From NCBI GenBank assembly GCA_025352065.1, contig JANXUC010000021.1, positions 1 through 64,000 of the forward strand: a DNA stretch of 64,000 nt. Direction: 5' to 3'. The notes beneath the pieces were generated by a model. The model was not told the DNA's origin, searched no databases, and saw only the letters and a list, made by a program, of their open reading frames with translations. Origin of the DNA: Acidobacteriaceae bacterium (GTDB lineage Bacteria; Acidobacteriota; Terriglobia; Terriglobales; Acidobacteriaceae). This document shows positions 1 to 64,000 of the stretch, piece after piece. Every line of letters starts with the position of its first letter. Position 1 is the stretch's first letter. A program made the translations under genes and the position numbers.

Positions 1-257
1 CGGCCTCAGCAGGCACCCCATTCTCCGGGCGCGGCGTGGCAAAAAAGTGCATCCAAAATCGCTTCAGCGTCTCCGGGCTGCCAGCCGTGCAATCCCGCCG
101 TCAGCGAAGCGCAGCTAACTGTCGTGGATGCCGTGCTTCGAAGCCGCAAAGCTTTGCAGTGCGCGGGCAGAGTCATGACAATTCTGCCAAGTCAACAATT
201 GCAGCCGACATGGTAACTCGCAATCCCTGACAATCCGCAAAACGACATACCACCCGC

Positions 258-959
258 TCAAGCGGCTTGCGATTTCAGTTTCTCAGCGTCGAAGTTCTCC
301 CCTTTCTTGCATAGAGTCAGCGTAACGGCTGCAATCTTGCGCGCCAGTGTGAGACGCGCCATGGTCGGCTTGATGCCTTGGGCCAGCGATCTCTGGTAGA
401 ACTCCTGCAACGGCCCGGGACGCACACTGGCCATAGTCGCCGCACCTTTGAACAGCCCTTCCAGTTCGTGATTGTGGTCCTTGTTCAGACCCCGAATGGA
501 GATCTGTTTCTTAGAACGTTGCAGTTGGCCTCTTACATAGCGGTATTCTCCGCTGCTGCGGGTTTCTAGTGCTAGTCCGCTGTAAGCCCACAGCTGTCGC
601 TTGGTGCGAAACCGATTCGGGGTCTGGATCAGAGCCACCGCCAGGGCCGAGCGAATGGGTCCGAGCGATGGAATCTGCCGGAGCTTGGCGGTGATGGCAT
701 GCTTGCGACTCTCCGCCAACAGTTCACGGCGCGCTTGCTGGCGCAAGTGCTGCAGCATGTCCAGTTGCTCGTAGAGTCGTTCGGCTCGGCGCCGGACGCC
801 GGCTTCCGGATCTTTCCCAGCCACTGGGCTCTATGACGGGTGTAGTAGACGTCCCGGCCGGCACAGGGGATCGCCCAGCTGCGATAGACCGTTTTCAACC
901 GACTCATGACTCGCGTCGTGTCTTTGACGATGGTCAGATAACTCCGGGCCAGCTCGCGC
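258..959 (-). pseudogene. IS110-family transposase, central and C-terminal part (broken)
   Basis: This is the C-terminal two thirds of an IS110/IS116/IS902-type DEDD transposase, read on the minus strand. The start of the remaining part reads LRELARSYLTIVKD and continues through RVMSRLK and YRSW; the C-terminal transposase_20-like part contains LRQIPSLGPIR, LWAYSGL and RGLNKDHNHE and ends in LKSQAA, as full-length relatives do. The two stretches lie in different frames. They change near 808-822, where one base appears to be missing just after AQWLGK. The N-terminal RuvC-like part is absent on this strand and lies inverted next door at 960-1082. The gene is therefore dead through both a frameshift and an inversion. 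I saw nothing recognisable in the 257 bases before it. Confidence 0.85.
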
Positions 960-1082
960 AGCATGCGACGGCGTGGCTGTACGATCTGCTCAAGCCCCAC
1001 GTTGCCAACCTGGTCGTGTGCAATCCGCGCAAGAACGCACTGGTCAAAGACGGAAACAAAAGTGACCGCATCGATGCCCAAT
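960..1082 (+). pseudogene. IS110 transposase N-terminal fragment, inverted
   Basis: This short piece encodes WLYDLLKPHVANLVVCNP, then KNALVKDGNKSDRIDA. That is the conserved N-terminal DEDD block of IS110 transposases, where the closing D-R-I-D-A carries one of the catalytic acids. It lies on the plus strand, head to head with the C-terminal part at 258-959. The similarity stops abruptly after DRIDA, where relatives continue with a leucine-rich helix. About two dozen residues expected between the two pieces are missing. The junction at about 960 contains the palindrome GCATGC. I read this as one transposase gene in which the 5' part was inverted and partly deleted. Confidence 0.8.
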
Positions 1083-1097
1083 CCAGGCGCACAAAAG

Positions 1098-1241
1098 CTA
1101 GAACGTCAGGCGCATTCCGACTTCCAAGGCCAGCGGAATGCCTTGCGAAAACACGCCCGACCCGAGCCCGTAACGATTGATTCGTTGCGACGGAGTCGTT
1201 CCGTTAGCGGAACCCCGCGTACCGTCAAGGACCCCGAAGGC
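1098..1241 (-). pseudogene. C-terminal tail of an outer-membrane (TonB-dependent-like) receptor
   Basis: About 47 codons on the minus strand read NRYGLGSGVFSQGIPLALEV and close with GMRLTF and a stop. A final beta-strand ending in phenylalanine is the signature of an outer-membrane barrel. The phrase GSGVFSQG followed by a strand like this resembles the end of the large TonB-dependent receptors that are abundant in Acidobacteriota. The frame is closed by TGA upstream, so only the tail survives. It abuts the inverted IS110 fragment, which suggests that the rearrangement cut into the receptor gene. The remaining 230 bases up to the next gene hold nothing I recognise. Confidence 0.5.
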
Positions 1242-1474
1242 TCAAGTCGCTTGCACAGGACTACGTCAACAGAGTGTTTCTTTGCCTTCCAAGTAAAACC
1301 AGTATCCTTAGCGAAAAAACCTCCCGGATTTCGTGTAGTCGTTCGACTCGGCGGCGGACGCCATTCTGCCAGGATTGTCATCAACCCTTCCAGAAATCAG
1401 GTAAGACAGGACAAACTTCATTTCCACAAGCCCTGTCGATATCGGCAGATCACGATTGTGGCATAATTGCGGCC

Positions 1475-3052
1475 ATGCGATGCATTCTGCTCTTCGGGTT
1501 GGCGACTGGGAGCCTGATGGCCGGAGATGCGTATCCACCACCCCGGTTTACGGACCCACTGAGAACACAGAAGCTCGAATCGGCCATGCCCCAGATCGAT
1601 GCCATCTTGCGTGCTTATGCCGTAGAAAAAAAGATTCCAGGGATGGTGTGGGGCGTCGTTATCGATAACCGTCTGGCTCATGTGGGAACGTTCGGTGTTC
1701 GGGACCGGGTGTCGAATGCGCCGGTGACAGGCGATACCACATTTCGCATCGCGTCCATGACGAAAAGTTTCACAGCTTTGGCGATTCTGAAACTGCGAGA
1801 TGAAGGGAAGTTGTCGCTGGAAGACCCAGTGGCGAAGTGGATTCCAGAGTTTGCGAACATGGAATTGCCGACCCGTGACACGCCGCCGCTGCGTATCCGG
1901 CAGTTGCTGAGCCACAGTACGGGTTTTCCGGAGGACAATCCCTGGGGCGACCAGCAACTGAGCGCCACCGACGCAATGCTGGACGAATGGCTCAGAAAGG
2001 GAATCCCGTTCTCTACGCCACCGGGAACTCGCTACGAGTATTCCAACTATGCCTTTGGGTTGCTGGGGCGCGTGGTGACGAGGGCATCCGGCATGCCTTA
2101 CGAGAAATACATGCGGCAGGAGATTCTTTCGAAGCTGCATATGGATGGAACTACCTTCGAGTTTTCGGACGTGCCTGCCGCGAGCCGCGCCGTAGGTTAT
2201 CGTTTGAAGCCGGATCGCACTTACGGGGAAGAGCCGCCGCTGCCGCACGGGGTATTTGGGTCGATGGGCGGTCTGCTGACCACCGCCACCGATTTGGGCA
2301 AGTATGTTGCTTTTCATCTTACCGCGTGGCCGCCGCGCGACGATGCCGAAACGGGTCCGGTGCGAAGAGCGTCGGTCAGGGAGATGGCTCATCTTTGGAC
2401 GCCAGCCAATCTGACAGCAAGCTACGCGAACGGGGTGCTCCAGGCTTCGGAGGCTGGATACGGTTTTGGACTGCGCGTCAGCAGCGATTGCCGCTTTGAG
2501 CACATCGTGGCGCATGGCGGGGGATTGCCCGGATTCGGCTCGTACATGGCCTGGTTGCCCGAGTATGGCGTTGGCATTTTTGCGATGGCAACGCTGACGT
2601 ATTCTGGGCCGGCGGAGCCGATCAAACAGGCATGGGATGAGATGCTGAAAACGGGCGGGCTGCGCAAACGCGAGTTGCCCGCTACGCCGCTCCAGACGCA
2701 GATGCGCGATCACATTCTGGATTTGTGGAAGCGCTGGGACGACGGTGAAGCGAAGAGTATTGCGTCCATGAATCTGTTTCTTGATGCGCCCGTGGAACAG
2801 CGGAAGGCGGAAATCGCCGCGTTGAAGGCCGAGGTGGGCGAGTGTTCGGCGGCGGGTCCGGTATTGCCCGAGAATTGGCTGCGCGGGCAGTTCAATATAA
2901 AATGCGAAAAGGGCACCGTGGGGGTGTTCTTCACGATGGCCCCGACGCAGCCCCCGGTAGTGCAGCACCTAGCGTTTCAGAAGCTTGTATCGGAGAACGT
3001 GCGCCTGAACGCGCCCACTGGAGCACCGGCGGGCGTAGCATGCACGCAGTAA
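1475..3052 (+). CDS. Secreted serine hydrolase, class C beta-lactamase / DD-peptidase fold
   Basis: This 525-residue protein has the penicillin-binding-protein-like serine hydrolase fold. The nucleophile motif is S94-M-T-K97. The second motif is Y189-S-N191, and the third, HGGGLPG, begins at H347. An N-terminal hydrophobic stretch of about 16 residues ending near MAG-DAY looks like a signal peptide, so the enzyme should act in the periplasm or outside the cell. The domain spans roughly residues 35-400; the last 120 residues form a C-terminal extension of the kind seen in family members annotated as beta-lactamase-related or D-aminopeptidase-like. I chose ATG 1475 because the upstream open frame has no signal-like sequence. 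The substrate cannot be told from sequence: peptidoglycan stem peptides, beta-lactams, esters or D-amino-acid peptides are all possible. No neighbour links it to a pathway. Confidence 0.88.
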   Translation: MRCILLFGLATGSLMAGDAYPPPRFTDPLRTQKLESAMPQIDAILRAYAVEKKIPGMVWGVVIDNRLAHVGTFGVRDRVSNAPVTGDTTFRIASMTKSFTALAILKLRDEGKLSLEDPVAKWIPEFANMELPTRDTPPLRIRQLLSHSTGFPEDNPWGDQQLSATDAMLDEWLRKGIPFSTPPGTRYEYSNYAFGLLGRVVTRASGMPYEKYMRQEILSKLHMDGTTFEFSDVPAASRAVGYRLKPDRTYGEEPPLPHGVFGSMGGLLTTATDLGKYVAFHLTAWPPRDDAETGPVRRASVREMAHLWTPANLTASYANGVLQASEAGYGFGLRVSSDCRFEHIVAHGGGLPGFGSYMAWLPEYGVGIFAMATLTYSGPAEPIKQAWDEMLKTGGLRKRELPATPLQTQMRDHILDLWKRWDDGEAKSIASMNLFLDAPVEQRKAEIAALKAEVGECSAAGPVLPENWLRGQFNIKCEKGTVGVFFTMAPTQPPVVQHLAFQKLVSENVRLNAPTGAPAGVACTQ

Positions 3053-3457
3053 CCTTGGCTGGCCACACTTCAGGCCCATGACAGACATAAGGTCAAAGTG
3101 CATTGGAGCATTCACATTGACAGGCCATCCCTGCCTCTGTCCGAGTAACCAGGATCGTGGACGTTCTGTCGGCAACTCTCCACAATCCGATAGGGGAAGA
3201 GTCGCCCGAAATGCGTCCATAACTCGACTGCAAAAAGGTATTATGCGGAGGCTTCCGAAGCGCAAGGGGCGGAGGCTTCTGTGCCTGGGAGATGCAGCAA
3301 TTGAACGCATCCAGCATCGACAAGAAGCAAACCCCTTCAACGTGCACGACACTTCACCGAAGCCAACGCCGCGTAGGGCTGGCAAAAGCTCCATGCCCAG
3401 CGAACGGATCGGCGCGCTGTCGATGTTGGCTTAGTTTCGGAATGAGAGGGTATCCAG
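3053..3457. other. Noncoding stretch between two hydrolase genes
   Basis: This 405-base gap has no open frame with a recognisable product on either strand. A GGAGGCTTC motif occurs twice (about 3246 and 3271), giving a weak inverted and direct repeat pattern. I saw no terminator with a T tract, no tRNA and no clear promoter. Confidence 0.4.
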
Positions 3458-5380
3458 ATGAAAAAGTTCATTTCTTTGATCACGTTTGTAGCGTCGTCCC
3501 TTTTTGCGCAGACGCCGGCGGCTCCGGCTCCAAAGTACCCGAATTTCCCGAGCGAGACCCCGGCGAAGTTCCAGCCTTCGAACAACAGCTTCGACTATGT
3601 GCGGCGCGAGGAGATGATCCCGATGCGCGACGGCGTGAAGTTGCACACGGTCATCCTCGTCCCGAAGGGCGCGCGCAACGCGCCCATGCTGCTGACCCGG
3701 ACACCGTATGACGCAAACGCGCTGACAGGTTATGCCCAGAGCCCGCAACTGGGGCCCATTCTGAACGGCTACGATAACGCCGTCGACGTGATCGTCGAAG
3801 GCGGCTACATCCGAGTCGTGCAGGACGTCCGCGGTAAATACGGTTCCGAGGGCGACTACTTGATGAACCGGCCGCTCAGCGGTCCGCAGAACCCCACGCC
3901 CGTCGATCACGCGACCGACACGTACGACACCATCGACTGGCTGGTGAAGAACATGAAGGAGTCGAACGGCAAGGTCGGCATCCTTGGCATTTCGTACGAC
4001 GGCTTTCTGCCGCTGATGGCTCTAGTGAATCCGCACCCGGCACTGAAGGTTTCGGTACCGATGAATCCGATGGTCGACGGCTGGATAGGTGACGACTGGT
4101 TCCATAACGGGGCATTCCGCCAGGCAGGAAGTCTCGAATACATCTTGAACCAGGAAGCGACACGGGACAACGCGGTCAAGTGGTGGAGTGGTTTCTCAGA
4201 CGATTACGACGAATACCTGGCCGCAGGTTCGGCGGGTGAGTTGGCCCAGCGCCACGGGATGGAGCAAGTCGGGTTCTGGCGCAAAATTCTCGCGCACCCC
4301 TCCTATGACGCTTTCTGGCGCGACCAGGCAGTCGATAGAATCCTTTCCGGGCAACCGCTGAAGGTCCCGGTGATGCTGGTCCACAGCCTGTGGGATCAGG
4401 AAGACATCTATGGGGCACTGGCGGTCTATAAGGCCATCAAGCCGAAGGATACGGGGAACGACAAGGTGTTTCTCACGATAGGTCCGTGGTTTCATGGCCA
4501 GTCGATTCGGGACGGCAGTTCTCTGGGAGCGCTGAAATTCCATCAGGACACGTCGTACTACTTTCGGCAAAACATTTTGCGGCCGTTCCTTGACCACTAT
4601 TTGAAGGATGAGGCGCCTACCAACCCCGTGGCTTCGGTCAGCGCTTTTGAGACCGGTACCAATACGTGGCTGCGGTTGGCTTCCTGGCCTTCGGGATGTT
4701 CGAGCGGTTGCTCGCTGAAGCCCTCGCCGTTCTTCATGAATGCGAATGGCAAAGCGGGTTTCACCGGCGATAACAGCGGCTCGGTCGTCCAAGAATACGT
4801 TTCGGATCCGGCGAAGCCTGTTCCGTATCGCACGCGGTCCAGCCAGCCTTCGAAGGAACTTGAGTGGCAGCCTTGGCTTGTTGACGACCAGCGCGAAGCT
4901 TCCAGAAGGCCCGATGTCGCCGTTTTTGTCTCGGATGTGCTTCGCGAGCCAGTGAAGATCAGTGGTCAGCCGATGGTGAATCTGCGGGCATCGACCAGCG
5001 GCACGGATTCCGATTGGGTCGTGAAGGTTATTGATGTCTATCCTGATGAAGTCACGGGTGAACCGCTGATGGGCGGTTATCAGCTAATGGTGTCAGCCGA
5101 TATTTTCCGGGGACGCTATCGTGAGAGTCTCGAAACACCGAAGGCCATTGCCTCCGGCCAGCCGCTGCTTTACAAGTGGATTTTGCCGGCGGCGAACCAC
5201 GTGTTCCTGCCTGGGCACAGGATGATGGTGCAGGTGCAGTCGAGCTGGTTCCCGCTGTATGACCGTAATCCGCAGACCTTCGTCCAGAGCATCTTCTGGG
5301 CGAAGCCGGAAGACTACAAGAAGGCCACACAGCGCATTTATTCGGGAAGTTTCGTTGAGCTTCCGGTCGTCACAAAGTAG
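3458..5380 (+). CDS. CocE/NonD-type X-Pro dipeptidyl-peptidase-like hydrolase, secreted
   Basis: This 640-residue alpha/beta-hydrolase belongs to the CocE/NonD family (S15 peptidases, cocaine esterase, glutaryl-7-ACA acylase). The nucleophile elbow is GISYDGF with Ser179. The preceding VQDVRGKYGSEG block (about 121-132) is typical of the family. The acid probably lies in HSLWDQED and the catalytic histidine in GPWFHGQ. The C-terminal third, from about residue 470, resembles the jelly-roll domain of S15 enzymes. Residues 1-22 form a signal peptide (MKKFISLITFVASSLFAQ), so the enzyme is exported. The ATG is preceded by GAGAGG at a workable distance. It stands alone between noncoding stretches. 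Substrate is unknown: N-terminal dipeptides with proline, or acyl esters and amides. Confidence 0.9.
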   Translation: MKKFISLITFVASSLFAQTPAAPAPKYPNFPSETPAKFQPSNNSFDYVRREEMIPMRDGVKLHTVILVPKGARNAPMLLTRTPYDANALTGYAQSPQLGPILNGYDNAVDVIVEGGYIRVVQDVRGKYGSEGDYLMNRPLSGPQNPTPVDHATDTYDTIDWLVKNMKESNGKVGILGISYDGFLPLMALVNPHPALKVSVPMNPMVDGWIGDDWFHNGAFRQAGSLEYILNQEATRDNAVKWWSGFSDDYDEYLAAGSAGELAQRHGMEQVGFWRKILAHPSYDAFWRDQAVDRILSGQPLKVPVMLVHSLWDQEDIYGALAVYKAIKPKDTGNDKVFLTIGPWFHGQSIRDGSSLGALKFHQDTSYYFRQNILRPFLDHYLKDEAPTNPVASVSAFETGTNTWLRLASWPSGCSSGCSLKPSPFFMNANGKAGFTGDNSGSVVQEYVSDPAKPVPYRTRSSQPSKELEWQPWLVDDQREASRRPDVAVFVSDVLREPVKISGQPMVNLRASTSGTDSDWVVKVIDVYPDEVTGEPLMGGYQLMVSADIFRGRYRESLETPKAIASGQPLLYKWILPAANHVFLPGHRMMVQVQSSWFPLYDRNPQTFVQSIFWAKPEDYKKATQRIYSGSFVELPVVTK

Positions 5381-6336
5381 CGCTTGGACAGTCGAGGTTC
5401 TTAGCGTCCGTGGCGTTGTCTTCGATGACTTGGAGACTCTATCTCAACAACGGGATCTTCGAGCGCGCCGCGAGCAGAGTACGCTTTTCTTGCTCCATCG
5501 TCGTATCCTAACGCTGGTGAGCGTTCATTTCGCCCAGCATCGCGCTTGCCTTCGTCCTTGAAATGTTCGAAAGGCGCGCCATTTGCTGCGCATGTCCTTC
5601 AAAGCACTCTCGCGCAGAATGATGAACGGTTGCACTGTGAGGCCGTTCTGCGCCAGTGCGTTGGATTGTGCGCGAATTGTCGGCTAACCGGAAGTGATCC
5701 ATAAACGGCGTTCGAGGAAGTCTGGGCTGACTTCCCAGAACGAGACTTCTGGCCCAGAATAACTTCCGAGTGGCCCGTCATTCTCCAGTTGAACGGTTAC
5801 TTGCGATATGGTAATTATCACCAGATACGGACCGGCACAGGGCACGCCGCGTGCTGGCGTTGTGGGACAACGTGATTCGGCTATACTCCCTTTGCAGGAT
5901 GGCGAAATTATAGGCGCCTCTTCGCATGTACTAGAAACTTACGGAGAACCATGAGCAAGACACGCAGGAACTTTATCAAGAGCGCGGGAGAGCTGGTCCG
6001 TCTGAGCGTTCCCGAAAAGCGTCAAAAACAGCAAAAACCACGGAACAACGCACTGGCGGATCATGTTGCCCCCCCTTTGTGTTCTTGTTATCGGAACATC
6101 GCAACCCTACTGCTGCAACCTTGCCCGGCGGGGTAAGATTCTCCTGCCGGAGTGTCAAGCAATCGATGGAGCTGAGGCTTTTCTCGAGGATGATCCGAGA
6201 AGAGCCTGAACTCTTCTAATGTCGTTTTCGGCGGGCCCGAAGCGAAGCAAAATTCCGAATTTCATTCTTCTTCAGGAAAGAACCTACGTGTTCCCGGCAA
6301 GCGATGGTGCAGGCAATGGCGATCTGTGGCAACTAG
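5381..6336. other. Decayed noncoding stretch with a Tat-like leader remnant
   Basis: Nearly 1 kb without a supported gene. At 5951 a start preceded by GGAG encodes MSKTRRNFIKSAG, which matches the twin-arginine leader pattern RRxFIK. The hydrophobic core that should follow is absent and the frame ends after 61 codons, so this is at most the head of a lost exported protein. Nothing else on either strand is recognisable. Confidence 0.35.
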
Positions 6337-6510
6337 GACGATGTGATCGGTGTGATTGCGACTATCTCCGGCGCGCTAGCACGGGCAAATATCAGCATTT
6401 ATGTTGTTTCCACGCGAAAGACGGACTATTTTCTCGTGCGCGCGCCAGACTTGAAACGCGCGATCGAAACTCTTCGAGCCGCTGGTCACTACGTAAACGG
6501 AACGATGTAG
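6337..6510 (+). pseudogene. ACT-domain protein, C-terminal fragment
   Basis: A short frame starting after an in-frame TAG reads DVIGVIATISGALARANISI, followed by YVVSTRKTDYFLVRAPDLK and RAIETLRAAGHYV before a stop. This is the C-terminal ACT domain (the CASTOR-like amino-acid-binding type) found in small standalone bacterial proteins. The pattern ISIYVVST-x3-DYFLV is strongly diagnostic of that family. The N-terminal half of the usual protein of about 130 residues cannot be found in any frame upstream. The fragment is therefore a relic and not a functional gene. A GTG at 6343 could serve as a start for about 55 residues, but I see no ribosome binding site. Confidence 0.6.
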
Positions 6511-6862
6511 CTTATCCCCCCTTCTCCGACAACAGGGTTGCTTACTCGATTCGGGAACTGGCCAATTCTGACCAGTCCATCCTCCTCGTTGTTGTCTGAA
6601 CATCGCAATTACACTCACAATCCTGCTACTACTCGCTGGATGAAAAGGATACACAGAACCGATTCGTTCCTCACTTCAAAGTAGGCCGGGTTTCCCGGCA
6701 CACACGAAAGAATGGTTCCCACCCCTCTGGCACCGCTCTGGTTTGCGAGTTGTGACGAACTTGCGTCCGCGATCTGGTGCAGCCGTGTAAGATGGTGCCG
6801 GTTTAATCGCGGCTGCGAGTGTTGTCTGTTCTCACGGCCTGAAACGTCGGAGGAAGTTCTAC
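6511..6862. other. Noncoding stretch between gene remnants
   Basis: About 350 bases with no recognisable coding content. The only functional-looking sign is GGAGGAA at about 6849-6855, a good ribosome binding site for the ATG at 6863. Confidence 0.35.
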
Positions 6863-7014
6863 ATGGCGACCGCCGCGTTACAACGACACAACCGTCGTTT
6901 CGATGACCTTTTTTTCTCCGCTATGGCGGTAGTGGTTCTCGTCTCGGTTTTGGTCGGATTCTCACAGACCTACTTTGTCGCTCCGCTACCAAACCTGACC
7001 GTGAAAATCCACGC
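6863..7014 (+). pseudogene. Truncated multi-pass membrane protein, N-terminal fragment
   Basis: The ATG has a strong ribosome binding site (GGAGGAA about 8 bases upstream). The product begins with a short polar head, then DDLFFSAMAVVVLVSVLVGF, a clear membrane segment, and TYFVAPLPNLTVKIH. I recognise this as the first helix of a conserved acidobacterial integral membrane protein whose intact form continues with several more helices. Compared with what I expect, a few residues between TYF and APLP are missing, and similarity stops at about residue 51. The frame runs on without meaning into an adaptor-protein fragment in another frame. It is therefore a decapitated gene joined to foreign coding sequence. 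Confidence 0.5.
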
Positions 7015-7670
7015 CGCCGGTCGCGGTCGTAATTTTCCTCGTCGGCTTTCCCCTTCCTTTGCGGGTGGATGGAGATGCCGTAGTAGCTCCGGCGCACTCT
7101 GCTCAACCGCAGCCGGAGGTTGAAGGTGTGATTGCCAGTGTCCTGGTTCGCGAGGGAGATCGCGTGCATCAGGGTCAGGTCGCGGCACGGCTGGCGGATT
7201 GGGAATCGCGAGGCGCGCTGGCAGACGCCGAGGCTAAGTATCAGACCGCTGTCCTGCAAATGAATCACGCGCTGGCTAACAATGACGGTGGCGAAGCAGG
7301 CGTGCAGCGGGTGCAATCGGACTACTGGAAGTCCGAAGTGGGCCGGGCCGAGGCGCTGCTTGACAGAACGCAAATCCGTTCCCCAATGGATGGTGTGGTT
7401 GCCACGCCCAACGTGGAGAACATGGTGGGACGCCGCCTGCAATTCGGCGACACATTCGCCGAGGTGGTTGATACCTCCCGCGCCGTCGTGGACGTGGCCA
7501 TTGAAGATGATGATGCCGGTTTGCTGGCCAAGCAAGCGCCTGCTTCCATCAAGCTCAATAGTTTCCCAATGCGCACGCTGCATGGCGAGGTAGCCATAGT
7601 CAGTCCGCGGAGCGCTCTGGTTTGGCGGGTCCGGCGTGGCTCAGAATTAGGCGACTTTGGCGAGCCATAG
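7015..7670 (+). pseudogene. HlyD-family membrane-fusion (adaptor) protein, truncated at both ends
   Basis: The reading frame begins without its own start as VAVVIFLVGFPLPLRVDGDA, an inner-membrane helix followed by the first strand of a periplasmic adaptor. The biotinyl-lipoyl hairpin follows (PQPEVEGVIASVLVREGDRV, then HQGQVAARL). After it come an alpha-helical hairpin (AKYQTAVLQMNHALANNDGG), the second lipoyl half (RSPMDGVVATPNVENMVGRR) and a beta-barrel start (SIKLNSFPMRTLHGEVAIVS). Similarity ends at SPRSA and the last 17 codons are unrelated. A full adaptor should continue for about 100 residues. A TTG at 7059 could start translation, but the helix would be lost. No transporter gene is adjacent. 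I read it as a relic fused to the upstream membrane-protein head. Confidence 0.65.
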
Positions 7671-7856
7671 CGGCCCGCTAGATGAACCATGGGACGGGCG
7701 ACGAATCCAGTGCCTCATATCAAAAGCGGTAGTGTACACTAAGCTGATATTCACGCGGCGCTTGGGTTAACGAGATAAATATCTTATCGCGGCCAATTCG
7801 GGGCGTTTATTCCCCGGATAGAACAGGCGAAGCCAGCCCGAGCGGCGGATAACGGC

Positions 7857-10800
7857 ATGAGTGACCCAAAAGAGCTGAAGCACGATCCCGAAGCGCCGAC
7901 TCTTGTGCCCGATAGTGCTGCGTTTCCTTACTCTACCGTCTCCAAAAAAGCTAACGCCGTACAAACCCCGCCCCCCTCTTCTTCGGAGGCGGCAACTCTC
8001 TTCCAAGCGCCAGAAAGCCAGCTGTCCGGTGAGGGAGCTGCCGCCCCGAAACCCAGAGGCCGTTTTACTCCGCCCTCGTCGCCGGCGCCACCCAGCGGCA
8101 CCTGGGATGGGCTCTCGCTTCAGCCGGGTGACGTCCTCGGGAACCGCTATGAAGTCCTAGAAATCCTAGGCGAAGGCGGCATGGGCACCGTCTACAAAGC
8201 GACCGACATCGAACTGAGTCGCACTATCGCGCTCAAAGTGATCCGGCCTGAGTTGGCCAGCAAACGAGAAATCCTTCAACGCTTCAAACAAGAATTGATC
8301 CTCGCCCGTCAGGTCACAGACCGGAATGTGATCCGCATCTTTGATCTGGGAGAAGCGGATGGAATCAGGTTCATCACCATGGAATATGTGGAGGGAGAGA
8401 GCCTCTACCAGATTCTCCGGCGACAAGGCAAGCTTTCGGTGGACGAGACCATCGAAGTCATGAAGCAGATGTTAAGCGGGCTGCAGGCGGCGCACCGGGA
8501 AGGCGTTATCCATCGCGATCTGAAGCCGGGCAATATCATGCGCGACGCCCAGGGCCGGGTCGTGGTCATGGACTTCGGCCTCGCTCGCTCGCTCGGCGGG
8601 GACGGGATGACGCAGTCTGGCTCCATGCTGGGAACCATGGAGTACATGTCTCCCGAACAGGCGCAGGCGATGGAAGTCGATGCCCGCTCCGACCTGTTCA
8701 CGGTAGGACTGATCTGCTACGAACTCCTGACCGGCAAGATGCCTTACCAGGCCGACAGCGCCGTCGCCAGCCTCCTGAAGCGAATGCAGGAACGCGCCGT
8801 GCCTGCTTCTGATTTGGATCCGAGTATTCCGCAGCCGGTCACCGACTTAATCTCCAAGTGTTTGGAGCGTGACCCTGCTTTACGCCACCAGAGTGCACAA
8901 GAGATCCTCGACCGCATCGACGAAATTACGGGCAGGCGTCCGCCCTCTACGATCGTCGCGGCTCCGCCCGCTCGAAGTTCCAGGCCCAAGGCGCCAAGAA
9001 AACAAGTTTGGGTGACAGCTGCCGGTTTGATTGCCCTGGTGATATTGGCGGTCGCCAGCGGATGGTTTCTCCGCGTGGGTCAGAGGACTTCACAGGCTCA
9101 TAAGCCGGTAAGGGTTTTGCTGGCCGATTTTCGCAATGCAACCTCGGAGCAGGTGCTGAGCGATACTCTGGAGCCGCCCTTTGAACTGGAGTTGGAAGGC
9201 GCCCCCTTCATCAGTGTTTTCAACCGCACGGAAGCGCGCAGGACAGTGGGAGAATTAAAACCGGGAACTACCGAACTCGACGAGGCGAACGCCAGGCTCG
9301 TTGCAGTACGGGATGGTATCGACGTGGTCGTGAGCGGTTCGATAACAAAGTCGGGGTCTGGCTATAAGGTGTTTAGTAAGGCCACGGATTCCCTCACGAG
9401 CAGAACGATCGCCACCGAGGAAGCCGAGGCGTCGGACAAGTCAAACATCCTGCGAGCAGTGGCTGCTCTCGCCAGCCAGATACGCGCTGCTCTCGGCGAT
9501 ACTGCCTCTGAATCGAGCAAGCTCGCTGAAGCAGAGACCTTTACCTCCGATTCGCTGGAAGCGACCCACGAATACGCCGAAGCGCAACAGGCGCGTTACG
9601 CAGGCAAGACCGCCGAAGCTATCCGTGGCTTTCGCCGCGCCATCGAAATTGACCCCAAGCTGGGCAGCGCCTACGGGAACCTGGGGGCGCTCTACTGGAA
9701 TGAGGGTAATCAAGCTGGCGCAATCAATTTCTACAAGTTGGCGATGCAGCACATCGACCGCATGACCGACCGGGAAAAATATCGGACGCGCGGAGGCTAC
9801 TACCTGGCCATGTCAGACGGTGACAAAGCCGTGGAGGAGTTCAGCACTCTGGTCAAGCAGTATCCCTCCGACAGTATGGGACTGAGCGCCCTGGCCCACG
9901 CTTACTACTTGCGGCACGAGATGGCGAAAGCCGTGGAAGCCAGCCGCCGGGCTATCGAGATCTATCCCAAGAATGTGGTCTACCGCACCAACGCGTCTCT
10001 GTATGCGCTGTTCGCGGGCGACTACGAAACATCAGAGCGCCAGGCGCAAGCTGTTCTGCAAGTCAATCCGGCCTACGAGGACGCTTTTACTATCCTGGCA
10101 CTGTGCGAAACCGCAAAGGGAAATTACGACAAAGCCGCAGAGTCTTGGCACAAGGTCGAGAGCCTGAGCCCGGGGGGTGCTTCGTCGGCAGCCGGCGGCC
10201 TGGCTGATCTCGCTTTGTACCGCAGTGACCCTGGACAAGCTATTCCTTTTCTGGAAAAAGGGATCGAGGGCGACCTCCTGGCGAAATCCGCCGATGCGGC
10301 CGCCAAGAAGTACGTGATCCTTGCGGAAGCCCAGCTTACGTTGGGCAAAAAGGCGGAGGCGCTGCAATCGTTACAGCGTGCCGTCACGTTGAGCAAGTCT
10401 AACGTACTTTTCGCCGCAGCTCGCGTGTATTTGCTGGCAGCGGACTCCACCAAAGCGGCCGCCCTGGCTTCTGAGCTTACAAACCAAGTCGAGGCGGTGC
10501 CCCAGTCCTTTGGCAAGCTGATCGAGGGCGACATTCAGCTGAGCCGGGGACGCCCGAAGCAAGCCCTTCAGCTCTACCGGGAATCCGATCTGCTAGTGGA
10601 TTCATGGCTGGCGCGGTTCGACATGGCACGAGCCTATATCGAGCTGAGAGCGTTTACCGAGGCCAGCACAGAATTGGAAATCTGCCAGCGTCGCGGTGGT
10701 GAGGCTACGGACATCTACATCGACGAACAGCAAACCTTCCGCTACTTCCCGCCGAATTACTACTATCTCGGCCGCACACTCGAAGGGCTCAAGAGTGCTG

Positions 10801-10898
10801 GCGCCGCCGACGCCTATCGCAAGTTCCTGGCTATGAAAATCAAGAACCCCCGCGATCCCATGGTGGACGACGCCCGGAAGCGGCTTGCGAAATTGTAG
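7857..10898 (+). CDS. Membrane-anchored serine/threonine protein kinase with TPR sensor part
   Basis: This 1013-residue protein is a eukaryotic-like (Hanks-type) kinase. After a Pro/Ser-rich head of about 95 residues comes the kinase domain (about 98-358): glycine loop GEGGMGTVYKA, Lys127 in ALKV, catalytic H219-R-D221 with LKPGNIM, D239-F-G in the DFGLAR motif, and MEYMSPEQ in the activation segment. All catalytic residues are present, so it should phosphorylate proteins. One membrane helix (about 384-405, VWVTAAGLIALVILAVASG) separates it from the C-terminal part. That part has an alpha/beta region (about 415-540) and then TPR-like helical repeats (about 570-1010), for example AIEIDPKLGSAYGNLGALYW. 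The usual topology is kinase inside, TPRs in the periplasm. The gene is monocistronic and convergent with the giant secreted protein. Signal and substrates are unknown. Confidence 0.93.
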   Translation: MSDPKELKHDPEAPTLVPDSAAFPYSTVSKKANAVQTPPPSSSEAATLFQAPESQLSGEGAAAPKPRGRFTPPSSPAPPSGTWDGLSLQPGDVLGNRYEVLEILGEGGMGTVYKATDIELSRTIALKVIRPELASKREILQRFKQELILARQVTDRNVIRIFDLGEADGIRFITMEYVEGESLYQILRRQGKLSVDETIEVMKQMLSGLQAAHREGVIHRDLKPGNIMRDAQGRVVVMDFGLARSLGGDGMTQSGSMLGTMEYMSPEQAQAMEVDARSDLFTVGLICYELLTGKMPYQADSAVASLLKRMQERAVPASDLDPSIPQPVTDLISKCLERDPALRHQSAQEILDRIDEITGRRPPSTIVAAPPARSSRPKAPRKQVWVTAAGLIALVILAVASGWFLRVGQRTSQAHKPVRVLLADFRNATSEQVLSDTLEPPFELELEGAPFISVFNRTEARRTVGELKPGTTELDEANARLVAVRDGIDVVVSGSITKSGSGYKVFSKATDSLTSRTIATEEAEASDKSNILRAVAALASQIRAALGDTASESSKLAEAETFTSDSLEATHEYAEAQQARYAGKTAEAIRGFRRAIEIDPKLGSAYGNLGALYWNEGNQAGAINFYKLAMQHIDRMTDREKYRTRGGYYLAMSDGDKAVEEFSTLVKQYPSDSMGLSALAHAYYLRHEMAKAVEASRRAIEIYPKNVVYRTNASLYALFAGDYETSERQAQAVLQVNPAYEDAFTILALCETAKGNYDKAAESWHKVESLSPGGASSAAGGLADLALYRSDPGQAIPFLEKGIEGDLLAKSADAAAKKYVILAEAQLTLGKKAEALQSLQRAVTLSKSNVLFAAARVYLLAADSTKAAALASELTNQVEAVPQSFGKLIEGDIQLSRGRPKQALQLYRESDLLVDSWLARFDMARAYIELRAFTEASTELEICQRRGGEATDIYIDEQQTFRYFPPNYYYLGRTLEGLKSAGAADAYRKFLAMKIKNPRDPMVDDARKRLAKL

Positions 10899-10969
10899 GC
10901 CAGCAGTGCGCTGCATCGTTAACTCATTGACCTGCCGCAACTTGGCTGAGTCGTAAAGCTCACCGAGAG

Positions 10970-10997
10970 CCCCGCCCCCGTTTGAGCGGGGGTGGGG
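10970..10997. terminator. G+C-rich hairpin between convergent genes
   Basis: CCCCGCCCCCG (10970-10980) pairs with CGGGGGTGGGG (10987-10997) around a 6-base loop, with one G-T pair. It lies between the stop of the kinase gene and the stop of the giant minus-strand gene. No T tract follows on either strand, so it may act as a bidirectional but not classical terminator. Confidence 0.5.
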
Positions 10998-11016
10998 CGA
11001 TCATCGCTGCTGAAGG

Positions 11017-14000
11017 TTACTGCTGAACACAGAGCAGATTGGCATGTTGGGAGCAGGCAGTGGTGTTGTAGGCACTCCATTGAGGGTCGCTCCCATTACC
11101 AGTTCCAAATCCGCCGGTATAGTTGCCGGCGCCCGCTGTTCCCCCCAGACTGCCTGCATACTTCCCGGCCGTCGGGAACACGATCTTGGTCGTTAAGTGC
11201 ATGATCGTGGCGTTCTGAGTTGTATCGTCCAGAGTTACCACCAGGTTGTAGCACCCAGTGGGGAGCCCAGACGTGTTCCAGTTAAAGTTGAAGGTGGAAG
11301 TGCCGTCAAACGTCAAGCCAACAGCCAGGCTTGGAATGCTACTGTCGTACAACGCAATCGGAGTGCCTGTTGGCCCGCCCAAGCAAGTAGCATTGCTGAA
11401 TGCCTGAACCGTATTCAGCGTGCTCAGGCTCGAAACGTAGGTATTCGTGGCATCTTGCAGTTGCCACTGCACTGGGACAGTGGTGCCAACTTCGAAAGTT
11501 CCTGAGTCGCTTTGCGCAGTCGCGCTCGCCGCTGTGGCGGGCATTAGGGGAGACAAGAAACCGGTGAAGTTGTAAACGACGAGATAGGGAATGTTGCCCG
11601 AACTAGCCGTATTGCCTGCCTGGTCCGTGGCGCTGACACCGAAGCTTCCGGCCCCAACCGGGGATGCAGTGTAAGGCGAGCCTGATGGAGTGGGCGTGCA
11701 CGTCACCATGTCACCACCTCCCCCGTCGGTGCAGATGAAGTTCGGCGTGATTGGGGAATTTAGAATGATCGACTGGTTTGGTGACGGGGACGCGACAGTT
11801 ATGGCGGGTCCCGTCGTGTCTATATTGATAGGGCCGAACGAGCCGATCCCCAAGTTGCCAGCGTTGTCTTTACAACTGCCGTTGGCGGTCGTGGTTTGCT
11901 GACTTGAAATCGTCAGGCCGCCAGTAATCGTGGTGTTATTCGGTCCCGACAGTGGGTCGGTGCACGCGAATGCTACCACGACAGGCTGATTGGTCCAGGT
12001 ACCGGGGACGTAATTGACACCGCCTGCGGTGGCCGAGCCAGTCACGGTTGGCGGCGTCTTGTCGATCTTGATCGGCCCGAATGGCAAAGGCGCAATGGTA
12101 GAGGTGTTGCCCGCCTTGTCGGAGCAAGTCCCGCTGGCGTTTGCACCGGCAAACGGGGTCTCCTGGGTGAACGTTTGCGATCCAGTTGGAGAGCCCGTCG
12201 CCAAACCGGAGTTGACGTTCAGTGGCGAAGCGTTGTCAACACAAGCATATGTGACGTTGACGTCCTGGTTTGTCCAGACGCCCGGAGTGTAGGCATTGGT
12301 GTCGGGCGTGGTAGCCGATACCGTCAGGACGGGTGGCGTCTTGTCAATCAAGACAGGCGAGAAGCCAGCGGTGGAGACATTACCCGCCGCATCCGTGCAC
12401 ATGCTGGTTGAAGTTCCACTTGACGTTTCTGTGCTGAACGTCTGCTGTACCGGGACAAAGGATGCTACCCCAGAGTTCACGTTCGCCGGGGAGGCGTTGT
12501 CCACGCAACCGTAAGTGACAGTGATGTTCTGGTTTGTCCAAGTACCTGCGTTGTACATGACATTGGGAGCAGTAGTAGCCATCACAGTGAGCACCGGTGG
12601 CGTCTTGTCAATCATGATGGGCCCGAATTGCACTGGCACCGCATTGTTGCCGGCAAGATCCTGGCAAGCACCGCTCAACGTCGTACCGGATGTCTCCGCC
12701 ACAAGCGTTACCGTAGCAATCGAGGTCAGCGAGTTTGGCTGGCTGTAGGTGAGCGTTGACCCTACAGCGGGAATGCCACCGATGATCGGGTTTGTCATTA
12801 AAGGTCCCGACAGGGTGTCAGCGCAGGTGAACGTCACCGTCACGTTCTGGCTCGTCCAGGTTCCGGGCGTATAGGTGGAAGCGGCGGTGAGGTTAGGCGG
12901 GGTGAGATCAATCTTGACCGGCGGCATGCTCGGAGTCGGCGCCGTAAAGACTGCGTTGTTGTTGGCAAAGTCACTGGCCGATACCGAGCCGCTGACGTTC
13001 GTCCCTTCGCTGGAAAGCACAAGCGGGTTGGGAAGGCTGGTCTTGACTCCCGAGAGATTGTCAGCTGTCGTGTAGGTGAAGTTGACCGCCGTGTTGTTCC
13101 AGCCGTATACGTTAGCGGCGGGACTGGCGTTGGCGAACGTCAGACTCGGCGTCACGTTGTCCACGATGATGTTGGGCGGCGTGCCACTCGGCGTCACCGC
13201 TGGCTGAGAAACAGCGGTGGCGGTGGCCAGCACATCGGCCGCGCTGTTGACGTAGTGCCCGATGGCGTTCGCGGTGAAGGTTACGTAGCCGTTTCCGCTC
13301 CCCGCAGTGCAGTTAAAGGCGAAGATCCCGGTTCCGTTGGCTGAAACCGTGTTGCTGCCGACTGGGCTCGCGCAATTCACAACCGGTGTCGAACCAGGAG
13401 GCATTCCCCCGGAAACCGTATTCACCATTAAAGTTGGAGCAACGCCGGTGGCGGTCGCCGGACCCTGGTTGCTGATAGTGACCGTGACCGTCGCAGCATC
13501 CCCGGCTTTCATGTAGCCGGTGCTGCCAACTTGGTTCAAAATCTGCGGATTCACGCCTGCGATCGTGAACTGGTTCACGAAGAGTGTCAGTTGCTGAACG
13601 TCCAGCGCGGGAGTGCTGGCGTTGCTGGTGGTGGCCTGGTCCTGCACTTGCACGCTGGCGGTGTAGGTGCCCGGCGCGGCGGTCACAACACTGGTACTGA
13701 TCTGGCCGGATTGGCTGAGAGTAAGAGGAGTCACCGGCAACACTAACAGCGACGGATTTACGGGGAGCGTGGCTGGCATGGGATTCGTCGGATCCGGGGG
13801 CACACTCCAAGCCGTAGCGCCAAAGCCGCCCAAGGACGACAGCATCGTGTTGGTGTAATTCTGCCCAACCACGGCCGTCGGCAAGGCCGAGGTGGTAATG
13901 GTCAGCGAAGAGGCGCCGTTGGCCTGCCCTTTGGCAACTGTCTTAAAGGGATTTACCGTCTGGCTCACCGGTGGCGCGACGACGCGCAGGGTCACCCGGT

Positions 14001-17000
14001 TGCCTTCTCCCGGGGACAAGGACAGAGTTGAGTTGGTCGGGTCGGCGGCCGAACCAATTCCCACAGTCCCGGTGGCAAACGCTGGATCGGTGATGTTGGC
14101 CACGATGATGCTCTCCTGCTGCACGTTCAGATCGCAGGTAGGGTTGCCTGCGGCGCTCTCACGATTTGCAGTCGGGCTCTCATATACCTTGTGCTGCACC
14201 AACTGGCACTGCGAGCAGCCGGGAGATTGCGTGCAGCTGTTGGGGTTCGAACAACTCGCCGGGCAGCAGGTCACACCCGCGGATTTAGCAAACTCCTTGG
14301 TGCTGTAGCTCGCGCTGGTGTTCCCTTTGTTATTGACCCTCCAGCTATAGTCCGTGACTGGGTTGGAGCCATCCGAAAGACTGGTGATCTTGGGCGTGAA
14401 GATATCCGGACTCACGATCTTGGGAGTGAAAATCTTCGGGGTGAAGATTGTTGGCGTGGAGATGGCATTGACCACCTTCGGGTTCACCACTTGGACGGAA
14501 CTGATCTTGGGCGTGAAGATTTTTGGCGTGAATATAGTCGGCGTCGCGATGGCGGGCGAGCTATTTGCGATCGTGCCGATCTTGGGCGTGAAAATCGCCG
14601 GAACGCCAATTTTCGGCGTGAAAATACCCGTACTGGCATCCGGTGGGCCATCCACCGTGGGGTCGTAGCTCTCACCCACCGCGATGGGCAAAGTCCCGTA
14701 GGGCGTCGCAACATCCGGATTGCTGTTGTCGGCAGTCAGGAAGTCGGGGTCCGCCACAAGGGGATTGGTGGGGTCGCCGTTGATGACGGCCAGAGCCTGC
14801 AGGCCGGTGAATGTCGGATTACCCGTCGACGGTATGCTTTGGATTTGTGCGACGAGCACATTGAGACTGGCGCTTGCATTAGTTGAGTTGAGCGTGATGG
14901 CTTGGGTCAACGTGGTCTTAGGGTTGATTGCGACGTCGAGATAACAGTTTGGAGTGGCGGGAAAGCTTGCCGTTCCCCCTGAGATAGTGCAGCTGCCGAT
15001 GGGGTTCGGGCTGGTGGAGGCGACGCCCAGAATGATCCGATAGTACGAAGGAGAACCCAGCGGAGTCGTGCTCAGCGGGCTAGCCGTGTTCTTCACCAGG
15101 AGGGCGAACGAGCGCTGCGGCACCGATGTGCTCAGCGACTTCGCGTTTTCCTTGAACCGCACGACCAATCCGTTGGTAACGCGCGAGGTATAAATATTCT
15201 GGTTGCGGTCCCCGCTGTAGGCGGAAGGCTGGCCGTTGTCGTCCCGGACCGTCGCGCAGACAGGCTGCATTGGGGCGCAAGTCGGACAGGCGGTTCCTGT
15301 GCCAAAGTACGTGCTGGGTTGATTGGTTCCTGAGTTAGGCGGATCGTAGCGGGTCCAGTCCTCAGTATTGTTGACGACTGGCGGGGGTACGACGTCGCGA
15401 TTGTCCGTCCAGGTAATGTGGAAATCAGGAGCGTTCGTGGCTCCCGTTGCGTCCTTCCCCTGGGTATTGAAGACCCACGAATTGCCGCTCGGCAGAATGC
15501 TGTGCGCTGCAATGTCAATGTAGTCGCCGATAAACGGGGTCGTGCCTTGAACGAATAGGGGTAGGTTTGGCGGGTTGAAGAAGCCTTGCTCAATCTGACT
15601 ACTGTCGGGGTTAACCCAATAGGGATACTGAGAAATCTGGAAACCGGAGAACATCGATGGACCGTTGGATGGGTCGATCATGCCTCCGAACACGTCTACG
15701 GTGTGCCGAATGCCCGAAGTCGGGTCCAAGAGGTTGGGCGTGAATATGGTGGCGGGAGCCGCGATCGTGCTGCCCTGTATTGGCTGGTCTTGGCGTGCCA
15801 GCTGCGAAAGGCCCACGCATGGTGCGTTGGGGCACGCCAGCACGCTCTCCAGATTGTCGCGGCGCGAGTCATACCAGGCCAGCATGAGCTTGCCATAGGC
15901 GAAGCTCAGCGACGGCATCAACTGGTGGCCGTAGGCGGTGCTCGTGGGCGCGCTGCTATCGGCGACGTAGGGCGTTGTCCAGGTGCTGGAACCCTTGGGC
16001 AATGTGGTGAGCATGATGCGGGAACCATAGGTACCGGCGGTGGGGCCGTTCACGCGTTGCGAAAACGCCACCCACACTCGGCCGTTGGCGTCCACGGCTA
16101 TGCTTGGGACATCGAGCCAGCGGAAGGCACCAGCTTGCTGCTGGTCAAAAACGCTCCTCGGAGGATACTGGTTGGTGGCCGTGTGAGCGACGAATGTGTA
16201 CACCTGCGGTCCGTTGATGAAGGAACTACCGCCGTTGGTGGAATACGCGTACTGAATGGCATCGGACTGGCTCCCGTTTGCCGACGCGATCTGCCTCCAG
16301 GCGACATAGACCGTGCCGGTGACCGGATCAATGGCCGCAACTGTTCCCTGCGCCAATTTTTGGCTCTGGCTGAGAATCTGGGGCTGGCTCCAAGTGGCGC
16401 CGCAGTTGGTCGAGACAACCGTTTTGATCTGCGAAGCAGGATTGTTTTGCGAGCCATTGAATTTCGTAAAAAAAAGGTAAACATAACCGCTGCTGAAGGT
16501 TTGGCCGTTTATTTTGCAAGTGGCTGTGCGGCCCGCGCGCGGGATGTCCACTGCGATCCACGGTTTGTCGAGGAATTGTCCGGCATTGCCATTGTCGACC
16601 AGAGCGGCGTTGATGTAAGCGAACCGGTTGCCATGGGTCGTGCCGTTGCTGTTCTTCATCAGAATCGCCGCATCGCCGTTCCCACTGTTGTTCTGATCCT
16701 GGAATGTGGCCACGAAAACTCCACTCGCAGATCCGGTGGCACGGTTAAACACCAAGCCGCTATAGTAAAAAAGGCCGTGCGTCCCAGCCCGCACGGTTGG
16801 GTCGGTAGCTACGGTGAACTGATGCAGAGGCGAAGCTGTCCCTACAGACGACGTATCCTGCGGGTAGCCTGGCAACAACGTGCTTTTCCAGGTTTCACCG
16901 CCGTCCAGGGAGGTGTATACGCCGAGCCAGGCATCTCCCAGTATGTTGGGCGCCTGCGGGTTTGGAATGTCGACGGTGCGGTAGTCGTTGGCCCCGGCAA

Positions 17001-17202
17001 GCAAGTGCTCGGGGTTGCGGCTGGAAACCGCCATGGAAGGCTCATTCTGGCGCTGCAGGTAGGGGTCACCCGCCGGCCATATCGTGCCCGAGACCATGTT
17101 TATGTTTTGCCCTGCAAACGGGGCGGGAACCTGGCCGACGGTGGTGGCGACGCATGACAAGGCTAATCCAACCACAATGATCGCGCTACGGAAACTCTGC
17201 AT
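11017..17202 (-). CDS. Giant secreted protein: Asp-box propeller, IFTPKI repeats, Ig-like repeats
   Basis: The product is about 2061 residues. ATG 17202 is preferred because GGGGGAA lies just upstream and a signal peptide follows at once (MQSFRSAIIVVGLALS to VGQ). The N-terminal 650 residues look like a sialidase/BNR-type beta-propeller, with Asp-box motifs such as YTSLDGGETW and YSTNGGSSF. A cysteine-rich patch (CCPASCSNPNSCTQSPGCSQ) follows the unusual IFTPKI tract. Next come a DUF11/CARDB-like domain (TVTVTISNQGPATATGV) and four to five related Ig-like modules that each begin near IDKTPPVLTV and contain GTWTNQ and DKAGN. No catalytic residues can be assigned. An extracellular or surface role in adhesion or glycan binding fits the architecture. 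I see no LPXTG, type IX or S74 sorting domain. Only the C-terminal disulfide-like Cys pair (ACSQHANLLC) is notable. Confidence 0.85.
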   Translation of the reverse strand: MQSFRSAIIVVGLALSCVATTVGQVPAPFAGQNINMVSGTIWPAGDPYLQRQNEPSMAVSSRNPEHLLAGANDYRTVDIPNPQAPNILGDAWLGVYTSLDGGETWKSTLLPGYPQDTSSVGTASPLHQFTVATDPTVRAGTHGLFYYSGLVFNRATGSASGVFVATFQDQNNSGNGDAAILMKNSNGTTHGNRFAYINAALVDNGNAGQFLDKPWIAVDIPRAGRTATCKINGQTFSSGYVYLFFTKFNGSQNNPASQIKTVVSTNCGATWSQPQILSQSQKLAQGTVAAIDPVTGTVYVAWRQIASANGSQSDAIQYAYSTNGGSSFINGPQVYTFVAHTATNQYPPRSVFDQQQAGAFRWLDVPSIAVDANGRVWVAFSQRVNGPTAGTYGSRIMLTTLPKGSSTWTTPYVADSSAPTSTAYGHQLMPSLSFAYGKLMLAWYDSRRDNLESVLACPNAPCVGLSQLARQDQPIQGSTIAAPATIFTPNLLDPTSGIRHTVDVFGGMIDPSNGPSMFSGFQISQYPYWVNPDSSQIEQGFFNPPNLPLFVQGTTPFIGDYIDIAAHSILPSGNSWVFNTQGKDATGATNAPDFHITWTDNRDVVPPPVVNNTEDWTRYDPPNSGTNQPSTYFGTGTACPTCAPMQPVCATVRDDNGQPSAYSGDRNQNIYTSRVTNGLVVRFKENAKSLSTSVPQRSFALLVKNTASPLSTTPLGSPSYYRIILGVASTSPNPIGSCTISGGTASFPATPNCYLDVAINPKTTLTQAITLNSTNASASLNVLVAQIQSIPSTGNPTFTGLQALAVINGDPTNPLVADPDFLTADNSNPDVATPYGTLPIAVGESYDPTVDGPPDASTGIFTPKIGVPAIFTPKIGTIANSSPAIATPTIFTPKIFTPKISSVQVVNPKVVNAISTPTIFTPKIFTPKIVSPDIFTPKITSLSDGSNPVTDYSWRVNNKGNTSASYSTKEFAKSAGVTCCPASCSNPNSCTQSPGCSQCQLVQHKVYESPTANRESAAGNPTCDLNVQQESIIVANITDPAFATGTVGIGSAADPTNSTLSLSPGEGNRVTLRVVAPPVSQTVNPFKTVAKGQANGASSLTITTSALPTAVVGQNYTNTMLSSLGGFGATAWSVPPDPTNPMPATLPVNPSLLVLPVTPLTLSQSGQISTSVVTAAPGTYTASVQVQDQATTSNASTPALDVQQLTLFVNQFTIAGVNPQILNQVGSTGYMKAGDAATVTVTISNQGPATATGVAPTLMVNTVSGGMPPGSTPVVNCASPVGSNTVSANGTGIFAFNCTAGSGNGYVTFTANAIGHYVNSAADVLATATAVSQPAVTPSGTPPNIIVDNVTPSLTFANASPAANVYGWNNTAVNFTYTTADNLSGVKTSLPNPLVLSSEGTNVSGSVSASDFANNNAVFTAPTPSMPPVKIDLTPPNLTAASTYTPGTWTSQNVTVTFTCADTLSGPLMTNPIIGGIPAVGSTLTYSQPNSLTSIATVTLVAETSGTTLSGACQDLAGNNAVPVQFGPIMIDKTPPVLTVMATTAPNVMYNAGTWTNQNITVTYGCVDNASPANVNSGVASFVPVQQTFSTETSSGTSTSMCTDAAGNVSTAGFSPVLIDKTPPVLTVSATTPDTNAYTPGVWTNQDVNVTYACVDNASPLNVNSGLATGSPTGSQTFTQETPFAGANASGTCSDKAGNTSTIAPLPFGPIKIDKTPPTVTGSATAGGVNYVPGTWTNQPVVVAFACTDPLSGPNNTTITGGLTISSQQTTTANGSCKDNAGNLGIGSFGPINIDTTGPAITVASPSPNQSIILNSPITPNFICTDGGGGDMVTCTPTPSGSPYTASPVGAGSFGVSATDQAGNTASSGNIPYLVVYNFTGFLSPLMPATAASATAQSDSGTFEVGTTVPVQWQLQDATNTYVSSLSTLNTVQAFSNATCLGGPTGTPIALYDSSIPSLAVGLTFDGTSTFNFNWNTSGLPTGCYNLVVTLDDTTQNATIMHLTTKIVFPTAGKYAGSLGGTAGAGNYTGGFGTGNGSDPQWSAYNTTACSQHANLLCVQQ
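14387..14628 (-). repeat. IFTPKI hexapeptide repeat tract inside the giant gene
   Basis: Within about 80 codons the motif F-T-P-K-I occurs seven times, twice as the overlapping IFTPKIFTPKI. The copies are separated by 2 to 20 residues. Related variants (VVNPKV, ATPTI, STPTI) fill the gaps. At DNA level the plus strand shows repeated CTTGGCGTGAA/CTTGGGCGTGAA-like blocks. Codon use differs between copies (ccc/ccg, aag/aaa), so the peptide is conserved beyond recent DNA duplication. Confidence 0.9.
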
Positions 17203-17593
17203 GACGATTCCCCCGAACCTGCCTGACTTTGGACTGCTCAACTCTTACTTGCTCAGCTAGCCAGGAACATAGGGACAGACTTGTCCTTCTGTACGACAGC
17301 AGCTACACAAGAGGCCAAACTGCTCGCTTCGAATGAATCCGTGGGAGGCCATGGCACGGTGCCAGCGACTCCGACTTTTTTGTTCTAGAAATTTTGAGGC
17401 GAGACCTAAAGGAATTGGCCTGCTTGCCGCCTCCAGGAGCGAACCAGCAACAGCGGGGCACACGAAGATTATTACGACACTGTAACTATTGTCAACTACA
17501 TTCCTTGGAAGGATGCGGGCCGAAGCGCCCGCGAGGCACGCCTTTTGCACTTTAACGGCAAACTGTTTCGCAATGGGCATCCTGACCTAAGGG

Positions 17594-18274
17594 CTATGGC
17601 AAGTCGTCCTCGTCGGGCCATTCTTTTCCACCGCACAATTTCACCGCCTGCTCCAATGCCCGTGCCGCCTTTTTTGCCGCCCCCGAATCTGTGAAAAAGA
17701 AACTGAGGTCGTTTCTAGCAATTTTCGCCTCCCGTTCGTCCGCTTCTTTGTTTCCGGTCGTCTGCGGCGACGTTTTGCGGCGGGTTACAACTAATTTCTT
17801 GCCCGGCTCCACCCGGCTCACGACCTTGAGAACGGCACCACCCGTGGGCTTGCACTGGGCAAACGTCTGAGCCTCAACTGAAGCGGGCGTGGTCAGTTCG
17901 GCCAGGTTCGCATAGAGGGTGAACTCCAGATCTTGCAGGCCGTCCTCGGAATTGGTCCGCTTTCGTGTCTTGAAGATCATCTTGCAGCCGCTAATCTCCG
18001 CAATTTCAGTGCTCTCCTCGACCTGCACAACTTGCCCTTGCAATTTGCATTGGTTCCTCACAACTGCCTTACCGTTCACGTTCCGTCTTAATTGCTCCGC
18101 AACCTCCGCCATGCGCTGCTTACTACCGGGCAATCCGGTCTTCTGGCAGCCAATGTCGGAGTGTTGCCGGGGGGCTATCACCGGCGCCGGGGTTTGCGAA
18201 ACCGCGAAAGGACACCCGGCCATCACAGCCGCAAGCAGTCCGTTTTTAAATGCATGATGTCGGGTTTTTCTCAT
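17594..18274 (-). CDS. Exported protein of unknown function
   Basis: This 226-residue protein begins MRKTRHHAFKNGLLAAVMAG and has a signal-peptide-like core ending near AVSQ-TPA. I chose ATG 18274 for that reason; the open frame extends further upstream but without such features. The mature part has paired cysteines (GCQKTG, NQCKLQG, SGCKMIF, AQCKPTG, KLCGGKE) and alternating strands, with a short C-terminal helix (SGAAKKAARALEQAVKLC) and an acidic end. This could be a small disulfide-bonded beta domain. I do not recognise a family. It lies at the end of a minus-strand run behind a decayed gene and the ParB-like gene. Confidence 0.6.
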   Translation of the reverse strand: MRKTRHHAFKNGLLAAVMAGCPFAVSQTPAPVIAPRQHSDIGCQKTGLPGSKQRMAEVAEQLRRNVNGKAVVRNQCKLQGQVVQVEESTEIAEISGCKMIFKTRKRTNSEDGLQDLEFTLYANLAELTTPASVEAQTFAQCKPTGGAVLKVVSRVEPGKKLVVTRRKTSPQTTGNKEADEREAKIARNDLSFFFTDSGAAKKAARALEQAVKLCGGKEWPDEDDLP

Positions 18275-18352
18275 CAGAAGGCGGCGTCCGCGATTCAATA
18301 TCCGGCGCTCACGCGCGAAGTCTAACAGATCTAGGCCGTGAGGAATGCAACA

Positions 18353-18662
18353 GACCCTTGCTGCTAATCTTGAGACCCGTCTCGGCGGGCACACCCGCGC
18401 CTGCCGCATAAAGCAAATTCAACGTGCCCGACGCTGCCGCCGTGTGATTCCCGGCAGGCTCGGCCTGCAAACGGAATGTCTGATTCACTGGAACGCTCGC
18501 GTTGGAGACCGCAGCGATGAAATCCCGCGGATTTGAGTTGAATCCCTTGAGGGCGGTCGCCGTTCCGGTTGCCGGAGACACCAGCGTTCCGCGGGCGTGA
18601 TGTTGCCAATGCCCACCTTCGCCGTAACCCCTGTTCCCGTTTGGAACAGAACCGAGTTCCCA
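18353..18662 (-). pseudogene. Fragment of a long surface repeat protein (S74/endosialidase-chaperone-associated type)
   Basis: Two frames on the minus strand carry consecutive pieces of one domain. The first reads NSVLFQTGTGVTAKVGIGNI followed by TPA. After a frame change near 18590-18600 the second reads GTLVSPATGTATALKGFNSN, then VPVNQTFRLQAEPAGNHTAA and SGTLNLLYAAGAGVPAETGL. I recognise this as the stalk region of large acidobacterial surface proteins that often end in an S74 intramolecular chaperone. Neither the start of the protein nor the chaperone end is present. It is a frameshifted remnant without a ribosome binding site. Confidence 0.5.
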
Positions 18663-18709
18663 GTAGGAACGCATCTGGGTCAGAATCTCTTTGAGCGGAT
18701 GGCGGTATT

Positions 18710-19645
18710 TCATAAAAATTTCATCTCCGTCTGAGAATGTGGGCTACTTAATAAATCCTGGCCAATCAAAACAACCGTGTGTTGAAGCCGACCGACCCGC
18801 ACCACAACCGATCCGGGTTGCCGCTCCTCTCGTTCCTGTAAAGCATGGAGGACCGTGGCAATTTCGGGGGTGGTCTTATCGTGACCGGGCGCAGGGATAG
18901 CCTGTCGGATCACTCTGCTAATTTCGCGGTCCTCGATGTAACCGGCAAACTCCTCCACCTGGTGAGCCTTCGGCAACTTACAAAACTGCAGTGCGCGGTT
19001 GATTGTCAGAGTCCCGTTTTGCAACGCTTCAACTACTCTCGGGTGGGCATTCTCGAGGATCATCTTGACGTTGCTGACATTGCGGTCGCTAACCCCAGCG
19101 GTGCGGGCAATCTCCCGCCGCACGTTAATATGCTGAGCCTCGGGCAATTTTGCCCAACCCTTGTACTTGCTCCCATCGCGCATGTGGTTGAACGCCTTCT
19201 GTTGGAGAGTGGACTCCAGCGTTAGCGCCAAACAGATGCGGATAAACGGATTCCATCCGTGCCGGGGTAGATGGTGTGCGACTATGAACGTTAAGGACTC
19301 GTCGTCGCTGAGTGGATATTCAAGGCAATCAATCTCGTCCTTACCCTCGAACACCGCTAACCGCCAGCGCCCAATTCCACAAAGAATAGTCCCCTCCACT
19401 GTGATAAGAATCGGCTCCGGGAAATACTGGTTCTTCGAGCGAGCTGCTGTGCTGAGTTCATCGATCACACCGATGGCGCCCAGTTCCTGCAAAGCTGGAT
19501 GCAGCCGCAGTTGTTCGAGCCGACGAACGACGGGACGCCACTCTCGCGGGACCATTGTGGTCGGATGGAAAGGCGGCGCCGGAACTGCAAAGATACCTGT
19601 AATGTTTGAGGTGGCAATCGGCGAGAAACCGGGGCCAGCGCTCAT
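18710..19645 (-). CDS. ParB-like DNA-binding protein
   Basis: This 311-residue protein has the two-part layout of the ParB/Spo0J family. An N-terminal ParB/Srx-like fold includes ILITVEGTILCGIGRWRLAV, where GIGRWR takes the place of the GERR-type nucleotide motif, and then DDESLTFIVAHHLPRHGWNP. A central HTH/KorB-like region follows (IARTAGVSDRNVSNVKMILE, then NGTLTINRALQFCKLPKAHQ). The C-terminal dimerisation part is short. ATG 19645 is preferred because it overlaps the upstream TGA as ATGA; a GTG at 19654 is the longer option. Coupling to the AlpA-like gene suggests joint expression. There is no parA gene nearby, so a role in regulation or plasmid/element maintenance is more likely than chromosome partition. 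Confidence 0.8.
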   Translation of the reverse strand: MSAGPGFSPIATSNITGIFAVPAPPFHPTTMVPREWRPVVRRLEQLRLHPALQELGAIGVIDELSTAARSKNQYFPEPILITVEGTILCGIGRWRLAVFEGKDEIDCLEYPLSDDESLTFIVAHHLPRHGWNPFIRICLALTLESTLQQKAFNHMRDGSKYKGWAKLPEAQHINVRREIARTAGVSDRNVSNVKMILENAHPRVVEALQNGTLTINRALQFCKLPKAHQVEEFAGYIEDREISRVIRQAIPAPGHDKTTPEIATVLHALQEREERQPGSVVVRVGRLQHTVVLIGQDLLSSPHSQTEMKFL

Positions 19646-20073
19646 CGCGAGCACCGATTTCGCGCCGCTTCGAGCCTTGCGACCAAATCACGAATTTCGT
19701 GGTCTGTCTTGCCTGCGATCCGCGCCCCATTGATTGCGGCAACTTCACTAGCAGGCCACCCCACAGAGCGTGCTCCTAAGCTTACGGGATGCGTCCAAAG
19801 CCCCTGGGAGATGCGCAGGTATATCGTAGATCGTGAGTAGCCCGTTTCCGCCTTGACTCCCGGTAAACGCAGGATCGTTTGCCTTCTGCGATCCATATCC
19901 ATTGGAGCCGCAGAGTGCTCTTGTAGTCCGTGTAGCGACACGTCGCCACCACCCCGGATATTGTCTGCTGAAGGATTCGTAGGTTCGGGCAGGCTTGAAC
20001 CTGTGCGACTGCCTTCTCCGGGTGAGGTCGCGAAATATTCGTGTTGCGCAATTGTGCGAATCGACCTTGTCAT
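19642..20073 (-). CDS. AlpA-like excisionase/transcriptional regulator
   Basis: The C-terminal 85 residues form a winged-helix of the AlpA type: ILRLPGVKAETGYSRSTIYL, then GLWTHPVSLGARSVGWPASE and VAAINGARIAGKTDHEIRDL. The pattern V/I-G-W-x-x-S-E-V is diagnostic. Such proteins come from phages and integrative elements and control integrase or excision genes. The frame gives 143 residues from ATG 20073; the N-terminal 57 residues are low in hydrophobic core and could be untranslated, with ATG 19902 giving a normal-length AlpA of about 86 residues. The gene overlaps the ParB-like gene by 4 bases. An 18-base palindrome lies immediately upstream of the first ATG. I saw no integrase within the window. 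Confidence 0.78.
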   Translation of the reverse strand: MTRSIRTIAQHEYFATSPGEGSRTGSSLPEPTNPSADNIRGGGDVSLHGLQEHSAAPMDMDRRRQTILRLPGVKAETGYSRSTIYLRISQGLWTHPVSLGARSVGWPASEVAAINGARIAGKTDHEIRDLVARLEAARNRCSR

Positions 20074-20074
20074 A

Positions 20075-20092
20075 CCTCGTTCTTAGACGAGG
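20075..20092. promoter_or_regulatory. Palindrome upstream of the AlpA-like gene, possible operator
   Basis: CCTCGT (20075-20080) and ACGAGG (20087-20092) form a perfect 6-base inverted repeat with a 6-base spacer, ending one base before the start codon of the AlpA-like gene (if ATG 20073 is used). The position suits autoregulation by the AlpA-like or ParB-like product, or a leader hairpin. No experimental support. Confidence 0.35.
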
Positions 20093-20205
20093 CTATACTT
20101 CTTGGGAAGGCTTGGGCTGTCCGCAAAATCAGGTGCGGACATTCCACGACTAGGCGCTTCGCGACATACGCGGAAAAACCGTAAGACGACATTTTTTGTC
20201 CGGAA

Positions 20206-21135
20206 TCAATTCCGGACAGCCGGACGGCCTAGTTTGCTGGCGCAGCGAGAGAGCAACCTCCGCATTCCACGACAATGATCGGGATCGACAAAACGCACGA
20301 GCTGAGTCCAAGTTTTAACCGGTCCCTGCTTTGAATTCGAGTTGTAGCTATTGAATAGCTTCAAATCCTTTGAAAACTTGTCCTCCAAGTACCTAGTAGG
20401 CCGCAGGTAGCCCTTCCCATCCAATTTGGTTGCGATCTGCAGCAGTTGCTCGTGGGAAACCTTTATGCCACGCCGAAGAGTGGCTTCTTGCCATAGTCGT
20501 CCCGCAAAAACCACAAAATCTGGTGATAACTTGGAAGCTCGTCCCGGCTTACTGGCTTCAGACCTAGTAATAGACGGAGGTATTTCCTTCGGGACGGTCG
20601 AGGTCCTGACCTGCCTTGCTAAACGGTATCCGCACGCTGCGGCATCGGCTTCGAGCTTGCCCGACCAGCGGTTAGAAAGTTGACCTATGCGAAGGCTGAA
20701 GCTCTTCAGCGCTGGCTGGTTCATGGGTTCGCCTCTTTGCCGCGCGAAATTGGCAACGAAATGCTCAACGCCCGATTGTTGGGCAGCAAACATCTGCCGG
20801 ATTGGCCCATCACGAACCCATTGAATGAACGCCGGAGACACCGAGCGGTTCTGCTCTATCCATGTATCGCAGTAGGCCGCGTATAGCCGTTCAGCAAGTT
20901 CATTGATCAACGTCTCTAGGAAGGCGAGGTAACGCGACAAATACTCTCCACTTCGAGTCGTCTCATGCTCGATCTTGCTCTTAGCTTCGCGAATCCGCGA
21001 GCCCATCTCCTCCGTGAGATCGCCAATCCTGGGTGACAAGAGGCGCCAGTCTACCTCATTGAACCGTGGCGCTTGGTCAGTTTGTCGGCGATCATCCGGA
21101 GTGATAGCGGAATCAGGTGTGTCCGAGGTATTCAT
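20206..21135 (-). CDS. Unknown protein of the AlpA/ParB-like cassette
   Basis: This 309-residue soluble protein begins MNTSDTPDSAITPDDRRQTD from ATG 21135; a longer frame extends 22 codons upstream. A charged, helical N-terminal half (about 30-180) includes EEMGSRIREAKSKIEHETTR and YLAFLETLINELAERLYAAY. A basic linker (about 190-225) and a C-terminal part follow (SPDFVVFAGRLWQEATLRRG, then KVSHEQLLQIATKLDGKGYL). The last part could be a helix-turn-helix. There are no membrane segments, signal peptide or catalytic motif that I recognise. It reads in the same direction as the AlpA-like and ParB-like genes, 132 bases upstream. Context suggests a mobile-element or maintenance function. Confidence 0.6.
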   Translation of the reverse strand: MNTSDTPDSAITPDDRRQTDQAPRFNEVDWRLLSPRIGDLTEEMGSRIREAKSKIEHETTRSGEYLSRYLAFLETLINELAERLYAAYCDTWIEQNRSVSPAFIQWVRDGPIRQMFAAQQSGVEHFVANFARQRGEPMNQPALKSFSLRIGQLSNRWSGKLEADAAACGYRLARQVRTSTVPKEIPPSITRSEASKPGRASKLSPDFVVFAGRLWQEATLRRGIKVSHEQLLQIATKLDGKGYLRPTRYLEDKFSKDLKLFNSYNSNSKQGPVKTWTQLVRFVDPDHCRGMRRLLSRCASKLGRPAVRN

Positions 21136-21201
21136 TTCGTTGGCTTTCTCACCACCATCGCGCGAGTAAGCTACTCGATCATCGTCGGCCCCAAGTCGCA
21201 A

Positions 21202-21849
21202 ACGAGTGGATAGCCCGTAATCTTACTAGAGCCGAGGAGAAAGTAGCCTACTCAAGCGGAGACACCGCGAGAATTTGCTGGTTGTTTTGTGGGTCCAATC
21301 GAAGGCGAAAATGGTAAAGTTATTGTTTTTATGAGGATAGAACTAGAAACTGGCGGAGCAGGCAGTCAGATGCTAACCCTTCTCCAAGCGAAGACTTCCC
21401 TGCTAACAGGGACAAATACAGGGAATTATCAAATTCTGGACGCGAAATCTGTTCCCCAATTCTCCGGAACCCCAGATTTTCGCATAGAAATCGTGATTCA
21501 GACGCAAATCAAAACAGGCAAGTATCAGGGGCGCAGCAGGGAATTGAATTCCCTGAAAGCGGCCTGGTGCGCCGATTTGTCGGATAGCTAATCTCAAAGA
21601 ACATGGACCGAGCGGGGCCAAGGAGAGATTTTGTTTCGCTTGCCAGTGATATGGTTTCTCAGCGAAGCTTAACCCAGCAGCACCAGACTCCGGTTTGTCT
21701 AAGAACCAATCTAGTCTGGTCAACGCCACAGACCGCGATGGGCATGCAAGTCGAAGCCAGAACAAGAGTACCGTTACCTACACCCGGCTTGTTTCAAAAG
21801 CTTTTGTTCCGCAGAGTTTCTCGGCTATGATCGTCCGGAGTTGCAGACC
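21202..21849. other. Stretch without a supported gene
   Basis: This 650-base region separates the minus-strand cassette from the plus-strand metalloprotease gene. A 100-codon open frame at 21289-21591 and a 120-codon antisense one exist, but neither shows a recognisable domain, signal sequence or good ribosome binding site. It must contain promoters for the two diverging transcripts, which I could not place with confidence. Confidence 0.35.
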
Positions 21850-23682
21850 ATGAATCTTCGCTATAAATCCGTTCTCCTGCTTGTTTCGTGTGCGGTGGCG
21901 TTGAACGTTGCCCGGCCCGCTGCTGCGGCGGAACCACAATGGGTCGAGATCCAATCCCCGCATTTTTCGGTCGTTACGGATGCCGGTGAAAAGCGTGGCC
22001 GCGAAGTCGCCATGCGCTTCGAGCAGATGCGTGCGGTCTTCGGCACCCTCTTGTCGAAAGTCAATGTTAATATCCCAGTACCGCTGCAAATTGTGGCTTT
22101 TCGCAACACCAAGGAATTTCGCCAGGTAGCGCCGCTGTGGAACGGTAAACCTGTCGAGCTCGATGGATTATTTCAGGGCGGTGAGGACCGCAGCTTCATC
22201 ATGCTCGACATGTCCACGGAGAGTCCCTGGTCCGTTGTCTTTCACGAATATGCCCACCAGCTTATGAGCGGTGTGCTCACGGCCCGAGTCGACCCGTGGT
22301 TTGAGGAAGGATTCGCTGAATACTTTTCCAGTATTGAAGTCGACGGCAAGGAGGCGCGGGTGGGGAAGTTCCCGGACTCCACCTATCACATATTGCAGCA
22401 ACAAGGGCTGGTCAAGGTCGCAGATCTGTTCAGGGTCCAGCAGAATTCCTCCACCTATAACGAGAGCGGCGATCACCGAACGACTTTCTACGCGGAATCC
22501 AGCTTGGTGATGCACTATCTATACGACAAAACCCTGGTGCCCAAGCTCTCTGACTATTTCGCGTGGAAGATCGAAAGGGGCGCCCCGGTTGAAGAGGCCC
22601 TCGTGAAGAGTTTTGGCATGAATTCGACCCAGTTCGATAAAGCTTTGCGGGAATACCTGAATGAGGGCCGGTACCGATACTATGCGCTACCGACACCCAC
22701 CAGTATTGTCAGCAAGGACTACCTGGCGAAGCCGCTCAGTGCGACTGACAGCAGCGCCGTGATGGCTGACATTCACCTGCATTCCCGGGACTACCGAGAG
22801 AAAGCAATCGCCGAATTTCAGGCGATTCTCAAGACCGAACCAAACAACCCGGCCGCCTGCCGTGGCCTGGGTTACGCTTACTTGCAGAAACAGGATTTTA
22901 CGCAAGCTGGGGACTATTTTAAGCGAGCGGCACAGGCGGATTCGAAGGATCCCCGAGTGCATTACTATTCGGCCATGTTGATGAGCCGGCAGAGCGGGCT
23001 CAAGGGCAACTCCAATCTTCCGGAGATGACGAAAGAGTTACAGACCGCGATAGCCCTCGACCCGAATTTCGCGGACCCCTACATGTTATTGTCGTTCGCT
23101 CAGATGCAAGCAGGAGATGCTACAGCAGCACTCGCCAGCATACAGAAGGCCGTCGCGCTCAGCCCCCGCAATGACAATTACCAGTTCAATCTCGCGCAGA
23201 TGTACTTGTCGAACCGCAAGACGGACGAAGCGGTTGCCATTTTGCTCACGTTGCAGAAAAGTGGGAGCCCGGAGATCGCTTCGCGCGCGGGAATTTCGCT
23301 GGGGCAAGCGCTCGAATACCGGGACGCGATCAAGGCGTCGGGTGCCAACCCTCCGCAAGATGATCACGAGCTCAGAACCCGCGGGGCGACGCCTGTCGAA
23401 ACACCGATTTCGGGAGCGGCAACAACAATCGTCGTCAACAAATCCCCGGTGAGATTCTTGAAAGGCGTGATCAAAGCGGTCGAGTGTTCCTCCCCGACGT
23501 CAGCGACACTCATGGTCGTTGCAGGAACGAAATCCTGGGAGATGCAAGTTGCCGATCGCAAGCATGTGCCGCTCATCGGGACCGATGAGTTTTCCTGCTC
23601 CTGGAACCGGCAAAAAGTAGCACTCAACTACCGGCCCACCGGCAACCTGGCGGGCAGTGTGGTCTCGATCGAGATTCAATGA
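21850..23682 (+). CDS. Exported HExxH metalloprotease with TPR repeats
   Basis: The protein has 610 residues from ATG 21850. A signal peptide occupies about residues 1-27, ending ARPAAAA-EPQ. The domain at about 30-250 resembles the DUF1570/peptidase-MA-like gluzincins: zinc motif H132-E-Y-A-H136, and WFEEGFAEYFS at 150-160, whose E152 or E153 would be the third zinc ligand. The rest is TPR-rich, with a repeat start at NNPAACRGLGYAYLQKQDF and others such as NYQFNLAQMYLSNRKTDEAV. The C-terminal 100 residues form a small beta domain (INSERT-free strand pattern around SPTSATLMVVAGTKSWEMQV). It is followed after 16 bases by another exported TPR protein and is probably in the same operon. The substrate is unknown. 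The intact zinc site argues for activity. Confidence 0.85.
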   Translation: MNLRYKSVLLLVSCAVALNVARPAAAAEPQWVEIQSPHFSVVTDAGEKRGREVAMRFEQMRAVFGTLLSKVNVNIPVPLQIVAFRNTKEFRQVAPLWNGKPVELDGLFQGGEDRSFIMLDMSTESPWSVVFHEYAHQLMSGVLTARVDPWFEEGFAEYFSSIEVDGKEARVGKFPDSTYHILQQQGLVKVADLFRVQQNSSTYNESGDHRTTFYAESSLVMHYLYDKTLVPKLSDYFAWKIERGAPVEEALVKSFGMNSTQFDKALREYLNEGRYRYYALPTPTSIVSKDYLAKPLSATDSSAVMADIHLHSRDYREKAIAEFQAILKTEPNNPAACRGLGYAYLQKQDFTQAGDYFKRAAQADSKDPRVHYYSAMLMSRQSGLKGNSNLPEMTKELQTAIALDPNFADPYMLLSFAQMQAGDATAALASIQKAVALSPRNDNYQFNLAQMYLSNRKTDEAVAILLTLQKSGSPEIASRAGISLGQALEYRDAIKASGANPPQDDHELRTRGATPVETPISGAATTIVVNKSPVRFLKGVIKAVECSSPTSATLMVVAGTKSWEMQVADRKHVPLIGTDEFSCSWNRQKVALNYRPTGNLAGSVVSIEIQ

Positions 23683-23698
23683 AGGGAATCCTAAGACC

Positions 23699-25018
23699 TT
23701 GAGAATACGTGCTCGAAGTATCCTCCTCGCGCTCCTTGTGCTAAGCGTCGCTGCGTGTCTCGCTTCGGCGCAGCGATCGAGCCTCGATACTTGGATCGGC
23801 AACGAAAACGCTGCTGCCGCCGCGACTAGGCAGGCACACTTTGCCGTTGCCGAAAAGCTGTTGCTTGCCAACCAGAAACTTGCTGCAACGTTCCCCCCGA
23901 AAGATGCGCGGCTGCCTCGCACGATTCTCGACCTCGCTCAGGTCTACCGAGCTGAAGGCAGATACTCCGAGGCTTTGCCCCTGTACGAACAGGCAGTGCA
24001 ACTTTACACCGCCCTCTACGGCGCGGAGTCCGTCGAACTCGCTGAGACGCTAAACGGAGAGGGCGAACTCTACAAGAGTCTCAATGACTACCCTCACGCC
24101 GAGCCGCTTCTCGTGAAGTCTCTAGCGCTACGGCAAAAACTGCTGCCGCCGGATGGCCTCGAGGCCGCGGAAACCAAGAATGATTTAGGCGAGGTCTACA
24201 CGGCGACGCAGGCCTATGCCAAAGCCGAGCCCTTGCTGCTGGATGCTTTGGCCGTCCGGAACAAGGCCAAGCCGGAGAGCGTCGAGGTCGCGTATTCCCT
24301 GGAAGCCTTGGGAACCTTATACAGTAGAATCGGCCGCGCTTCGCAGGCTGAACGGTCGATCCGCGAGGCTGTTGGCATTCTTGGAAAAACGGTAGGCGGG
24401 GAGCACCCGGACTACGCCAACGCTCTGGAAAGTTTGGCGTTGAGCTACATGGTCCAGAAAGACTTCGCCACCGCTGATCCGCTCTTGGAGCGGGTCTTGG
24501 AAATCCGCAAGACGGTTTTTGGACCCCAACATCGTGACGTCGCTACTTCCCTGGAGACTCTTGCAACACTTAGAAAATCGCAGCACCGACTGCCGGAGGC
24601 AGCAGCACTCTTAGAGCAATCCATCGCAATGTGGGAAAGGATTCTTGGACCCGACAACCCGGATTTGGCCGCGGATCTCGTGAACTTGAGCGCCATCTAC
24701 CAAGTCAGCGATCCCCGGAAGGCGGAACCGCTGTTGCTGCGCGCAATCACCTTAGATGAGAGAGCCCTTGGCCCGGAAAGCCCGGAAGTGGGCGCGGACT
24801 TGAGCAGTCTCGGATTTCTCTATGTCCAACTCAAACGGAATGAGGAGGCAGAGAAGGCCTACAAGAGGGCTTTAACTATCGAGATCAAGGCCTCTGGGGA
24901 ATCGGACCCTGCAGTCCGGAATACCAAGATTGGCTATATCACGGCGCTACGAAACATGGGCCGCACCGAAGAAGCCCGAAAAACTGAAGGGCAGTTAGCG
25001 GCCACTCCATCAAAATAA
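23699..25018 (+). CDS. Exported TPR protein (kinesin-light-chain-like repeats)
   Basis: The product has 439 residues if translation starts at TTG 23699, which is preceded by AAGGGA; a GTG at 23657 would overlap the upstream gene. The N-terminus (LRIRARSILLALLVLSVAAC, then LASAQ) fits either a lipoprotein signal (VAAC box) or a normal signal peptide cut after ASA. The rest is a run of long TPRs of the TPR_10/TPR_12 type, each about 42 residues, with recurring units such as YSEALPLYEQAVQLYTALYG and DFATADPLLERVLEIRKTVF. Such repeats act as protein-binding scaffolds. The 16-base gap to the metalloprotease gene suggests co-transcription and a functional link, possibly as an adaptor. There is no catalytic domain. 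Confidence 0.8.
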   Translation: MRIRARSILLALLVLSVAACLASAQRSSLDTWIGNENAAAAATRQAHFAVAEKLLLANQKLAATFPPKDARLPRTILDLAQVYRAEGRYSEALPLYEQAVQLYTALYGAESVELAETLNGEGELYKSLNDYPHAEPLLVKSLALRQKLLPPDGLEAAETKNDLGEVYTATQAYAKAEPLLLDALAVRNKAKPESVEVAYSLEALGTLYSRIGRASQAERSIREAVGILGKTVGGEHPDYANALESLALSYMVQKDFATADPLLERVLEIRKTVFGPQHRDVATSLETLATLRKSQHRLPEAAALLEQSIAMWERILGPDNPDLAADLVNLSAIYQVSDPRKAEPLLLRAITLDERALGPESPEVGADLSSLGFLYVQLKRNEEAEKAYKRALTIEIKASGESDPAVRNTKIGYITALRNMGRTEEARKTEGQLAATPSK

Positions 25019-25139
25019 AGCGCCCCGAGTCAGAAATAGTTAGCAAGTCACTTGCTTTCAGCAGGCGGACGATAGAGAGAGGATTTGGACCTCCGGTGCC
25101 AGGGTCAAACCAGGTCCTTCGGACGCAGCACCGCGTAAG

Positions 25140-25708
25140 ACTTTGCGAGAAATAGCAGGCTTCTATTCAGACGTGCTCAACGGTGAAAAGGCAAACCACT
25201 ACTTGAAAGATATCGAATTAGGAAAGGTGCTTAAGAAATTTTCGGACAAAACAAGGCACAAGATTGATTTGCTCGGGTTTGATGCTTGTCTAATGGGCCT
25301 CGCCGAGATCTGTCACGTAGCCCGTATGTGATTTACAATCGCGATTCCGATATAGCGAAGTCGCAGCAGGCCAGCGGCCTTAGTCTCTATTTTCCCGATA
25401 AGATCGCTTCAGAGGCTACGTTGCTGGAAGGGCAGAGTCAGCTTGGCCTTAGACTGTATGCTCCCCTTCACAGAGAGTTCTCGGTCGGTGATCGCAAATT
25501 TCCACCCAATAGCGGAAAGTTCCCGCCCAATAGCGGCGAATTCGCGCCTAACCGTCAAAAACCTGAGCCGCAGATCAAGGCGTGGGAGATTCTCTGGGAT
25601 CACTACATTGCCCTCCAGTTCAACAAAGATACTGGTTGGGCTGATTTTGTGAGGGAGTTCGTGGAATTGACGGCGGAAGCCGACAATCGGGAAGAAAACT
25701 CTCCTTAA
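25140..25708 (+). pseudogene. Clostripain-like (C11) cysteine peptidase, broken
   Basis: Two frames hold matching pieces. The first (about 25140-25331) includes KIDLLGFDACLMGLAEICH; the D-A-C-L-M motif carries the catalytic cysteine of C11 peptidases. The second frame (about 25330-25708) has ASGLSLYFPDK and KDTGWADFVREFVE, like the C-terminal half of family members. The N-terminal half with the catalytic histidine is missing, and the region between the pieces is shortened with a frame change near 25325. A short in-frame repeat of 21 bases (KFPPNSG, KFPPNSG, EFAPN) lies at 25498-25550. The gene cannot give an active peptidase. Confidence 0.65.
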
Positions 25709-25762
25709 CGACCAAATGATGAAAAAGCCGCCCAGTAGTAGGGATGGGAGGTTCGTTTTTGA

Positions 25763-25842
25763 GGCGGGTGGCTCAGCCTTTGACCTCGCTGTCCCAATCT
25801 GGGAAAAGGGTGCCCCACCCTTCGTTTTTTGAAGGGTGGGAA
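25763..25842 (+). repeat. REP-type palindromic element, copy 1
   Basis: The element starts with GGCGGGTGGCTCAGCCTTTG and ends in a perfect 10-base hairpin, CCCACCCTTC / GAAGGGTGGG (25814-25840), with a 7-base loop. It stands just upstream of a REP-associated transposase. Four related elements occur at 26454, 28475, 45409 and 45587. Confidence 0.85.
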
Positions 25843-25871
25843 TAAACACCCTTGGGCCTATACTCTCAATC

Positions 25872-26426
25872 ATGCCGCGCGACCCCCACCGGTTCTATGG
25901 CGCGAACAATCTGCACTTTATCACGTTCTCCTGCTACCGGCGAAGACAAGGACTTCGTACAGCCAAGAGCCGCGACCGCTTCCTTGCCATTCTGGAACAG
26001 ACGCGGCAGCGCTACCGGTTTGTCGTTGTTGAATATGTTGTGATGCCCGAGCATGTTCACCTGCTCCTGAGCGAGCCGGAAGTCGGAACTCCTTCCAAGG
26101 TCATGCAGGTTCTGAAACAGCGAACATCTCGCGCCTTGCTGCCCAAGCGTGGCCCCAGCGATCCGCGGCAGGCCAACTTGTTCGGAGAGGCCCCGGAGCG
26201 CCCGCCGTTCTGGCAAGCGCGTTTCTACGACTTCAATGTCTGGACCGCGAGCAAGCGGGTGGAGAAGCTGAACTACCTGCATCAGAATCCGGTGAAGCGC
26301 GGTCTGGTGAGCACTCCTGAGGATTGGCGCTGGAGCAGTTGCCGGTGTTATTCGCTGGACGAATCTGGGACGGTGGGGGTGAACGAAGGTTGGGAGAAGA
26401 TTTCGTTCCAAAATCGGGTGGCGTGA
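25872..26426 (+). CDS. REP-associated tyrosine transposase (RAYT)
   Basis: This 184-residue protein belongs to the Y1 (HUH) transposase superfamily, REP-associated branch. The HUH-type motif is H61-V-H63 in the context VVMPEHVHLLLSEP. The C-terminal block NYLHQNPVKRGL and the ending PEDWRWSSCRCY are diagnostic of RAYTs. A conserved tyrosine lies in RFYDFNVW and another in NYLHQNP; I cannot decide which is the nucleophile. ATG 25872 gives the family-typical start MPRDPHRFYGANN; longer upstream frames run into the REP element. The gene is intact and flanked by inverted REP copies at 25763 and 26454, as expected of a domesticated element (REPtron). It probably nicks and moves such hairpins. Confidence 0.9.
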   Translation: MPRDPHRFYGANNLHFITFSCYRRRQGLRTAKSRDRFLAILEQTRQRYRFVVVEYVVMPEHVHLLLSEPEVGTPSKVMQVLKQRTSRALLPKRGPSDPRQANLFGEAPERPPFWQARFYDFNVWTASKRVEKLNYLHQNPVKRGLVSTPEDWRWSSCRCYSLDESGTVGVNEGWEKISFQNRVA

Positions 26427-26453
26427 AGTGCTATGGCCTCGAGTGTACTTACT

Positions 26454-26531
26454 CCCACCCTTCAAAAAACGAAGGGGTGGCACAACCCTTTGTCTTGGTT
26501 GTATCAGAGAGAACAAAAGGCTGGGCGGTCG
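26454..26531 (-). repeat. REP-type palindromic element, copy 2 (inverted)
   Basis: CCCACCCTTC (26454-26463) and GAAGGGGTGG (26471-26480) form the hairpin, followed by a remnant ending AAAAGGCTGGGCGGTC. It is in opposite orientation to copy 1, so the two bracket the transposase gene. Confidence 0.8.
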
Positions 26532-26597
26532 GGTCAAATGGCTATTTAGTCCCCCGCGAACGTCAGCGCCTTAAGTCGCAAGCATTCGAATTCTTCT

Positions 26598-26702
26598 TCA
26601 ACGATTTCTCTTCATGATCAATACGACAAGGAGGACGATTACGATTACGCCGAACGTCCACATCCAACCTGTGTTCCACCCGTGCATACCATAGTCGTGC
26701 AT
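26598..26702 (-). CDS. Small membrane protein of 34 residues
   Basis: The ATG at 26702 has a very strong ribosome binding site, GGAGGAGG, about 7 bases upstream. The product reads MHDYGMHGWNTGWMWTFGVI and then VIVLLVVLIMKRNR: a His/Met/Trp-rich head, one hydrophobic helix and a positively charged end. This fits a single-pass inner-membrane peptide with the tail inside and the His/Met head in the periplasm. Such peptides occur next to copper/heavy-metal efflux genes. It lies 49 bases after an outer-membrane protein gene, on the same strand. Confidence 0.7.
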   Translation of the reverse strand: MHDYGMHGWNTGWMWTFGVIVIVLLVVLIMKRNR

Positions 26703-26751
26703 TTGGGCCTCCTCCGGAATTGCTGTTTGAGACTGCCGGGACGCGACTGCC

Positions 26752-27660
26752 TTATCTGACCGACCGGTGTAGAAGGTGATCGATCGAATACCCCACACCC
26801 ATCCGCAGCACGAAGGGATCGCTCACGCCGGAGAGTCCAAGTGTCGGCTCCACGTGAACGCTCCAATGCCGTGACACGGCATAACTGAAGGCAGGACCTA
26901 CATACTGTTGCTGGCGCGGCCAGTCGAAGCCAAACTGATTTGTGTTGCCTAGCGCCCCGATCATCTCCAACCCATAGCCCAGCCGCCGCAACGAGAACAC
27001 CGAGGGCGCCGATTTGTCCGCCATACCCGCCATTCCGGCCGTGTCTTTGCCGACATCCATTGCCATCCATGCGGGCTGCCGGAACACTCCCCAAGCGTAG
27101 CCGAAGTCGTTCTCGCCGCTCTCGATCCCCGTCTCATTGATGAAGTTGAAGGTGAGGTTCGTCCGTCCCCAATCGTGATACGCAATCGCCCGCTGTTCGA
27201 ACGTACGCACTGGCGTCCGCCGAGCCTCAGCCAGGGGGCTGCTCAAATTCTCGCCGCCGAATCCGGCGACCTCCATCTTGTAAAGCCCCGCCTCATTAAG
27301 GCCTTCGTACTCGCCGTACACGGTGAAATTCAGTAAGTGATCGTGGGGGAAGACGCGAAAGTAACTGTTGACCCGCAGCCCGCCATACGTGGTTGGTAAG
27401 CCGAAGATTTTCTGTCCCTCCAACATGAACCCCACTGTCCAACGCGGCGTGAGTCCGTACTCCGTCATGCTCATTCCGGTGAAGAAATTACGTCCGGTTT
27501 GTGCCGACTGGAAGTCCGACAACAGCATGACCATCAGCGTGTCCTGCGGTACAGGATGACTGATTGCAGTGAAATAGGGGTCCATCTGCGCATCCAGGAC
27601 GCCACCGACGGTGAATATGAAAAGCAAAAGAAACAGGCAGTGCTTCCTTGGCTGCATCAA
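26752..27660 (-). CDS. Outer-membrane barrel-like protein of the metal-associated locus
   Basis: The protein has 302 residues with a signal peptide (residues 1-24, CLFLLLFIFTVGGVLDAQ). The mature part alternates short beta strands rich in aromatic residues (WTVGFMLEGQKIFGLP, NSYFRVFPHDHLLNFTVYGE, FGFDWPRQQQYVGPAFSY) and closes in a strand with VLRMGVGYSIDHL, which fits a beta-barrel. A Met/Gly loop (DTAGMAGMADK) lies in the middle. I know such proteins only as conserved hypotheticals beside copper and mercury resistance genes. The next gene upstream, a Met-rich exported protein, is 7 bases away, and the small membrane protein follows. Export of metal or sensing at the outer membrane is possible but unproven. 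Confidence 0.6.
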   Translation of the reverse strand: MMQPRKHCLFLLLFIFTVGGVLDAQMDPYFTAISHPVPQDTLMVMLLSDFQSAQTGRNFFTGMSMTEYGLTPRWTVGFMLEGQKIFGLPTTYGGLRVNSYFRVFPHDHLLNFTVYGEYEGLNEAGLYKMEVAGFGGENLSSPLAEARRTPVRTFEQRAIAYHDWGRTNLTFNFINETGIESGENDFGYAWGVFRQPAWMAMDVGKDTAGMAGMADKSAPSVFSLRRLGYGLEMIGALGNTNQFGFDWPRQQQYVGPAFSYAVSRHWSVHVEPTLGLSGVSDPFVLRMGVGYSIDHLLHRSVR

Positions 27661-27667
27661 TGCCCCG

Positions 27668-28099
27668 TTACTTTTTCTGATCTTTCATCATCGTGTTGTC
27701 CTTCTTTGTTGTTTTGCCAGTTTTCTTGTGTATATCCATTTGATCTGACATCGCGGCCATGCGATCCGTCATCTGCTGCATGTGATCCATCATCATCTGC
27801 ATTTGGTCCATCAAGGAATGTTTCAGTTCCATCTCGCCCTTCATGTTGTCTTGCATGGTCGCCATGTGGCTCTTCATGGCTGCATCGGCGGCTTCCATTT
27901 TGGCCATATTGTCTTTCATCTTGGCCTGCATCTCTGCCATCTGCGTGCGCATCTTCTCCATGTGCGATTGCATTTCTTCAGCATTCGCTGGCATGGTTTT
28001 CATGTCCATCGGTTTGGTTGCGGTGTCCTGAGCCAGACTCGGAACACACATCAGTGCAAGGACAACAATCGGTAGGAATACTGACTTTGGCATACTCAT
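27668..28099 (-). CDS. Exported methionine-rich coiled-coil protein
   Basis: The product has 143 residues from ATG 28099, with GGAGAGGAAG just upstream. Residues 1-24 are a signal peptide (MSMPKSVFLPIVVLALMCVP, cut near LAQ). The mature part of about 119 residues contains 28 methionines, spaced every 3 or 4 residues over about 90 residues: EEMQSHMEKMRTQMAEMQAK, MKDNMAKMEA, DQMQMMMDHMQQMTDRMAAM. This is a heptad pattern with Met in the core positions and Lys/Glu/Gln outside, so a long helix with a methionine face. The C-terminus is lysine-rich. Methionine clusters bind Cu(I)/Ag(I) in periplasmic proteins, and the neighbours (barrel protein, YHS remnant, His/Met membrane peptide) suit metal handling. 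No family match from memory. Confidence 0.75.
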   Translation of the reverse strand: MSMPKSVFLPIVVLALMCVPSLAQDTATKPMDMKTMPANAEEMQSHMEKMRTQMAEMQAKMKDNMAKMEAADAAMKSHMATMQDNMKGEMELKHSLMDQMQMMMDHMQQMTDRMAAMSDQMDIHKKTGKTTKKDNTMMKDQKK

Positions 28100-28128
28100 G
28101 ATCTTCCTCTCCTCGGTCTTCTTTGGAT

Positions 28129-28330
28129 TTAACTGCAGCAGCCATGTCCGCTCTTGGGCGTGCCAGCAGCCTTGCCCAAGTATTGGTCTGGATCTAGTTC
28201 GAACTTCTCTTTTGCACTCGGAGCCGCAGAAGTAATAGGTCTGGCCTTTGTGCTCGGTTTTTCCAGCGGCCGTAGCGGTTTCTACGTCCATGCCGCAGAC
28301 CGGATCTTTCACAACTGTTGTGCTATTCAT
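28129..28330 (-). pseudogene. YHS-domain metal-binding protein with a one-base frameshift
   Basis: From ATG 28330 the frame reads MNSTTVVKDPVCGMDVETAT, then EHKGQTYYFCGSECK. This is the YHS fold, with the cysteines of DPVCGM and YYFCGSECK as the probable metal ligands. Right after ECK the frame is wrong. Removing one A from the run AAAA restores EKFELDPDQYLGKAAGTPKS followed by GHGCCS and a stop, the expected end for this small protein of about 66 residues. The insertion could be real inactivation or a sequencing error in a homopolymer. The C-terminal cysteines GHGCCS would also bind metal. The gene lies 30 bases upstream of the Met-rich gene, same strand. Confidence 0.8.
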
Positions 28331-28474
28331 CGTAACGTTTCCTGTATTCCAAGTTGAGCTTAGCAATAGCGTTGGTGTTCGATCTGAGCAAATGTGCTCA
28401 CCCTCATCCAGTTTGCATGATGTACGCTCCGAAGGATCGTATATAGACCTACACCGAAGACAACCCGGGCAACC

Positions 28475-28555
28475 GGGCCGGGTGGCCCAGCCTTTGACCC
28501 CTCCGACACAACAACACAAAGGGTGCCCCATCTTTCGTTTCTTGAAGGATGGGAG
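28475..28555 (+). repeat. REP-type palindromic element, copy 3
   Basis: It opens GGGCCGGGTGGCCCAGCCTT and ends in the hairpin CCCATCTTTC / GAAGGATGGG (28527-28553; one G-T pair). It follows the same plan as copy 1 but has diverged, which shows an older copy. Confidence 0.8.
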
Positions 28556-28700
28556 TTCGCAATGTTAATATACTGGAACACGAATCAGCCGCTCAATCCA
28601 ATGCACGGTGTTGGACGGCGCGACCTACACGGGGGTATCCAGAGCGCAGTCGAAGGAACAACGCCGGGAATCGTTTGAATTCGGTTACGGAAGGCTATAC

Positions 28701-28915
28701 CTAATGACCCGCTCCATCAGCTGACGCAGGAGGTCTAAGGGGCCACGACCACGGAGAGCTACAGCTACGACTTTGTGGGGAATAGCCTGAGTTCCGTGGG
28801 CGTGCCGCTATAAAGCTAGAACACGTCGAACGAGCTGACGTCGAATTCGACGGGCAGGAGGGTACGGCAACACTTGCAACACTCTGACGGACCCCAGCGG
28901 GAAGAGCTACTGCAA
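28701..28915 (+). pseudogene. RHS/YD-repeat remnant
   Basis: The plus strand reads NDPLHQLTQEV, stop, GATTTESYSYDFVGNSLSSV, then stops and NTSNELTSNSTG. The pattern YDPLHQLT, TTESYSYDxVGN and NTSNELT is the YD/RHS repeat of large wall-associated or toxin proteins. Two in-frame stop codons and a frame change before NTLTDPSG show that it is dead. No start or toxin tip is present. Confidence 0.6.
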
Positions 28916-28978
28916 AAAGCTAAACGAAGAAGAGTACCCAGCCCGCTTTTCTTCAAGAACGGGCTCATCCCTCCCACT

Positions 28979-28998
28979 CTGCGCAAATCTTTGCGCAG
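28979..28998. promoter_or_regulatory. Perfect 9-base palindrome upstream of the pilin gene
   Basis: CTGCGCAAA (28979-28987) pairs with TTTGCGCAG (28990-28998) around two bases. A weaker hairpin, AGCCCG / CGGGCT (28940-28965), lies just before. The palindrome is 170 bases upstream of the pilin ATG and could be a regulator site or the end of the decayed upstream transcript. Confidence 0.3.
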
Positions 28999-29168
28999 TA
29001 ATCAATCCAGTAACATCCCGCAACCCATTGAAAACACTTCTCGAATCTTTGGCTCCTCACTTGCCCTAATAGGTGCATACCAAGCGATCCGCAACTTACC
29101 CGGTCCCCCAACTCCTGGTAAGGAGCAAATTCAAACCTCGCAGGTATCGCGCCAAAGGGGGAAATGTC

Positions 29169-29657
29169 ATGAAAAATCAAAAAGGTTTCTCGCTAATCGA
29201 ACTGCTGATCGTGGTCGCGATCATCCTGATCATCGCCGCCATTGCCATTCCGAATCTGCTGCAGGCACGCGCCGCCGCCAATGAGTCTTCCGCCGTTGGC
29301 TCGGTTCGCACGATCAACGTCGCCGAAGTGGTTTACCAATCAACTTTTCCTGATGTGGGCTTTGCCAACCAGCTTTCCGACCTCGGCACCGCTGGAACGG
29401 TCCCGTGCATTTCCGGGCCAGCCAGCGCCTGCTTGATCGATAACGCTCTGGAAACCGGCGTCAAAGGCGGCTATAACTTCACCGCAGCAGGCTCCAATGG
29501 CCTGCCCAACGTGCAGTATTTTGCCACTGGCACGCCGAATGGCTCCTCTGGCAATCGCAGCTTCTGCGGCATCGAAGACGGCGTTGTCCGCGTTGATCCG
29601 ACTGGCGCACTAGCTGGAAGCTATGGTGCCTGCGCTGCCCTGAATCCTCTTCAGTAG
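29169..29657 (+). CDS. pilA: Type IV pilin-like major subunit
   Basis: The product has 162 residues. The N-terminus MKNQKGFSLIELLIVVAIIL is a class IVa prepilin leader: the prepilin peptidase PilD cuts after G6, giving mature F1 with E5, followed by a long hydrophobic helix. The globular domain (about residues 60-162) has a cysteine pair (PCISGPASAC) and a late pair (FCGIED, GACAALN), as in disulfide-stabilised pilins. A ribosome binding site, AGGGGG, precedes ATG 29169; a longer open frame to 29073 is not pilin-like. No other pil genes are nearby, so assembly must use genes elsewhere. A pseudopilin role cannot be excluded, but the length and disulfides suit a pilus subunit. Confidence 0.88.
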   Translation: MKNQKGFSLIELLIVVAIILIIAAIAIPNLLQARAAANESSAVGSVRTINVAEVVYQSTFPDVGFANQLSDLGTAGTVPCISGPASACLIDNALETGVKGGYNFTAAGSNGLPNVQYFATGTPNGSSGNRSFCGIEDGVVRVDPTGALAGSYGACAALNPLQ

Positions 29658-29673
29658 TCCGATTGTTTTGGCA

Positions 29674-29704
29674 GCCCGGTTGCTGCGCACTGCATTGACC
29701 GGGC
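29674..29704 (+). terminator. Stem-loop after the pilin gene
   Basis: GCCCGGT (29674-29680) pairs with ACCGGGC (29698-29704) around a 17-base loop, just after the pilin stop codon. There is no T tract, so it may only stabilise the pilin mRNA or end transcription weakly. Confidence 0.35.
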
Positions 29705-29817
29705 GCCCCCTTACCTACCCGATCTCCGATTCACGCCGGCTCACTGGGAACCAAACTTCCCGCCATTTGTCGCGCACCCGCGCTTCCCGCTACACTTAAG
29801 ACTCCAAGGGGAACCCC

Positions 29818-30873
29818 ATGTTAGTCGTAATGCAAGCCCACGCCACCGAGGAACAGGTGCGCGCCGTCTGCAAGAAGATTGAGTCTCTTGGCTACCGTGC
29901 CCATCCTATGCCGGGTGAGCAGCGCACCGCCGTCGGCATCACCGGCAATGCCGGAGTGGTCGAACCCGGCACGCTGGATGAAATGCCGGGAGTCGCCGAG
30001 CTTATCCGCGTTTCCAAACCCTACAAACTCGTGAGCCGCGACGTGAAGCCCGACAACACCGTCATCACTTTCCCTGGCAGCGACGCCACCATCGGCGGAA
30101 AGAATCTGGCCATTATGGCTGGACCCTGCGGCGTAGAAACTCGCGAGCAGGCATTCGCCGCCGCCGAGCGCGTCCACCGTGCTGGAGCGCAATTTTTTCG
30201 CGGAGGCGCCTACAAACCCCGCACTTCTCCTTACACTTTCCAAGGCCTCGGCGAGGAAGGCTTAAAGATTTTGGCCGACATCCGCTCGCTGTTTGGACTG
30301 CGCATTATCACCGAGGCCATCGACAACGAATCGCTGGAACTCGTTGAGGCCTACGCCGACATCATTCAGATCGGCGCGCGCAACATGCAGAATTACTCGC
30401 TGCTGAAGCGTGCAGGTCGCGCCAGGAAACCTGTGATGCTGAAGCGTGGTTTGTCCGCAACACTCGATGAATTTCTCATGGCCGCCGAGTACATCATGAG
30501 TGAAGGCAACTACAACGTGATCCTCTGCGAACGCGGCATTCGCACTTTCACCGACCACACCCGCAACACGCTTGACCTCAGCATTGTTCCAGCAGTGCAA
30601 AAGCGCAGTCACTTGCCTATCCTTGTCGATCCTAGCCACGGCACCGGAAAGCGCCATAAAGTCATTCCGCTATCACGCGCCGCAATCGCCGTCGGGGCGG
30701 ACGGACTCCTAGTCGAAGTACATTGCGATCCCGATCACGCTCTTTCCGATGGCGCGCAATCGCTTTATCCGGATCAGCTAGACGAATTGATGGCGCAAGT
30801 GCGACAGATCGCGCCAGTGGTGGGACGGTCTGTCGTAGAAGCTCCAGCGCCCATCAGCGCGATTACCCAATGA
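29818..30873 (+). CDS. aroF: 3-deoxy-7-phosphoheptulonate synthase (DAHP synthase)
   Basis: The 351-residue enzyme condenses phosphoenolpyruvate with erythrose 4-phosphate, the first step of aromatic amino acid synthesis. Residues 1-70 form the small ferredoxin-like regulatory domain seen in the beta-type family (as in Thermotoga), and the rest the (beta/alpha)8 barrel of the KDSA/DAHP family. Diagnostic blocks are [62 protein letters not shown] and [17 protein letters not shown], with the metal-binding Cys in AGPCG, His in DPSHGT, Glu in VEVHCDPD and the following Asp. The ATG is preceded by AGGGGA. Feedback control through the N-terminal domain is likely by analogy. It is isolated from other aro genes. 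Confidence 0.95.
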
Positions 30874-30954
30874 AGAAGATCGCGTGGCGACTGAGCTTGC
30901 TCCGTCGGGCGGCAGGAACACCTTGCAATTCAACCTTCTGAGTCATCATCAACC

Positions 30955-32145
30955 TTGAAAAAACTGCTTCTACTTCTCGTTGTACTCGGCGCTGGCGCGC
31001 TGGCCTACTGGTACTTCCGCCCGACGGAATTACCTGATCGCGGCCCACTCTACCACGAGTACGCCTACGTCTCCAACGGACGCAGCAACACGGTCAGCGT
31101 CATTGACTTGCGCACGTTCCGCCTTGAGAAAACCATCACCGTCGGATTGAACCCCACCGGCGTAACCGCTAGCCCCAAGAAGAACGAAATCTACGTCGTC
31201 AACACCGACTCGCATAACATCAGTGTCATCGATGCAGATAAAAATCAGGTCATCGCCACGATCGGCGTACACGGACGGCCCTATTTCATCGATATTTCAC
31301 CCGACGGCAAACGGGGCTACGTCGCAAACTCAGCCTCCAACAACGTCTCCGTACTTGATCTGGAAAAGCACATTGTCATTGCCACTGTGCAGGCAGGAAC
31401 CGGCCCGACCAAAGCGGTCGTGTCACCCGACGGGCTGGCCGTCGTCGTAAGCAATCGCGGCGACAACACGGTCTCGCTGCTGAGAAACGGCATGGGCGCC
31501 GGCCCTGCTGCGGGCATTGTTCTTCTACCAGCGGTTACAGCGACTCTCCCTGTCTGCCAGAGCCCGGAAGACATCGCCATCACGCCGGATTCTGCCCGTG
31601 CGTTCGTTTCCTGCTCGGGGTCCAATCAAATCGCGTCGATCGACTTAAAACAGAGCCGTCTCATGGCCCTGCTGGATGTCGGCAAAACCCCGGTCCATCT
31701 CGCACTCAAGCCGGATGGCGGCGAACTCATGGTCAGCAATTTCGGTGCTGACAGCATTTCCACAATAGAAACGGGAAGCAGCGAAGTTGCAGGCAGCTTT
31801 CTCATCGGAAGCAAACCCGCGCGAGCAATTGTCTCTCCCGACAACGCTCGCCTCTACGTCAGCAATTTTGGCTCGAATAGCGTCGCGATTTACGACATCG
31901 ACTTCGGTCGCGTCATCAGCTCAGTCACAGTGGGCAGCCAGCCCGATGGCCTGGCGCTTACGCCCGACGGCAATCATTTGCTGGTCCTCAATTCCGGCTC
32001 AGGAGATGTCACCGTCATTGAAAAACGCATCCCTAAGAAATTCGAAAAAGGGGAATATCGCTTGCTCACAATGATTCCAGTAGGATTGAACCCTAATGGA
32101 ATTGCAGTAAAAGATTTCCTGTTAGAACCGCAGTCGCCTCGATAA
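30955..32145 (+). CDS. Membrane-anchored YVTN beta-propeller protein
   Basis: The 396-residue protein starts with TTG 30955; no ATG exists at this end of the frame. The N-terminus MKKLLLLLVVLGAGALAYWY is a membrane anchor or uncleaved signal. The rest is a seven-blade propeller of the YVTN/NHL type, with repeated units such as VSVIDLRTFRLEKTITVGLN and ISVIDADKNQVIATIGVHGR, and D-G-(K/L)-R style turns (SPDGKRGYVAN). Such proteins bind partners or ligands in the periplasm, often without enzymatic activity. It begins 82 bases after aroF and precedes a CBM9-like barrel gene. A GTGGCGAC repeat (30884-30910) lies in the gap. Confidence 0.75.
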   Translation: MKKLLLLLVVLGAGALAYWYFRPTELPDRGPLYHEYAYVSNGRSNTVSVIDLRTFRLEKTITVGLNPTGVTASPKKNEIYVVNTDSHNISVIDADKNQVIATIGVHGRPYFIDISPDGKRGYVANSASNNVSVLDLEKHIVIATVQAGTGPTKAVVSPDGLAVVVSNRGDNTVSLLRNGMGAGPAAGIVLLPAVTATLPVCQSPEDIAITPDSARAFVSCSGSNQIASIDLKQSRLMALLDVGKTPVHLALKPDGGELMVSNFGADSISTIETGSSEVAGSFLIGSKPARAIVSPDNARLYVSNFGSNSVAIYDIDFGRVISSVTVGSQPDGLALTPDGNHLLVLNSGSGDVTVIEKRIPKKFEKGEYRLLTMIPVGLNPNGIAVKDFLLEPQSPR

Positions 32146-32171
32146 CATTTTGTCTGGACTCCCGTCTTAAT

Positions 32172-34490
32172 TTGATCGGGAGAATACTGCTCGTTTGGAA
32201 ATGTGTTTTGAATTACAGAAATAGAGTTTATTGCGGACTCGTTCTATTCTTCTGCACGATTCGCGTCCTCGCCGCCGACAGCCCAAACTTCGGCCAGCTA
32301 CAAATTCGGCGCCTCTCAGCCGCCCCAAAGCTGGACGACTTCCTTGAAATGAAGCCCGACGCCGCCTGGGACGGCAAGCTCCTGCAGGTCGAAGGCCTGA
32401 AGCAACGCACCCCCAGTGATGGCGCTCCCGTTTCTCAGCGCACCGTCGTCTATCTCGGCTACGACGACAAGAATCTCTATGCCGTCTTCGTTTGCTTCGA
32501 CAAAGAGCCCGAAAAAATCCGCGCCCGTCTCGGCCGCCGCGAAGATATCTTCGACGACGATTCCGTCGAAATCATGCTCGACACCTTCCACGACCATCGC
32601 CGCGCTTATTCCTTCCTGAGCAACCCATTAGGCGTGCAAGCCGACGCGCTATGGACCGAAGGTCAGGAACAAGGCTTCGACTTTTCTTTCGATACCGTCT
32701 GGGATTCCGCTGCCAAGCGAACGCCGCAAGGTTACGTCGTTTGGATGGCGATTCCCTTCCGCAGCCTGCGTTTCACTTCCGCGAATCCGCAAACCTGGGG
32801 CATCATTCTGAATCGTGGAATTCCGCGTAACAACGAAGACACATTCTGGCCGGAATACACCACACGCATCCAAGGCCGCCTCAATCAGGAAGGCGCGATC
32901 AACGGCCTGGAGCACATTTCTCCCGGACGCAACCTGCAACTGATTCCTTACGGGATCTTCGAATCTTTTCGTGACCTCGATCTGCGTGACCCCAACCATC
33001 CCACCTATTCGCGACGCACCGCGCAAGGCCGCATCGGACTCGACGCCAAGTATGTCCTGCAAGACAAGTTCGTGCTTGACGCCACCGTCAATCCCGACTT
33101 CAGCCAAGTGGAATCCGATGAGCCGCAAATTACCGCCGCTCAGCGCTTTGAAGTTCAATTTCCAGAAAAACGCCCGTTCTTTTTGGAAAACTCCAACTAC
33201 TTCCTGACCCCGATCCAATTAATGTTCACCCGGCGCATCGCCAATCCCGATTTCGGTGTGCGCTTAACGGGAAAGGAAGGGCCCTACGCGATCGGCTTTC
33301 TGGTCGCCGACGACAAGTCACCCGGCCGCGAGGTTCCGCCCGGCGATCCATTGGCGAATAAGCACGCCTACTTCACCATCGGCCGTGTCAGCCGCGATGT
33401 CGGCTCCCAATCAACAGTTGGCATCATGTACACCGACCGCGAATTTCAGAACAGCTTCAACCGCGTCGGCGGAATCGACACTCACATTCGCCTGAATACC
33501 AACTGGAACGCCTCCGGCCAGGCAGTAGCCAGTTCCACGCGCCAGCTCGACGGAACCTACCTCGCCGGACCAGCCTTTCACTTCGATGTCCGCCGCCAGG
33601 GCCGCAGTCTAAACTACATATTCAACTACGAAGGTCGTGCCAACGGTTTCCACACCGACAGCGGCTTCGACCCACAACCGGGAATTCACAGCCTGGACAC
33701 CGTTCTCCAGTACCAATTTCACCCGGAAGGCAGGCATTTAATCACTTGGGGCCCTGCCATCGAAGCGATAAGAATCTACGACCATGACGGCAATCGACTG
33801 AACTGGGGCTATTTCCCGCAACTAAATTTTGAATTCCCGCGGCAAACGTTTCTCGCGCTGTCTTACGCCTTGGAGGCCGAGCTCCTGCGCCCAAAGGACT
33901 TCTCCGTCCTTACCCGCAACAAGGACTTTCAAAGAGCGAGCCGGCAGTTCATCTTCAAAACAAACTACTTTCGCCAGGTCGGCCTGTTTGCCGACTTCCG
34001 CTGGGGCAACCGCATCAACTTTGCTCCAGCGGTTGGTCAGGAACCGTTCCTTGCCTGGCGCACCAGCCTCGACATGACCGCCACCGTGCGCCCTACCAAC
34101 AAGTTGAAAATCGACAACACCTATTTGCTCTTCCGCCTGCGCGACCGCAAGACGGGCCAAGCGGTTTTTAACGACCACATCATCCGTTCCAAATGGAACT
34201 ACCAGTTCACCCGCGTCCTTTCACTGCGCCTGATCGGGCAATACAGCGCGTTCCTCGGGAATCCTCAGTTCACTTCCCTACCGAGCGACAAGAATCTCAA
34301 TTGGGATTTTCTGGCAACGTATCTCGTGCACCCGAGCACGGCCATCTATGTGGGATACAACAGCAATCTGCAGAATCTCGATCCGTCGTTAGCGCTCGAA
34401 CCGGACGGCTCCATCCGCCGCCGCCCTGACCAGTTCATCAACGACGGAAGACACTTCTTCGTGAAGGTGTCGTATTTGTTCCGTTTTTAG
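32172..34490 (+). CDS. CBM9-like/DUF5916 outer-membrane protein
   Basis: This 772-residue exported protein has an N-terminal CBM9-like beta-sandwich (about 40-240: PKLDDFLEMKPDAAWDGK, TVVYLGYDDKNLYAVFVCFD, RRAYSFLSNPLGVQAD) followed by a long region of antiparallel strands that ends in FVKVSYLFRF, a typical barrel end. This is the layout of DUF5916 proteins of Bacteroidota and Acidobacteriota. The start could be TTG 32172 or the later TTG 32208, which gives a cleaner signal peptide (MNYRNRVYCGLVLFFCTIRV to AA). A role in sugar or polyphenol uptake at the outer membrane is inferred from the CBM9 part only. A terminator-like hairpin follows the stop. Confidence 0.78.
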   Translation: MIGRILLVWKCVLNYRNRVYCGLVLFFCTIRVLAADSPNFGQLQIRRLSAAPKLDDFLEMKPDAAWDGKLLQVEGLKQRTPSDGAPVSQRTVVYLGYDDKNLYAVFVCFDKEPEKIRARLGRREDIFDDDSVEIMLDTFHDHRRAYSFLSNPLGVQADALWTEGQEQGFDFSFDTVWDSAAKRTPQGYVVWMAIPFRSLRFTSANPQTWGIILNRGIPRNNEDTFWPEYTTRIQGRLNQEGAINGLEHISPGRNLQLIPYGIFESFRDLDLRDPNHPTYSRRTAQGRIGLDAKYVLQDKFVLDATVNPDFSQVESDEPQITAAQRFEVQFPEKRPFFLENSNYFLTPIQLMFTRRIANPDFGVRLTGKEGPYAIGFLVADDKSPGREVPPGDPLANKHAYFTIGRVSRDVGSQSTVGIMYTDREFQNSFNRVGGIDTHIRLNTNWNASGQAVASSTRQLDGTYLAGPAFHFDVRRQGRSLNYIFNYEGRANGFHTDSGFDPQPGIHSLDTVLQYQFHPEGRHLITWGPAIEAIRIYDHDGNRLNWGYFPQLNFEFPRQTFLALSYALEAELLRPKDFSVLTRNKDFQRASRQFIFKTNYFRQVGLFADFRWGNRINFAPAVGQEPFLAWRTSLDMTATVRPTNKLKIDNTYLLFRLRDRKTGQAVFNDHIIRSKWNYQFTRVLSLRLIGQYSAFLGNPQFTSLPSDKNLNWDFLATYLVHPSTAIYVGYNSNLQNLDPSLALEPDGSIRRRPDQFINDGRHFFVKVSYLFRF

Positions 34491-34500
34491 ATTGACCGTA

Positions 34501-34528
34501 CAAAATAAAAGCTCTGCAATCTCAGAGC
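34501..34528 (-). terminator. Intrinsic terminator for the bacilliredoxin gene
   Basis: On the minus strand GCTCTG / CAGAGC (34511-34528) with a 6-base loop is followed by TTTTATTTTG. This is a standard rho-independent layout for transcripts coming from the bacilliredoxin gene, though 175 bases downstream of its stop. It may also serve the plus-strand gene weakly. Confidence 0.55.
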
Positions 34529-34580
34529 CGTCTTGCTTCTCTAAGCGCAATTCTCAGTAGACGCCAATCTCTAACCCTTG

Positions 34581-34662
34581 CCATTCCGAGCGCAGCGAGG
34601 AAACCTTTCGCGATCAAACTCTCGATATTTGAAAGGAATTCTTCGCTGCGCTGAGAATGACA
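34581..34662. repeat. CATTCCGA dispersed repeat, copy 1
   Basis: It starts CATTCCGAGCGCAGCGAGGA and ends CTTCGCTGCGCTGAGAATGA, so its two ends are imperfect inverted repeats of each other. The same family occurs at 35240, 44513 and 53005. Confidence 0.7.
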
Positions 34663-34702
34663 ATCGCAGATAGGAGACACGCTCGAATATTATCTAGAGC
34701 TT

Positions 34703-35140
34703 CTAGTTCGTAACAACCTTCGCGCACAACTTATCAAACGTAGCCGTCAGCTCCGCCGCAATCGTCAAAGCATCGCGCGATTCAATCTGATGGCGCGGCA
34801 TCATGTACACCAGCTGACCATCGCGTAAAATCCCAATCGACGGCGAAGTCGGCGGATGTCCCGTGAAATAACTCCGCGCCCGGTCCGTCGCTTCGCGATC
34901 CTGCCCGGCAAACACGCTATAGACCTTATCCGGCTTCACGCCATGCTGCAGCGCCTGACGAACCGCCGGACGCATCTTCCCCGCCGCACATCCGCAAACG
35001 GAGTTCACAATCAACATCACGGTCCCCGGCTGATTATTAACCGCCGCGTCGACATCTTCCGGCGTGCGCAGCTCAGCAACTCCAGCGCGGGTAAGTTCTT
35101 CGCGCATCGGCATCAACATAATTTCTGGATACATCGGCAT
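34703..35140 (-). CDS. brxB: Bacilliredoxin (BrxA/BrxB, YphP/YqiW family)
   Basis: This 145-residue protein matches the thioredoxin-like BrxA/BrxB family over its whole length. The motif C-G-C in VNSVCGCAAGKMRPAVRQAL replaces the usual CxxC. The family-typical end MMPRHQIESRDALTIAAEL is present. Bacilliredoxins remove bacillithiol (or similar small thiols) from protein cysteines. Acidobacteriota have bsh-type genes, so bacillithiol use is plausible but not shown here. The gene is alone on the minus strand, facing murB, with a terminator at 34501. The exact choice between BrxA and BrxB is open. Confidence 0.85.
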   Translation of the reverse strand: MPMYPEIMLMPMREELTRAGVAELRTPEDVDAAVNNQPGTVMLIVNSVCGCAAGKMRPAVRQALQHGVKPDKVYSVFAGQDREATDRARSYFTGHPPTSPSIGILRDGQLVYMMPRHQIESRDALTIAAELTATFDKLCAKVVTN

Positions 35141-35239
35141 AGTGATTTAACCTCGTCCTACATTGATTCTAAAGCAACCACGTAAGATTCACGCAGATTT
35201 CGAACCTACTCCAGCAATTTCAGAACTAACTTGCGAATT

Positions 35240-35282
35240 TGTCATTCCGAACGGCGCTATCGTGAGGAATCTGCTATTCCCG
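35240..35282 (+). repeat. CATTCCGA dispersed repeat, copy 2 (short)
   Basis: TGTCATTCCGAACGGCGCTA is followed by TCGTGAGGAATCTGCTATTC. It lies upstream of murB. The right half is nearly identical to the copy at 53005. Confidence 0.7.
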
Positions 35283-35320
35283 AAGGCCAGCAAAACCCCG
35301 CCCTGTGTATATTGAACAAA

Positions 35321-36370
35321 ATGCTTCTGCAAGAAGACATCCCGCTAGCACCAAGAACAACGCTGCAGGTTGGCGGCGCAGCCCGCTATTTCGTCGAAGC
35401 CGCCAGCGAAGCCGACATCCGCGAAGCCGTCACCTTGGCCAAATCGCGCAACCTGCCTCTATTCGTCCTAGGAGGCGGCAGCAATCTGGTGGTCTCCGAC
35501 AACGGCTGGCCGGGCCTAGTCCTCAAGATCGCAATCCCCGGCATCGAAGAACACGCTGAAGACCAAGGCCGCAAGATTTTCGAAGCAGGCGCAGGCGAAG
35601 AATGGGACAACTTCGTCGCCCACGCAGTCGCCCAAGATTGCGCCGGCATCGAGTGCATGAGCGGCATCCCCGGCAGCGTGGGAGGCACTCCCGTGCAGAA
35701 CGTAGGTGCGTATGGACAGGAAGCCTCCGTATCCATCGTGAGCGTCCAGGCCCTCGACCTCACCGACATGCAGACCCGCACCATCCCAGTCAAAGACTGC
35801 GGCTTCTCCTACCGCACCAGCATTTTTAACAGCACGCAAAAAGGCCGCTACATTATTCTGCGCGTGACCTACGCCCTAACTCCCGGCGGAGCCCCCAGCA
35901 TCAGGTACGCTGACCTACAAAAATATTTCGCAAGCTGGGCCACCCTGCCCACCTTGGCAGAAACCCGCGAGGCCGTAAGAACCATCCGCGCCAGCAAAGC
36001 CATGCTCATTACTCCGGGCGACGAAGATTGCCGCAGCGCCGGATCATTCTTCAAAAACCCCGTCCTAACCCCGACCGAATTCGAAGAAGTAACGCAACGT
36101 GCCGCCGCCCGCAATTTGACCATCCCCAGCTACCCCGCCGCCGACTCGCAACGCAAAGTCTCCGCCGCGTGGCTGGTCGAGCATTCCGGTTTCACCAAGG
36201 GATACGCCGTTGGCCACGTAGGCATCTCGCGCAAACACGCGCTAGCCTTGGTCAATCGCGGCGGAGCCGCCGCAGAGGAAGTTTTACAGCTCAAAAACAC
36301 AATCCAGCAGCAAGTCCAAGAACAATGGGGCCCTCATCTGGAACCGGAGCCGGTCATGGTGGGATTTTAG
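35321..36370 (+). CDS. murB: UDP-N-acetylenolpyruvoylglucosamine reductase
   Basis: MurB is an FAD enzyme that reduces UDP-GlcNAc-enolpyruvate to UDP-MurNAc with NADPH, the second cytoplasmic step of peptidoglycan synthesis. The 349-residue product begins MLLQEDIPLAPRTTLQVGGA from ATG 35321; the open frame upstream only translates a dispersed repeat. Diagnostic segments are FVLGGGSNLVVSDNGW, GIPGSVGGTPVQNVGAYGQE, CGFSYRTSIFN (catalytic Arg), GSFFKNPVLT (catalytic Ser proton donor) and HVGISRKHALALVNRGGA. The length and closing GPHLEPEPVMVGF match the type I enzyme. It is not in a mur cluster. A YcxB-like gene follows 63 bases downstream. Confidence 0.95.
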   Translation: MLLQEDIPLAPRTTLQVGGAARYFVEAASEADIREAVTLAKSRNLPLFVLGGGSNLVVSDNGWPGLVLKIAIPGIEEHAEDQGRKIFEAGAGEEWDNFVAHAVAQDCAGIECMSGIPGSVGGTPVQNVGAYGQEASVSIVSVQALDLTDMQTRTIPVKDCGFSYRTSIFNSTQKGRYIILRVTYALTPGGAPSIRYADLQKYFASWATLPTLAETREAVRTIRASKAMLITPGDEDCRSAGSFFKNPVLTPTEFEEVTQRAAARNLTIPSYPAADSQRKVSAAWLVEHSGFTKGYAVGHVGISRKHALALVNRGGAAAEEVLQLKNTIQQQVQEQWGPHLEPEPVMVGF

Positions 36371-36433
36371 ACACACTGCGCCACTCAACACAGCGCTGGC
36401 GTTTTCGAGATGACACCGATTAGACTGCCTTGA

Positions 36434-36946
36434 ATGCCCACGGACTCGACGATCCATCTCACATTCCGATACACCGAGCGCGACTATGTGCGAGCAGCCC
36501 GTTCCACAGCGGCTTCGCGCGCCAGACTTTGGCTTGATATTCCGGCTCTTGTTGTATCCGCGCTCGGCGGCATCTATTTCTTACGTTCCCCAAGCATGTA
36601 TTGGTACGGTATTGGAATGCTGGGTCTTTCGGCTCTGCTGATTCTGATGTTTGTCGCGGCCTTCGTCGTGATCCCACGCATGGTTTTCCGCAGCGACCCC
36701 AAGTTCCGGGATGAATACTCGCTTGATTTTTCGCCGGAGGGAATTCACTTTCACACGGCCCACATCGACTCGCAGTTGCAGTGGGGCATGTATTCCAAGG
36801 CACTGATTGATGTCTACTCTTTCGTGCTGTATTACGGAACTCGATCCTTCACGGTCATTCCGAAACGAGTCTTTCAATCCGCCGACCAGCAGGCCGCATT
36901 CGAGGCACTACTCGTGCAAAAAGTTCCAAAGATCGTAAGGCCCTAA
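36434..36946 (+). CDS. YcxB-like membrane protein
   Basis: The 170-residue protein has a soluble N-terminus (residues 1-30, HLTFRYTERDYVRAARSTA), two close membrane helices (about 33-75: LDIPALVVSALGGIYFL and YGIGMLGLSALLILMFVAAF), and a C-terminal YcxB-like beta domain that includes FSPEGIHFHTAHIDSQLQWG and FVLYYGTRSFTVIPKRVFQS. Family members have this layout and unknown function. ATG 36434 lacks a clear ribosome binding site. It follows murB in the same direction and may be co-transcribed. Confidence 0.75.
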   Translation: MPTDSTIHLTFRYTERDYVRAARSTAASRARLWLDIPALVVSALGGIYFLRSPSMYWYGIGMLGLSALLILMFVAAFVVIPRMVFRSDPKFRDEYSLDFSPEGIHFHTAHIDSQLQWGMYSKALIDVYSFVLYYGTRSFTVIPKRVFQSADQQAAFEALLVQKVPKIVRP

Positions 36947-37120
36947 GCCATTACTTGAATCAACGGCGCGGATCTTACGCAGGTCCAGTTCTGCTTTGCC
37001 GTTTCTGAAGCACTGGCCCCACATTCCGCGCCGCACTCTCTCTATCGGCAAAAAATCACGTAGCTACAGGCGCCTCGCCTGTGTGTGCTCTTAAGAAAGC
37101 TCTCAGCGGGAGAACTCTTT

Positions 37121-37810
37121 TCAAACGCCCGCCACCAGCCCCGCCGCCTCCTGAAACACCCCCAAAAACATCTTCCGCGTCAGCTTCCCCGTCTGCGTGT
37201 TCTGATTCGACGGATGATACGACGCCAGCAATATCTTCCCATCCGGCATCGCATACTGCACGCCGTGACCAAACGCATACTCTTTCTTGCTTTTGATCTG
37301 CCCCGTCCGCTGCGCGAAATTCAGATACGCGTCAAACCCAATCCGCCCCAGCGCGACCACCACCTTCAACCGCGAAAGTGCCGCAATCTCGCGATCCAGA
37401 TATGGCGCGCAGTTTCGAATCTCCTCCGGCAGGGGTTTGTTGTCGGGAGGCGCGCAGCGCACCGCCGCCGTAATATATGCGTCTTTCAACGTCAGCCCAT
37501 CCTCGCGATGTAAGGCCGTCGGTTGCGACGCGAACCCAACCTCGTGCAGCACAGGATACATAAACACTCCCGACGCATCCCCTGTAAACGGCCGCCCGGT
37601 CCGGTTCGACCCATGCGCCCCCGGAGCCAATCCCAAAATCAAAACACGCGCCTCGGGATCGCCAAACCCGGGCACCGGCTTGCCCCAATATTCCCAACTC
37701 AGATAGGCGCGCCGCTTCTCCCGCGCAATCTCCTCGCGATACACCACCAGCCGCGGACACAACCGGCACTCCACAATGGCGCGATTCAAGATAGTCAAAG
37801 CTTTCGACAT
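37121..37810 (-). CDS. Uracil-DNA glycosylase, family 5 (UDGB type)
   Basis: This 229-residue enzyme removes uracil and related damaged bases from DNA. Motif 1 is GLAPGAHGSNRTGRPFTGD, the family 5 (UDGB) signature where the usual catalytic Asp or Asn is replaced by Ala/Gly. Motif 2 is SYHPSNQNTQTGKLT with the conserved His. Four cysteines (C15 and C18 in VECRLC, then VRCAPP and RNCAPY) fit a [4Fe-4S] cluster. ATG 37810 gives the family-typical start MSKALTILNRAIVECRLCPR; the open frame runs 73 codons further upstream through a repeat hairpin and is not coding there. It is a single gene on the minus strand. Confidence 0.9.
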   Translation of the reverse strand: MSKALTILNRAIVECRLCPRLVVYREEIAREKRRAYLSWEYWGKPVPGFGDPEARVLILGLAPGAHGSNRTGRPFTGDASGVFMYPVLHEVGFASQPTALHREDGLTLKDAYITAAVRCAPPDNKPLPEEIRNCAPYLDREIAALSRLKVVVALGRIGFDAYLNFAQRTGQIKSKKEYAFGHGVQYAMPDGKILLASYHPSNQNTQTGKLTRKMFLGVFQEAAGLVAGV

Positions 37811-37886
37811 AAGTTGTCCCAGCAGTCTAAAGCACTCTTGGCATTGGTGTTGACGCAAGCCAGCCCCGGCACTTCTCCGTGACTCC

Positions 37887-37925
37887 GTGTCTCCGTGGTG
37901 AAAAGCCGTTGAACCACGGAGACAC
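37887..37925. repeat. 13-base hairpin repeat
   Basis: GTGTCTCCGTGGT (37887-37899) and ACCACGGAGACAC (37913-37925) are perfectly complementary with a 13-base loop. The surrounding bases repeat the unit once more on each side (CTCCGTGACTCCGTG and AGAGACACGG). It lies upstream of the glycosylase gene; I know such units as dispersed repeats in this phylum. Confidence 0.65.
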
Positions 37926-38099
37926 AGAGACACGGAACAAACTAAGAAACCGAAAAACACCTTAGAACGAAAGTACCCACCCGTAGCCCAAAAGAGCACC
38001 CCCGCGCGTTTGACGCTGCCGCTCGCCACTCTTTATAGTCAGAGATTGGCGAGCTCCCAGAGTTCGATCTAGAACTCGCAGCTTCCATAAAGGTAACCC

Positions 38100-39386
38100 G
38101 TGAGTACTGTTGAAACCAAAAACGACTGTAAACGTGAAATTGAAGTCCTAGTTCCGGCCGCTGAAGTGGCCCGACAAACCGAAGCTATTATCGCGAAGTT
38201 CCAGAAGCTCGCGCGCATTCCCGGATTCCGCAAAGGCCACGTGCCCGCGACCGTCATCCGCCAGCGCTTCGCGGAAGACATCAAGAGCGAAGTGGTCGAA
38301 GCACTCGTGCCGCAGCATTTCCGCAAGGAAACCGACCGCCAGGGACTCTACCCTGTCTCGCAGCCGCAGGTCACCGACCTCCATATTCACGACGGCGAGC
38401 CTCTCCGCTTCAAAGCCAGCTTTGAGGTCATGCCGGAAATCCCGGTCGAAGGCTACAAGGAGATCCGCGCCGAGCATCCCGAAATCGTTGTCACCGACGA
38501 AGAAGTGAACCAGGCCGTCCAGGATTTGCGCGAGCAGCACGCCAGTTACACGCCCATTGAAGGCCGTGCCATCGCCGACGGCGACTTCGCCCAAGTCAGC
38601 CTCCAAGGCAAATCGAAAGACGCCGCCGCCAAGGATGCCGAAGCCGCTCCCATCAAGATGGACGAAATCCTTGTCGAAATCGGCGGCAAAAACACTGTCC
38701 ACGAATTCTCCGAAAACTTGCGCGGCACCTCCGCTGGCGACGAGCGTACCTTCGACGTCAAATATCCCGACGATTATTCCGACAAGCGTCTGGCAGGAAC
38801 CTCATTCAGCTACACGGTCAACGTCCAGGCCATCAAGCAAAAGGCTCTACCCGAACTCACCGACGACTTCGCCAAGGAACTCGGCAACGACTTCCAGACT
38901 TTCGATCAGATCCAAAAGCGTATTCGCGAACAAATGGAAACCGAGCGCCGCCAAGCCAGCGAACGCGAAGGCAAAGAAAAGCTGATGGCCGAACTGGTAA
39001 AACGCAATGAATTCGCCGTGCCCGAAGCCCTGGTCGAACGCCAGGTTGATCTGCGCCTGGAACGCGGCCTCCGCGCTCTTGCCGCGCAAGGCATGAAGCC
39101 GGAAGATATGAAGGGTATGGATTTCGGCCGCCTACGTGCCGGACAGCGCGAAGGCGCCGAGCAGGAAGTCAAGTCCTCCCTGCTCCTCGAACGTATTGCA
39201 GAACTGGAAAAACTCGATGTCAGCGATGAAGAAATGAATCGTGAAATCGAGTCCATCGCAGCCCAGACAAAACAGACTTCAGAAGCGGTGCGCGCTCGTT
39301 TGACGGAGGATGGGGCGCTGGATAGAATCCGACACAGAATCCGCAACGAAAAAACTCTCGATTTCCTGTACCGTCAATCGGCCTGA
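38100..39386 (+). CDS. tig: Trigger factor, ribosome-associated chaperone and peptidyl-prolyl isomerase
   Basis: The 428-residue protein has the three trigger factor domains: the ribosome-binding N-domain (about 1-115) with the signature GFRKGHVPATVIRQRF, a middle FKBP-like isomerase domain (about 150-240) which is clearly shortened and degenerate compared with E. coli, and the helical C-domain (about 250-428) ending DRIRHRIRNEKTLDFLYRQS. The start is GTG 38100, preceded by AAGG. It is the first gene of the block tig-clpP-clpX-lon, the conserved protein quality-control order, with clpP 48 bases downstream. Reduced isomerase motifs do not prevent chaperone function. Confidence 0.95.
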   Translation: MSTVETKNDCKREIEVLVPAAEVARQTEAIIAKFQKLARIPGFRKGHVPATVIRQRFAEDIKSEVVEALVPQHFRKETDRQGLYPVSQPQVTDLHIHDGEPLRFKASFEVMPEIPVEGYKEIRAEHPEIVVTDEEVNQAVQDLREQHASYTPIEGRAIADGDFAQVSLQGKSKDAAAKDAEAAPIKMDEILVEIGGKNTVHEFSENLRGTSAGDERTFDVKYPDDYSDKRLAGTSFSYTVNVQAIKQKALPELTDDFAKELGNDFQTFDQIQKRIREQMETERRQASEREGKEKLMAELVKRNEFAVPEALVERQVDLRLERGLRALAAQGMKPEDMKGMDFGRLRAGQREGAEQEVKSSLLLERIAELEKLDVSDEEMNREIESIAAQTKQTSEAVRARLTEDGALDRIRHRIRNEKTLDFLYRQSA

Positions 39387-39433
39387 ACGCTCCCTTATAG
39401 AACAGCTCTTTTACTCCCGGAGGAATGATCCTA

Positions 39434-40057
<624 letters not shown>

Positions 40058-40202
40058 ATGCTGGTTTTGTAAGTGTAGGATCGGGCTTTTGCCGGAGTGG
40101 AGAAGAGGGTTCTGAAAAGGTCGGGAGCGAAAACGGGTTGGTTGTCCTTAATCAGATTCCTTAGATTGAGGGTTTCTCGTCCGGGTTTCGATTTTGGGTA
40201 GA

Positions 40203-40220
40203 GCGGCGCTTTAGCGCCGC
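40203..40220. repeat. Palindromic hairpin in the clpP-clpX gap
   Basis: GCGGCGC (40203-40209), TTTA, GCGCCGC (40214-40220) is perfectly palindromic. The same gap contains GCTTTAGCC-like words, which suggests a dispersed repeat. No T tract follows, so it is probably not a simple terminator. The rest of this 296-base gap holds nothing I recognise. Confidence 0.6.
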
Positions 40221-40353
40221 GTTAGCCCCCAGAAGTCTTGGCTTTAGCCGTTGAGGGATCTGGGACTGATTCAGAGATTCTCAAACTCCGTTACCAGCAG
40301 CGATGATTACCGTGCGCCGGACTCGATCCGACGAGAAAAGTAGGGAGTAAGCC

Positions 40354-41649
40354 GTGAAAACCAGGTCAGGCTCCGACGAAGTTCTTCGCTGTTCGTTCTG
40401 CCACAAGTCGCAGGAATCCGTGGCGAAACTCATTTCTTCGCCCAGCGACTACCCGCGCGCCTACATCTGCGATGAGTGTGTCGCGGTCTGCAACTCGATT
40501 CTCGAAGACGACCGCACCACCGCCGCCGCCACCACGGCGCCCACGCCCAGCCATCTGCCCAAGCCGCAGGAAGTCAAAACCTTCCTCGACGAATACGTCA
40601 TTGGCCAGGAGCAGACCAAGAAGAAACTCGCCGTCGCCGTCTACAACCACTACAAGCGCATCTACATGAATCGCCAGAAGTCGGCGGAAATCGAACTGGC
40701 CAAGTCGAACATCATGCTCATCGGCCCCACCGGCACGGGTAAGACCCTTCTGGCCCAAACCTTGGCCAAAATGCTGGACGTTCCGTTCGCTATCGTCGAC
40801 GCCACCACGCTCACCGAAGCAGGCTACGTGGGCGAAGACGTGGAAAACATTATCCTCAAGCTGCTGCAGGCCGCCGACGGCGATGTCGCCCGCTGCCAGA
40901 CCGGGATCATCTACATCGACGAAATCGACAAAATCGGACGCAAGGACGAAAACCCGTCCATCACCCGCGACGTCTCCGGTGAAGGCGTACAGCAAGCTTT
41001 GCTCAAGATTCTCGAAGGCACCGTCGCCAACGTTCCGCCGCAGGGTGGCCGCAAGCATCCGCACCAGGAATTCACGCCGGTCGACACCACGAACATCCTC
41101 TTCATCTGCGGAGGAGCCTTCGTCGGCCTCGACAAGATCATCGCCCGCCGCATGGGCAAAAAAGGCCTGGGTTTCAAAAGCGAACAGGTGCAGGATGCCG
41201 AAGCCGCGCTGCTCTCCGCCGTGAAGCCCGACAAGAAAGACTCCAAAGAATTACTCCAGCACGCGCAGCCGGAAGACCTCATGAAGTTCGGCCTAATCCC
41301 CGAATTTGTCGGTCGTCTGCCTGTAATTGGGATGCTGGAAGATCTCGACGAATTCGCGTTGATCGAAATCCTGACTCGCCCGAAGAACGCCATCATCAAG
41401 CAGTACCAGCGCCTTTTTGAGTTCGAAAACGTTCGCCTCAAATTCAGCGACGACGCGCTCAAAGCTATCGCTAAGCAAGCCATGGTCCGCAAAGTCGGAG
41501 CCCGCGGCCTGCGCATGATTCTCGAAGAACTCATGCTGGACCTCATGTATCACCTCCCCAGCCAGAAAAAGCTGAAGGAATTCGAGGTCACCCGTGAGAT
41601 GGTAGAGAAGCGCGACGTCTCCATGGGCATGATGGAAAAAGCAGGGTAG
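40354..41649 (+). CDS. clpX: ATP-dependent Clp protease ATPase subunit ClpX
   Basis: The 431-residue AAA+ unfoldase recognises substrates and threads them into ClpP. It has the N-terminal zinc-binding domain ([11 protein letters not shown], then [10 protein letters not shown]4 type), Walker A GPTGTGKT, pore/RKH-like [13 protein letters not shown], Walker [10 protein letters not shown], the IGF-type ClpP loop region near [13 protein letters not shown], and the sensor 2 arginine in [14 protein letters not shown]. The start is GTG 40354 with a weak GGGAG six bases upstream. Length and order of motifs are normal. It follows clpP and precedes lon. Confidence 0.97.
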
Positions 41650-41737
41650 AGCGGCTGTCGGCGATTGGCCTGGAGAGGTCGGCTCTCAGCTATCGACTTG
41701 CAACGAAATTGCGCCGGACGGGCCGAAATCGTGTGGC

Positions 41738-41801
41738 GACGGAGCTTGCTCCGTCGAGACGAAATTACTCAGCTCGTGTCGGACGAGCATTCCTGCTCGT
41801 C
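41738..41801. repeat. Cluster of perfect palindromes between clpX and lon
   Basis: GACGGAGC-TT-GCTCCGTC (41738-41755) and GACGAGCA-TTCC-TGCTCGTC (41782-41801) stand 26 bases apart. A sequence close to the first occurs after aroF (30884-30910, GTGGCGACTGAGCTTGCTCC). The 399-base clpX-lon gap also carries two copies of a GCGGCTGTCGGC-type repeat (41651 and about 41985). No gene is visible in it. Confidence 0.65.
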
Positions 41802-42048
41802 AGGGTTTTCGGAGCGACCTTGAGGTCGACTTGGAACGTTCTTGTCGCCACGGAAGTTCTCGGGAACGGCAAGACTTAGTCGTGCCACCAGAGCCAAAAA
41901 ACAACGGTTTTTAGCCCCTGAGGCAACCCTTGAATACTCACAGCAAGATTTGTGAAAGAATGATAAAAGTTCATAAGGTTTAGCCGAGAGCTGCCAACTG
42001 AAAGCCGACAGCCGTCAGCCAGGGCAAATACAGACAGGATAGGAACCC

Positions 42049-44466
42049 TTGACTCAGTCGAAAGAGAAGTTTGAAAGCAAGAAGCTGCCCATGATGCCCA
42101 TCCGGGACGTGGTCATTTTCCCGTTCATGATGACGCCGTTCGTGGTCGGTCGCGAGTCCAGCGTTCGCGCCCTCGAAGAAGCTTTGGCGGGCGACAAAAA
42201 GATATTCCTCGCCACCCAGCACGACGCCAGCATTGACGAGCCGAAGCCCAACGAAATCTACGAAGTCGGCACCGTCGTCAACATCGTGCAAAGCCTCAAG
42301 CTGCCCGACGGCAATATCAAAGTCCTGGTCGAAGGCGTGGAACGCGCCCGCGTCCTGCAAATCGTTGAAACAGAAGGCTTTTTCCAGGCCACCGTCCGCA
42401 TGGCTCGCACCACCACGGAGCCTTCCCCGACGCTCGAAGCCGCAATGCAGCGCGTCACTTCCCTGTTCGAACAGTACGTCAAGCTCTGCCAGTCTTTGAA
42501 CTACGAGACCATGATCGCCGCCGTCCGCATGGAAGACCCGGCCAAACTCACCGACACCATCGCCGCCAACCTGCAACTCTCGATCGAAGAAAAGCAGGAA
42601 CTGCTCGAAATCTTCGATGCCGGAGAGCGCCTCACCCGCGTCGCCGACGTGCTGGACGTTGAGATCGAAAAGCTCAACATGGACCGCTCCATCCAGACCC
42701 GCGTAAAAAAGCAGATGGAACGCGCCCAAAAGGAGTACTACCTCAACGAAAAGATCAAGGCCATCCAAAAGGAACTCGGCCGCGGCGAAAAGGGCGAATT
42801 CGACGAACTGAAGAAGAAAATCGAAGGCGCAGGCATGAATCCGGAAGTGAAAGAAAAGGCCATGCAAGAGCTGAAAAAGCTCGAAGCCATGCCGCCCATG
42901 TCGGCTGAATCCACGGTCTCACGCAACTATCTCGACTGGCTGCTCGCCGTACCGTGGAAGAAGCGTTCCAAGGAAATTCGCAACATCAGCCGCGCGGAAA
43001 AGATTCTCAACGAAGACCATTACGGTCTGGAAAAGATCAAGGAACGTATCCTGGAATTCCTGGCCGTCCGCCAACTGGTCAAGAATCCCAAAGGCTCCAT
43101 CCTCTGTTTCGTCGGACCTCCCGGAGTCGGCAAAACTTCGCTCGGAATGTCCATTGCGAAAGCCACGGGCCGCAAGTTTGTTCGCATGTCGTTAGGCGGC
43201 GTGCGCGATGAAGCCGAAATTCGCGGTCATCGCCGCACCTACATCGGTGCGCTACCCGGCCAGATCATCCAAATGATGAAAAAGGCGGACACCAAGAACC
43301 CCGTCTTCATGCTCGACGAAGTCGACAAGATGGCGATGGATTTCCGCGGCGACCCCTCGTCCGCCCTTCTCGAAGTTCTCGATCCGGAACAGAATTTCAT
43401 GTTCGTCGATCACTATCTCGACGTTGAATACGATCTCTCGCAAGTCTTCTTCGTAGCCACCGCCAACGTGCTGCACACCATCCCAGCCCCGCTGCAGGAC
43501 CGCATGGAAGTGCTCCGTCTGCACGGCTACACCGAACCCGAAAAGATGGAAATCGGCAAGCAGTTTCTAGTCAAGAAGCAGCTGGCCCAGACCGGGCTGA
43601 CCAACAAACACGTCACGTTCACCGATGACGCCCTTACCACCATCATTCGCGGCTACACCCGCGAATCCGGCGTCCGCAACCTGGAACGCGAAATCGGCAA
43701 CGTCTGCCGCAAAATCGCCCGCCGCGTTGTCAAAGACGCCAAATACACGGTCGCCGTCACCGCCGACAACGTTCCTGAATTCCTCGGCGTCATCAAATTC
43801 CGCGATACCGCCGCCCACGAAAAGAGCGAAATCGGCCTCGTCACCGGCCTCGCTTGGACCGAAGTCGGCGGCTCCATCCTCAGCACCGAAGTCTCCGTCG
43901 TCGACGGCAAAGGCAAACTCACGTTAACCGGCAAACTCGGCGACGTCATGCAGGAATCGGCGCAAGCCGCCATGTCCTACATCCGCTCGCGCGCCTTGCC
44001 GCTGGGCCTGCCCCGCGACTTCTACCGCAACCTCGACATCCACGTCCACGTCCCTGAAGGCGCCATCCCCAAAGACGGCCCATCCGCTGGCATCACCATC
44101 GCCACAGCCATCGCCAGCGCTCTCAGCAAAATTCCCGTCCGCCGCGACATCGCCATGACCGGAGAAATCACGTTGCGCGGTAAAGTTCTACCCATCGGCG
44201 GCCTCAAAGAAAAACTTCTGGCCGCGCACCGCGCCGGAATCTTCGAAGTAATCCTCCCCGAAGAAAACGAAAAGGACCTAGCCGAACTACCCGAGAATCT
44301 GCGCACAGCCATGAAACTGCACTGCGTGGAAACCATGGACCAAGTTCTAGCCATCGCGCTCGAACGTCCGCTCCCTGAAATCGTGCAGGAAATCGCCGCC
44401 GAAGCCGGAACGTTGGCTCCGATGGTCCCGCCAGCGGCGGACGAGGGTCCGGCAACGCACCAGTAG
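42049..44466 (+). CDS. lon: ATP-dependent protease Lon
   Basis: Lon (805 residues) is a homohexameric AAA+ serine protease that degrades misfolded and regulatory proteins. The N-terminal LON domain (about 12-205) starts [20 protein letters not shown]. Walker A is [11 protein letters not shown], Walker [11 protein letters not shown], and the catalytic dyad is Ser in [13 protein letters not shown] with Lys in [16 protein letters not shown]. The start is TTG 42049; AGGA lies about 8 bases upstream and no ATG fits the family N-terminus. It closes the tig-clpP-clpX-lon block. A dispersed repeat (44513) follows the stop. Confidence 0.97.
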
Positions 44467-44512
44467 GACTGTCAATCGGCAATTCTCACGCTGGCGTTCC
44501 AAAAAGTAAGTT

Positions 44513-44597
44513 TGTCATTCCGAGCGCAACGAAGAATCTCTTTCCCACCCGAGTTCTTGCCAGCGAAAGGGAGGCTTCACTTCGTTCAGCATGACAA
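44513..44597. repeat. CATTCCGA dispersed repeat, copy 3
   Basis: TGTCATTCCGAGCGCAACGA at the left and CTTCGTTCAGCATGACAAG at the right are imperfect inverted ends of an 85-base element, like the copy at 34581. Confidence 0.7.
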
Positions 44598-44722
44598 GTT
44601 GTTGGCTACCCACGACTGAAACTCGAAACTGATTTACACTCGCCGCGTGCCCACCATTTTTTCTCGTTTCGTCTGGAAAATCTTAAAGACCGGCCACCCG
44701 CCGTAGTTTGATAACCTGTCCC

Positions 44723-45505
44723 ATGGATTCTTCCGAAGCGATCACACCAGACTTGCGGCTCGCACTTGAGAGATTTGATCGTGAGGCCGATGCGATTATT
44801 GATTCCTTCGTCAAACCCTTGAAAGCGCAGGAACCGCCCCTTGTCATCTACCATTACACGGACGACCTCGGGTTGAGAGGAATCCTAGAAACAGGCAAAA
44901 TTTGGCTCACCAATATTTTCAACCTCAACGACCCTTCCGAGTTGAGCCACGGCTTTTCTCTTGCCGTGAAAATCCTGAACAACAAGGCAGCCTCTGGCCA
45001 GACATGGAGCAAAGAACTCGCTGAACAATTAGAGGCTTTCGTGCAGCATGGAGGAATCCAAAGAGTTGGTCACCACTTCGTGTGTTCATTTAGTTCGTGC
45101 AGAGATGATCTCGGGCAATGGCGCGCATACGCCGATAACGGACGTGGCTACGCGCTTGGGTTTGATGCCAATGCCTTAGAGGCTGCGTTTACCAATCTGG
45201 CCGAGCCTCGATCCGCGCATCTCACATTTCGGGTCACGTACGATGACGCGCAGCTTGAAGAAATGCATCGAAGAATCGTTGAGAAGATGTTCGAAGCGAT
45301 AACACTGTCCGCAGAGAACAATCTGCCGTTCACCACCATTCAAGACTATTTGGTCGAGCTAAGCAGCTCGTTTGCAGCGTGCCTTTTGCACGCAGGGCAT
45401 TATTTTAAGGCGGGTGGCCCAGATTTGATTTCTCCGGCACCAGCAAGGCGAGGGGTGCCCCGTCCTTTGCGGGTTTTGCAAAGGGCGGGAATTCACACTG
45501 TTTAA
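44723..45505 (+). CDS. DUF2971 protein with a C-terminus replaced by a REP element
   Basis: Residues 20-228 match the DUF2971 family: LVIYHYTDDLGLRGILETGK, IWLTNIFNLNDPSELSHGFS, HHFVCSFSSCRDDLGQWRAY and DNGRGYALGFDANALEAAF. Family members normally continue with a segment that ends in a conserved arginine-containing strand (EWR-like); this is absent. Instead, from about residue 229 the reading frame runs through a REP element and finishes KAGGPDLISPAPARRGVPRP and so on, for 260 residues in total. ATG 44723 is the natural start. The function of the family is unknown; several members sit in defence and toxin-like contexts. Because the C-terminal core is missing, the protein may be inactive, so this is a gene damaged by a repeat insertion. 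Confidence 0.75.
   Translation: MDSSEAITPDLRLALERFDREADAIIDSFVKPLKAQEPPLVIYHYTDDLGLRGILETGKIWLTNIFNLNDPSELSHGFSLAVKILNNKAASGQTWSKELAEQLEAFVQHGGIQRVGHHFVCSFSSCRDDLGQWRAYADNGRGYALGFDANALEAAFTNLAEPRSAHLTFRVTYDDAQLEEMHRRIVEKMFEAITLSAENNLPFTTIQDYLVELSSSFAACLLHAGHYFKAGGPDLISPAPARRGVPRPLRVLQRAGIHTV
45409..45489 (+). repeat. REP-type palindromic element, copy 4 (inside DUF2971 gene)
   Basis: GGCGGGTGGCCCAGATTTGA opens it and CCCGTCCTTTGC / GCAAAGGGCGGG (45459-45489) forms the closing hairpin with a GGGTTTT-type loop. It is translated as the C-terminus of the DUF2971 protein. Confidence 0.85.
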
Positions 45506-45586
45506 GCAATAGGACACGGGTCGTACCGGGTGGTCTCGGAACGAAATCATTTTCCTCGTCCCGTCGCTATAGAATCGAGGGTGTTT

Positions 45587-45674
45587 CCACCCGCCCTTGC
45601 ACAAAACGCAAGGACGGGGCACCTTTTGTTGGTTATGAAAATGGAAATCAAAATTAAAGACTGCGCCACCCGCC
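45587..45674 (-). repeat. REP-type palindromic element, copy 5 (inverted)
   Basis: CACCCGCCCTTGC (about 45588-45600) and GCAAGGACGGGG (45608-45619) form the hairpin; the element ends CTGCGCCACCCGCC, the complement of the usual opening. Together with copy 4 it makes an inverted pair about 100 bases apart, upstream of engB. Confidence 0.82.
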
Positions 45675-45750
45675 TATTCCCATCAGCTTTTCGCCTGCAA
45701 GCCCGAACTGATTTACACTCATTCCACGCAACTCGTTCCACGTAACTCCC

Positions 45751-46350
45751 ATGCGCCTCCACTCCCGCTTCGTTACTTCCGCCGTCGCTCCCGCGCACTT
45801 CCCGCCGCCGGGGTTGCCGGAAATTGCTTTTCTGGGTCGCTCCAACGTGGGTAAGTCGAGTCTTATCAACTCGTTAGTCGGGGAGAAGATCGCAAAAACC
45901 AGTTCCACCCCCGGACGTACGCAGATGATTAACTTCTTTGAAATTCAATGGCACGGCAAAACCACCCCGGAAATGCAATTCGCCGACCTGCCCGGATACG
46001 GCTATGCGCGTGTGCCGAAGGCCATCAAAGCCGAGTGGAGCAAGTTCATCGACCCGTATCTGAAAGACCGTCCCACTTTGGCACTCTGCGTGGTCTTAGT
46101 CGATATGAACGTGCCTCCGCAGGAAAAAGACGCCCAACTCATTGATTTCCTTACCTCAGCCGACCGCGCCTACATCATCGCGGCAACGAAATCCGACAAG
46201 CTTTCCGGCAACAAGCGCCTCAACGCATTCAAAAGATTGAAGCAAGCCTATCCGGAGGCCAGAATCTTTCCCTATTCCTCCAAAACAGGCGCTGGACGCG
46301 AAGAACTCTGGAAAGAACTCCGTCAGGCCGCCGCGGACTATAACTCCTAG
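45751..46350 (+). CDS. engB: Ribosome biogenesis GTPase EngB/YsxC
   Basis: The 199-residue protein is a TRAFAC-class GTPase needed for assembly of the 50S subunit. Motifs are G1 GRSNVGKSSLIN, G2 TSSTPGRTQMINFF, G3 DLPGYGYARVP, G4 ATKSDKLSG and a G5-like SSKTG. ATG 45751 gives MRLHSRFVTSAVAPAHFPPP, which reaches the conserved PEIAFLGRSNVGKS. It is preceded by the inverted REP pair and follows a damaged gene, so its promoter must lie within about 80 bases. No partner gene is adjacent. Confidence 0.94.
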   Translation: MRLHSRFVTSAVAPAHFPPPGLPEIAFLGRSNVGKSSLINSLVGEKIAKTSSTPGRTQMINFFEIQWHGKTTPEMQFADLPGYGYARVPKAIKAEWSKFIDPYLKDRPTLALCVVLVDMNVPPQEKDAQLIDFLTSADRAYIIAATKSDKLSGNKRLNAFKRLKQAYPEARIFPYSSKTGAGREELWKELRQAAADYNS

Positions 46351-46600
46351 ATAGACCTCTTGGCACACCACATCTAGTCAGCGCCGACCGCCCTGTAGTG
46401 CCCCGCCAAGGCCCCCAGGAGGGCTGCCACGCTCGTCCTTGTTCTCGCGACCAACAAAGAGGTGCACCCGTGCGCCACAACGCCTCATGGCAAGGAGGTT
46501 CGCTCTGGACCAAGTAGCCGGATTTCAAGCCCGCAAGATCAAGCAATCGGCTTTCCCGCCGATGAAGGACTTGAGAGCCTTCGACTGGAAGAGAATCACC

Positions 46601-47305
46601 ATGAACCCTGAATCCAAGAACCCTGAATCCAAGAACTTTGAATCCAGGAAAGTGACCCCCAACGAAGGCGTTTGGGCCAACTGGCAGAACGAGAAGGCCG
46701 CCGGGGACGCCTCCGACCTGATCCCGATGGCTTCGGCTGCCTCCGCTGGCGCGCGTCCTGCCATCGCTCCCGACCCATTTTTCACCGGTGCCCCACACGC
46801 TGCCAGCATTGAGTCGGGTGCGAACGTTAAGGAAAAGCGCAGTAATCCCCGCTTCAAATGCGAAGGCAGCATGGAGCTAAAGACGGAGGGCAGCACCATC
46901 CACACCTGGGCTACCTTCACGGACGTCAGCCTTAGCGGCTGTTACGTAGAAATCATGACCACGTTTCCGGTCGGCACCGTCATGGACTTGCGACTCGGCA
47001 TGCACGGCTTCATGGTCGAGACGCGGGCTGTAGTGCGCGTCACCTACCCGTTTCTGGGCATGGGAATTGAATTCACGGACATCGCACCCAACGATCGCAA
47101 GCGGTTGGACAAAATGCTGGCATCCCTGGCAGGCGCATTTGCCCAGCGCCTGCAAATGCCAGAGCCCAAAAGCCTGCAACTTCCCCCCATCACCGAACCC
47201 AGAGCCGTTATCGAGGCACTGGCGAAGTTTTTCGGCGAGAAATCTACCCTAAACAGCGACGAATTCATCCGCATGGTGCAGGACAGCCAGCAGCAGAGCA
47301 TATAG
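46601..47305 (+). CDS. PilZ-domain protein, probable c-di-GMP receptor
   Basis: The 234-residue product starts at ATG 46601 (GGAAGAGA upstream) with a short repetitive head, MNPESKNPESKNFESRK, encoded by a 15-base repeat. A low-complexity linker follows. The PilZ domain spans about 85-185, with RSNPR (the RxxxR motif) in EKRSNPRFKCEGSME and the DxSxxG motif in TDVSLSGCYVEIM. Both motifs for binding c-di-GMP are intact. The C-terminal part is helical (KRLDKMLASLAGAFAQRL). Such proteins commonly regulate motility or exopolysaccharide. It precedes an epimerase gene 93 bases downstream, and more PilZ domains lie at 48830 and 55329. Confidence 0.88.
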   Translation: MNPESKNPESKNFESRKVTPNEGVWANWQNEKAAGDASDLIPMASAASAGARPAIAPDPFFTGAPHAASIESGANVKEKRSNPRFKCEGSMELKTEGSTIHTWATFTDVSLSGCYVEIMTTFPVGTVMDLRLGMHGFMVETRAVVRVTYPFLGMGIEFTDIAPNDRKRLDKMLASLAGAFAQRLQMPEPKSLQLPPITEPRAVIEALAKFFGEKSTLNSDEFIRMVQDSQQQSI

Positions 47306-47398
47306 GCAGTAGCGAGTTGCGAGTTAAAGCATTTAGCGTGACTCGCAACTCGGTACGCGGTACTCATGAGCAGCTAGCCCGTTTGCTATCATCAAAGC

Positions 47399-48340
47399 AT
47401 GGCGCAATACTTAATTACTGGCATCGCTGGCTTCATAGGATCGAACATTGCACGGGCGCTTTTGGCGCGTGGCGAGCAGGTTCGCGGCATTGACAACCTC
47501 TCAACCGGGAATCGCGCAAATCTCGTCGACATTGGCCCCAAGATCGACTTCCACGAGGCGGACATCCTCGACACCGACGCTATCACCAAGGCCTGCAAAG
47601 GCGTCGATTACATCTTCCACGAGGCGGCCATCCCTTCGGTCCCAAAATCCGTGAAAGATCCCGTAAGCTGCAACCGCGCTTGCGTCGACGGCACGGTGAG
47701 CGTGCTGGTGGCGGCACGCGATGCCAAAGTGAAGCGCGTGGTGTATGCGGCGTCGTCTTCCGCCTACGGCGATACGCCAACTTTGCCGAAGCGGGAAGAC
47801 ATGATGCCGAATCCCATCTCGCCGTATGCGGTGGCGAAGCTGACGGGCGAGTATTACATGTCGAGCTTTTACCGTTGCTACGGCCTCGAGACCGTCAGCT
47901 TGCGTTACTTCAATATCTTTGGGCCGTTCCAGGATCCGACGTCGCCGTACTCTGGCGTATTGGCGAAGTTCACCACGCAAATGCTAAAGGGTGAGCAGCC
48001 GACTATTTTCGGCGACGGCGAAACCAGCCGCGATTTCACTTACATCGACAACGCGGTCAGCGCAAACTTGCTCGCTTGCCACGCTCCGGCGGCGCAAGTA
48101 GCTGGGAAGATGTGCAACGTCGCCACCGGAACACGCTTCACGCTGAAAGAGACATTCGAGATTTTAAAGAAGCTGACGGGCTATACCGGCACTGTGGCCT
48201 ACGCACCCGAGCGCGAAGGCGATGTGAAGCATTCGCTGGCAGATGTTTCAAAAGCGGCGGAGTGTTTTGGATACAAAACGCTGGTGGATTTTGAAGACGG
48301 CCTGCGACGGACGATGGAGTGGTACAAGACGCAGGGGTAG
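47399..48340 (+). CDS. NAD-dependent epimerase/dehydratase, UDP-sugar 4-epimerase type
   Basis: This 313-residue extended SDR enzyme has the Rossmann motif ITGIAGFIGSN, the catalytic S-x-x-Y-x3-K set in AASSSAYGD and SPYAVAKLTGEYY, and the NAD-binding acidic residue in VRGIDNLSTGN. It is close to UDP-GlcNAc/UDP-glucuronate C4-epimerases (WbpP/GalE-like), for example in IPSVPKSVKDPVSCNRACVD and RYFNIFGPFQDPTSPYSGVL. Its product is probably a sugar nucleotide for lipopolysaccharide or exopolysaccharide. The nearby wecB, WecA-like and Wza-like genes support that. The exact substrate is not decidable here. Confidence 0.9.
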   Translation: MAQYLITGIAGFIGSNIARALLARGEQVRGIDNLSTGNRANLVDIGPKIDFHEADILDTDAITKACKGVDYIFHEAAIPSVPKSVKDPVSCNRACVDGTVSVLVAARDAKVKRVVYAASSSAYGDTPTLPKREDMMPNPISPYAVAKLTGEYYMSSFYRCYGLETVSLRYFNIFGPFQDPTSPYSGVLAKFTTQMLKGEQPTIFGDGETSRDFTYIDNAVSANLLACHAPAAQVAGKMCNVATGTRFTLKETFEILKKLTGYTGTVAYAPEREGDVKHSLADVSKAAECFGYKTLVDFEDGLRRTMEWYKTQG

Positions 48341-48384
48341 ATAGTTTTACAACGGAGACGGGAGTTTGCTGAACGGAGTTCTCC

Positions 48385-48732
48385 GTGAGAAGCACTTCAA
48401 CAGTCCCAGCCTTAGTCTGGATCAAGCTTCTGCATACGGCAGTCTGGTTCTTCTTCGCTGGATGCATCGTGGTAATTCCCGTGGCTGGAATGCTGCGGCA
48501 ATTTGTTTGGGCGGCGATCTTCAGCGGGCTGGTATTGATCGAGTGTACGATTCTCGCCGTGAACCGGTGTCGTTGCCCGTTAACGGATGTGGCAGCTCGC
48601 CACACAGCCGATCGCCAAGATAACTTCGATATCTACCTGCCGCTTTGGTTGGCTCGGCACAATAAAACAATCTTTGGGACGCTTTTCCTCGCTGGCGAGA
48701 TTTTTGTGGCGGCCCGGTGGTTCAGCTCCTGA
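48385..48732 (+). CDS. Conserved small membrane protein
   Basis: The 115-residue protein has about three hydrophobic segments (about 10-30, 38-58 and 98-113), with GRC-like cysteines (NRCRCPLTDVAA) between the second and third, and DNFDIYLPLWLARHNKTIFG before the third. I know similar proteins as conserved hypotheticals without function. The start is GTG 48385, with GGAG six bases before. It begins 44 bases after the epimerase gene and may be co-transcribed. Confidence 0.65.
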   Translation: MRSTSTVPALVWIKLLHTAVWFFFAGCIVVIPVAGMLRQFVWAAIFSGLVLIECTILAVNRCRCPLTDVAARHTADRQDNFDIYLPLWLARHNKTIFGTLFLAGEIFVAARWFSS

Positions 48733-48829
48733 AACGCATTTCGGAAGAAACGCAACCGCATAACCACCCCGCCACCCGAATTACCTTAGTGACCTACTGA
48801 CCTCACACCCCGAAGACTACGATTACTGT

Positions 48830-49504
48830 ATGACACTTGAATCCCTCGTGGTATCGCAAGACTGGCAGGAAGTTAGTGTGGTGGAGTGCATCCTTGGCGG
48901 CATGCAGATTGGCGTCGCCGTCGAACCGGATCTGGCCAAGGCCCGGCGCTACCTAAGCCGGACCAAAGTTGACGCCATCATTGTCGACTACGATGTGGAC
49001 GGTTCCCACGCATTCGTGAACGGACTGGACCGTATGCACGCCTATCGCGACACCTTCCCGTTGATTGTTATGGGGAGCCGGGGCCATCACGACGAGTTGC
49101 GCAGTAGTGGAGCCGACTTCTTTTTTGACAAGCCGATCTCGGTGGAGCAGGCAGTCCATACGCTCGCAGCGGCTCGCAACAAGATACTGCATGGCCGACT
49201 GCGTTATCACCGGCAAGAGTTGCAGGCACCGGTTGCGATCTTCATCAACGGCAAGCAAATTGGCGGAGAGCTGATGAACGTAAGCCAGGGCGGAATCGGC
49301 GTGTATACGTCGAGCGAATTGCCTATGGGCGAGACGTTGCAGCTCGGATTCTCCATGCCCGGCCGCGAAACGGAAGTGAACGCGAAAGCTAAAGTTGCGT
49401 GGAAGAACGAAAAAGGACAATCGGGGCTGCAGTTTGAAGAAATCGCGGAAAGCGATCAGCAAAACTTGCAGTTGTGGCTGGCTGGACGGTACTTCGAGAA
49501 CTAA
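48830..49504 (+). CDS. Receiver-like plus PilZ-like protein
   Basis: The 224-residue protein has an N-terminal receiver-like domain (about 5-115): VDAIIVDYDVDGSHAF provides a candidate phosphoacceptor at D53 or D55, and FFFDKPIS holds the conserved lysine (K101). The C-terminal part (about 125-220) is PilZ-like: PVAIFINGKQIGGELMNVSQ, then GGIGVYTSSELPMGETLQLG. In it the DxSxxG motif is NVSQGG (Asp replaced by Asn) and the RxxxR arm is non-canonical (GRLRYHR), so binding of c-di-GMP is uncertain. It could couple phosphorylation to an output. No histidine kinase is adjacent. It forms a small envelope-signalling group with the PilZ and GAF genes. Confidence 0.78.
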   Translation: MTLESLVVSQDWQEVSVVECILGGMQIGVAVEPDLAKARRYLSRTKVDAIIVDYDVDGSHAFVNGLDRMHAYRDTFPLIVMGSRGHHDELRSSGADFFFDKPISVEQAVHTLAAARNKILHGRLRYHRQELQAPVAIFINGKQIGGELMNVSQGGIGVYTSSELPMGETLQLGFSMPGRETEVNAKAKVAWKNEKGQSGLQFEEIAESDQQNLQLWLAGRYFEN

Positions 49505-49578
49505 GCAAGTGCGGCTGTCAGCTTTCGGCTATCGGCTTTTCAATGCGAGAGGCCTAGCCGAAAGCCGAGGGCCGCTTC

Positions 49579-49905
49579 TTAAGACGCTCGCGGTACGGGC
49601 GGAGTCGAATCCCTGCGGCGTTTCTGGTCCCAAGCCGTAAGCTTACTTAAATCATAGCTATACGGACCGTAGCTGGTGAAGGTGGGCTCATCAAACAAGC
49701 GTTTGGTACCGCAACCCAAGCAGACCCGGTAAGAGCAGCCTTGCACAGTAACCGGCCAGCTCATCTTGCGGTGCCAGCAGCCGCGCGTTACCAGGACCGC
49801 AAAGCCAGCAATTCCGGTGGCCGCAATGCTTACGGGCAGGAGCCAGCGGGCCTTAGCTTTCGTTTTACCGGGCTCCACACTTTCGGATATCGACTGCACT
49901 TTCAT
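49579..49905 (-). CDS. Small single-pass membrane protein with CxxC motif
   Basis: The 108-residue protein begins MKVQSISESVEPGKTKAKAR from ATG 49905. One hydrophobic segment (about 20-40: WLLPVSIAATGIAGFAVLV) precedes a domain with cysteines in CWHRKMSWP and CSYRVCLGCGTKRLFDEPTF, which could be a small zinc-binding site. I recognise the end SYGPYSYDLSKLTAWDQKR only as a conserved acidobacterial sequence. It is a single gene on the minus strand between a PilZ gene and the GAF-amidase gene, transcribed divergently from the latter. Function unknown. Confidence 0.55.
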   Translation of the reverse strand: MKVQSISESVEPGKTKAKARWLLPVSIAATGIAGFAVLVTRGCWHRKMSWPVTVQGCSYRVCLGCGTKRLFDEPTFTSYGPYSYDLSKLTAWDQKRRRDSTPPVPRAS

Positions 49906-50073
49906 AAAATCAGCATACGGCGGCGGGCGGCGGACTTCAAGAGCACATTTGGGCCTCGATCCCAAACCCGGTACTTAGGGGACATTGCTGGGGGCGAGCG
50001 AAACACTGTAAGTTATTGAAGAGTCAGGCGTGGGGACGATCCCTCGCCAAGAGACGCAGACGATAGAAGCGAA

Positions 50074-52221
50074 ATGAGCAGCAATCCGCACCAGAAGATT
50101 GAGGAGAAGATCGGCGAAATAGGGGCCGCGGAACGGGCGGACGCGAGTCCGATCCTGCCCCTTGGCGCGTCCATTTCTGTTTCTGGCTCCGTGCCCGACC
50201 CGGCGCTGGAGACATTGTTGAGATTCTCCTCCCTGCACGAAGAATTGCAGAGGAAGAAAAAGGAATTGGCGCGGACCGGAGCGAATGCGGGGCGGATTCG
50301 TGGTCAGGTTTTGCAGACCATCGCAGAACGAGCGCTGGCCATTAGCGGAGCCAGCGGGGTAGCGATCGCGCTGGCGGAAGGTCGCGACATTGTTTGCCGA
50401 GGCACGGCTGGAGACACCGCTCCGCCCCTTGGGCTGAAGCTGGATCTTCGAAGCGGAATTACTGCGATTTGCTTTAATACCGGGACCATCGTCCGCTGCG
50501 ACGACTCTGACAAGGATTCGCGCGTTGACCGCGAGGCTTGCCGCGCGCTGGGCGTGCGCTCTGTCGTAGCGGTTCCGCTGAGCGCGCAGCAAACCATTCT
50601 CGGGCTGATCGAAGCCTTCGAGAAAGAGCCTTTCGCCTTTACCGACGGTGACATTCGTGAACTCAGCTTACTCGCGGAGCTGACGGTCGCAGCCCTGCAC
50701 ACGGACGATCCTCGCACCGTTGCCACCGGCAAGAAGCAATTGGACGAGAATGCCGCCGGGCAGACTACTTCTCTGGGGGACTGGACGCAGCTGGCCGGTT
50801 CTGCCGAAGTGCCTGCACTGGTCAGCGCCGCGGCGCTGACGGCCATCGACGATGTTCCTGAACAAGAACGTTTTTCCGCTTACGCCTCTGCGGGTTCCGG
50901 TCGGACCTGGGTGCCTCCTGCGAAACAGTGGGGCGTCGCAACTCTGGCAGTAGCTTTGCTGGTGAGTGGGGGAGGGTGGTGGCGTTCCCACAAGGCCCAA
51001 CCTGCCGTCGCAACCAGCGCGGTGGTGGCACCCACCGCCGCGGGGCCGGTTCCTGCTTCAATGCAGGTGGCGGAAAACACTCTGCTTCCACGCATCACAG
51101 GCCTGCGACACTGGTCGAACGCCGATACCAGCACAGTTGTGATCGACATGCAGGATGAAGTGCCCTACGAAATTCACCGGCTCGCGGCACCGGAACGCAT
51201 TTACGTCGACTTGCACGATTGCGTTCTAAGTCAGGAACTTGCAGGCAAGAACATTGACGTGCAGGACGCGCTTCTCAGCCGCATCAAGATTGGCGCTACA
51301 ACTCCTGGCGTGACCCGCGTCGAACTCGAAACCAGGAACAGTTCAAATTTCTCGGTCAGCCTGGAGCCGAATCCCTATCGCATGGTCCTGGAGATTCGCA
51401 GCCTCCAGGCCGCGCCGAAGCCAAAGCTGGACACACAGGCCGTTTGGCAAAACACGGCACACCCTACTTTTCCTGAAATTTCGAAGAATCCGACGACGGA
51501 AGATATTCGCCTGCGCGCACATGTTCCCAAACTGCGCATCGTAGTCGATGCCGGACACGGTGGCTGGGATATGGGTACGGTCGGTCAACAAGGCTTGCTG
51601 GAAAAAGATTTAGCCCTCGAAATCGCACAACGGTTGGGCGTGTTATTGGAACAGCGACTTGGCCTGGAAGTAATTTACACGCGCTCGGACGACACTTTTG
51701 TCCCGCTCGGGCGTCGCGCTGCCATTGCCAATCAGGTTGGCGCCGACCTTTTCGTTTCAGTGCATGCGAACTACAGCAGCGAATCAGCAGCCCGCGGCGT
51801 GGAAACTTATTACACCTCGAACGGCCCGTCCACACAGGTGCTCGCCGAGGAGGAACGTGAAGTCGGCGCCGCTCCCACACTCAAGCTGGCTGCCTCCGAA
51901 CTGCGGGAGAAGTCCGACGCCTCGCGCAAGCTTGCCGCCAGCGTGCAGCAATCGCTCTACGGAACCCTGGCCGCCAAAAGCCCCGGGGTGCGCAACCGCG
52001 GCGTGAAAGCAGCATCATTTGTCGTACTGACCGGAACCACCATGCCAGCGATTTTGGCGGAAGTTTCCTTCGTCAGCAGTCCCACCGACGAACACAACCT
52101 GCAGGATCCGTTCTACCGGCAGAATATCGCCGAAGCGCTCTACCGCGGTATCGCGCGCTATGCTGCGGGCACCAGGAAGACGAATGTCGCCAGCGCGGCG
52201 AAGCAGGACACTGGAATGTAA
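50074..52221 (+). CDS. GAF-TM-AMIN-amidase_3 fusion: N-acetylmuramoyl-L-alanine amidase
   Basis: The 715-residue product combines four parts. A GAF domain (about 78-208) contains GVAIALAEGRDIVCRGTAGD and ALGVRSVVAVPLS. One membrane helix (about 285-300: WGVATLAVALLVSGGGW) follows. Then an AMIN-like beta domain (about 335-445: PYEIHRLAAPERIYVDLHDC) and an Amidase_3 domain (about 487-698). The catalytic zinc site is complete: H495 in VDAGHGGWD, E510 in LLEKDL, H564 in SVHANYS and E663 in LAEVSF. With the membrane helix, the GAF domain should be cytoplasmic and the AMIN and amidase parts periplasmic. The enzyme would cleave peptidoglycan stem peptides at cell division or outgrowth. A GAF domain on an amidase is unusual, and two nearby genes have closely related GAF domains. 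Confidence 0.88.
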   Translation: MSSNPHQKIEEKIGEIGAAERADASPILPLGASISVSGSVPDPALETLLRFSSLHEELQRKKKELARTGANAGRIRGQVLQTIAERALAISGASGVAIALAEGRDIVCRGTAGDTAPPLGLKLDLRSGITAICFNTGTIVRCDDSDKDSRVDREACRALGVRSVVAVPLSAQQTILGLIEAFEKEPFAFTDGDIRELSLLAELTVAALHTDDPRTVATGKKQLDENAAGQTTSLGDWTQLAGSAEVPALVSAAALTAIDDVPEQERFSAYASAGSGRTWVPPAKQWGVATLAVALLVSGGGWWRSHKAQPAVATSAVVAPTAAGPVPASMQVAENTLLPRITGLRHWSNADTSTVVIDMQDEVPYEIHRLAAPERIYVDLHDCVLSQELAGKNIDVQDALLSRIKIGATTPGVTRVELETRNSSNFSVSLEPNPYRMVLEIRSLQAAPKPKLDTQAVWQNTAHPTFPEISKNPTTEDIRLRAHVPKLRIVVDAGHGGWDMGTVGQQGLLEKDLALEIAQRLGVLLEQRLGLEVIYTRSDDTFVPLGRRAAIANQVGADLFVSVHANYSSESAARGVETYYTSNGPSTQVLAEEEREVGAAPTLKLAASELREKSDASRKLAASVQQSLYGTLAAKSPGVRNRGVKAASFVVLTGTTMPAILAEVSFVSSPTDEHNLQDPFYRQNIAEALYRGIARYAAGTRKTNVASAAKQDTGM

Positions 52222-52233
52222 GTTCCCGCACTT

Positions 52234-52353
52234 GTAGCGCCAGCATCCTGCCGGCAGTCGCGAGGGCGTCTCGACCTCGCAGTTTTAATGTACGAATGAA
52301 GATTCCAGGGCGGGCGGGATGCCCTCGGACAGCCGCCGGGACGGCAGCGCTAC
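52234..52353. repeat. 120-base element with terminal inverted repeats
   Basis: Its ends are GTAGCGCCAGCATCCTGCCG and CGCCGGGACGGCAGCGCTAC; the outer seven bases (GTAGCGC/GCGCTAC) are perfectly inverted and the following ones imperfect. It lies between convergent genes. A size near 120 bases without coding content suits a miniature mobile or repeat element. Confidence 0.5.
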
Positions 52354-52369
52354 GCAAAGACGTCGACGC

Positions 52370-52966
52370 TCAATCTCGCGGCTTCTTCATCTGCCAGTCC
52401 AGATGCGCCTTCACCGCAGGCCACTCGCCAGCAAGAATGCTGTAGACGCAAGTATCGCGCAGTGTCCCATTCGGCATCGTCATATGATTCCGCAGGATCC
52501 CGTCAAGCTTCGCGCCTAACCGCTCAATGCCTCGACGGCTCTGGTGATTGAAGAAGTTCGTACGAAATTCCACCGCAATGCAATCGAGCTTTTCGAAGGC
52601 ATGCTGCAACAACAAAAACTTGCACTCTGTATTGATCCCGGTGCGTTGGACACTCTGCCGATACCACGTCGAGCCGATCTCAACCCGCTTGTTCGTGGCA
52701 TCGATATTCATGTAGGTCGTCATGCCCACGGCCTTACCGCGGGAGTTGTCGATGATCGCCCATGTCAACATGGAACCTTGCGCCTGGAGTTGGAGTCTTC
52801 GCTCAATCTCATCAGTCATTTTTTCTGGGGTTGGAATCATGGTGTACCAGAGTTTCCACAATTCTCCGTTGCGCACCGAGTCGACAAGATCGTCGTGGTG
52901 GCTCTGCGCTAACGGCACCAGCGTGGCGATCGTGCCTTGTAGCGTTATGGGTTGGGGCCACGTCAT
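52370..52966 (-). CDS. GNAT acetyltransferase, RimJ/RimL-like
   Basis: The 198-residue protein belongs to the GNAT fold of the RimJ/RimL type. It has TWAIIDNSRGKAVGMTTYMN for the central strands, KRVEIGSTWYRQSVQRTGIN with a degenerate acetyl-CoA loop, and the helix LQHAFEKLDCIAVEFRTNFF followed by HQSRRGIERLGAKLDGILRN. The substrate is unknown: ribosomal protein N-termini, other proteins or small molecules. The gene is in the same orientation as the S9 peptidase upstream (53039-55213), 72 bases apart. Confidence 0.85.
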   Translation of the reverse strand: MTWPQPITLQGTIATLVPLAQSHHDDLVDSVRNGELWKLWYTMIPTPEKMTDEIERRLQLQAQGSMLTWAIIDNSRGKAVGMTTYMNIDATNKRVEIGSTWYRQSVQRTGINTECKFLLLQHAFEKLDCIAVEFRTNFFNHQSRRGIERLGAKLDGILRNHMTMPNGTLRDTCVYSILAGEWPAVKAHLDWQMKKPRD

Positions 52967-53004
52967 AGAGGCTTTCTAAGTGCTTGCAGCTGCCAAAATT
53001 GATT

Positions 53005-53044
53005 TGTCATTCCGAACAGCTTCATCGTGAGGAATCTGCTATTT
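53005..53044 (+). repeat. CATTCCGA dispersed repeat, copy 4 (short)
   Basis: TGTCATTCCGAACAGCTTCA is followed by TCGTGAGGAATCTGCTATTT. It overlaps the last codons of the S9 peptidase gene: the stop codon (complement of CTA at 53039-53041) lies in the shared TCTGCTATT part. Confidence 0.7.
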
Positions 53045-55213
53045 CCCCGCCGAGGTCACACCCGGCTTCCCTGCATATTTCTCCAGCCACTTCATTTCTT
53101 CGCGCACCTTAATTTTGCCATGCCAGGGATTCTTGCCCAGGCCGTGCCCTTCGCCCGGGAAGATTAACAGCGCACTGGGAACGCCCAGCGAATGCAGAGC
53201 ATGATCCAGCAGATATTGTTCCAACACAGCAACACGAACATCTTCGCTCCCGCCCACAATATGCGTTGGCGTTTTCACTTTGTCAATCTGGTAAATCGCG
53301 GCTTCATCGTGATAACGTGCAGCCGCCTCCCAGGGGCGTCCACCAAGAAAATAGGCATCGTCAAACGTCGTGTCGTCGTTGCCCCAATCGGCGACGTGTT
53401 CCACCGATCCAGCACCCGTCAAGGCCGCTTTGAAGCGGGTGGTTTCCGTGATCAGCCAGTTCGTCATGTAGCCGCCGTAGCTATAACCTCCTACGGCCAG
53501 ATGCTCAGGATCGGCAATACCCTCTTTCACCAAAGCATCGACGCCAGTCAGAATATCTTTTCCTGGTCTGGAAACCATTTCCGGCACAATCTGCATCAGG
53601 AACTTGTCGCCGTAACCGAGCGAGCCCCGATAGTTCGGCTGAAATACGAGCCAGCCATTGGTCGCTGCCAGCGCGGTCCACTGGTACCAATCGGCCTCGA
53701 AGTGATTCCCGTCGGCATCATCCGGGCCGCCGTGAATCAGCGTCAGCATGGGCAGGTCCTTGGCTTCGAATTTCCCTGGAGGATAAATCAGCATTCCTTC
53801 CACCGGCGTGCCATCGCTGGAGTTCCAGCGATAAGTCTTGCCCTTAGGCAACTCGCGTTCGGTAAACAGCTTGTTGAAGGAAGTAATCGCGCGAGCCTGC
53901 TGCAGTTTGTCCGGCCCCTCGGCTAAGTAAATTTCGACCGGCTTTTCCAATGACGAATATACAAATGCAATTCGCGAGGAAGAGTGTGCCGCCGATACCG
54001 GACCGTATGTGCCCGGCCATGAAAACTGAGGCTGCATCCTGAGAGATGGATTTAATTGCGTGTACAACGCGACTTCCGTCCCAAGAACGCCCGCGAAAAC
54101 CGCGCCACCACCCGGAAGCGGCTGATACCCGGCAATGCTGCCATTGAAGGGCGCCGCCCAACGCTCAGCCACGCCCGTATCCACGTCAACCCAATAGACG
54201 CGCTCCTGCGTGTCCAGATACTTCGCTTCCACCGATCCCAAAGGGATGTGAAAAAACACATGGCGATTATCCCCAGCCCAAGCCAGCCTCTCTTCCGGCG
54301 CTTCATTGTGCGTCAAGCGACGCGGCGCGCGCTCCGGGCTAGCTACTGCCAGATCGACGATGTAGATTTCAAATTCACCGATTAATTCCTGACGTTCGGA
54401 AATTGACGTTGTAACAAACGCGAGCCGCTTGCCGTCCGGCGAAGCAACAATCTGCGCTACACGAAAATCGGAACGCGCCAGCGCAATGGCTCCGGGCGTC
54501 ACATCGGGAGAGCCGTCATCGCCCTCAGCCGCTGGCTTGCTGCCTTTCGTTTCCCGAGCAGCCGATACATCAGTCAACCGAAGAGCAAATATCTGGTCGC
54601 TGCGTTCCGCATTGCGATACTCGATAACATCTTTCCAATCTTTCTTGTAAGCATCCTTCTGCGCTTTGGTCCAAGGAATGCGCGTCGCAAAATACAGCGA
54701 CTGCGAATCCGGTGACCATTCGAAACTGTGGATGTCCTCTTCGCCTTGCGTCGCAGGGAAAGCCTCGCCGCCATCCGCAGAGATCAAGTAAAGCTGCACA
54801 ACATCCCTGGCCTTCGATGCATCCGAATCCTCGTCTTCGCCCTTGCCTTTTCCTTTTGCCCAGCCATTTTTACCCGCAGAAGTTTTTCGCTCCGAGAGAA
54901 ACGCGATCCAGCGACCGTCGGGCGACCATTTCGGATCGCTATCATGACCCGACTGCGTAAGCTGAATCAGCGAGCCGCCGTTAGCGCCATCGCGATACAA
55001 ATACAGGTCGCGGCGGAAAGTACTCTGCTCCCAATCGGCGCGATTAGTGCCCAGTACGACAGAACGCCCATCCGGAGAAATACTCACGGCATCAAAGCCA
55101 ACTCCATTGAAAAACTCGTCAAAGGTCAACGCAGGCTTTTGCGCCTGCGCAAAACTCGCGAAGAACAACGTACCGAAGAAGACAAACGAAAAAAACGGTT
55201 TGCGAAGGTTCAT
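53039..55213 (-). CDS. S9 family prolyl-oligopeptidase-like peptidase, exported
   Basis: The 724-residue protein has a signal peptide (residues 1-24, FFSFVFFGTLFFASFAQAQ), a beta-propeller (about 30-450, with WSPDGRWIAFLSERK and EWSPDSQSLYFATRI) and a C-terminal alpha/beta hydrolase. The catalytic Ser is in GGYSYGGYMTNW, the Asp in VGGSEDVRV, and the His in GEGHGLGKNP. This is the acylaminoacyl-peptidase/dipeptidyl-peptidase branch of S9. It should degrade oligopeptides in the periplasm. The end of the gene coincides with a dispersed repeat. It reads in the same direction as the GAF genes upstream, with a 115-base gap. Confidence 0.93.
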   Translation of the reverse strand: MNLRKPFFSFVFFGTLFFASFAQAQKPALTFDEFFNGVGFDAVSISPDGRSVVLGTNRADWEQSTFRRDLYLYRDGANGGSLIQLTQSGHDSDPKWSPDGRWIAFLSERKTSAGKNGWAKGKGKGEDEDSDASKARDVVQLYLISADGGEAFPATQGEEDIHSFEWSPDSQSLYFATRIPWTKAQKDAYKKDWKDVIEYRNAERSDQIFALRLTDVSAARETKGSKPAAEGDDGSPDVTPGAIALARSDFRVAQIVASPDGKRLAFVTTSISERQELIGEFEIYIVDLAVASPERAPRRLTHNEAPEERLAWAGDNRHVFFHIPLGSVEAKYLDTQERVYWVDVDTGVAERWAAPFNGSIAGYQPLPGGGAVFAGVLGTEVALYTQLNPSLRMQPQFSWPGTYGPVSAAHSSSRIAFVYSSLEKPVEIYLAEGPDKLQQARAITSFNKLFTERELPKGKTYRWNSSDGTPVEGMLIYPPGKFEAKDLPMLTLIHGGPDDADGNHFEADWYQWTALAATNGWLVFQPNYRGSLGYGDKFLMQIVPEMVSRPGKDILTGVDALVKEGIADPEHLAVGGYSYGGYMTNWLITETTRFKAALTGAGSVEHVADWGNDDTTFDDAYFLGGRPWEAAARYHDEAAIYQIDKVKTPTHIVGGSEDVRVAVLEQYLLDHALHSLGVPSALLIFPGEGHGLGKNPWHGKIKVREEMKWLEKYAGKPGVTSAGK

Positions 55214-55328
55214 GGAGCGGGACCCCTATCCAAGAAAAAATGCACTGCAACGACTGGCTAGTCTACCTGTGCGGCGAATCAAGGGGAAGCGGGAAAGACT
55301 CTTCCGTGGAAATCACAATAACGGGGTG

Positions 55329-57074
55329 TCAGCGAGCAGTTGTCGAGTCCTCTGCATTGGTCGAGTGCGCCCGACTCCATTCGCGAAGCCGCTGCTGCAC
55401 TTCCACCATGTCCGCGCGGCTCAAGCGAGCGGCCAGAACATCCACGCGCTGCTTGCTGATTTCATCGTTGCCGGAACGAGCCAGGGCCGACCAGAAGTAG
55501 GCCTGCTTTAAATCCTTCGGAACGCCGCGTCCTACCCAGTAATATGCTCCGAGAATTCCCTGCGCCGGAGCATACCCGCTTAGAGCGGCGCGCTGAAACC
55601 AATATGCGGCCTTGGTGTGATCCTGCACAACGCCTTCGCCGCTGGCGTACTTCGCGCCCATCTTAAATTGCGAAGGCACGTCCCCCTGGCGCGCTGCCTG
55701 CCGCAGAGCGTCAATCGAAGCAGGAGAGTCGGGGACTGTTTCCTTCGCAAAACTCGGGTTCGTCCGGGATGGGAGGCTATTTGGAACCGAAGCAACCGAC
55801 GTCTTAGCAGATTGCGTCCGCTCAGTCCGATATCGCGCGGCGTCTGGTTTCCGCCCGAGCGACAAGAGCGTTTTCCCCTGACTCACTACCAGCCACGTCA
55901 CCGGAACCACGACAGCAACCACCGCCACGGCGAGCAAAGCGCGCAAATGCAGGGGCAAGCTCCGCACGCCAGCTCCGCGATTGTATCTCTGACGTTGCCG
56001 GTCAAGCTCTTCCAAATCAAGAATGTCTTCGCGACTCAGGGGATACCGCGCGCTTAGCGCAGCTTGTTCGACACTCTGTCTTTGACCTTCCAAAGACCGA
56101 TCACTACGCAGCACGCCGGAAGGAACTTCCGCAAACAGCAAACCAATCACTGGGCGTGCCAGCATATCCAGAATCTTGGCGTCTCCCGGATCAAACGCTC
56201 CTGTCCGTTGCGACAACACTTCCAGCAAACCAACCACACGCTCTCTAGCAAAAAGAGGCAACGCCAAGAAAGAGCGAATGCCAAGGTCGGCACAAATTTC
56301 TCTGTCCACACGTGGATCCGAAGACGCATCACGGCAATACATTACGCTCGCTGTCCGAATGCATTCCCCCGTCAGCCCCGTGCTCACGGAAATATTCGAG
56401 CCCAACCCCGGAGTATCGGTCCCGCAGGTCGCGCGACAAACGAGTTGGCTGCCTTCAAACAGCGCCAGCGCCGCGCCCTTCGCACCTGTAAGCGCAAGCG
56501 CACGGCTAACTATCGCGTTTGTCTCACGCTCCAGCGGAGAGAAACATTTTTCGGACTGCTGCTCATCCAACGGCTCTTCGTCACGGAAAAGTTCAGGATG
56601 CGGGTCAGGTCCGCCAACTGCATCGGTGGCTGCACTGGCTTCGTCGAGCGACCGTTTCCCGTCCTGTGGCAACAGTTCGGTAATGCGACCGTCGTCTGTC
56701 GCCTGCGCTACCGCATTCAGGAACAACCATTGCTGAATTTGCTGCAGCGCTTTCTGATCCAGCGAAAAGAATCGCACCCCTGCGCGGCCTGAAGAATCCG
56801 ACCAAGCCACCTGACCAATCAATCGAAGATGTTGGCCATCGAATTCGAGATCCAGTGCGAGCGTACGCTCAAGCTGCAAGGCGGTTGCAGCCTCAACCCC
56901 GATGCCGTCCTCCGAGAGATCAACGACTTTGCTGGGAGAGGAACTGACGGCAGGGCCGCGCAGACGCACAGTTGCCAGCCCGCGCAGCGGGTGTCGAACC
57001 TGGCGACGGCGTTCAAGCCCCGTACCAAAATTCGACCGTAAAGCCGTGGTGGCTTGCAAGTTAGGCTTGCTCAT
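55329..57074 (-). CDS. PilZ-GAF-TM-Sel1 protein
   Basis: The 581-residue protein starts with a PilZ domain (about 20-125). The RxxxR motif is in ERRRQVRHPLRG and the DxSxxG motif in KVVDLSEDGIGVEA, both canonical for c-di-GMP. A GAF domain follows (about 180-320: AALALFEGSQLVCRATCGTD, DLGIRSFLALPLFARERVVG), closely related to those at 50074 and 57135. One membrane helix (about 377-400: LRALLAVAVVAVVVPVTWLV) leads to a C-terminal periplasmic part with Sel1-like repeats (PSQFKMGAKYASGEGVVQDH, YAPAQGILGAYYWVGRGVPK). It may read c-di-GMP and a small ligand inside and bind partners outside. It lies 60 bases after the GAF gene at 57135, probably in one operon. Confidence 0.85.
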   Translation of the reverse strand: MSKPNLQATTALRSNFGTGLERRRQVRHPLRGLATVRLRGPAVSSSPSKVVDLSEDGIGVEAATALQLERTLALDLEFDGQHLRLIGQVAWSDSSGRAGVRFFSLDQKALQQIQQWLFLNAVAQATDDGRITELLPQDGKRSLDEASAATDAVGGPDPHPELFRDEEPLDEQQSEKCFSPLERETNAIVSRALALTGAKGAALALFEGSQLVCRATCGTDTPGLGSNISVSTGLTGECIRTASVMYCRDASSDPRVDREICADLGIRSFLALPLFARERVVGLLEVLSQRTGAFDPGDAKILDMLARPVIGLLFAEVPSGVLRSDRSLEGQRQSVEQAALSARYPLSREDILDLEELDRQRQRYNRGAGVRSLPLHLRALLAVAVVAVVVPVTWLVVSQGKTLLSLGRKPDAARYRTERTQSAKTSVASVPNSLPSRTNPSFAKETVPDSPASIDALRQAARQGDVPSQFKMGAKYASGEGVVQDHTKAAYWFQRAALSGYAPAQGILGAYYWVGRGVPKDLKQAYFWSALARSGNDEISKQRVDVLAARLSRADMVEVQQRLREWSRAHSTNAEDSTTAR

Positions 57075-57134
57075 GGGGGAGCAGCCTCATAATACACTCG
57101 AAGGCTAGCTGAGTGGAGTAGTAGAAAGTACTCG

Positions 57135-57959
57135 TTAGGCCGTGCGTGCCTGCCGGTCCACCACACGGCTGATCGCCGCCACCATCATCCCAGACAGCAT
57201 TTGCATGGTCGCAACGTCGCGATGATCGAACGCGTAGGGAGAAGCCGAGAGCACTTCAAAGATTCCCAGCGTCCGTTGGAAATAGCGAATGGGAGAGACC
57301 AAGATTGATCGTACTCCCAAGCGCCTGCTGACAGAAGGATCAACGTTCGGATTCGACTCCGTATCATGGCACAGCAAAATTTCGCCAGTCCGCACGCACT
57401 GCCCGGAAATGCCAGACTCCGTTTGCAGGCGCACGCCAAGATCCGGCGCAGTTCGCCCAGCGCGTGCGCGACACACAATTTCACTTCCACGATTGAGCGC
57501 AATCGCGGCTCCAGTGGCGCGAGTCATCACCTGGGCGCGATCCGCAATAATATCGACCGCAGGATTCAGATCCAGGTCGAACGCTGAAATATTCTCCAGC
57601 ACAGCCTTCTTCGGACGGGGCGTAACCGCAACCTGGTTGTTGACCAATTGCAAATTAACTTTTCGGCGTGCGGCTGTAGCAAACTCTTCCTCATGCTCGG
57701 CATCGGAATGCGCTTCCACGGGAATAGATTGCAGCAACTCGCGCACCACGCGATCCAGCGCGGCATCTTGAATCAGATTCGCCGTCGACTGGTGCCGCAG
57801 CGATCCTCCCATCAAGCGCGACAAGCTCAGAAGAGCCTTACTGCCACAGGCCAGGCATGCGACCGTGTTGTTTTCACTGATCTGTTCGCATTCGGCGCAA
57901 AACACAGCGGCTTGCAGCGGAACAAAATTTACATCGCGTGCGGTCATCCACCGGTACAT
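57135..57959 (-). CDS. GAF protein with zinc-ribbon head
   Basis: The product is 274 residues from ATG 57959, with AGGAGG nine bases upstream; a longer frame exists but lacks this support. Residues 21-38 form a C-x2-C ... C-x2-C zinc ribbon (FCAECEQ, ACLACGS). A linker with a coiled or flexible region (about 50-125) follows. The GAF domain (about 130-270) contains ATGAAIALNRGSEIVCRARA, then RRLGVRSILVSPIRYFQRTL. It has no membrane helix, unlike the other two GAF proteins, and no catalytic domain. It is the first of a probable minus-strand operon with the PilZ-GAF-Sel1 gene, and lies 112 bases downstream of wecB. It may act as a soluble sensor. Confidence 0.8.
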   Translation of the reverse strand: MYRWMTARDVNFVPLQAAVFCAECEQISENNTVACLACGSKALLSLSRLMGGSLRHQSTANLIQDAALDRVVRELLQSIPVEAHSDAEHEEEFATAARRKVNLQLVNNQVAVTPRPKKAVLENISAFDLDLNPAVDIIADRAQVMTRATGAAIALNRGSEIVCRARAGRTAPDLGVRLQTESGISGQCVRTGEILLCHDTESNPNVDPSVSRRLGVRSILVSPIRYFQRTLGIFEVLSASPYAFDHRDVATMQMLSGMMVAAISRVVDRQARTA

Positions 57960-58071
57960 CCCTTGGATCCTCCTACAACTTGGGGAATGCTGAGGATAAA
58001 TCGCAGCCGAGCACCGCGCGAGTGGCGGAATAGATTCCGCTGTGGATTTCTTGGAAGAAATCCGAATAGGC

Positions 58072-59169
58072 CTAACTGCAAAGAACCTTCGCAATACGTT
58101 CAGCCGCATGCCCATCCCACAAAGGAATCGCGCACGCTCCCGGGACCGGACTCGCTAGCACCCTCTGCAACTCCTGACGCAGCCGCGAAATATCCCGCCC
58201 CACCAGCGTGTTCGTTCCCGCCGTCAGCGTAATCGGACGCTCCGTATTTTCGCGCACCGTCAGGCATGGTACTCCAAGAAAGGAAGTCTCTTCCTGGATT
58301 CCGCCAGAGTCGGTAATCACCACGCGAGCCGCTCTCTGCATAACAAGAAACTCCAGGTACGGCAGCGGCGGCAGCAATCGAAGCCGGCCATCATTAGCGG
58401 GAAGAAATCCCGCCTCGGCGATGCGCTGCTGCGTGCGCGGATGCAGCGGAAAGACCACAGGGAGTTCACGGCCAACCTCCAGCATCGCCATCAACATTTC
58501 CCGTAACCAAGGCAGGTCATCCACATTCGCGGGCCTGTGCAGCGTCACCAAAACAAAGGGTCCGAGCCTCGCCACTTCTCCCGGCGTCTCAGCCTGCGGC
58601 AGGAGGCGCACCAGCGTGTCAATCATCACGTTACCCACCAGATGAATCTTCTCCGCCGCAATTCCCTCTTGCAGCAAGTTTGCGTCGCCATCAGACGACG
58701 GCGTAAACAACAAATCCGACAGCTGATCCGTCAACAGCCGGTTAATCTCTTCCGGCATCGACCGATCCCGTGAGCGCAGCCCGGCTTCCACGTGCGCAAC
58801 TCGAACCTGCAGCTTTGCGCATACCAACGCAGCCGCTGCTGTCGAATTTACATCCCCGTAAACCACAACCCAGTCCGGCTTGTACTCCAAAACTACAGGC
58901 TCAAATCGAGCCATGACTTCAGCCGTCTGCTGCGCGTGACTCCCCGAACCCACAGACAGATTTACGTCAGGCGCAGGCATCCCGAGCTGCTGAAAGAAAA
59001 CATCCGACATACTCGCGTCATAGTGCTGCCCGGTATGCACCAATGTCTGTCTAAGGGGAGTCTGCGCAAGCGAGGTCTGCCGCGCACTGCCGCGCTCCGC
59101 CAGCGCCCGCAGCACCGGGGCTGCCTTCATAAAGTTGGGGCGCGCTCCTACAACATGAAGAATGTGCAT
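58072..59169 (-). CDS. wecB: UDP-N-acetylglucosamine 2-epimerase (non-hydrolysing)
   Basis: The 365-residue enzyme interconverts UDP-GlcNAc and UDP-ManNAc for surface polysaccharides. Start MHILHVVGARPNFMKAAPVL is typical. Other diagnostic parts are TGQHYDASMSDVFFQQLGMP, HVEAGLRSRDRSMPEEINRL, VTLHRPANVD (with catalytic His) and RVVITDSGGIQEETSFLGVP. Glutamates in VEAGLRS and QEETSF are conserved. ATG 59169 is 47 bases after the WecA-like gene, same strand, so the two are probably co-transcribed and serve the same polysaccharide. Confidence 0.95.
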   Translation of the reverse strand: MHILHVVGARPNFMKAAPVLRALAERGSARQTSLAQTPLRQTLVHTGQHYDASMSDVFFQQLGMPAPDVNLSVGSGSHAQQTAEVMARFEPVVLEYKPDWVVVYGDVNSTAAAALVCAKLQVRVAHVEAGLRSRDRSMPEEINRLLTDQLSDLLFTPSSDGDANLLQEGIAAEKIHLVGNVMIDTLVRLLPQAETPGEVARLGPFVLVTLHRPANVDDLPWLREMLMAMLEVGRELPVVFPLHPRTQQRIAEAGFLPANDGRLRLLPPLPYLEFLVMQRAARVVITDSGGIQEETSFLGVPCLTVRENTERPITLTAGTNTLVGRDISRLRQELQRVLASPVPGACAIPLWDGHAAERIAKVLCS

Positions 59170-59216
59170 GAAAAAAGTAGACTGTCGAACCCGATTCTAC
59201 CTTGCGAGGATAGGAC

Positions 59217-60824
59217 CTAGTTGACCTGCCTCCGCAGAAGCGCGGGATGCGCCTCTGGCTTCATCAACGGCAGCGTCGAAGCCTGCAACGTTCGACCCAA
59301 CGCATCTGCCAGCGCGCCCGGGAATGCGGCGATCAGTAGATTGATATCGAGCTGCAAGGCCCGTTGCGAATACGCTCGGAATAATATCATTCGACCCAGG
59401 TAGCGACTGCTGGATGTCAGCAAATCCAACTGCAATTTCCAGGATGGAGACAAGTCGCCGTCCTCACGAGCAGTTGAACGCCGCCACTGGAATTGCAACG
59501 GCGACGATGGCTGGGACATAAGACGCAACCCCAATCCGTCGGATTCCAGCTCCCACTGCAGGCTATCAAAGTCGTTCGTCTCAAACGCGGCTTGCACGAT
59601 GCGGCAAACTTGCTCGTAATCGGTCGCAACCTTGAGTTCTTCCACTGCGCGGCGAATCGCCATATTGTTGATGAAAACTTGCGGCTGTTCCATCGTTCGC
59701 TGGGCGACGCGCCGTAGCTCGCCGAATTCCAGGTATCCTAAGTGCTGTACGCCCACCCAAATGCCACAACCAACCACAGCCAAAACCAATCCCAATGTAC
59801 TCCCCGTCGGCCACAACAGGAAAAGGCTGAGCATCGCAAAAATCGCAGATACCCCATACAGAACAATCACCACCTGCCGGTGAGAAAGCCCTCGCTCCAG
59901 CAATTTGTGATGGATGTGCTCGCGATCTCCCGCGAAGACGGGGCGTCCGCTGATCAGCCGCCGGAGAATCGATAAGCCAGTCTCCAGAATCGGTAAGCCG
60001 AATGAAACCACCGGGATCGCGACTGCAACCACGGTCGGGGCTTTCGCGGCCCCTTGCAATGCGAAGGCGCTCAGCAGAAAGCCTATGAATAGACTGCCAG
60101 AATCGCCTAGGAAGATGGTCGCTGGATTGAAATTGAAACGCAGGAACCCCAGGATCGCGCCGGTCAACGTAATGGTCGCCAACGCCAGCCACGATGCATG
60201 GCTCACCAGCGCCACTACAAACACCACCAACGTTGAAAACAACGCGGAACCCGCCGCCAGCCCATCCAGCCCATCAATCAAATTGAAAGCGTTCGTGATC
60301 CCAATCACCCAGATTATGGTCAGGATCAGCCCAGCGAACACCCCAAAATGCCGAGTTCCGAAAACCAATGGCACCGAAAGGATCCGCAGGCCACCCCAGT
60401 AGAGCATCGCTCCAGCGATCCCCTGTACGACGAATTTCATCCACGGACGCGCGCTCCGCAAATCGTCATAGACTCCCAGCAAGAAGACCAGGCACGCGGG
60501 CATCACAATAGTAAGCCAAGGGCCGGACGGCAAATGTGCTTTAAATCTTGGAAATACGTACGCTAGCAGAAAAACGAAACCCTGGGTACACAAGAAAGCC
60601 AGACAGATCGCAACTCCGCCCAGGCGCGGCAACGGGTGCGCATGCATATGCCGCCCAGCAGAAGGAATCGAGACCCAACCTCGCTTAAAGGCAAAATCGC
60701 GCACAGACCGGGTAAGAATGAACGAAAGGATTAACGAAAAACCGAATGCTAGAAGGTAGAGTGCGGTCACTATTAAGTTCCCCGGGTTCCGCAAAACAAA
60801 GCAGCTAGAGCTCGGGGTCGTCAT
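59217..60824 (-). CDS. WecA/MraY-type sugar-1-phosphate transferase with C-terminal extension
   Basis: The 535-residue protein transfers a sugar phosphate (GlcNAc-1-P or similar) to undecaprenyl phosphate in the inner membrane, starting polysaccharide synthesis. About ten membrane helices occupy residues 15-340. Conserved loops are HMHAHPLPRLGG, GVYDDLRSARPWMK (DD motif), NAFNLIDGLDGLAAG, FLGDSGSLFIGF and HIHHKLLERGLSHRQVVIV. The last about 180 residues are soluble, cytoplasmic by topology and without a family known to me (VAQRTMEQPQVFINNMAIRR, FETNDFDSLQWELESDGLGL, RALQLDINLLIAAFPGALAD). ATG 60824 is preferred because the longer frame lacks membrane-protein character there. It heads the minus-strand run with wecB and the GAF genes. 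Confidence 0.9.
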   Translation of the reverse strand: MTTPSSSCFVLRNPGNLIVTALYLLAFGFSLILSFILTRSVRDFAFKRGWVSIPSAGRHMHAHPLPRLGGVAICLAFLCTQGFVFLLAYVFPRFKAHLPSGPWLTIVMPACLVFLLGVYDDLRSARPWMKFVVQGIAGAMLYWGGLRILSVPLVFGTRHFGVFAGLILTIIWVIGITNAFNLIDGLDGLAAGSALFSTLVVFVVALVSHASWLALATITLTGAILGFLRFNFNPATIFLGDSGSLFIGFLLSAFALQGAAKAPTVVAVAIPVVSFGLPILETGLSILRRLISGRPVFAGDREHIHHKLLERGLSHRQVVIVLYGVSAIFAMLSLFLLWPTGSTLGLVLAVVGCGIWVGVQHLGYLEFGELRRVAQRTMEQPQVFINNMAIRRAVEELKVATDYEQVCRIVQAAFETNDFDSLQWELESDGLGLRLMSQPSSPLQFQWRRSTAREDGDLSPSWKLQLDLLTSSSRYLGRMILFRAYSQRALQLDINLLIAAFPGALADALGRTLQASTLPLMKPEAHPALLRRQVN

Positions 60825-60965
60825 GCACGCCGATGCGGGTTGGCCGAGGATCCCGGAGCCCAAAGCTGAAATGAATCTTTCACTGGAATATAGCAGCCTT
60901 GCTCCACATCTGCAACGCCCGATGCCCTTCCGGCCCTTGACGAGTGAGGTCCTCCATCCCAACGC

Positions 60966-60976
60966 ATGCTACACTT
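60966..60976 (+). promoter_or_regulatory. Possible extended -10 promoter for the exporter gene
   Basis: TGCTACACT (60968-60976 region) resembles an extended -10 (TGnTAtaAT-like), about 32 bases before ATG 61008, in the gap between divergent genes. No fitting -35 is seen at 17 bases. Near-identical GCTACACTTAA precedes aroF. Confidence 0.3.
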
Positions 60977-61007
60977 AAATATCCAAACACAATTGTGGAG
61001 AAGCAAT

Positions 61008-62009
61008 ATGCCTGAGTCCAAGCGACCAAGCCTGCCTTTTCTTGTTCTTACGGGGACGCTGCTCCTAGCAGGCTTCGCGGTCCGCCCGGCTTTCGCGCAG
61101 GCAGGTTTTCCGAGCGCAGTACCAGAAGTACCAAATCAGCAATCCGTCTCTTCCGACCAAGCACAGGCTCCAGCTCCCCCTTTACAACCGTCAAAACAGC
61201 TCTTGGGACCCTCCGACCTAGTCGAGGTCAACGTCTACAACGTCCCCGAGCTCTCCACCAAAGGCCGAGTCAGTAATTCAGGCGACATCTACCTCCCGCT
61301 GATCGATTATGTCCACGTTGATGGATTGACCCCCGAGGAAGCCCAAGCCACCATCGAGAAAAAGCTGTCCGATGGCGGTTTCGTCAAGAGCCCCCATGTC
61401 GTAGTTCTGATCACGGACTCCTCCTCTTCCAACGTGAGCCTGTTAGGTGAGGTGGCGAGACCCGGTTCCTATAGCGTACTGGGCGAGCGCCGTTTGCTCG
61501 ACTTGATTTCCGCCGCGGGAGGCTTTACGGAACGCGCAGGCGGCACCATCACGATCACGCACCGTTCCAATCCCAGCCACGTCGTTAGCGTAAAGCTGCC
61601 GTCGGATTCCTCCCCCGCCAACCCCGGCAACATCGTGGTTCAGCCAGGCGACACCGTCATGGTCCAGCGCGGTCCGGTTTTCTATGTCGTCGGAGATGTG
61701 CTCCGGCCCAGTGGCTTCGTTTCCGATACCGACTACTTCAGCGTCCTCAAAGCCATTGCGCTGGCGGGTGGACCCGCCAAGACGGCGTCCTTGAACGGCA
61801 GCACAATCCTGCGCAAATCGGCGCACGGCACCGAACAAATCAAAATCCCCTTGAAGCAAATTCTTCGCGCTAAGGCCGACGATGTCCGCATGCAGTCTGG
61901 AGACATCCTGTTTGTTCCCAGCAGCGCAAGCAAGGCCGCCCTCGAACACTCCGTCGCCGCGATCACGCAGCTGGCCAGCGGCGCCGCGCTCTTGGCCATT
62001 CGCCCCTAG
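61008..62009 (+). CDS. Wza-like polysaccharide export protein with SLBB domains
   Basis: This 333-residue outer-membrane export protein begins MPESKRPSLPFLVLTGTLLL with a signal peptide ending about AFA-QAG. The Poly_export domain (about 65-150) contains LLGPSDLVEVNVYNVPELST and GDIYLPLIDYVHVDGLTPEE. Two SLBB-like domains follow (SLLGEVARPGSYSVLGERRL, PVFYVVGDVLRPSGFVSDTD). A short C-terminal hydrophobic stretch (LASGAALLAIRP) is present. No lipobox is seen, unlike E. coli Wza. ATG 61008 has GGAG upstream. It is divergent from the WecA-like gene and belongs to the polysaccharide locus; a Wzc kinase is not in the window. Confidence 0.9.
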   Translation: MPESKRPSLPFLVLTGTLLLAGFAVRPAFAQAGFPSAVPEVPNQQSVSSDQAQAPAPPLQPSKQLLGPSDLVEVNVYNVPELSTKGRVSNSGDIYLPLIDYVHVDGLTPEEAQATIEKKLSDGGFVKSPHVVVLITDSSSSNVSLLGEVARPGSYSVLGERRLLDLISAAGGFTERAGGTITITHRSNPSHVVSVKLPSDSSPANPGNIVVQPGDTVMVQRGPVFYVVGDVLRPSGFVSDTDYFSVLKAIALAGGPAKTASLNGSTILRKSAHGTEQIKIPLKQILRAKADDVRMQSGDILFVPSSASKAALEHSVAAITQLASGAALLAIRP

Positions 62010-62067
62010 TGGTCTCGTACTTTTCGCGAAGAAGAAGTGAGCTCGAGACTTGTTGTTCCAGACTCTG

Positions 62068-63318
62068 TTACTCCGAAGGGTTAGCCAAAACCTTTCCCAA
62101 TATCGTCAAATAATCCCAAGCCGTCTGCTGTCTCGAAAAATGCTTCACGATATGCTCCCGCCCATTCCGTCCCAGCCTCTCGCGAGAACCAAGATCGCTC
62201 GCCAGCCGTTGCACCGCTTCCACCAATTGCTCTGCGCTCTCCGGCTCCACAAAAATCCCCGCGTTCCCCGCTTCCATGATCTCTCGCGCCTGCCCATCCA
62301 CGGCCAGGATCACAGGCCGCTCGCAGGACATGAATTCCAGCATCTTCGTCGGAATCACCGTCTTGAACAAATCCGTCTTCTTCAACATCACCAAACAGGC
62401 ATCGGACGCGGAAATAAAGCGAGGAATCGTTTCCCGAGGTTGCTGCCCCAGAAACGTCATATTGGCGAGTCCGCGCTCACGCGCCAAACTTTCGATGCGC
62501 TCCTTGTCCGCGCCTTCTCCCACCAGCAGGAATTGCACCTGCGGATTCACCTTCCGCAATACTTCCGCCGCTTGAATCAGAGTCTCCAGCCCATGCGCGA
62601 GCCCCATCGTCCCCACATAGCAGACCAGAAACTTCCCTTCCAGTCCCAGTTCCCTCTTCTTCGCCGCTGCGTCTGGCTGCGGCGAGAACAACTCGGTCTC
62701 CACCCCATTCTCGACAACCGAAATTTTTTCAGCCGGAACCTTCCAGTTCTCGATCAAGAACGTCTTGAAAGCCTTTGTGACCACAACGATATGATCCGAA
62801 CGCTTGTAGAGAAACCCAGCTATCTTCCCCAGCACCCAATTCAGCGGCGAGCTCCCTTCTCCAACTCCAACGGCTGCGAGTGACTCCGGCCAAAGGTCTC
62901 GCACCTCGAAGACGAACGGAACACGGCGCAGCGCTCCCAGCCACCATCCGCTCAGCGCCACCAGCAACTGCGGCGACGTTGCAATCAACACATCCGGCTT
63001 TCGAATAAACAATCCCGTCAATGCCGATGATAAGCAAAACGAACTGTAATTCAGCATCCGCTCGTAAGGCTTACGATTCGGAAACGGCAGCAGCCATGTC
63101 CGCACCAACCGGATGCCGTTCCACACTTCTCGCGTGACGAGCCGCCGAAATTGCTTCTTATACTCCGGCGGAACCACCCCAGTCGGGTGATTTGGAAACC
63201 CGGTCAGCACCGTGACATCATTCCCATCGTTGACCCAATGTCGAGCCAGTTCCGCCGCCCGCGCAGCAGGCGCACCCATTTCCGGCGGAAAATATTGTGA
63301 GACGTAAAGAATTTTCAT
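62068..63318 (-). CDS. Glycosyltransferase family 4 (WcaI-like)
   Basis: The 416-residue GT-B enzyme has an N-terminal glycosyltransferase 4-like domain starting MKILYVSQYFPPEMGAPAAR with GFPNHPTG, and a C-terminal GT1 domain with CYVGTMGLAHGLETLIQAAE, FLVGEGADKERIE and the nucleotide-sugar loop VILAVDGQAREIMEAGNAGI. Membrane contact may come from LTGLFIRKPDVLIATSPQLL. It is related to WcaI and other exopolysaccharide transferases. It convergently faces the Wza-like gene and follows an acyltransferase on the same strand (15 bases apart). Confidence 0.92.
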   Translation of the reverse strand: MKILYVSQYFPPEMGAPAARAAELARHWVNDGNDVTVLTGFPNHPTGVVPPEYKKQFRRLVTREVWNGIRLVRTWLLPFPNRKPYERMLNYSSFCLSSALTGLFIRKPDVLIATSPQLLVALSGWWLGALRRVPFVFEVRDLWPESLAAVGVGEGSSPLNWVLGKIAGFLYKRSDHIVVVTKAFKTFLIENWKVPAEKISVVENGVETELFSPQPDAAAKKRELGLEGKFLVCYVGTMGLAHGLETLIQAAEVLRKVNPQVQFLLVGEGADKERIESLARERGLANMTFLGQQPRETIPRFISASDACLVMLKKTDLFKTVIPTKMLEFMSCERPVILAVDGQAREIMEAGNAGIFVEPESAEQLVEAVQRLASDLGSRERLGRNGREHIVKHFSRQQTAWDYLTILGKVLANPSE

Positions 63319-63333
63319 GGCAGACGCTAAGAA

Positions 63334-64000
63334 TCAAACCGCTCTGGAAGTGACGAACGTAAATCGTTCCTTAAGCTTCAGAAAAGGCTTCTCAAGAAAA
63401 CGGTACGAAACGGCGGCACACAAAATCGTAAGCAGCAACCCAAACGACATGGCTCCCAGACTCCGTATCGCAACCTCTACCTTGCCGTACCGAATCGCGC
63501 TCCCCACCCGCACCGCTGGCGCAACTAAGCGCACCACCAGGTCGACGCAAAGATAGTGAAACACGTAGAGGCCGTAGGAAATCTTTCCGAGGTAAATCAA
63601 AGGTCTCGGCACCCAACGTTGTGCAACCCCCAGAAAACCTAGCAGCAGGAGAAGGCAGCCGACTGCAATGATTTGGTAGCCCGCCACATACGACAGCGGT
63701 CCAGACAACAGCACAGACTCCCTAAGATGAAACAGACCTTCCGCGCCAATCCACAGTATGCCTGCGGCAGCAATCATCGCGAACCGCGACCACATACTCA
63801 GCACTGGAGTTCGTCCCTTGAGCAGCAAGGCCGCCAGCGCTCCGACACCGAAAAACTCAAATTGAACCAGCGAACTGGCCCAGATCACCTGGCTGGCATC
63901 CTGCCTGTAACGCGCCAGCAGATAGATCGCGACGCAGGAAATCGGCAGCAGGAGCACGGAAAGTACCAGAATCGCCGACCTTCCCCCTAGCTTCGCGAGC
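63334..64000 (-). CDS. Acyltransferase 3 (OafA/YrhL-type), N-terminus beyond the window
   Basis: The C-terminal part of a multi-pass membrane acyltransferase is seen; its reading frame stays open to the end of the window at 64000. Visible helices include IYLLARYRQDASQVIWAS, FFGVGALAALLLKG, YQIIAVGCLLLLLGFLGVAQ and LGAMSFGLLLTILCAAVSYR. The closing motif SYRFLEKPFLKLKERF and the conserved block YLGKISYGLYVFHYLCVD are diagnostic of the family. These enzymes add acetyl or other acyl groups to surface sugars. It is 15 bases upstream of the glycosyltransferase gene, likely one operon. The N-terminal catalytic His cannot be checked. Confidence 0.9.
   Translation of the reverse strand, partial: LAKLGGRSAILVLSVLLLPISCVAIYLLARYRQDASQVIWASSLVQFEFFGVGALAALLLKGRTPVLSMWSRFAMIAAAGILWIGAEGLFHLRESVLLSGPLSYVAGYQIIAVGCLLLLLGFLGVAQRWVPRPLIYLGKISYGLYVFHYLCVDLVVRLVAPAVRVGSAIRYGKVEVAIRSLGAMSFGLLLTILCAAVSYRFLEKPFLKLKERFTFVTSRAV

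Follow-up and report, generated by a model that had tools for sequence, protein, structure and literature searches.

In AmiA of Escherichia coli, a blocking helix occludes the zinc, which it binds through Glu167, and a neighbouring interaction helix (L184, L185, V188, L189, L192) docks in the LytM groove of EnvC and thereby pulls the blocking helix off (PMC10268282). In the FtsEX-EnvC-AmiA/B system, it is a cytoplasmic event that is thought to control the periplasmic amidase (PMC7668044, PMC10268282). That system distributes the task over an ABC transporter, a LytM activator and an amidase that is a protein of its own, whereas the fusion described here carries its cytoplasmic domain in the same chain as the amidase and seems to do without the LytM step. 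LytH is not known to carry a GAF domain, and its control lies with a second, multi-pass protein. Like the fusion, LytH with ActH (PDB 7tj4) is a membrane-held Amidase_3 enzyme, and its catalytic domain matches that of the fusion structurally.

Among the closest known systems are also the amidases AmiA, AmiB and AmiC of E. coli with EnvC/NlpD: the AMIN and Amidase_3 domains of the fusion are co-linear with those of AmiC (PDB 4bin), and with AmiA it shares the His-Glu-His zinc ligands and the catalytic glutamate. It differs from all three in that a cytoplasmic GAF domain and a membrane helix take the place of the N-terminal signal peptide, and in that the module of blocking and interaction helices is degenerate. 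The source genome also keeps an exported-type AMIN-Amidase_3 paralogue (contig C105), which is 56% identical in the amidase domain, but has an export-signal-like start, a TPR part and an intact regulatory segment (ARENA...LQDLVKKI). The original prediction knew of no described system with such a layout, and indeed no paper on a GAF-amidase fusion was found in the literature searched, which was short on subscription journals.

Frame and domain layout

The fusion is encoded in a single unbroken frame of 715 amino acids from the ATG at 50074 (Table 1) of the window, that is, the whole stretch of 64,000 nt analysed, across which Rfam and tRNA scans gave no match. Pfam matches to GAF_2 (78-209, 1e-12), AMIN (344-436, 1.5e-8) and Amidase_3 (489-694, 5.6e-51) all exceed the curated cut-offs of that database. 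With a profile of the fusion family, the AMIN and amidase parts align jointly to AmiC of E. coli (4bin, E 2e-57); the GAF part aligns to solved GAF domains. AlphaFold modelled the full length with no more than fair confidence (mean pLDDT 59); the model shows the GAF domain, a helix at 282-300, the AMIN sandwich and the amidase, and leaves two linkers (210-284 and 298-335) unstructured. The layout read earlier from the letters, consisting of GAF (about 78-208), one helix (about 285-300), AMIN and a complete zinc amidase, is thus borne out by Pfam, AlphaFold and the homologues. The zinc ligands and the catalytic Glu are identical in all 33 homologues and, together with the PF01520 match, assign the protein to Amidase_3. 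Judged by its sequence, the fusion is an AmiC-type (AMIN plus Amidase_3) zinc N-acetylmuramoyl-L-alanine amidase, which should be catalytically competent.

Table 1 Features of the fusion gene and of its neighbours in the window
Feature	Position	Strand	Basis
Whole fusion gene, 715 aa, GAF-linker-membrane helix-linker-AMIN-Amidase_3	50074..52221	+	Frame, Pfam, homologues
GAF domain, residues 78-209, Cys-rich acidobacterial subfamily (C108, C133, C142, C156)	50305..50700	+	Pfam, model, dN/dS
Cytoplasmic linker, residues 210-284, low identity, pLDDT <50	50701..50925	+	
Single membrane helix, residues ~285-303	50926..50982	+	Hydropathy of homologues, AlphaFold
AMIN domain, residues 344-436	51103..51381	+	Pfam, profile against AmiC
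Amidase_3 catalytic domain, residues 489-694; zinc ligands H495, E510, H564; catalytic E663	51538..52155	+	
Degenerate segment, residues 581-612, at the site of the AmiA-type blocking/interaction helices	51814..51909	+	Alignment; PMC10268282
Receiver-like + PilZ protein, conserved neighbour (5 loci)	48830..49504	+	Pfam, gene order
Small divergent protein, one hydrophobic segment and CxxC, no Pfam family, adjoins the fusion in 7 loci	49579..49965	-	
Paralogous PilZ-GAF-membrane helix-Sel1 repeats protein; relatives near the fusion in several genera	55329..57074	-	
Soluble paralogous GAF protein, N-terminal CxxC motifs	57135..58115	-	

The LytM-operated regulatory element

For this element, AmiA and AmiC of strain K-12 were aligned with 84 acidobacterial amidases, 49 of them without GAF and 35 GAF-linked (33 fusions plus two pieces from contig ends that cluster with the fusions). 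Throughout the 49 amidases without GAF the regulatory segment is constant at 38 amino acids (57% identity) with a pattern of the ARENA...LQDLVKKI type, and each has Glu at the latch column and hydrophobic residues at the columns of AmiA L185, V188 and L192. In every one of the 35 GAF-linked amidases the segment is degenerate, being 12-56 amino acids long and 25% identical; outside this segment identity in the domain is 74%, and the equivalents of AmiA His65, Glu80, His133 and Glu242 are kept in all aligned amidases. A new observation here is this degeneration of the regulatory element in GAF-linked amidases with intact zinc ligands.

Only seven of the 35 GAF-linked amidases have Glu at the zinc-latch column of AmiA, the copy in the window among them: its Glu-rich stretch VLAEEEREVGA aligns with the zinc-latching Glu167, and a residual latch is possible. 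As for the hydrophobic interaction helix, the LytM-docking element, this copy lacks it: P, K and S occupy the columns of AmiA L185, V188 and L192. Because the Glu-rich stretch is retained, the loss of the interaction helix is the only one that is firm for the window copy. With most of the blocking/interaction-helix module lost, the amidase therefore probably is not latched in the LytM way. Two M23 proteins, either of which might be a dedicated LytM activator, are found in the source genome.

On the amidase tree, all GAF-amidase fusions form one group (SH-aLRT 91) separate from the ordinary exported paralogue, a single grouping that is not certain, as the search was a 'quick' one; the regulatory segment was omitted. 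Loss of the element therefore has to be counted as one correlated change and not as many; its link with the GAF domain is a single co-occurrence, and from the sequences at hand the loss looks like one event in related sequences. Repeated independent fusions were considered since a first FastTree run put the long-branch sequences L044 and L045 outside the group, but were rejected when a better model without the regulatory segment regrouped all of them.

GAF domain, linkers and membrane anchoring

The GAF region, modelled alone, folds confidently (pLDDT 89, pTM 0.85) as the original prediction had it: the best structural matches (Foldseek) include the GAF domains of PtsP, fRMsr, DevS and phosphodiesterases, and VIA-align gives a Z of 19.5 to that of PtsP (rmsd 2.7 over 152 residues). 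In pairs of close relatives, dN/dS is 0.01-0.08 for the GAF domain, 0.00-0.10 for AMIN, 0.05-0.08 for the amidase (one unchanged pair was not computable) and 0.2-0.55 for the linker between GAF and helix; constraint on the GAF domain is equal to or stronger than that on the amidase. From the low dN/dS it follows that the GAF domain matters. This bears on the notion that it is a passive anchor, a cytoplasmic plug or dimerisation knob which holds the amidase at the membrane and senses nothing. Long and flexible linkers would suit such a role, as would tethering by the signal-anchor helix alone, but against it stand the position of the GAF among the slowest-evolving parts, the identity of C142, D148, R150 and V151 in all 33 homologues and the recurrence of the same GAF subfamily with other effectors and as soluble proteins; we consider it quite unlikely.

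The cysteines of the subfamily are widely kept, C142 in 74, C133 in 66, C156 in 63 and C108 in 58 of 76 distinct GAF domains. Secondary structure would place C133, C142 and C156 on elements around the usual GAF pocket, and a redox, metal or covalent cofactor would therefore be the first candidate to consider. An fRMsr-like enzymatic GAF was rejected: the fRMsr/MsrC domains are among the best fold matches and likewise bear cysteines, but neither C133 nor C142 falls on a catalytic cysteine of E. coli MsrC, and C156 lies one residue off an MsrC cysteine in an alignment of low identity.

As the original prediction suggested, a ligand might also gate the enzyme directly; a small molecule or redox change in the GAF domain would then alter the dimer geometry, move the helix and switch the periplasmic amidase on or off. 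The confidently modelled fold, the conserved positions of C133, C142 and C156, the general role of GAF domains as sensors and the absence of the standard switch from the amidase are all in agreement with this. No known ligand motif is present, however; the NKFDE motif of cyclic-nucleotide GAF domains is absent and residues 78-209 contain no N-K pair. The linkers also speak against it: across homologues, the one between GAF and helix is 67-176 amino acids long, rich in A/P/E and 25% identical on average, the one between helix and AMIN is 36-98 amino acids long with a mean identity of 20%, and Pfam matched neither HAMP nor another transmission domain in them. Linkers so long, variable and disordered make a rigid allosteric relay unlikely, and direct gating seems rather unlikely to us.

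The helix of the window copy is weak when taken alone, with a hydropathy below 1.6 on the Kyte-Doolittle scale (QWGVATLAVALLVSGGGWW). AlphaFold nevertheless predicts a helix at this site, and the other 32 of the 33 homologues have a clear hydrophobic segment of 19 residues there (1.7-3.1), the window copy being the weakest; a GG-x-WW motif usually follows. The hydrophobic segment thus holds up as a helix. A cleaved N-terminal export signal as in AmiC is not found: the N-terminus of the fusion runs into the GAF domain, the one helix is internal, and no AxA cleavage motif after it is conserved among the homologues. These data support a signal-anchor arrangement, and with it the earlier claim that the protein lacks a cleavable signal peptide and should stay tethered. 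The charges on either side of the helix favour neither topology; we infer a type II protein of the inner membrane with a cytoplasmic GAF domain and a periplasmic amidase because no N-terminal signal precedes the GAF domain and the substrate of AMIN-amidases is periplasmic. Two products, an exported amidase and a soluble GAF protein, would result from proteolysis or internal initiation at the helix, which read alone could act as a signal sequence and in the window copy has an in-frame GTG six codons ahead of it; yet among the homologues no internal start and no ribosome site is conserved ahead of the helix, and no AxA motif after it, and this outcome is very unlikely.

We infer that the GAF domain controls the amidase, and to the following form of control we would assign about an even chance: a tethered AmiC-type amidase without LytM latch is governed by where, and with whom, the cytoplasmic GAF domain places it. 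The amidase would be anchored in the inner membrane with the GAF domain in the cytoplasm and, without most of the blocking/interaction-helix module, might be competent or nearly so. The binding state, partners or self-association of the GAF domain would then set where, when and in what assembly the enzyme meets peptidoglycan, so that control would lie in placement and clustering and not in a rigid conformational relay.

Distribution, related GAF proteins and meaning of the fusion

The fusion profile, run against 300 genomes from the family of the source, yielded about 69 full-length matches spanning GAF to amidase, in about 24 of 79 genera. Among 396 genomes sampled from the phylum, fusions are confined to the acidobacterial family of the source; outside it, matches start at or just before AMIN and represent only AMIN-amidases without GAF. 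Named records with the fusion are metagenome assemblies of Acidobacteria 'gp1' and Acidobacteriaceae, and the six loci from a contig scan by exact short patterns include no fusion outside Acidobacteria. Two exported-type AMIN-amidases (L047 8816-10636, L052 491-2224) have an extra hydrophobic segment C-terminal of the catalytic domain. The window genome being a draft of 183 contigs, an assembly or annotation error or a pseudogene might be suspected, but the full-length homologues in independent assemblies and the strong purifying selection lead us to reject an assembly fusion or frameshift, and the probability of any such artefact is negligible; the in-frame stops that some homologues seem to have all precede the start, and none falls between domains. 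The possibility of a misassembled fusion, which the original prediction had itself raised, is thereby answered by its recurrence in many assemblies. Gene order is also partly kept across several genera, the kept parts reading clpX-lon-engB-epimerase-(receiver+PilZ)-small divergent protein-fusion-S9 peptidase or radical SAM-(PilZ-GAF-helix-Sel1)-GAF.

The source genome contains eight GAF domains of this subfamily: in the fusion, in a PilZ-GAF-helix-Sel1 protein, in two GAF-helix-TonB_C proteins, in a GAF-PilZ protein, in two soluble proteins and in one GAF-helix protein with an unnamed C-terminus. Relatives have the same GAF architectures and, in addition, GAF-helix-AMIN proteins without amidase (as in L053 7665-9227) and C-terminally anchored GAF domains. 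In the window, the PilZ protein at 55329-57074 combines a possible c-di-GMP domain and the same GAF with a presumably periplasmic Sel1 part, and a CxxC...CxxC stretch ahead of the GAF domain at 57135-58115 resembles a zinc ribbon. GAF-membrane helix-TonB_C proteins recur (L119 433-2007, L122 1366-3003, L128 191-1699, L130 265-1950), and two GAF-helix proteins (L123 1195-2961, L143 775-2133) have in common a C-terminal motif VWVD...YYCxG... without Pfam name. A possible, if doubtful, wider reading is that of a transmembrane signalling hydrolase in one polypeptide, in which a Cys-rich GAF domain sensing redox state or metal would control a latch-free amidase, within an acidobacterial set whose shared GAF module would drive amidase, TonB-like and Sel1 effectors across the inner membrane. 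Three points go beyond the original prediction: the LytM-dependent regulatory element has been lost, the fusions fall into one group next to an exported paralogue, and GAF domains are linked across the membrane in a wider set of proteins.

How wall-cutting enzymes outside the membrane are controlled from the cytoplasm is a central question of bacterial growth, and the known answers rely on separate relay proteins, such as FtsEX-EnvC, whereas the fusion joins the cytoplasmic domain and the hydrolase. As both are in one chain and the usual latch is largely gone, domain swaps and point mutations offer a simple way to test how an intracellular domain exerts control. Having lost the safety catch of its ordinary relatives, the fusion hints at a different way of restraining a dangerous wall-cutting enzyme, and the same GAF domain also occurs with TonB-like and Sel1 parts, which suggests that the inside may act on the envelope more widely in this little-studied phylum of soil bacteria.
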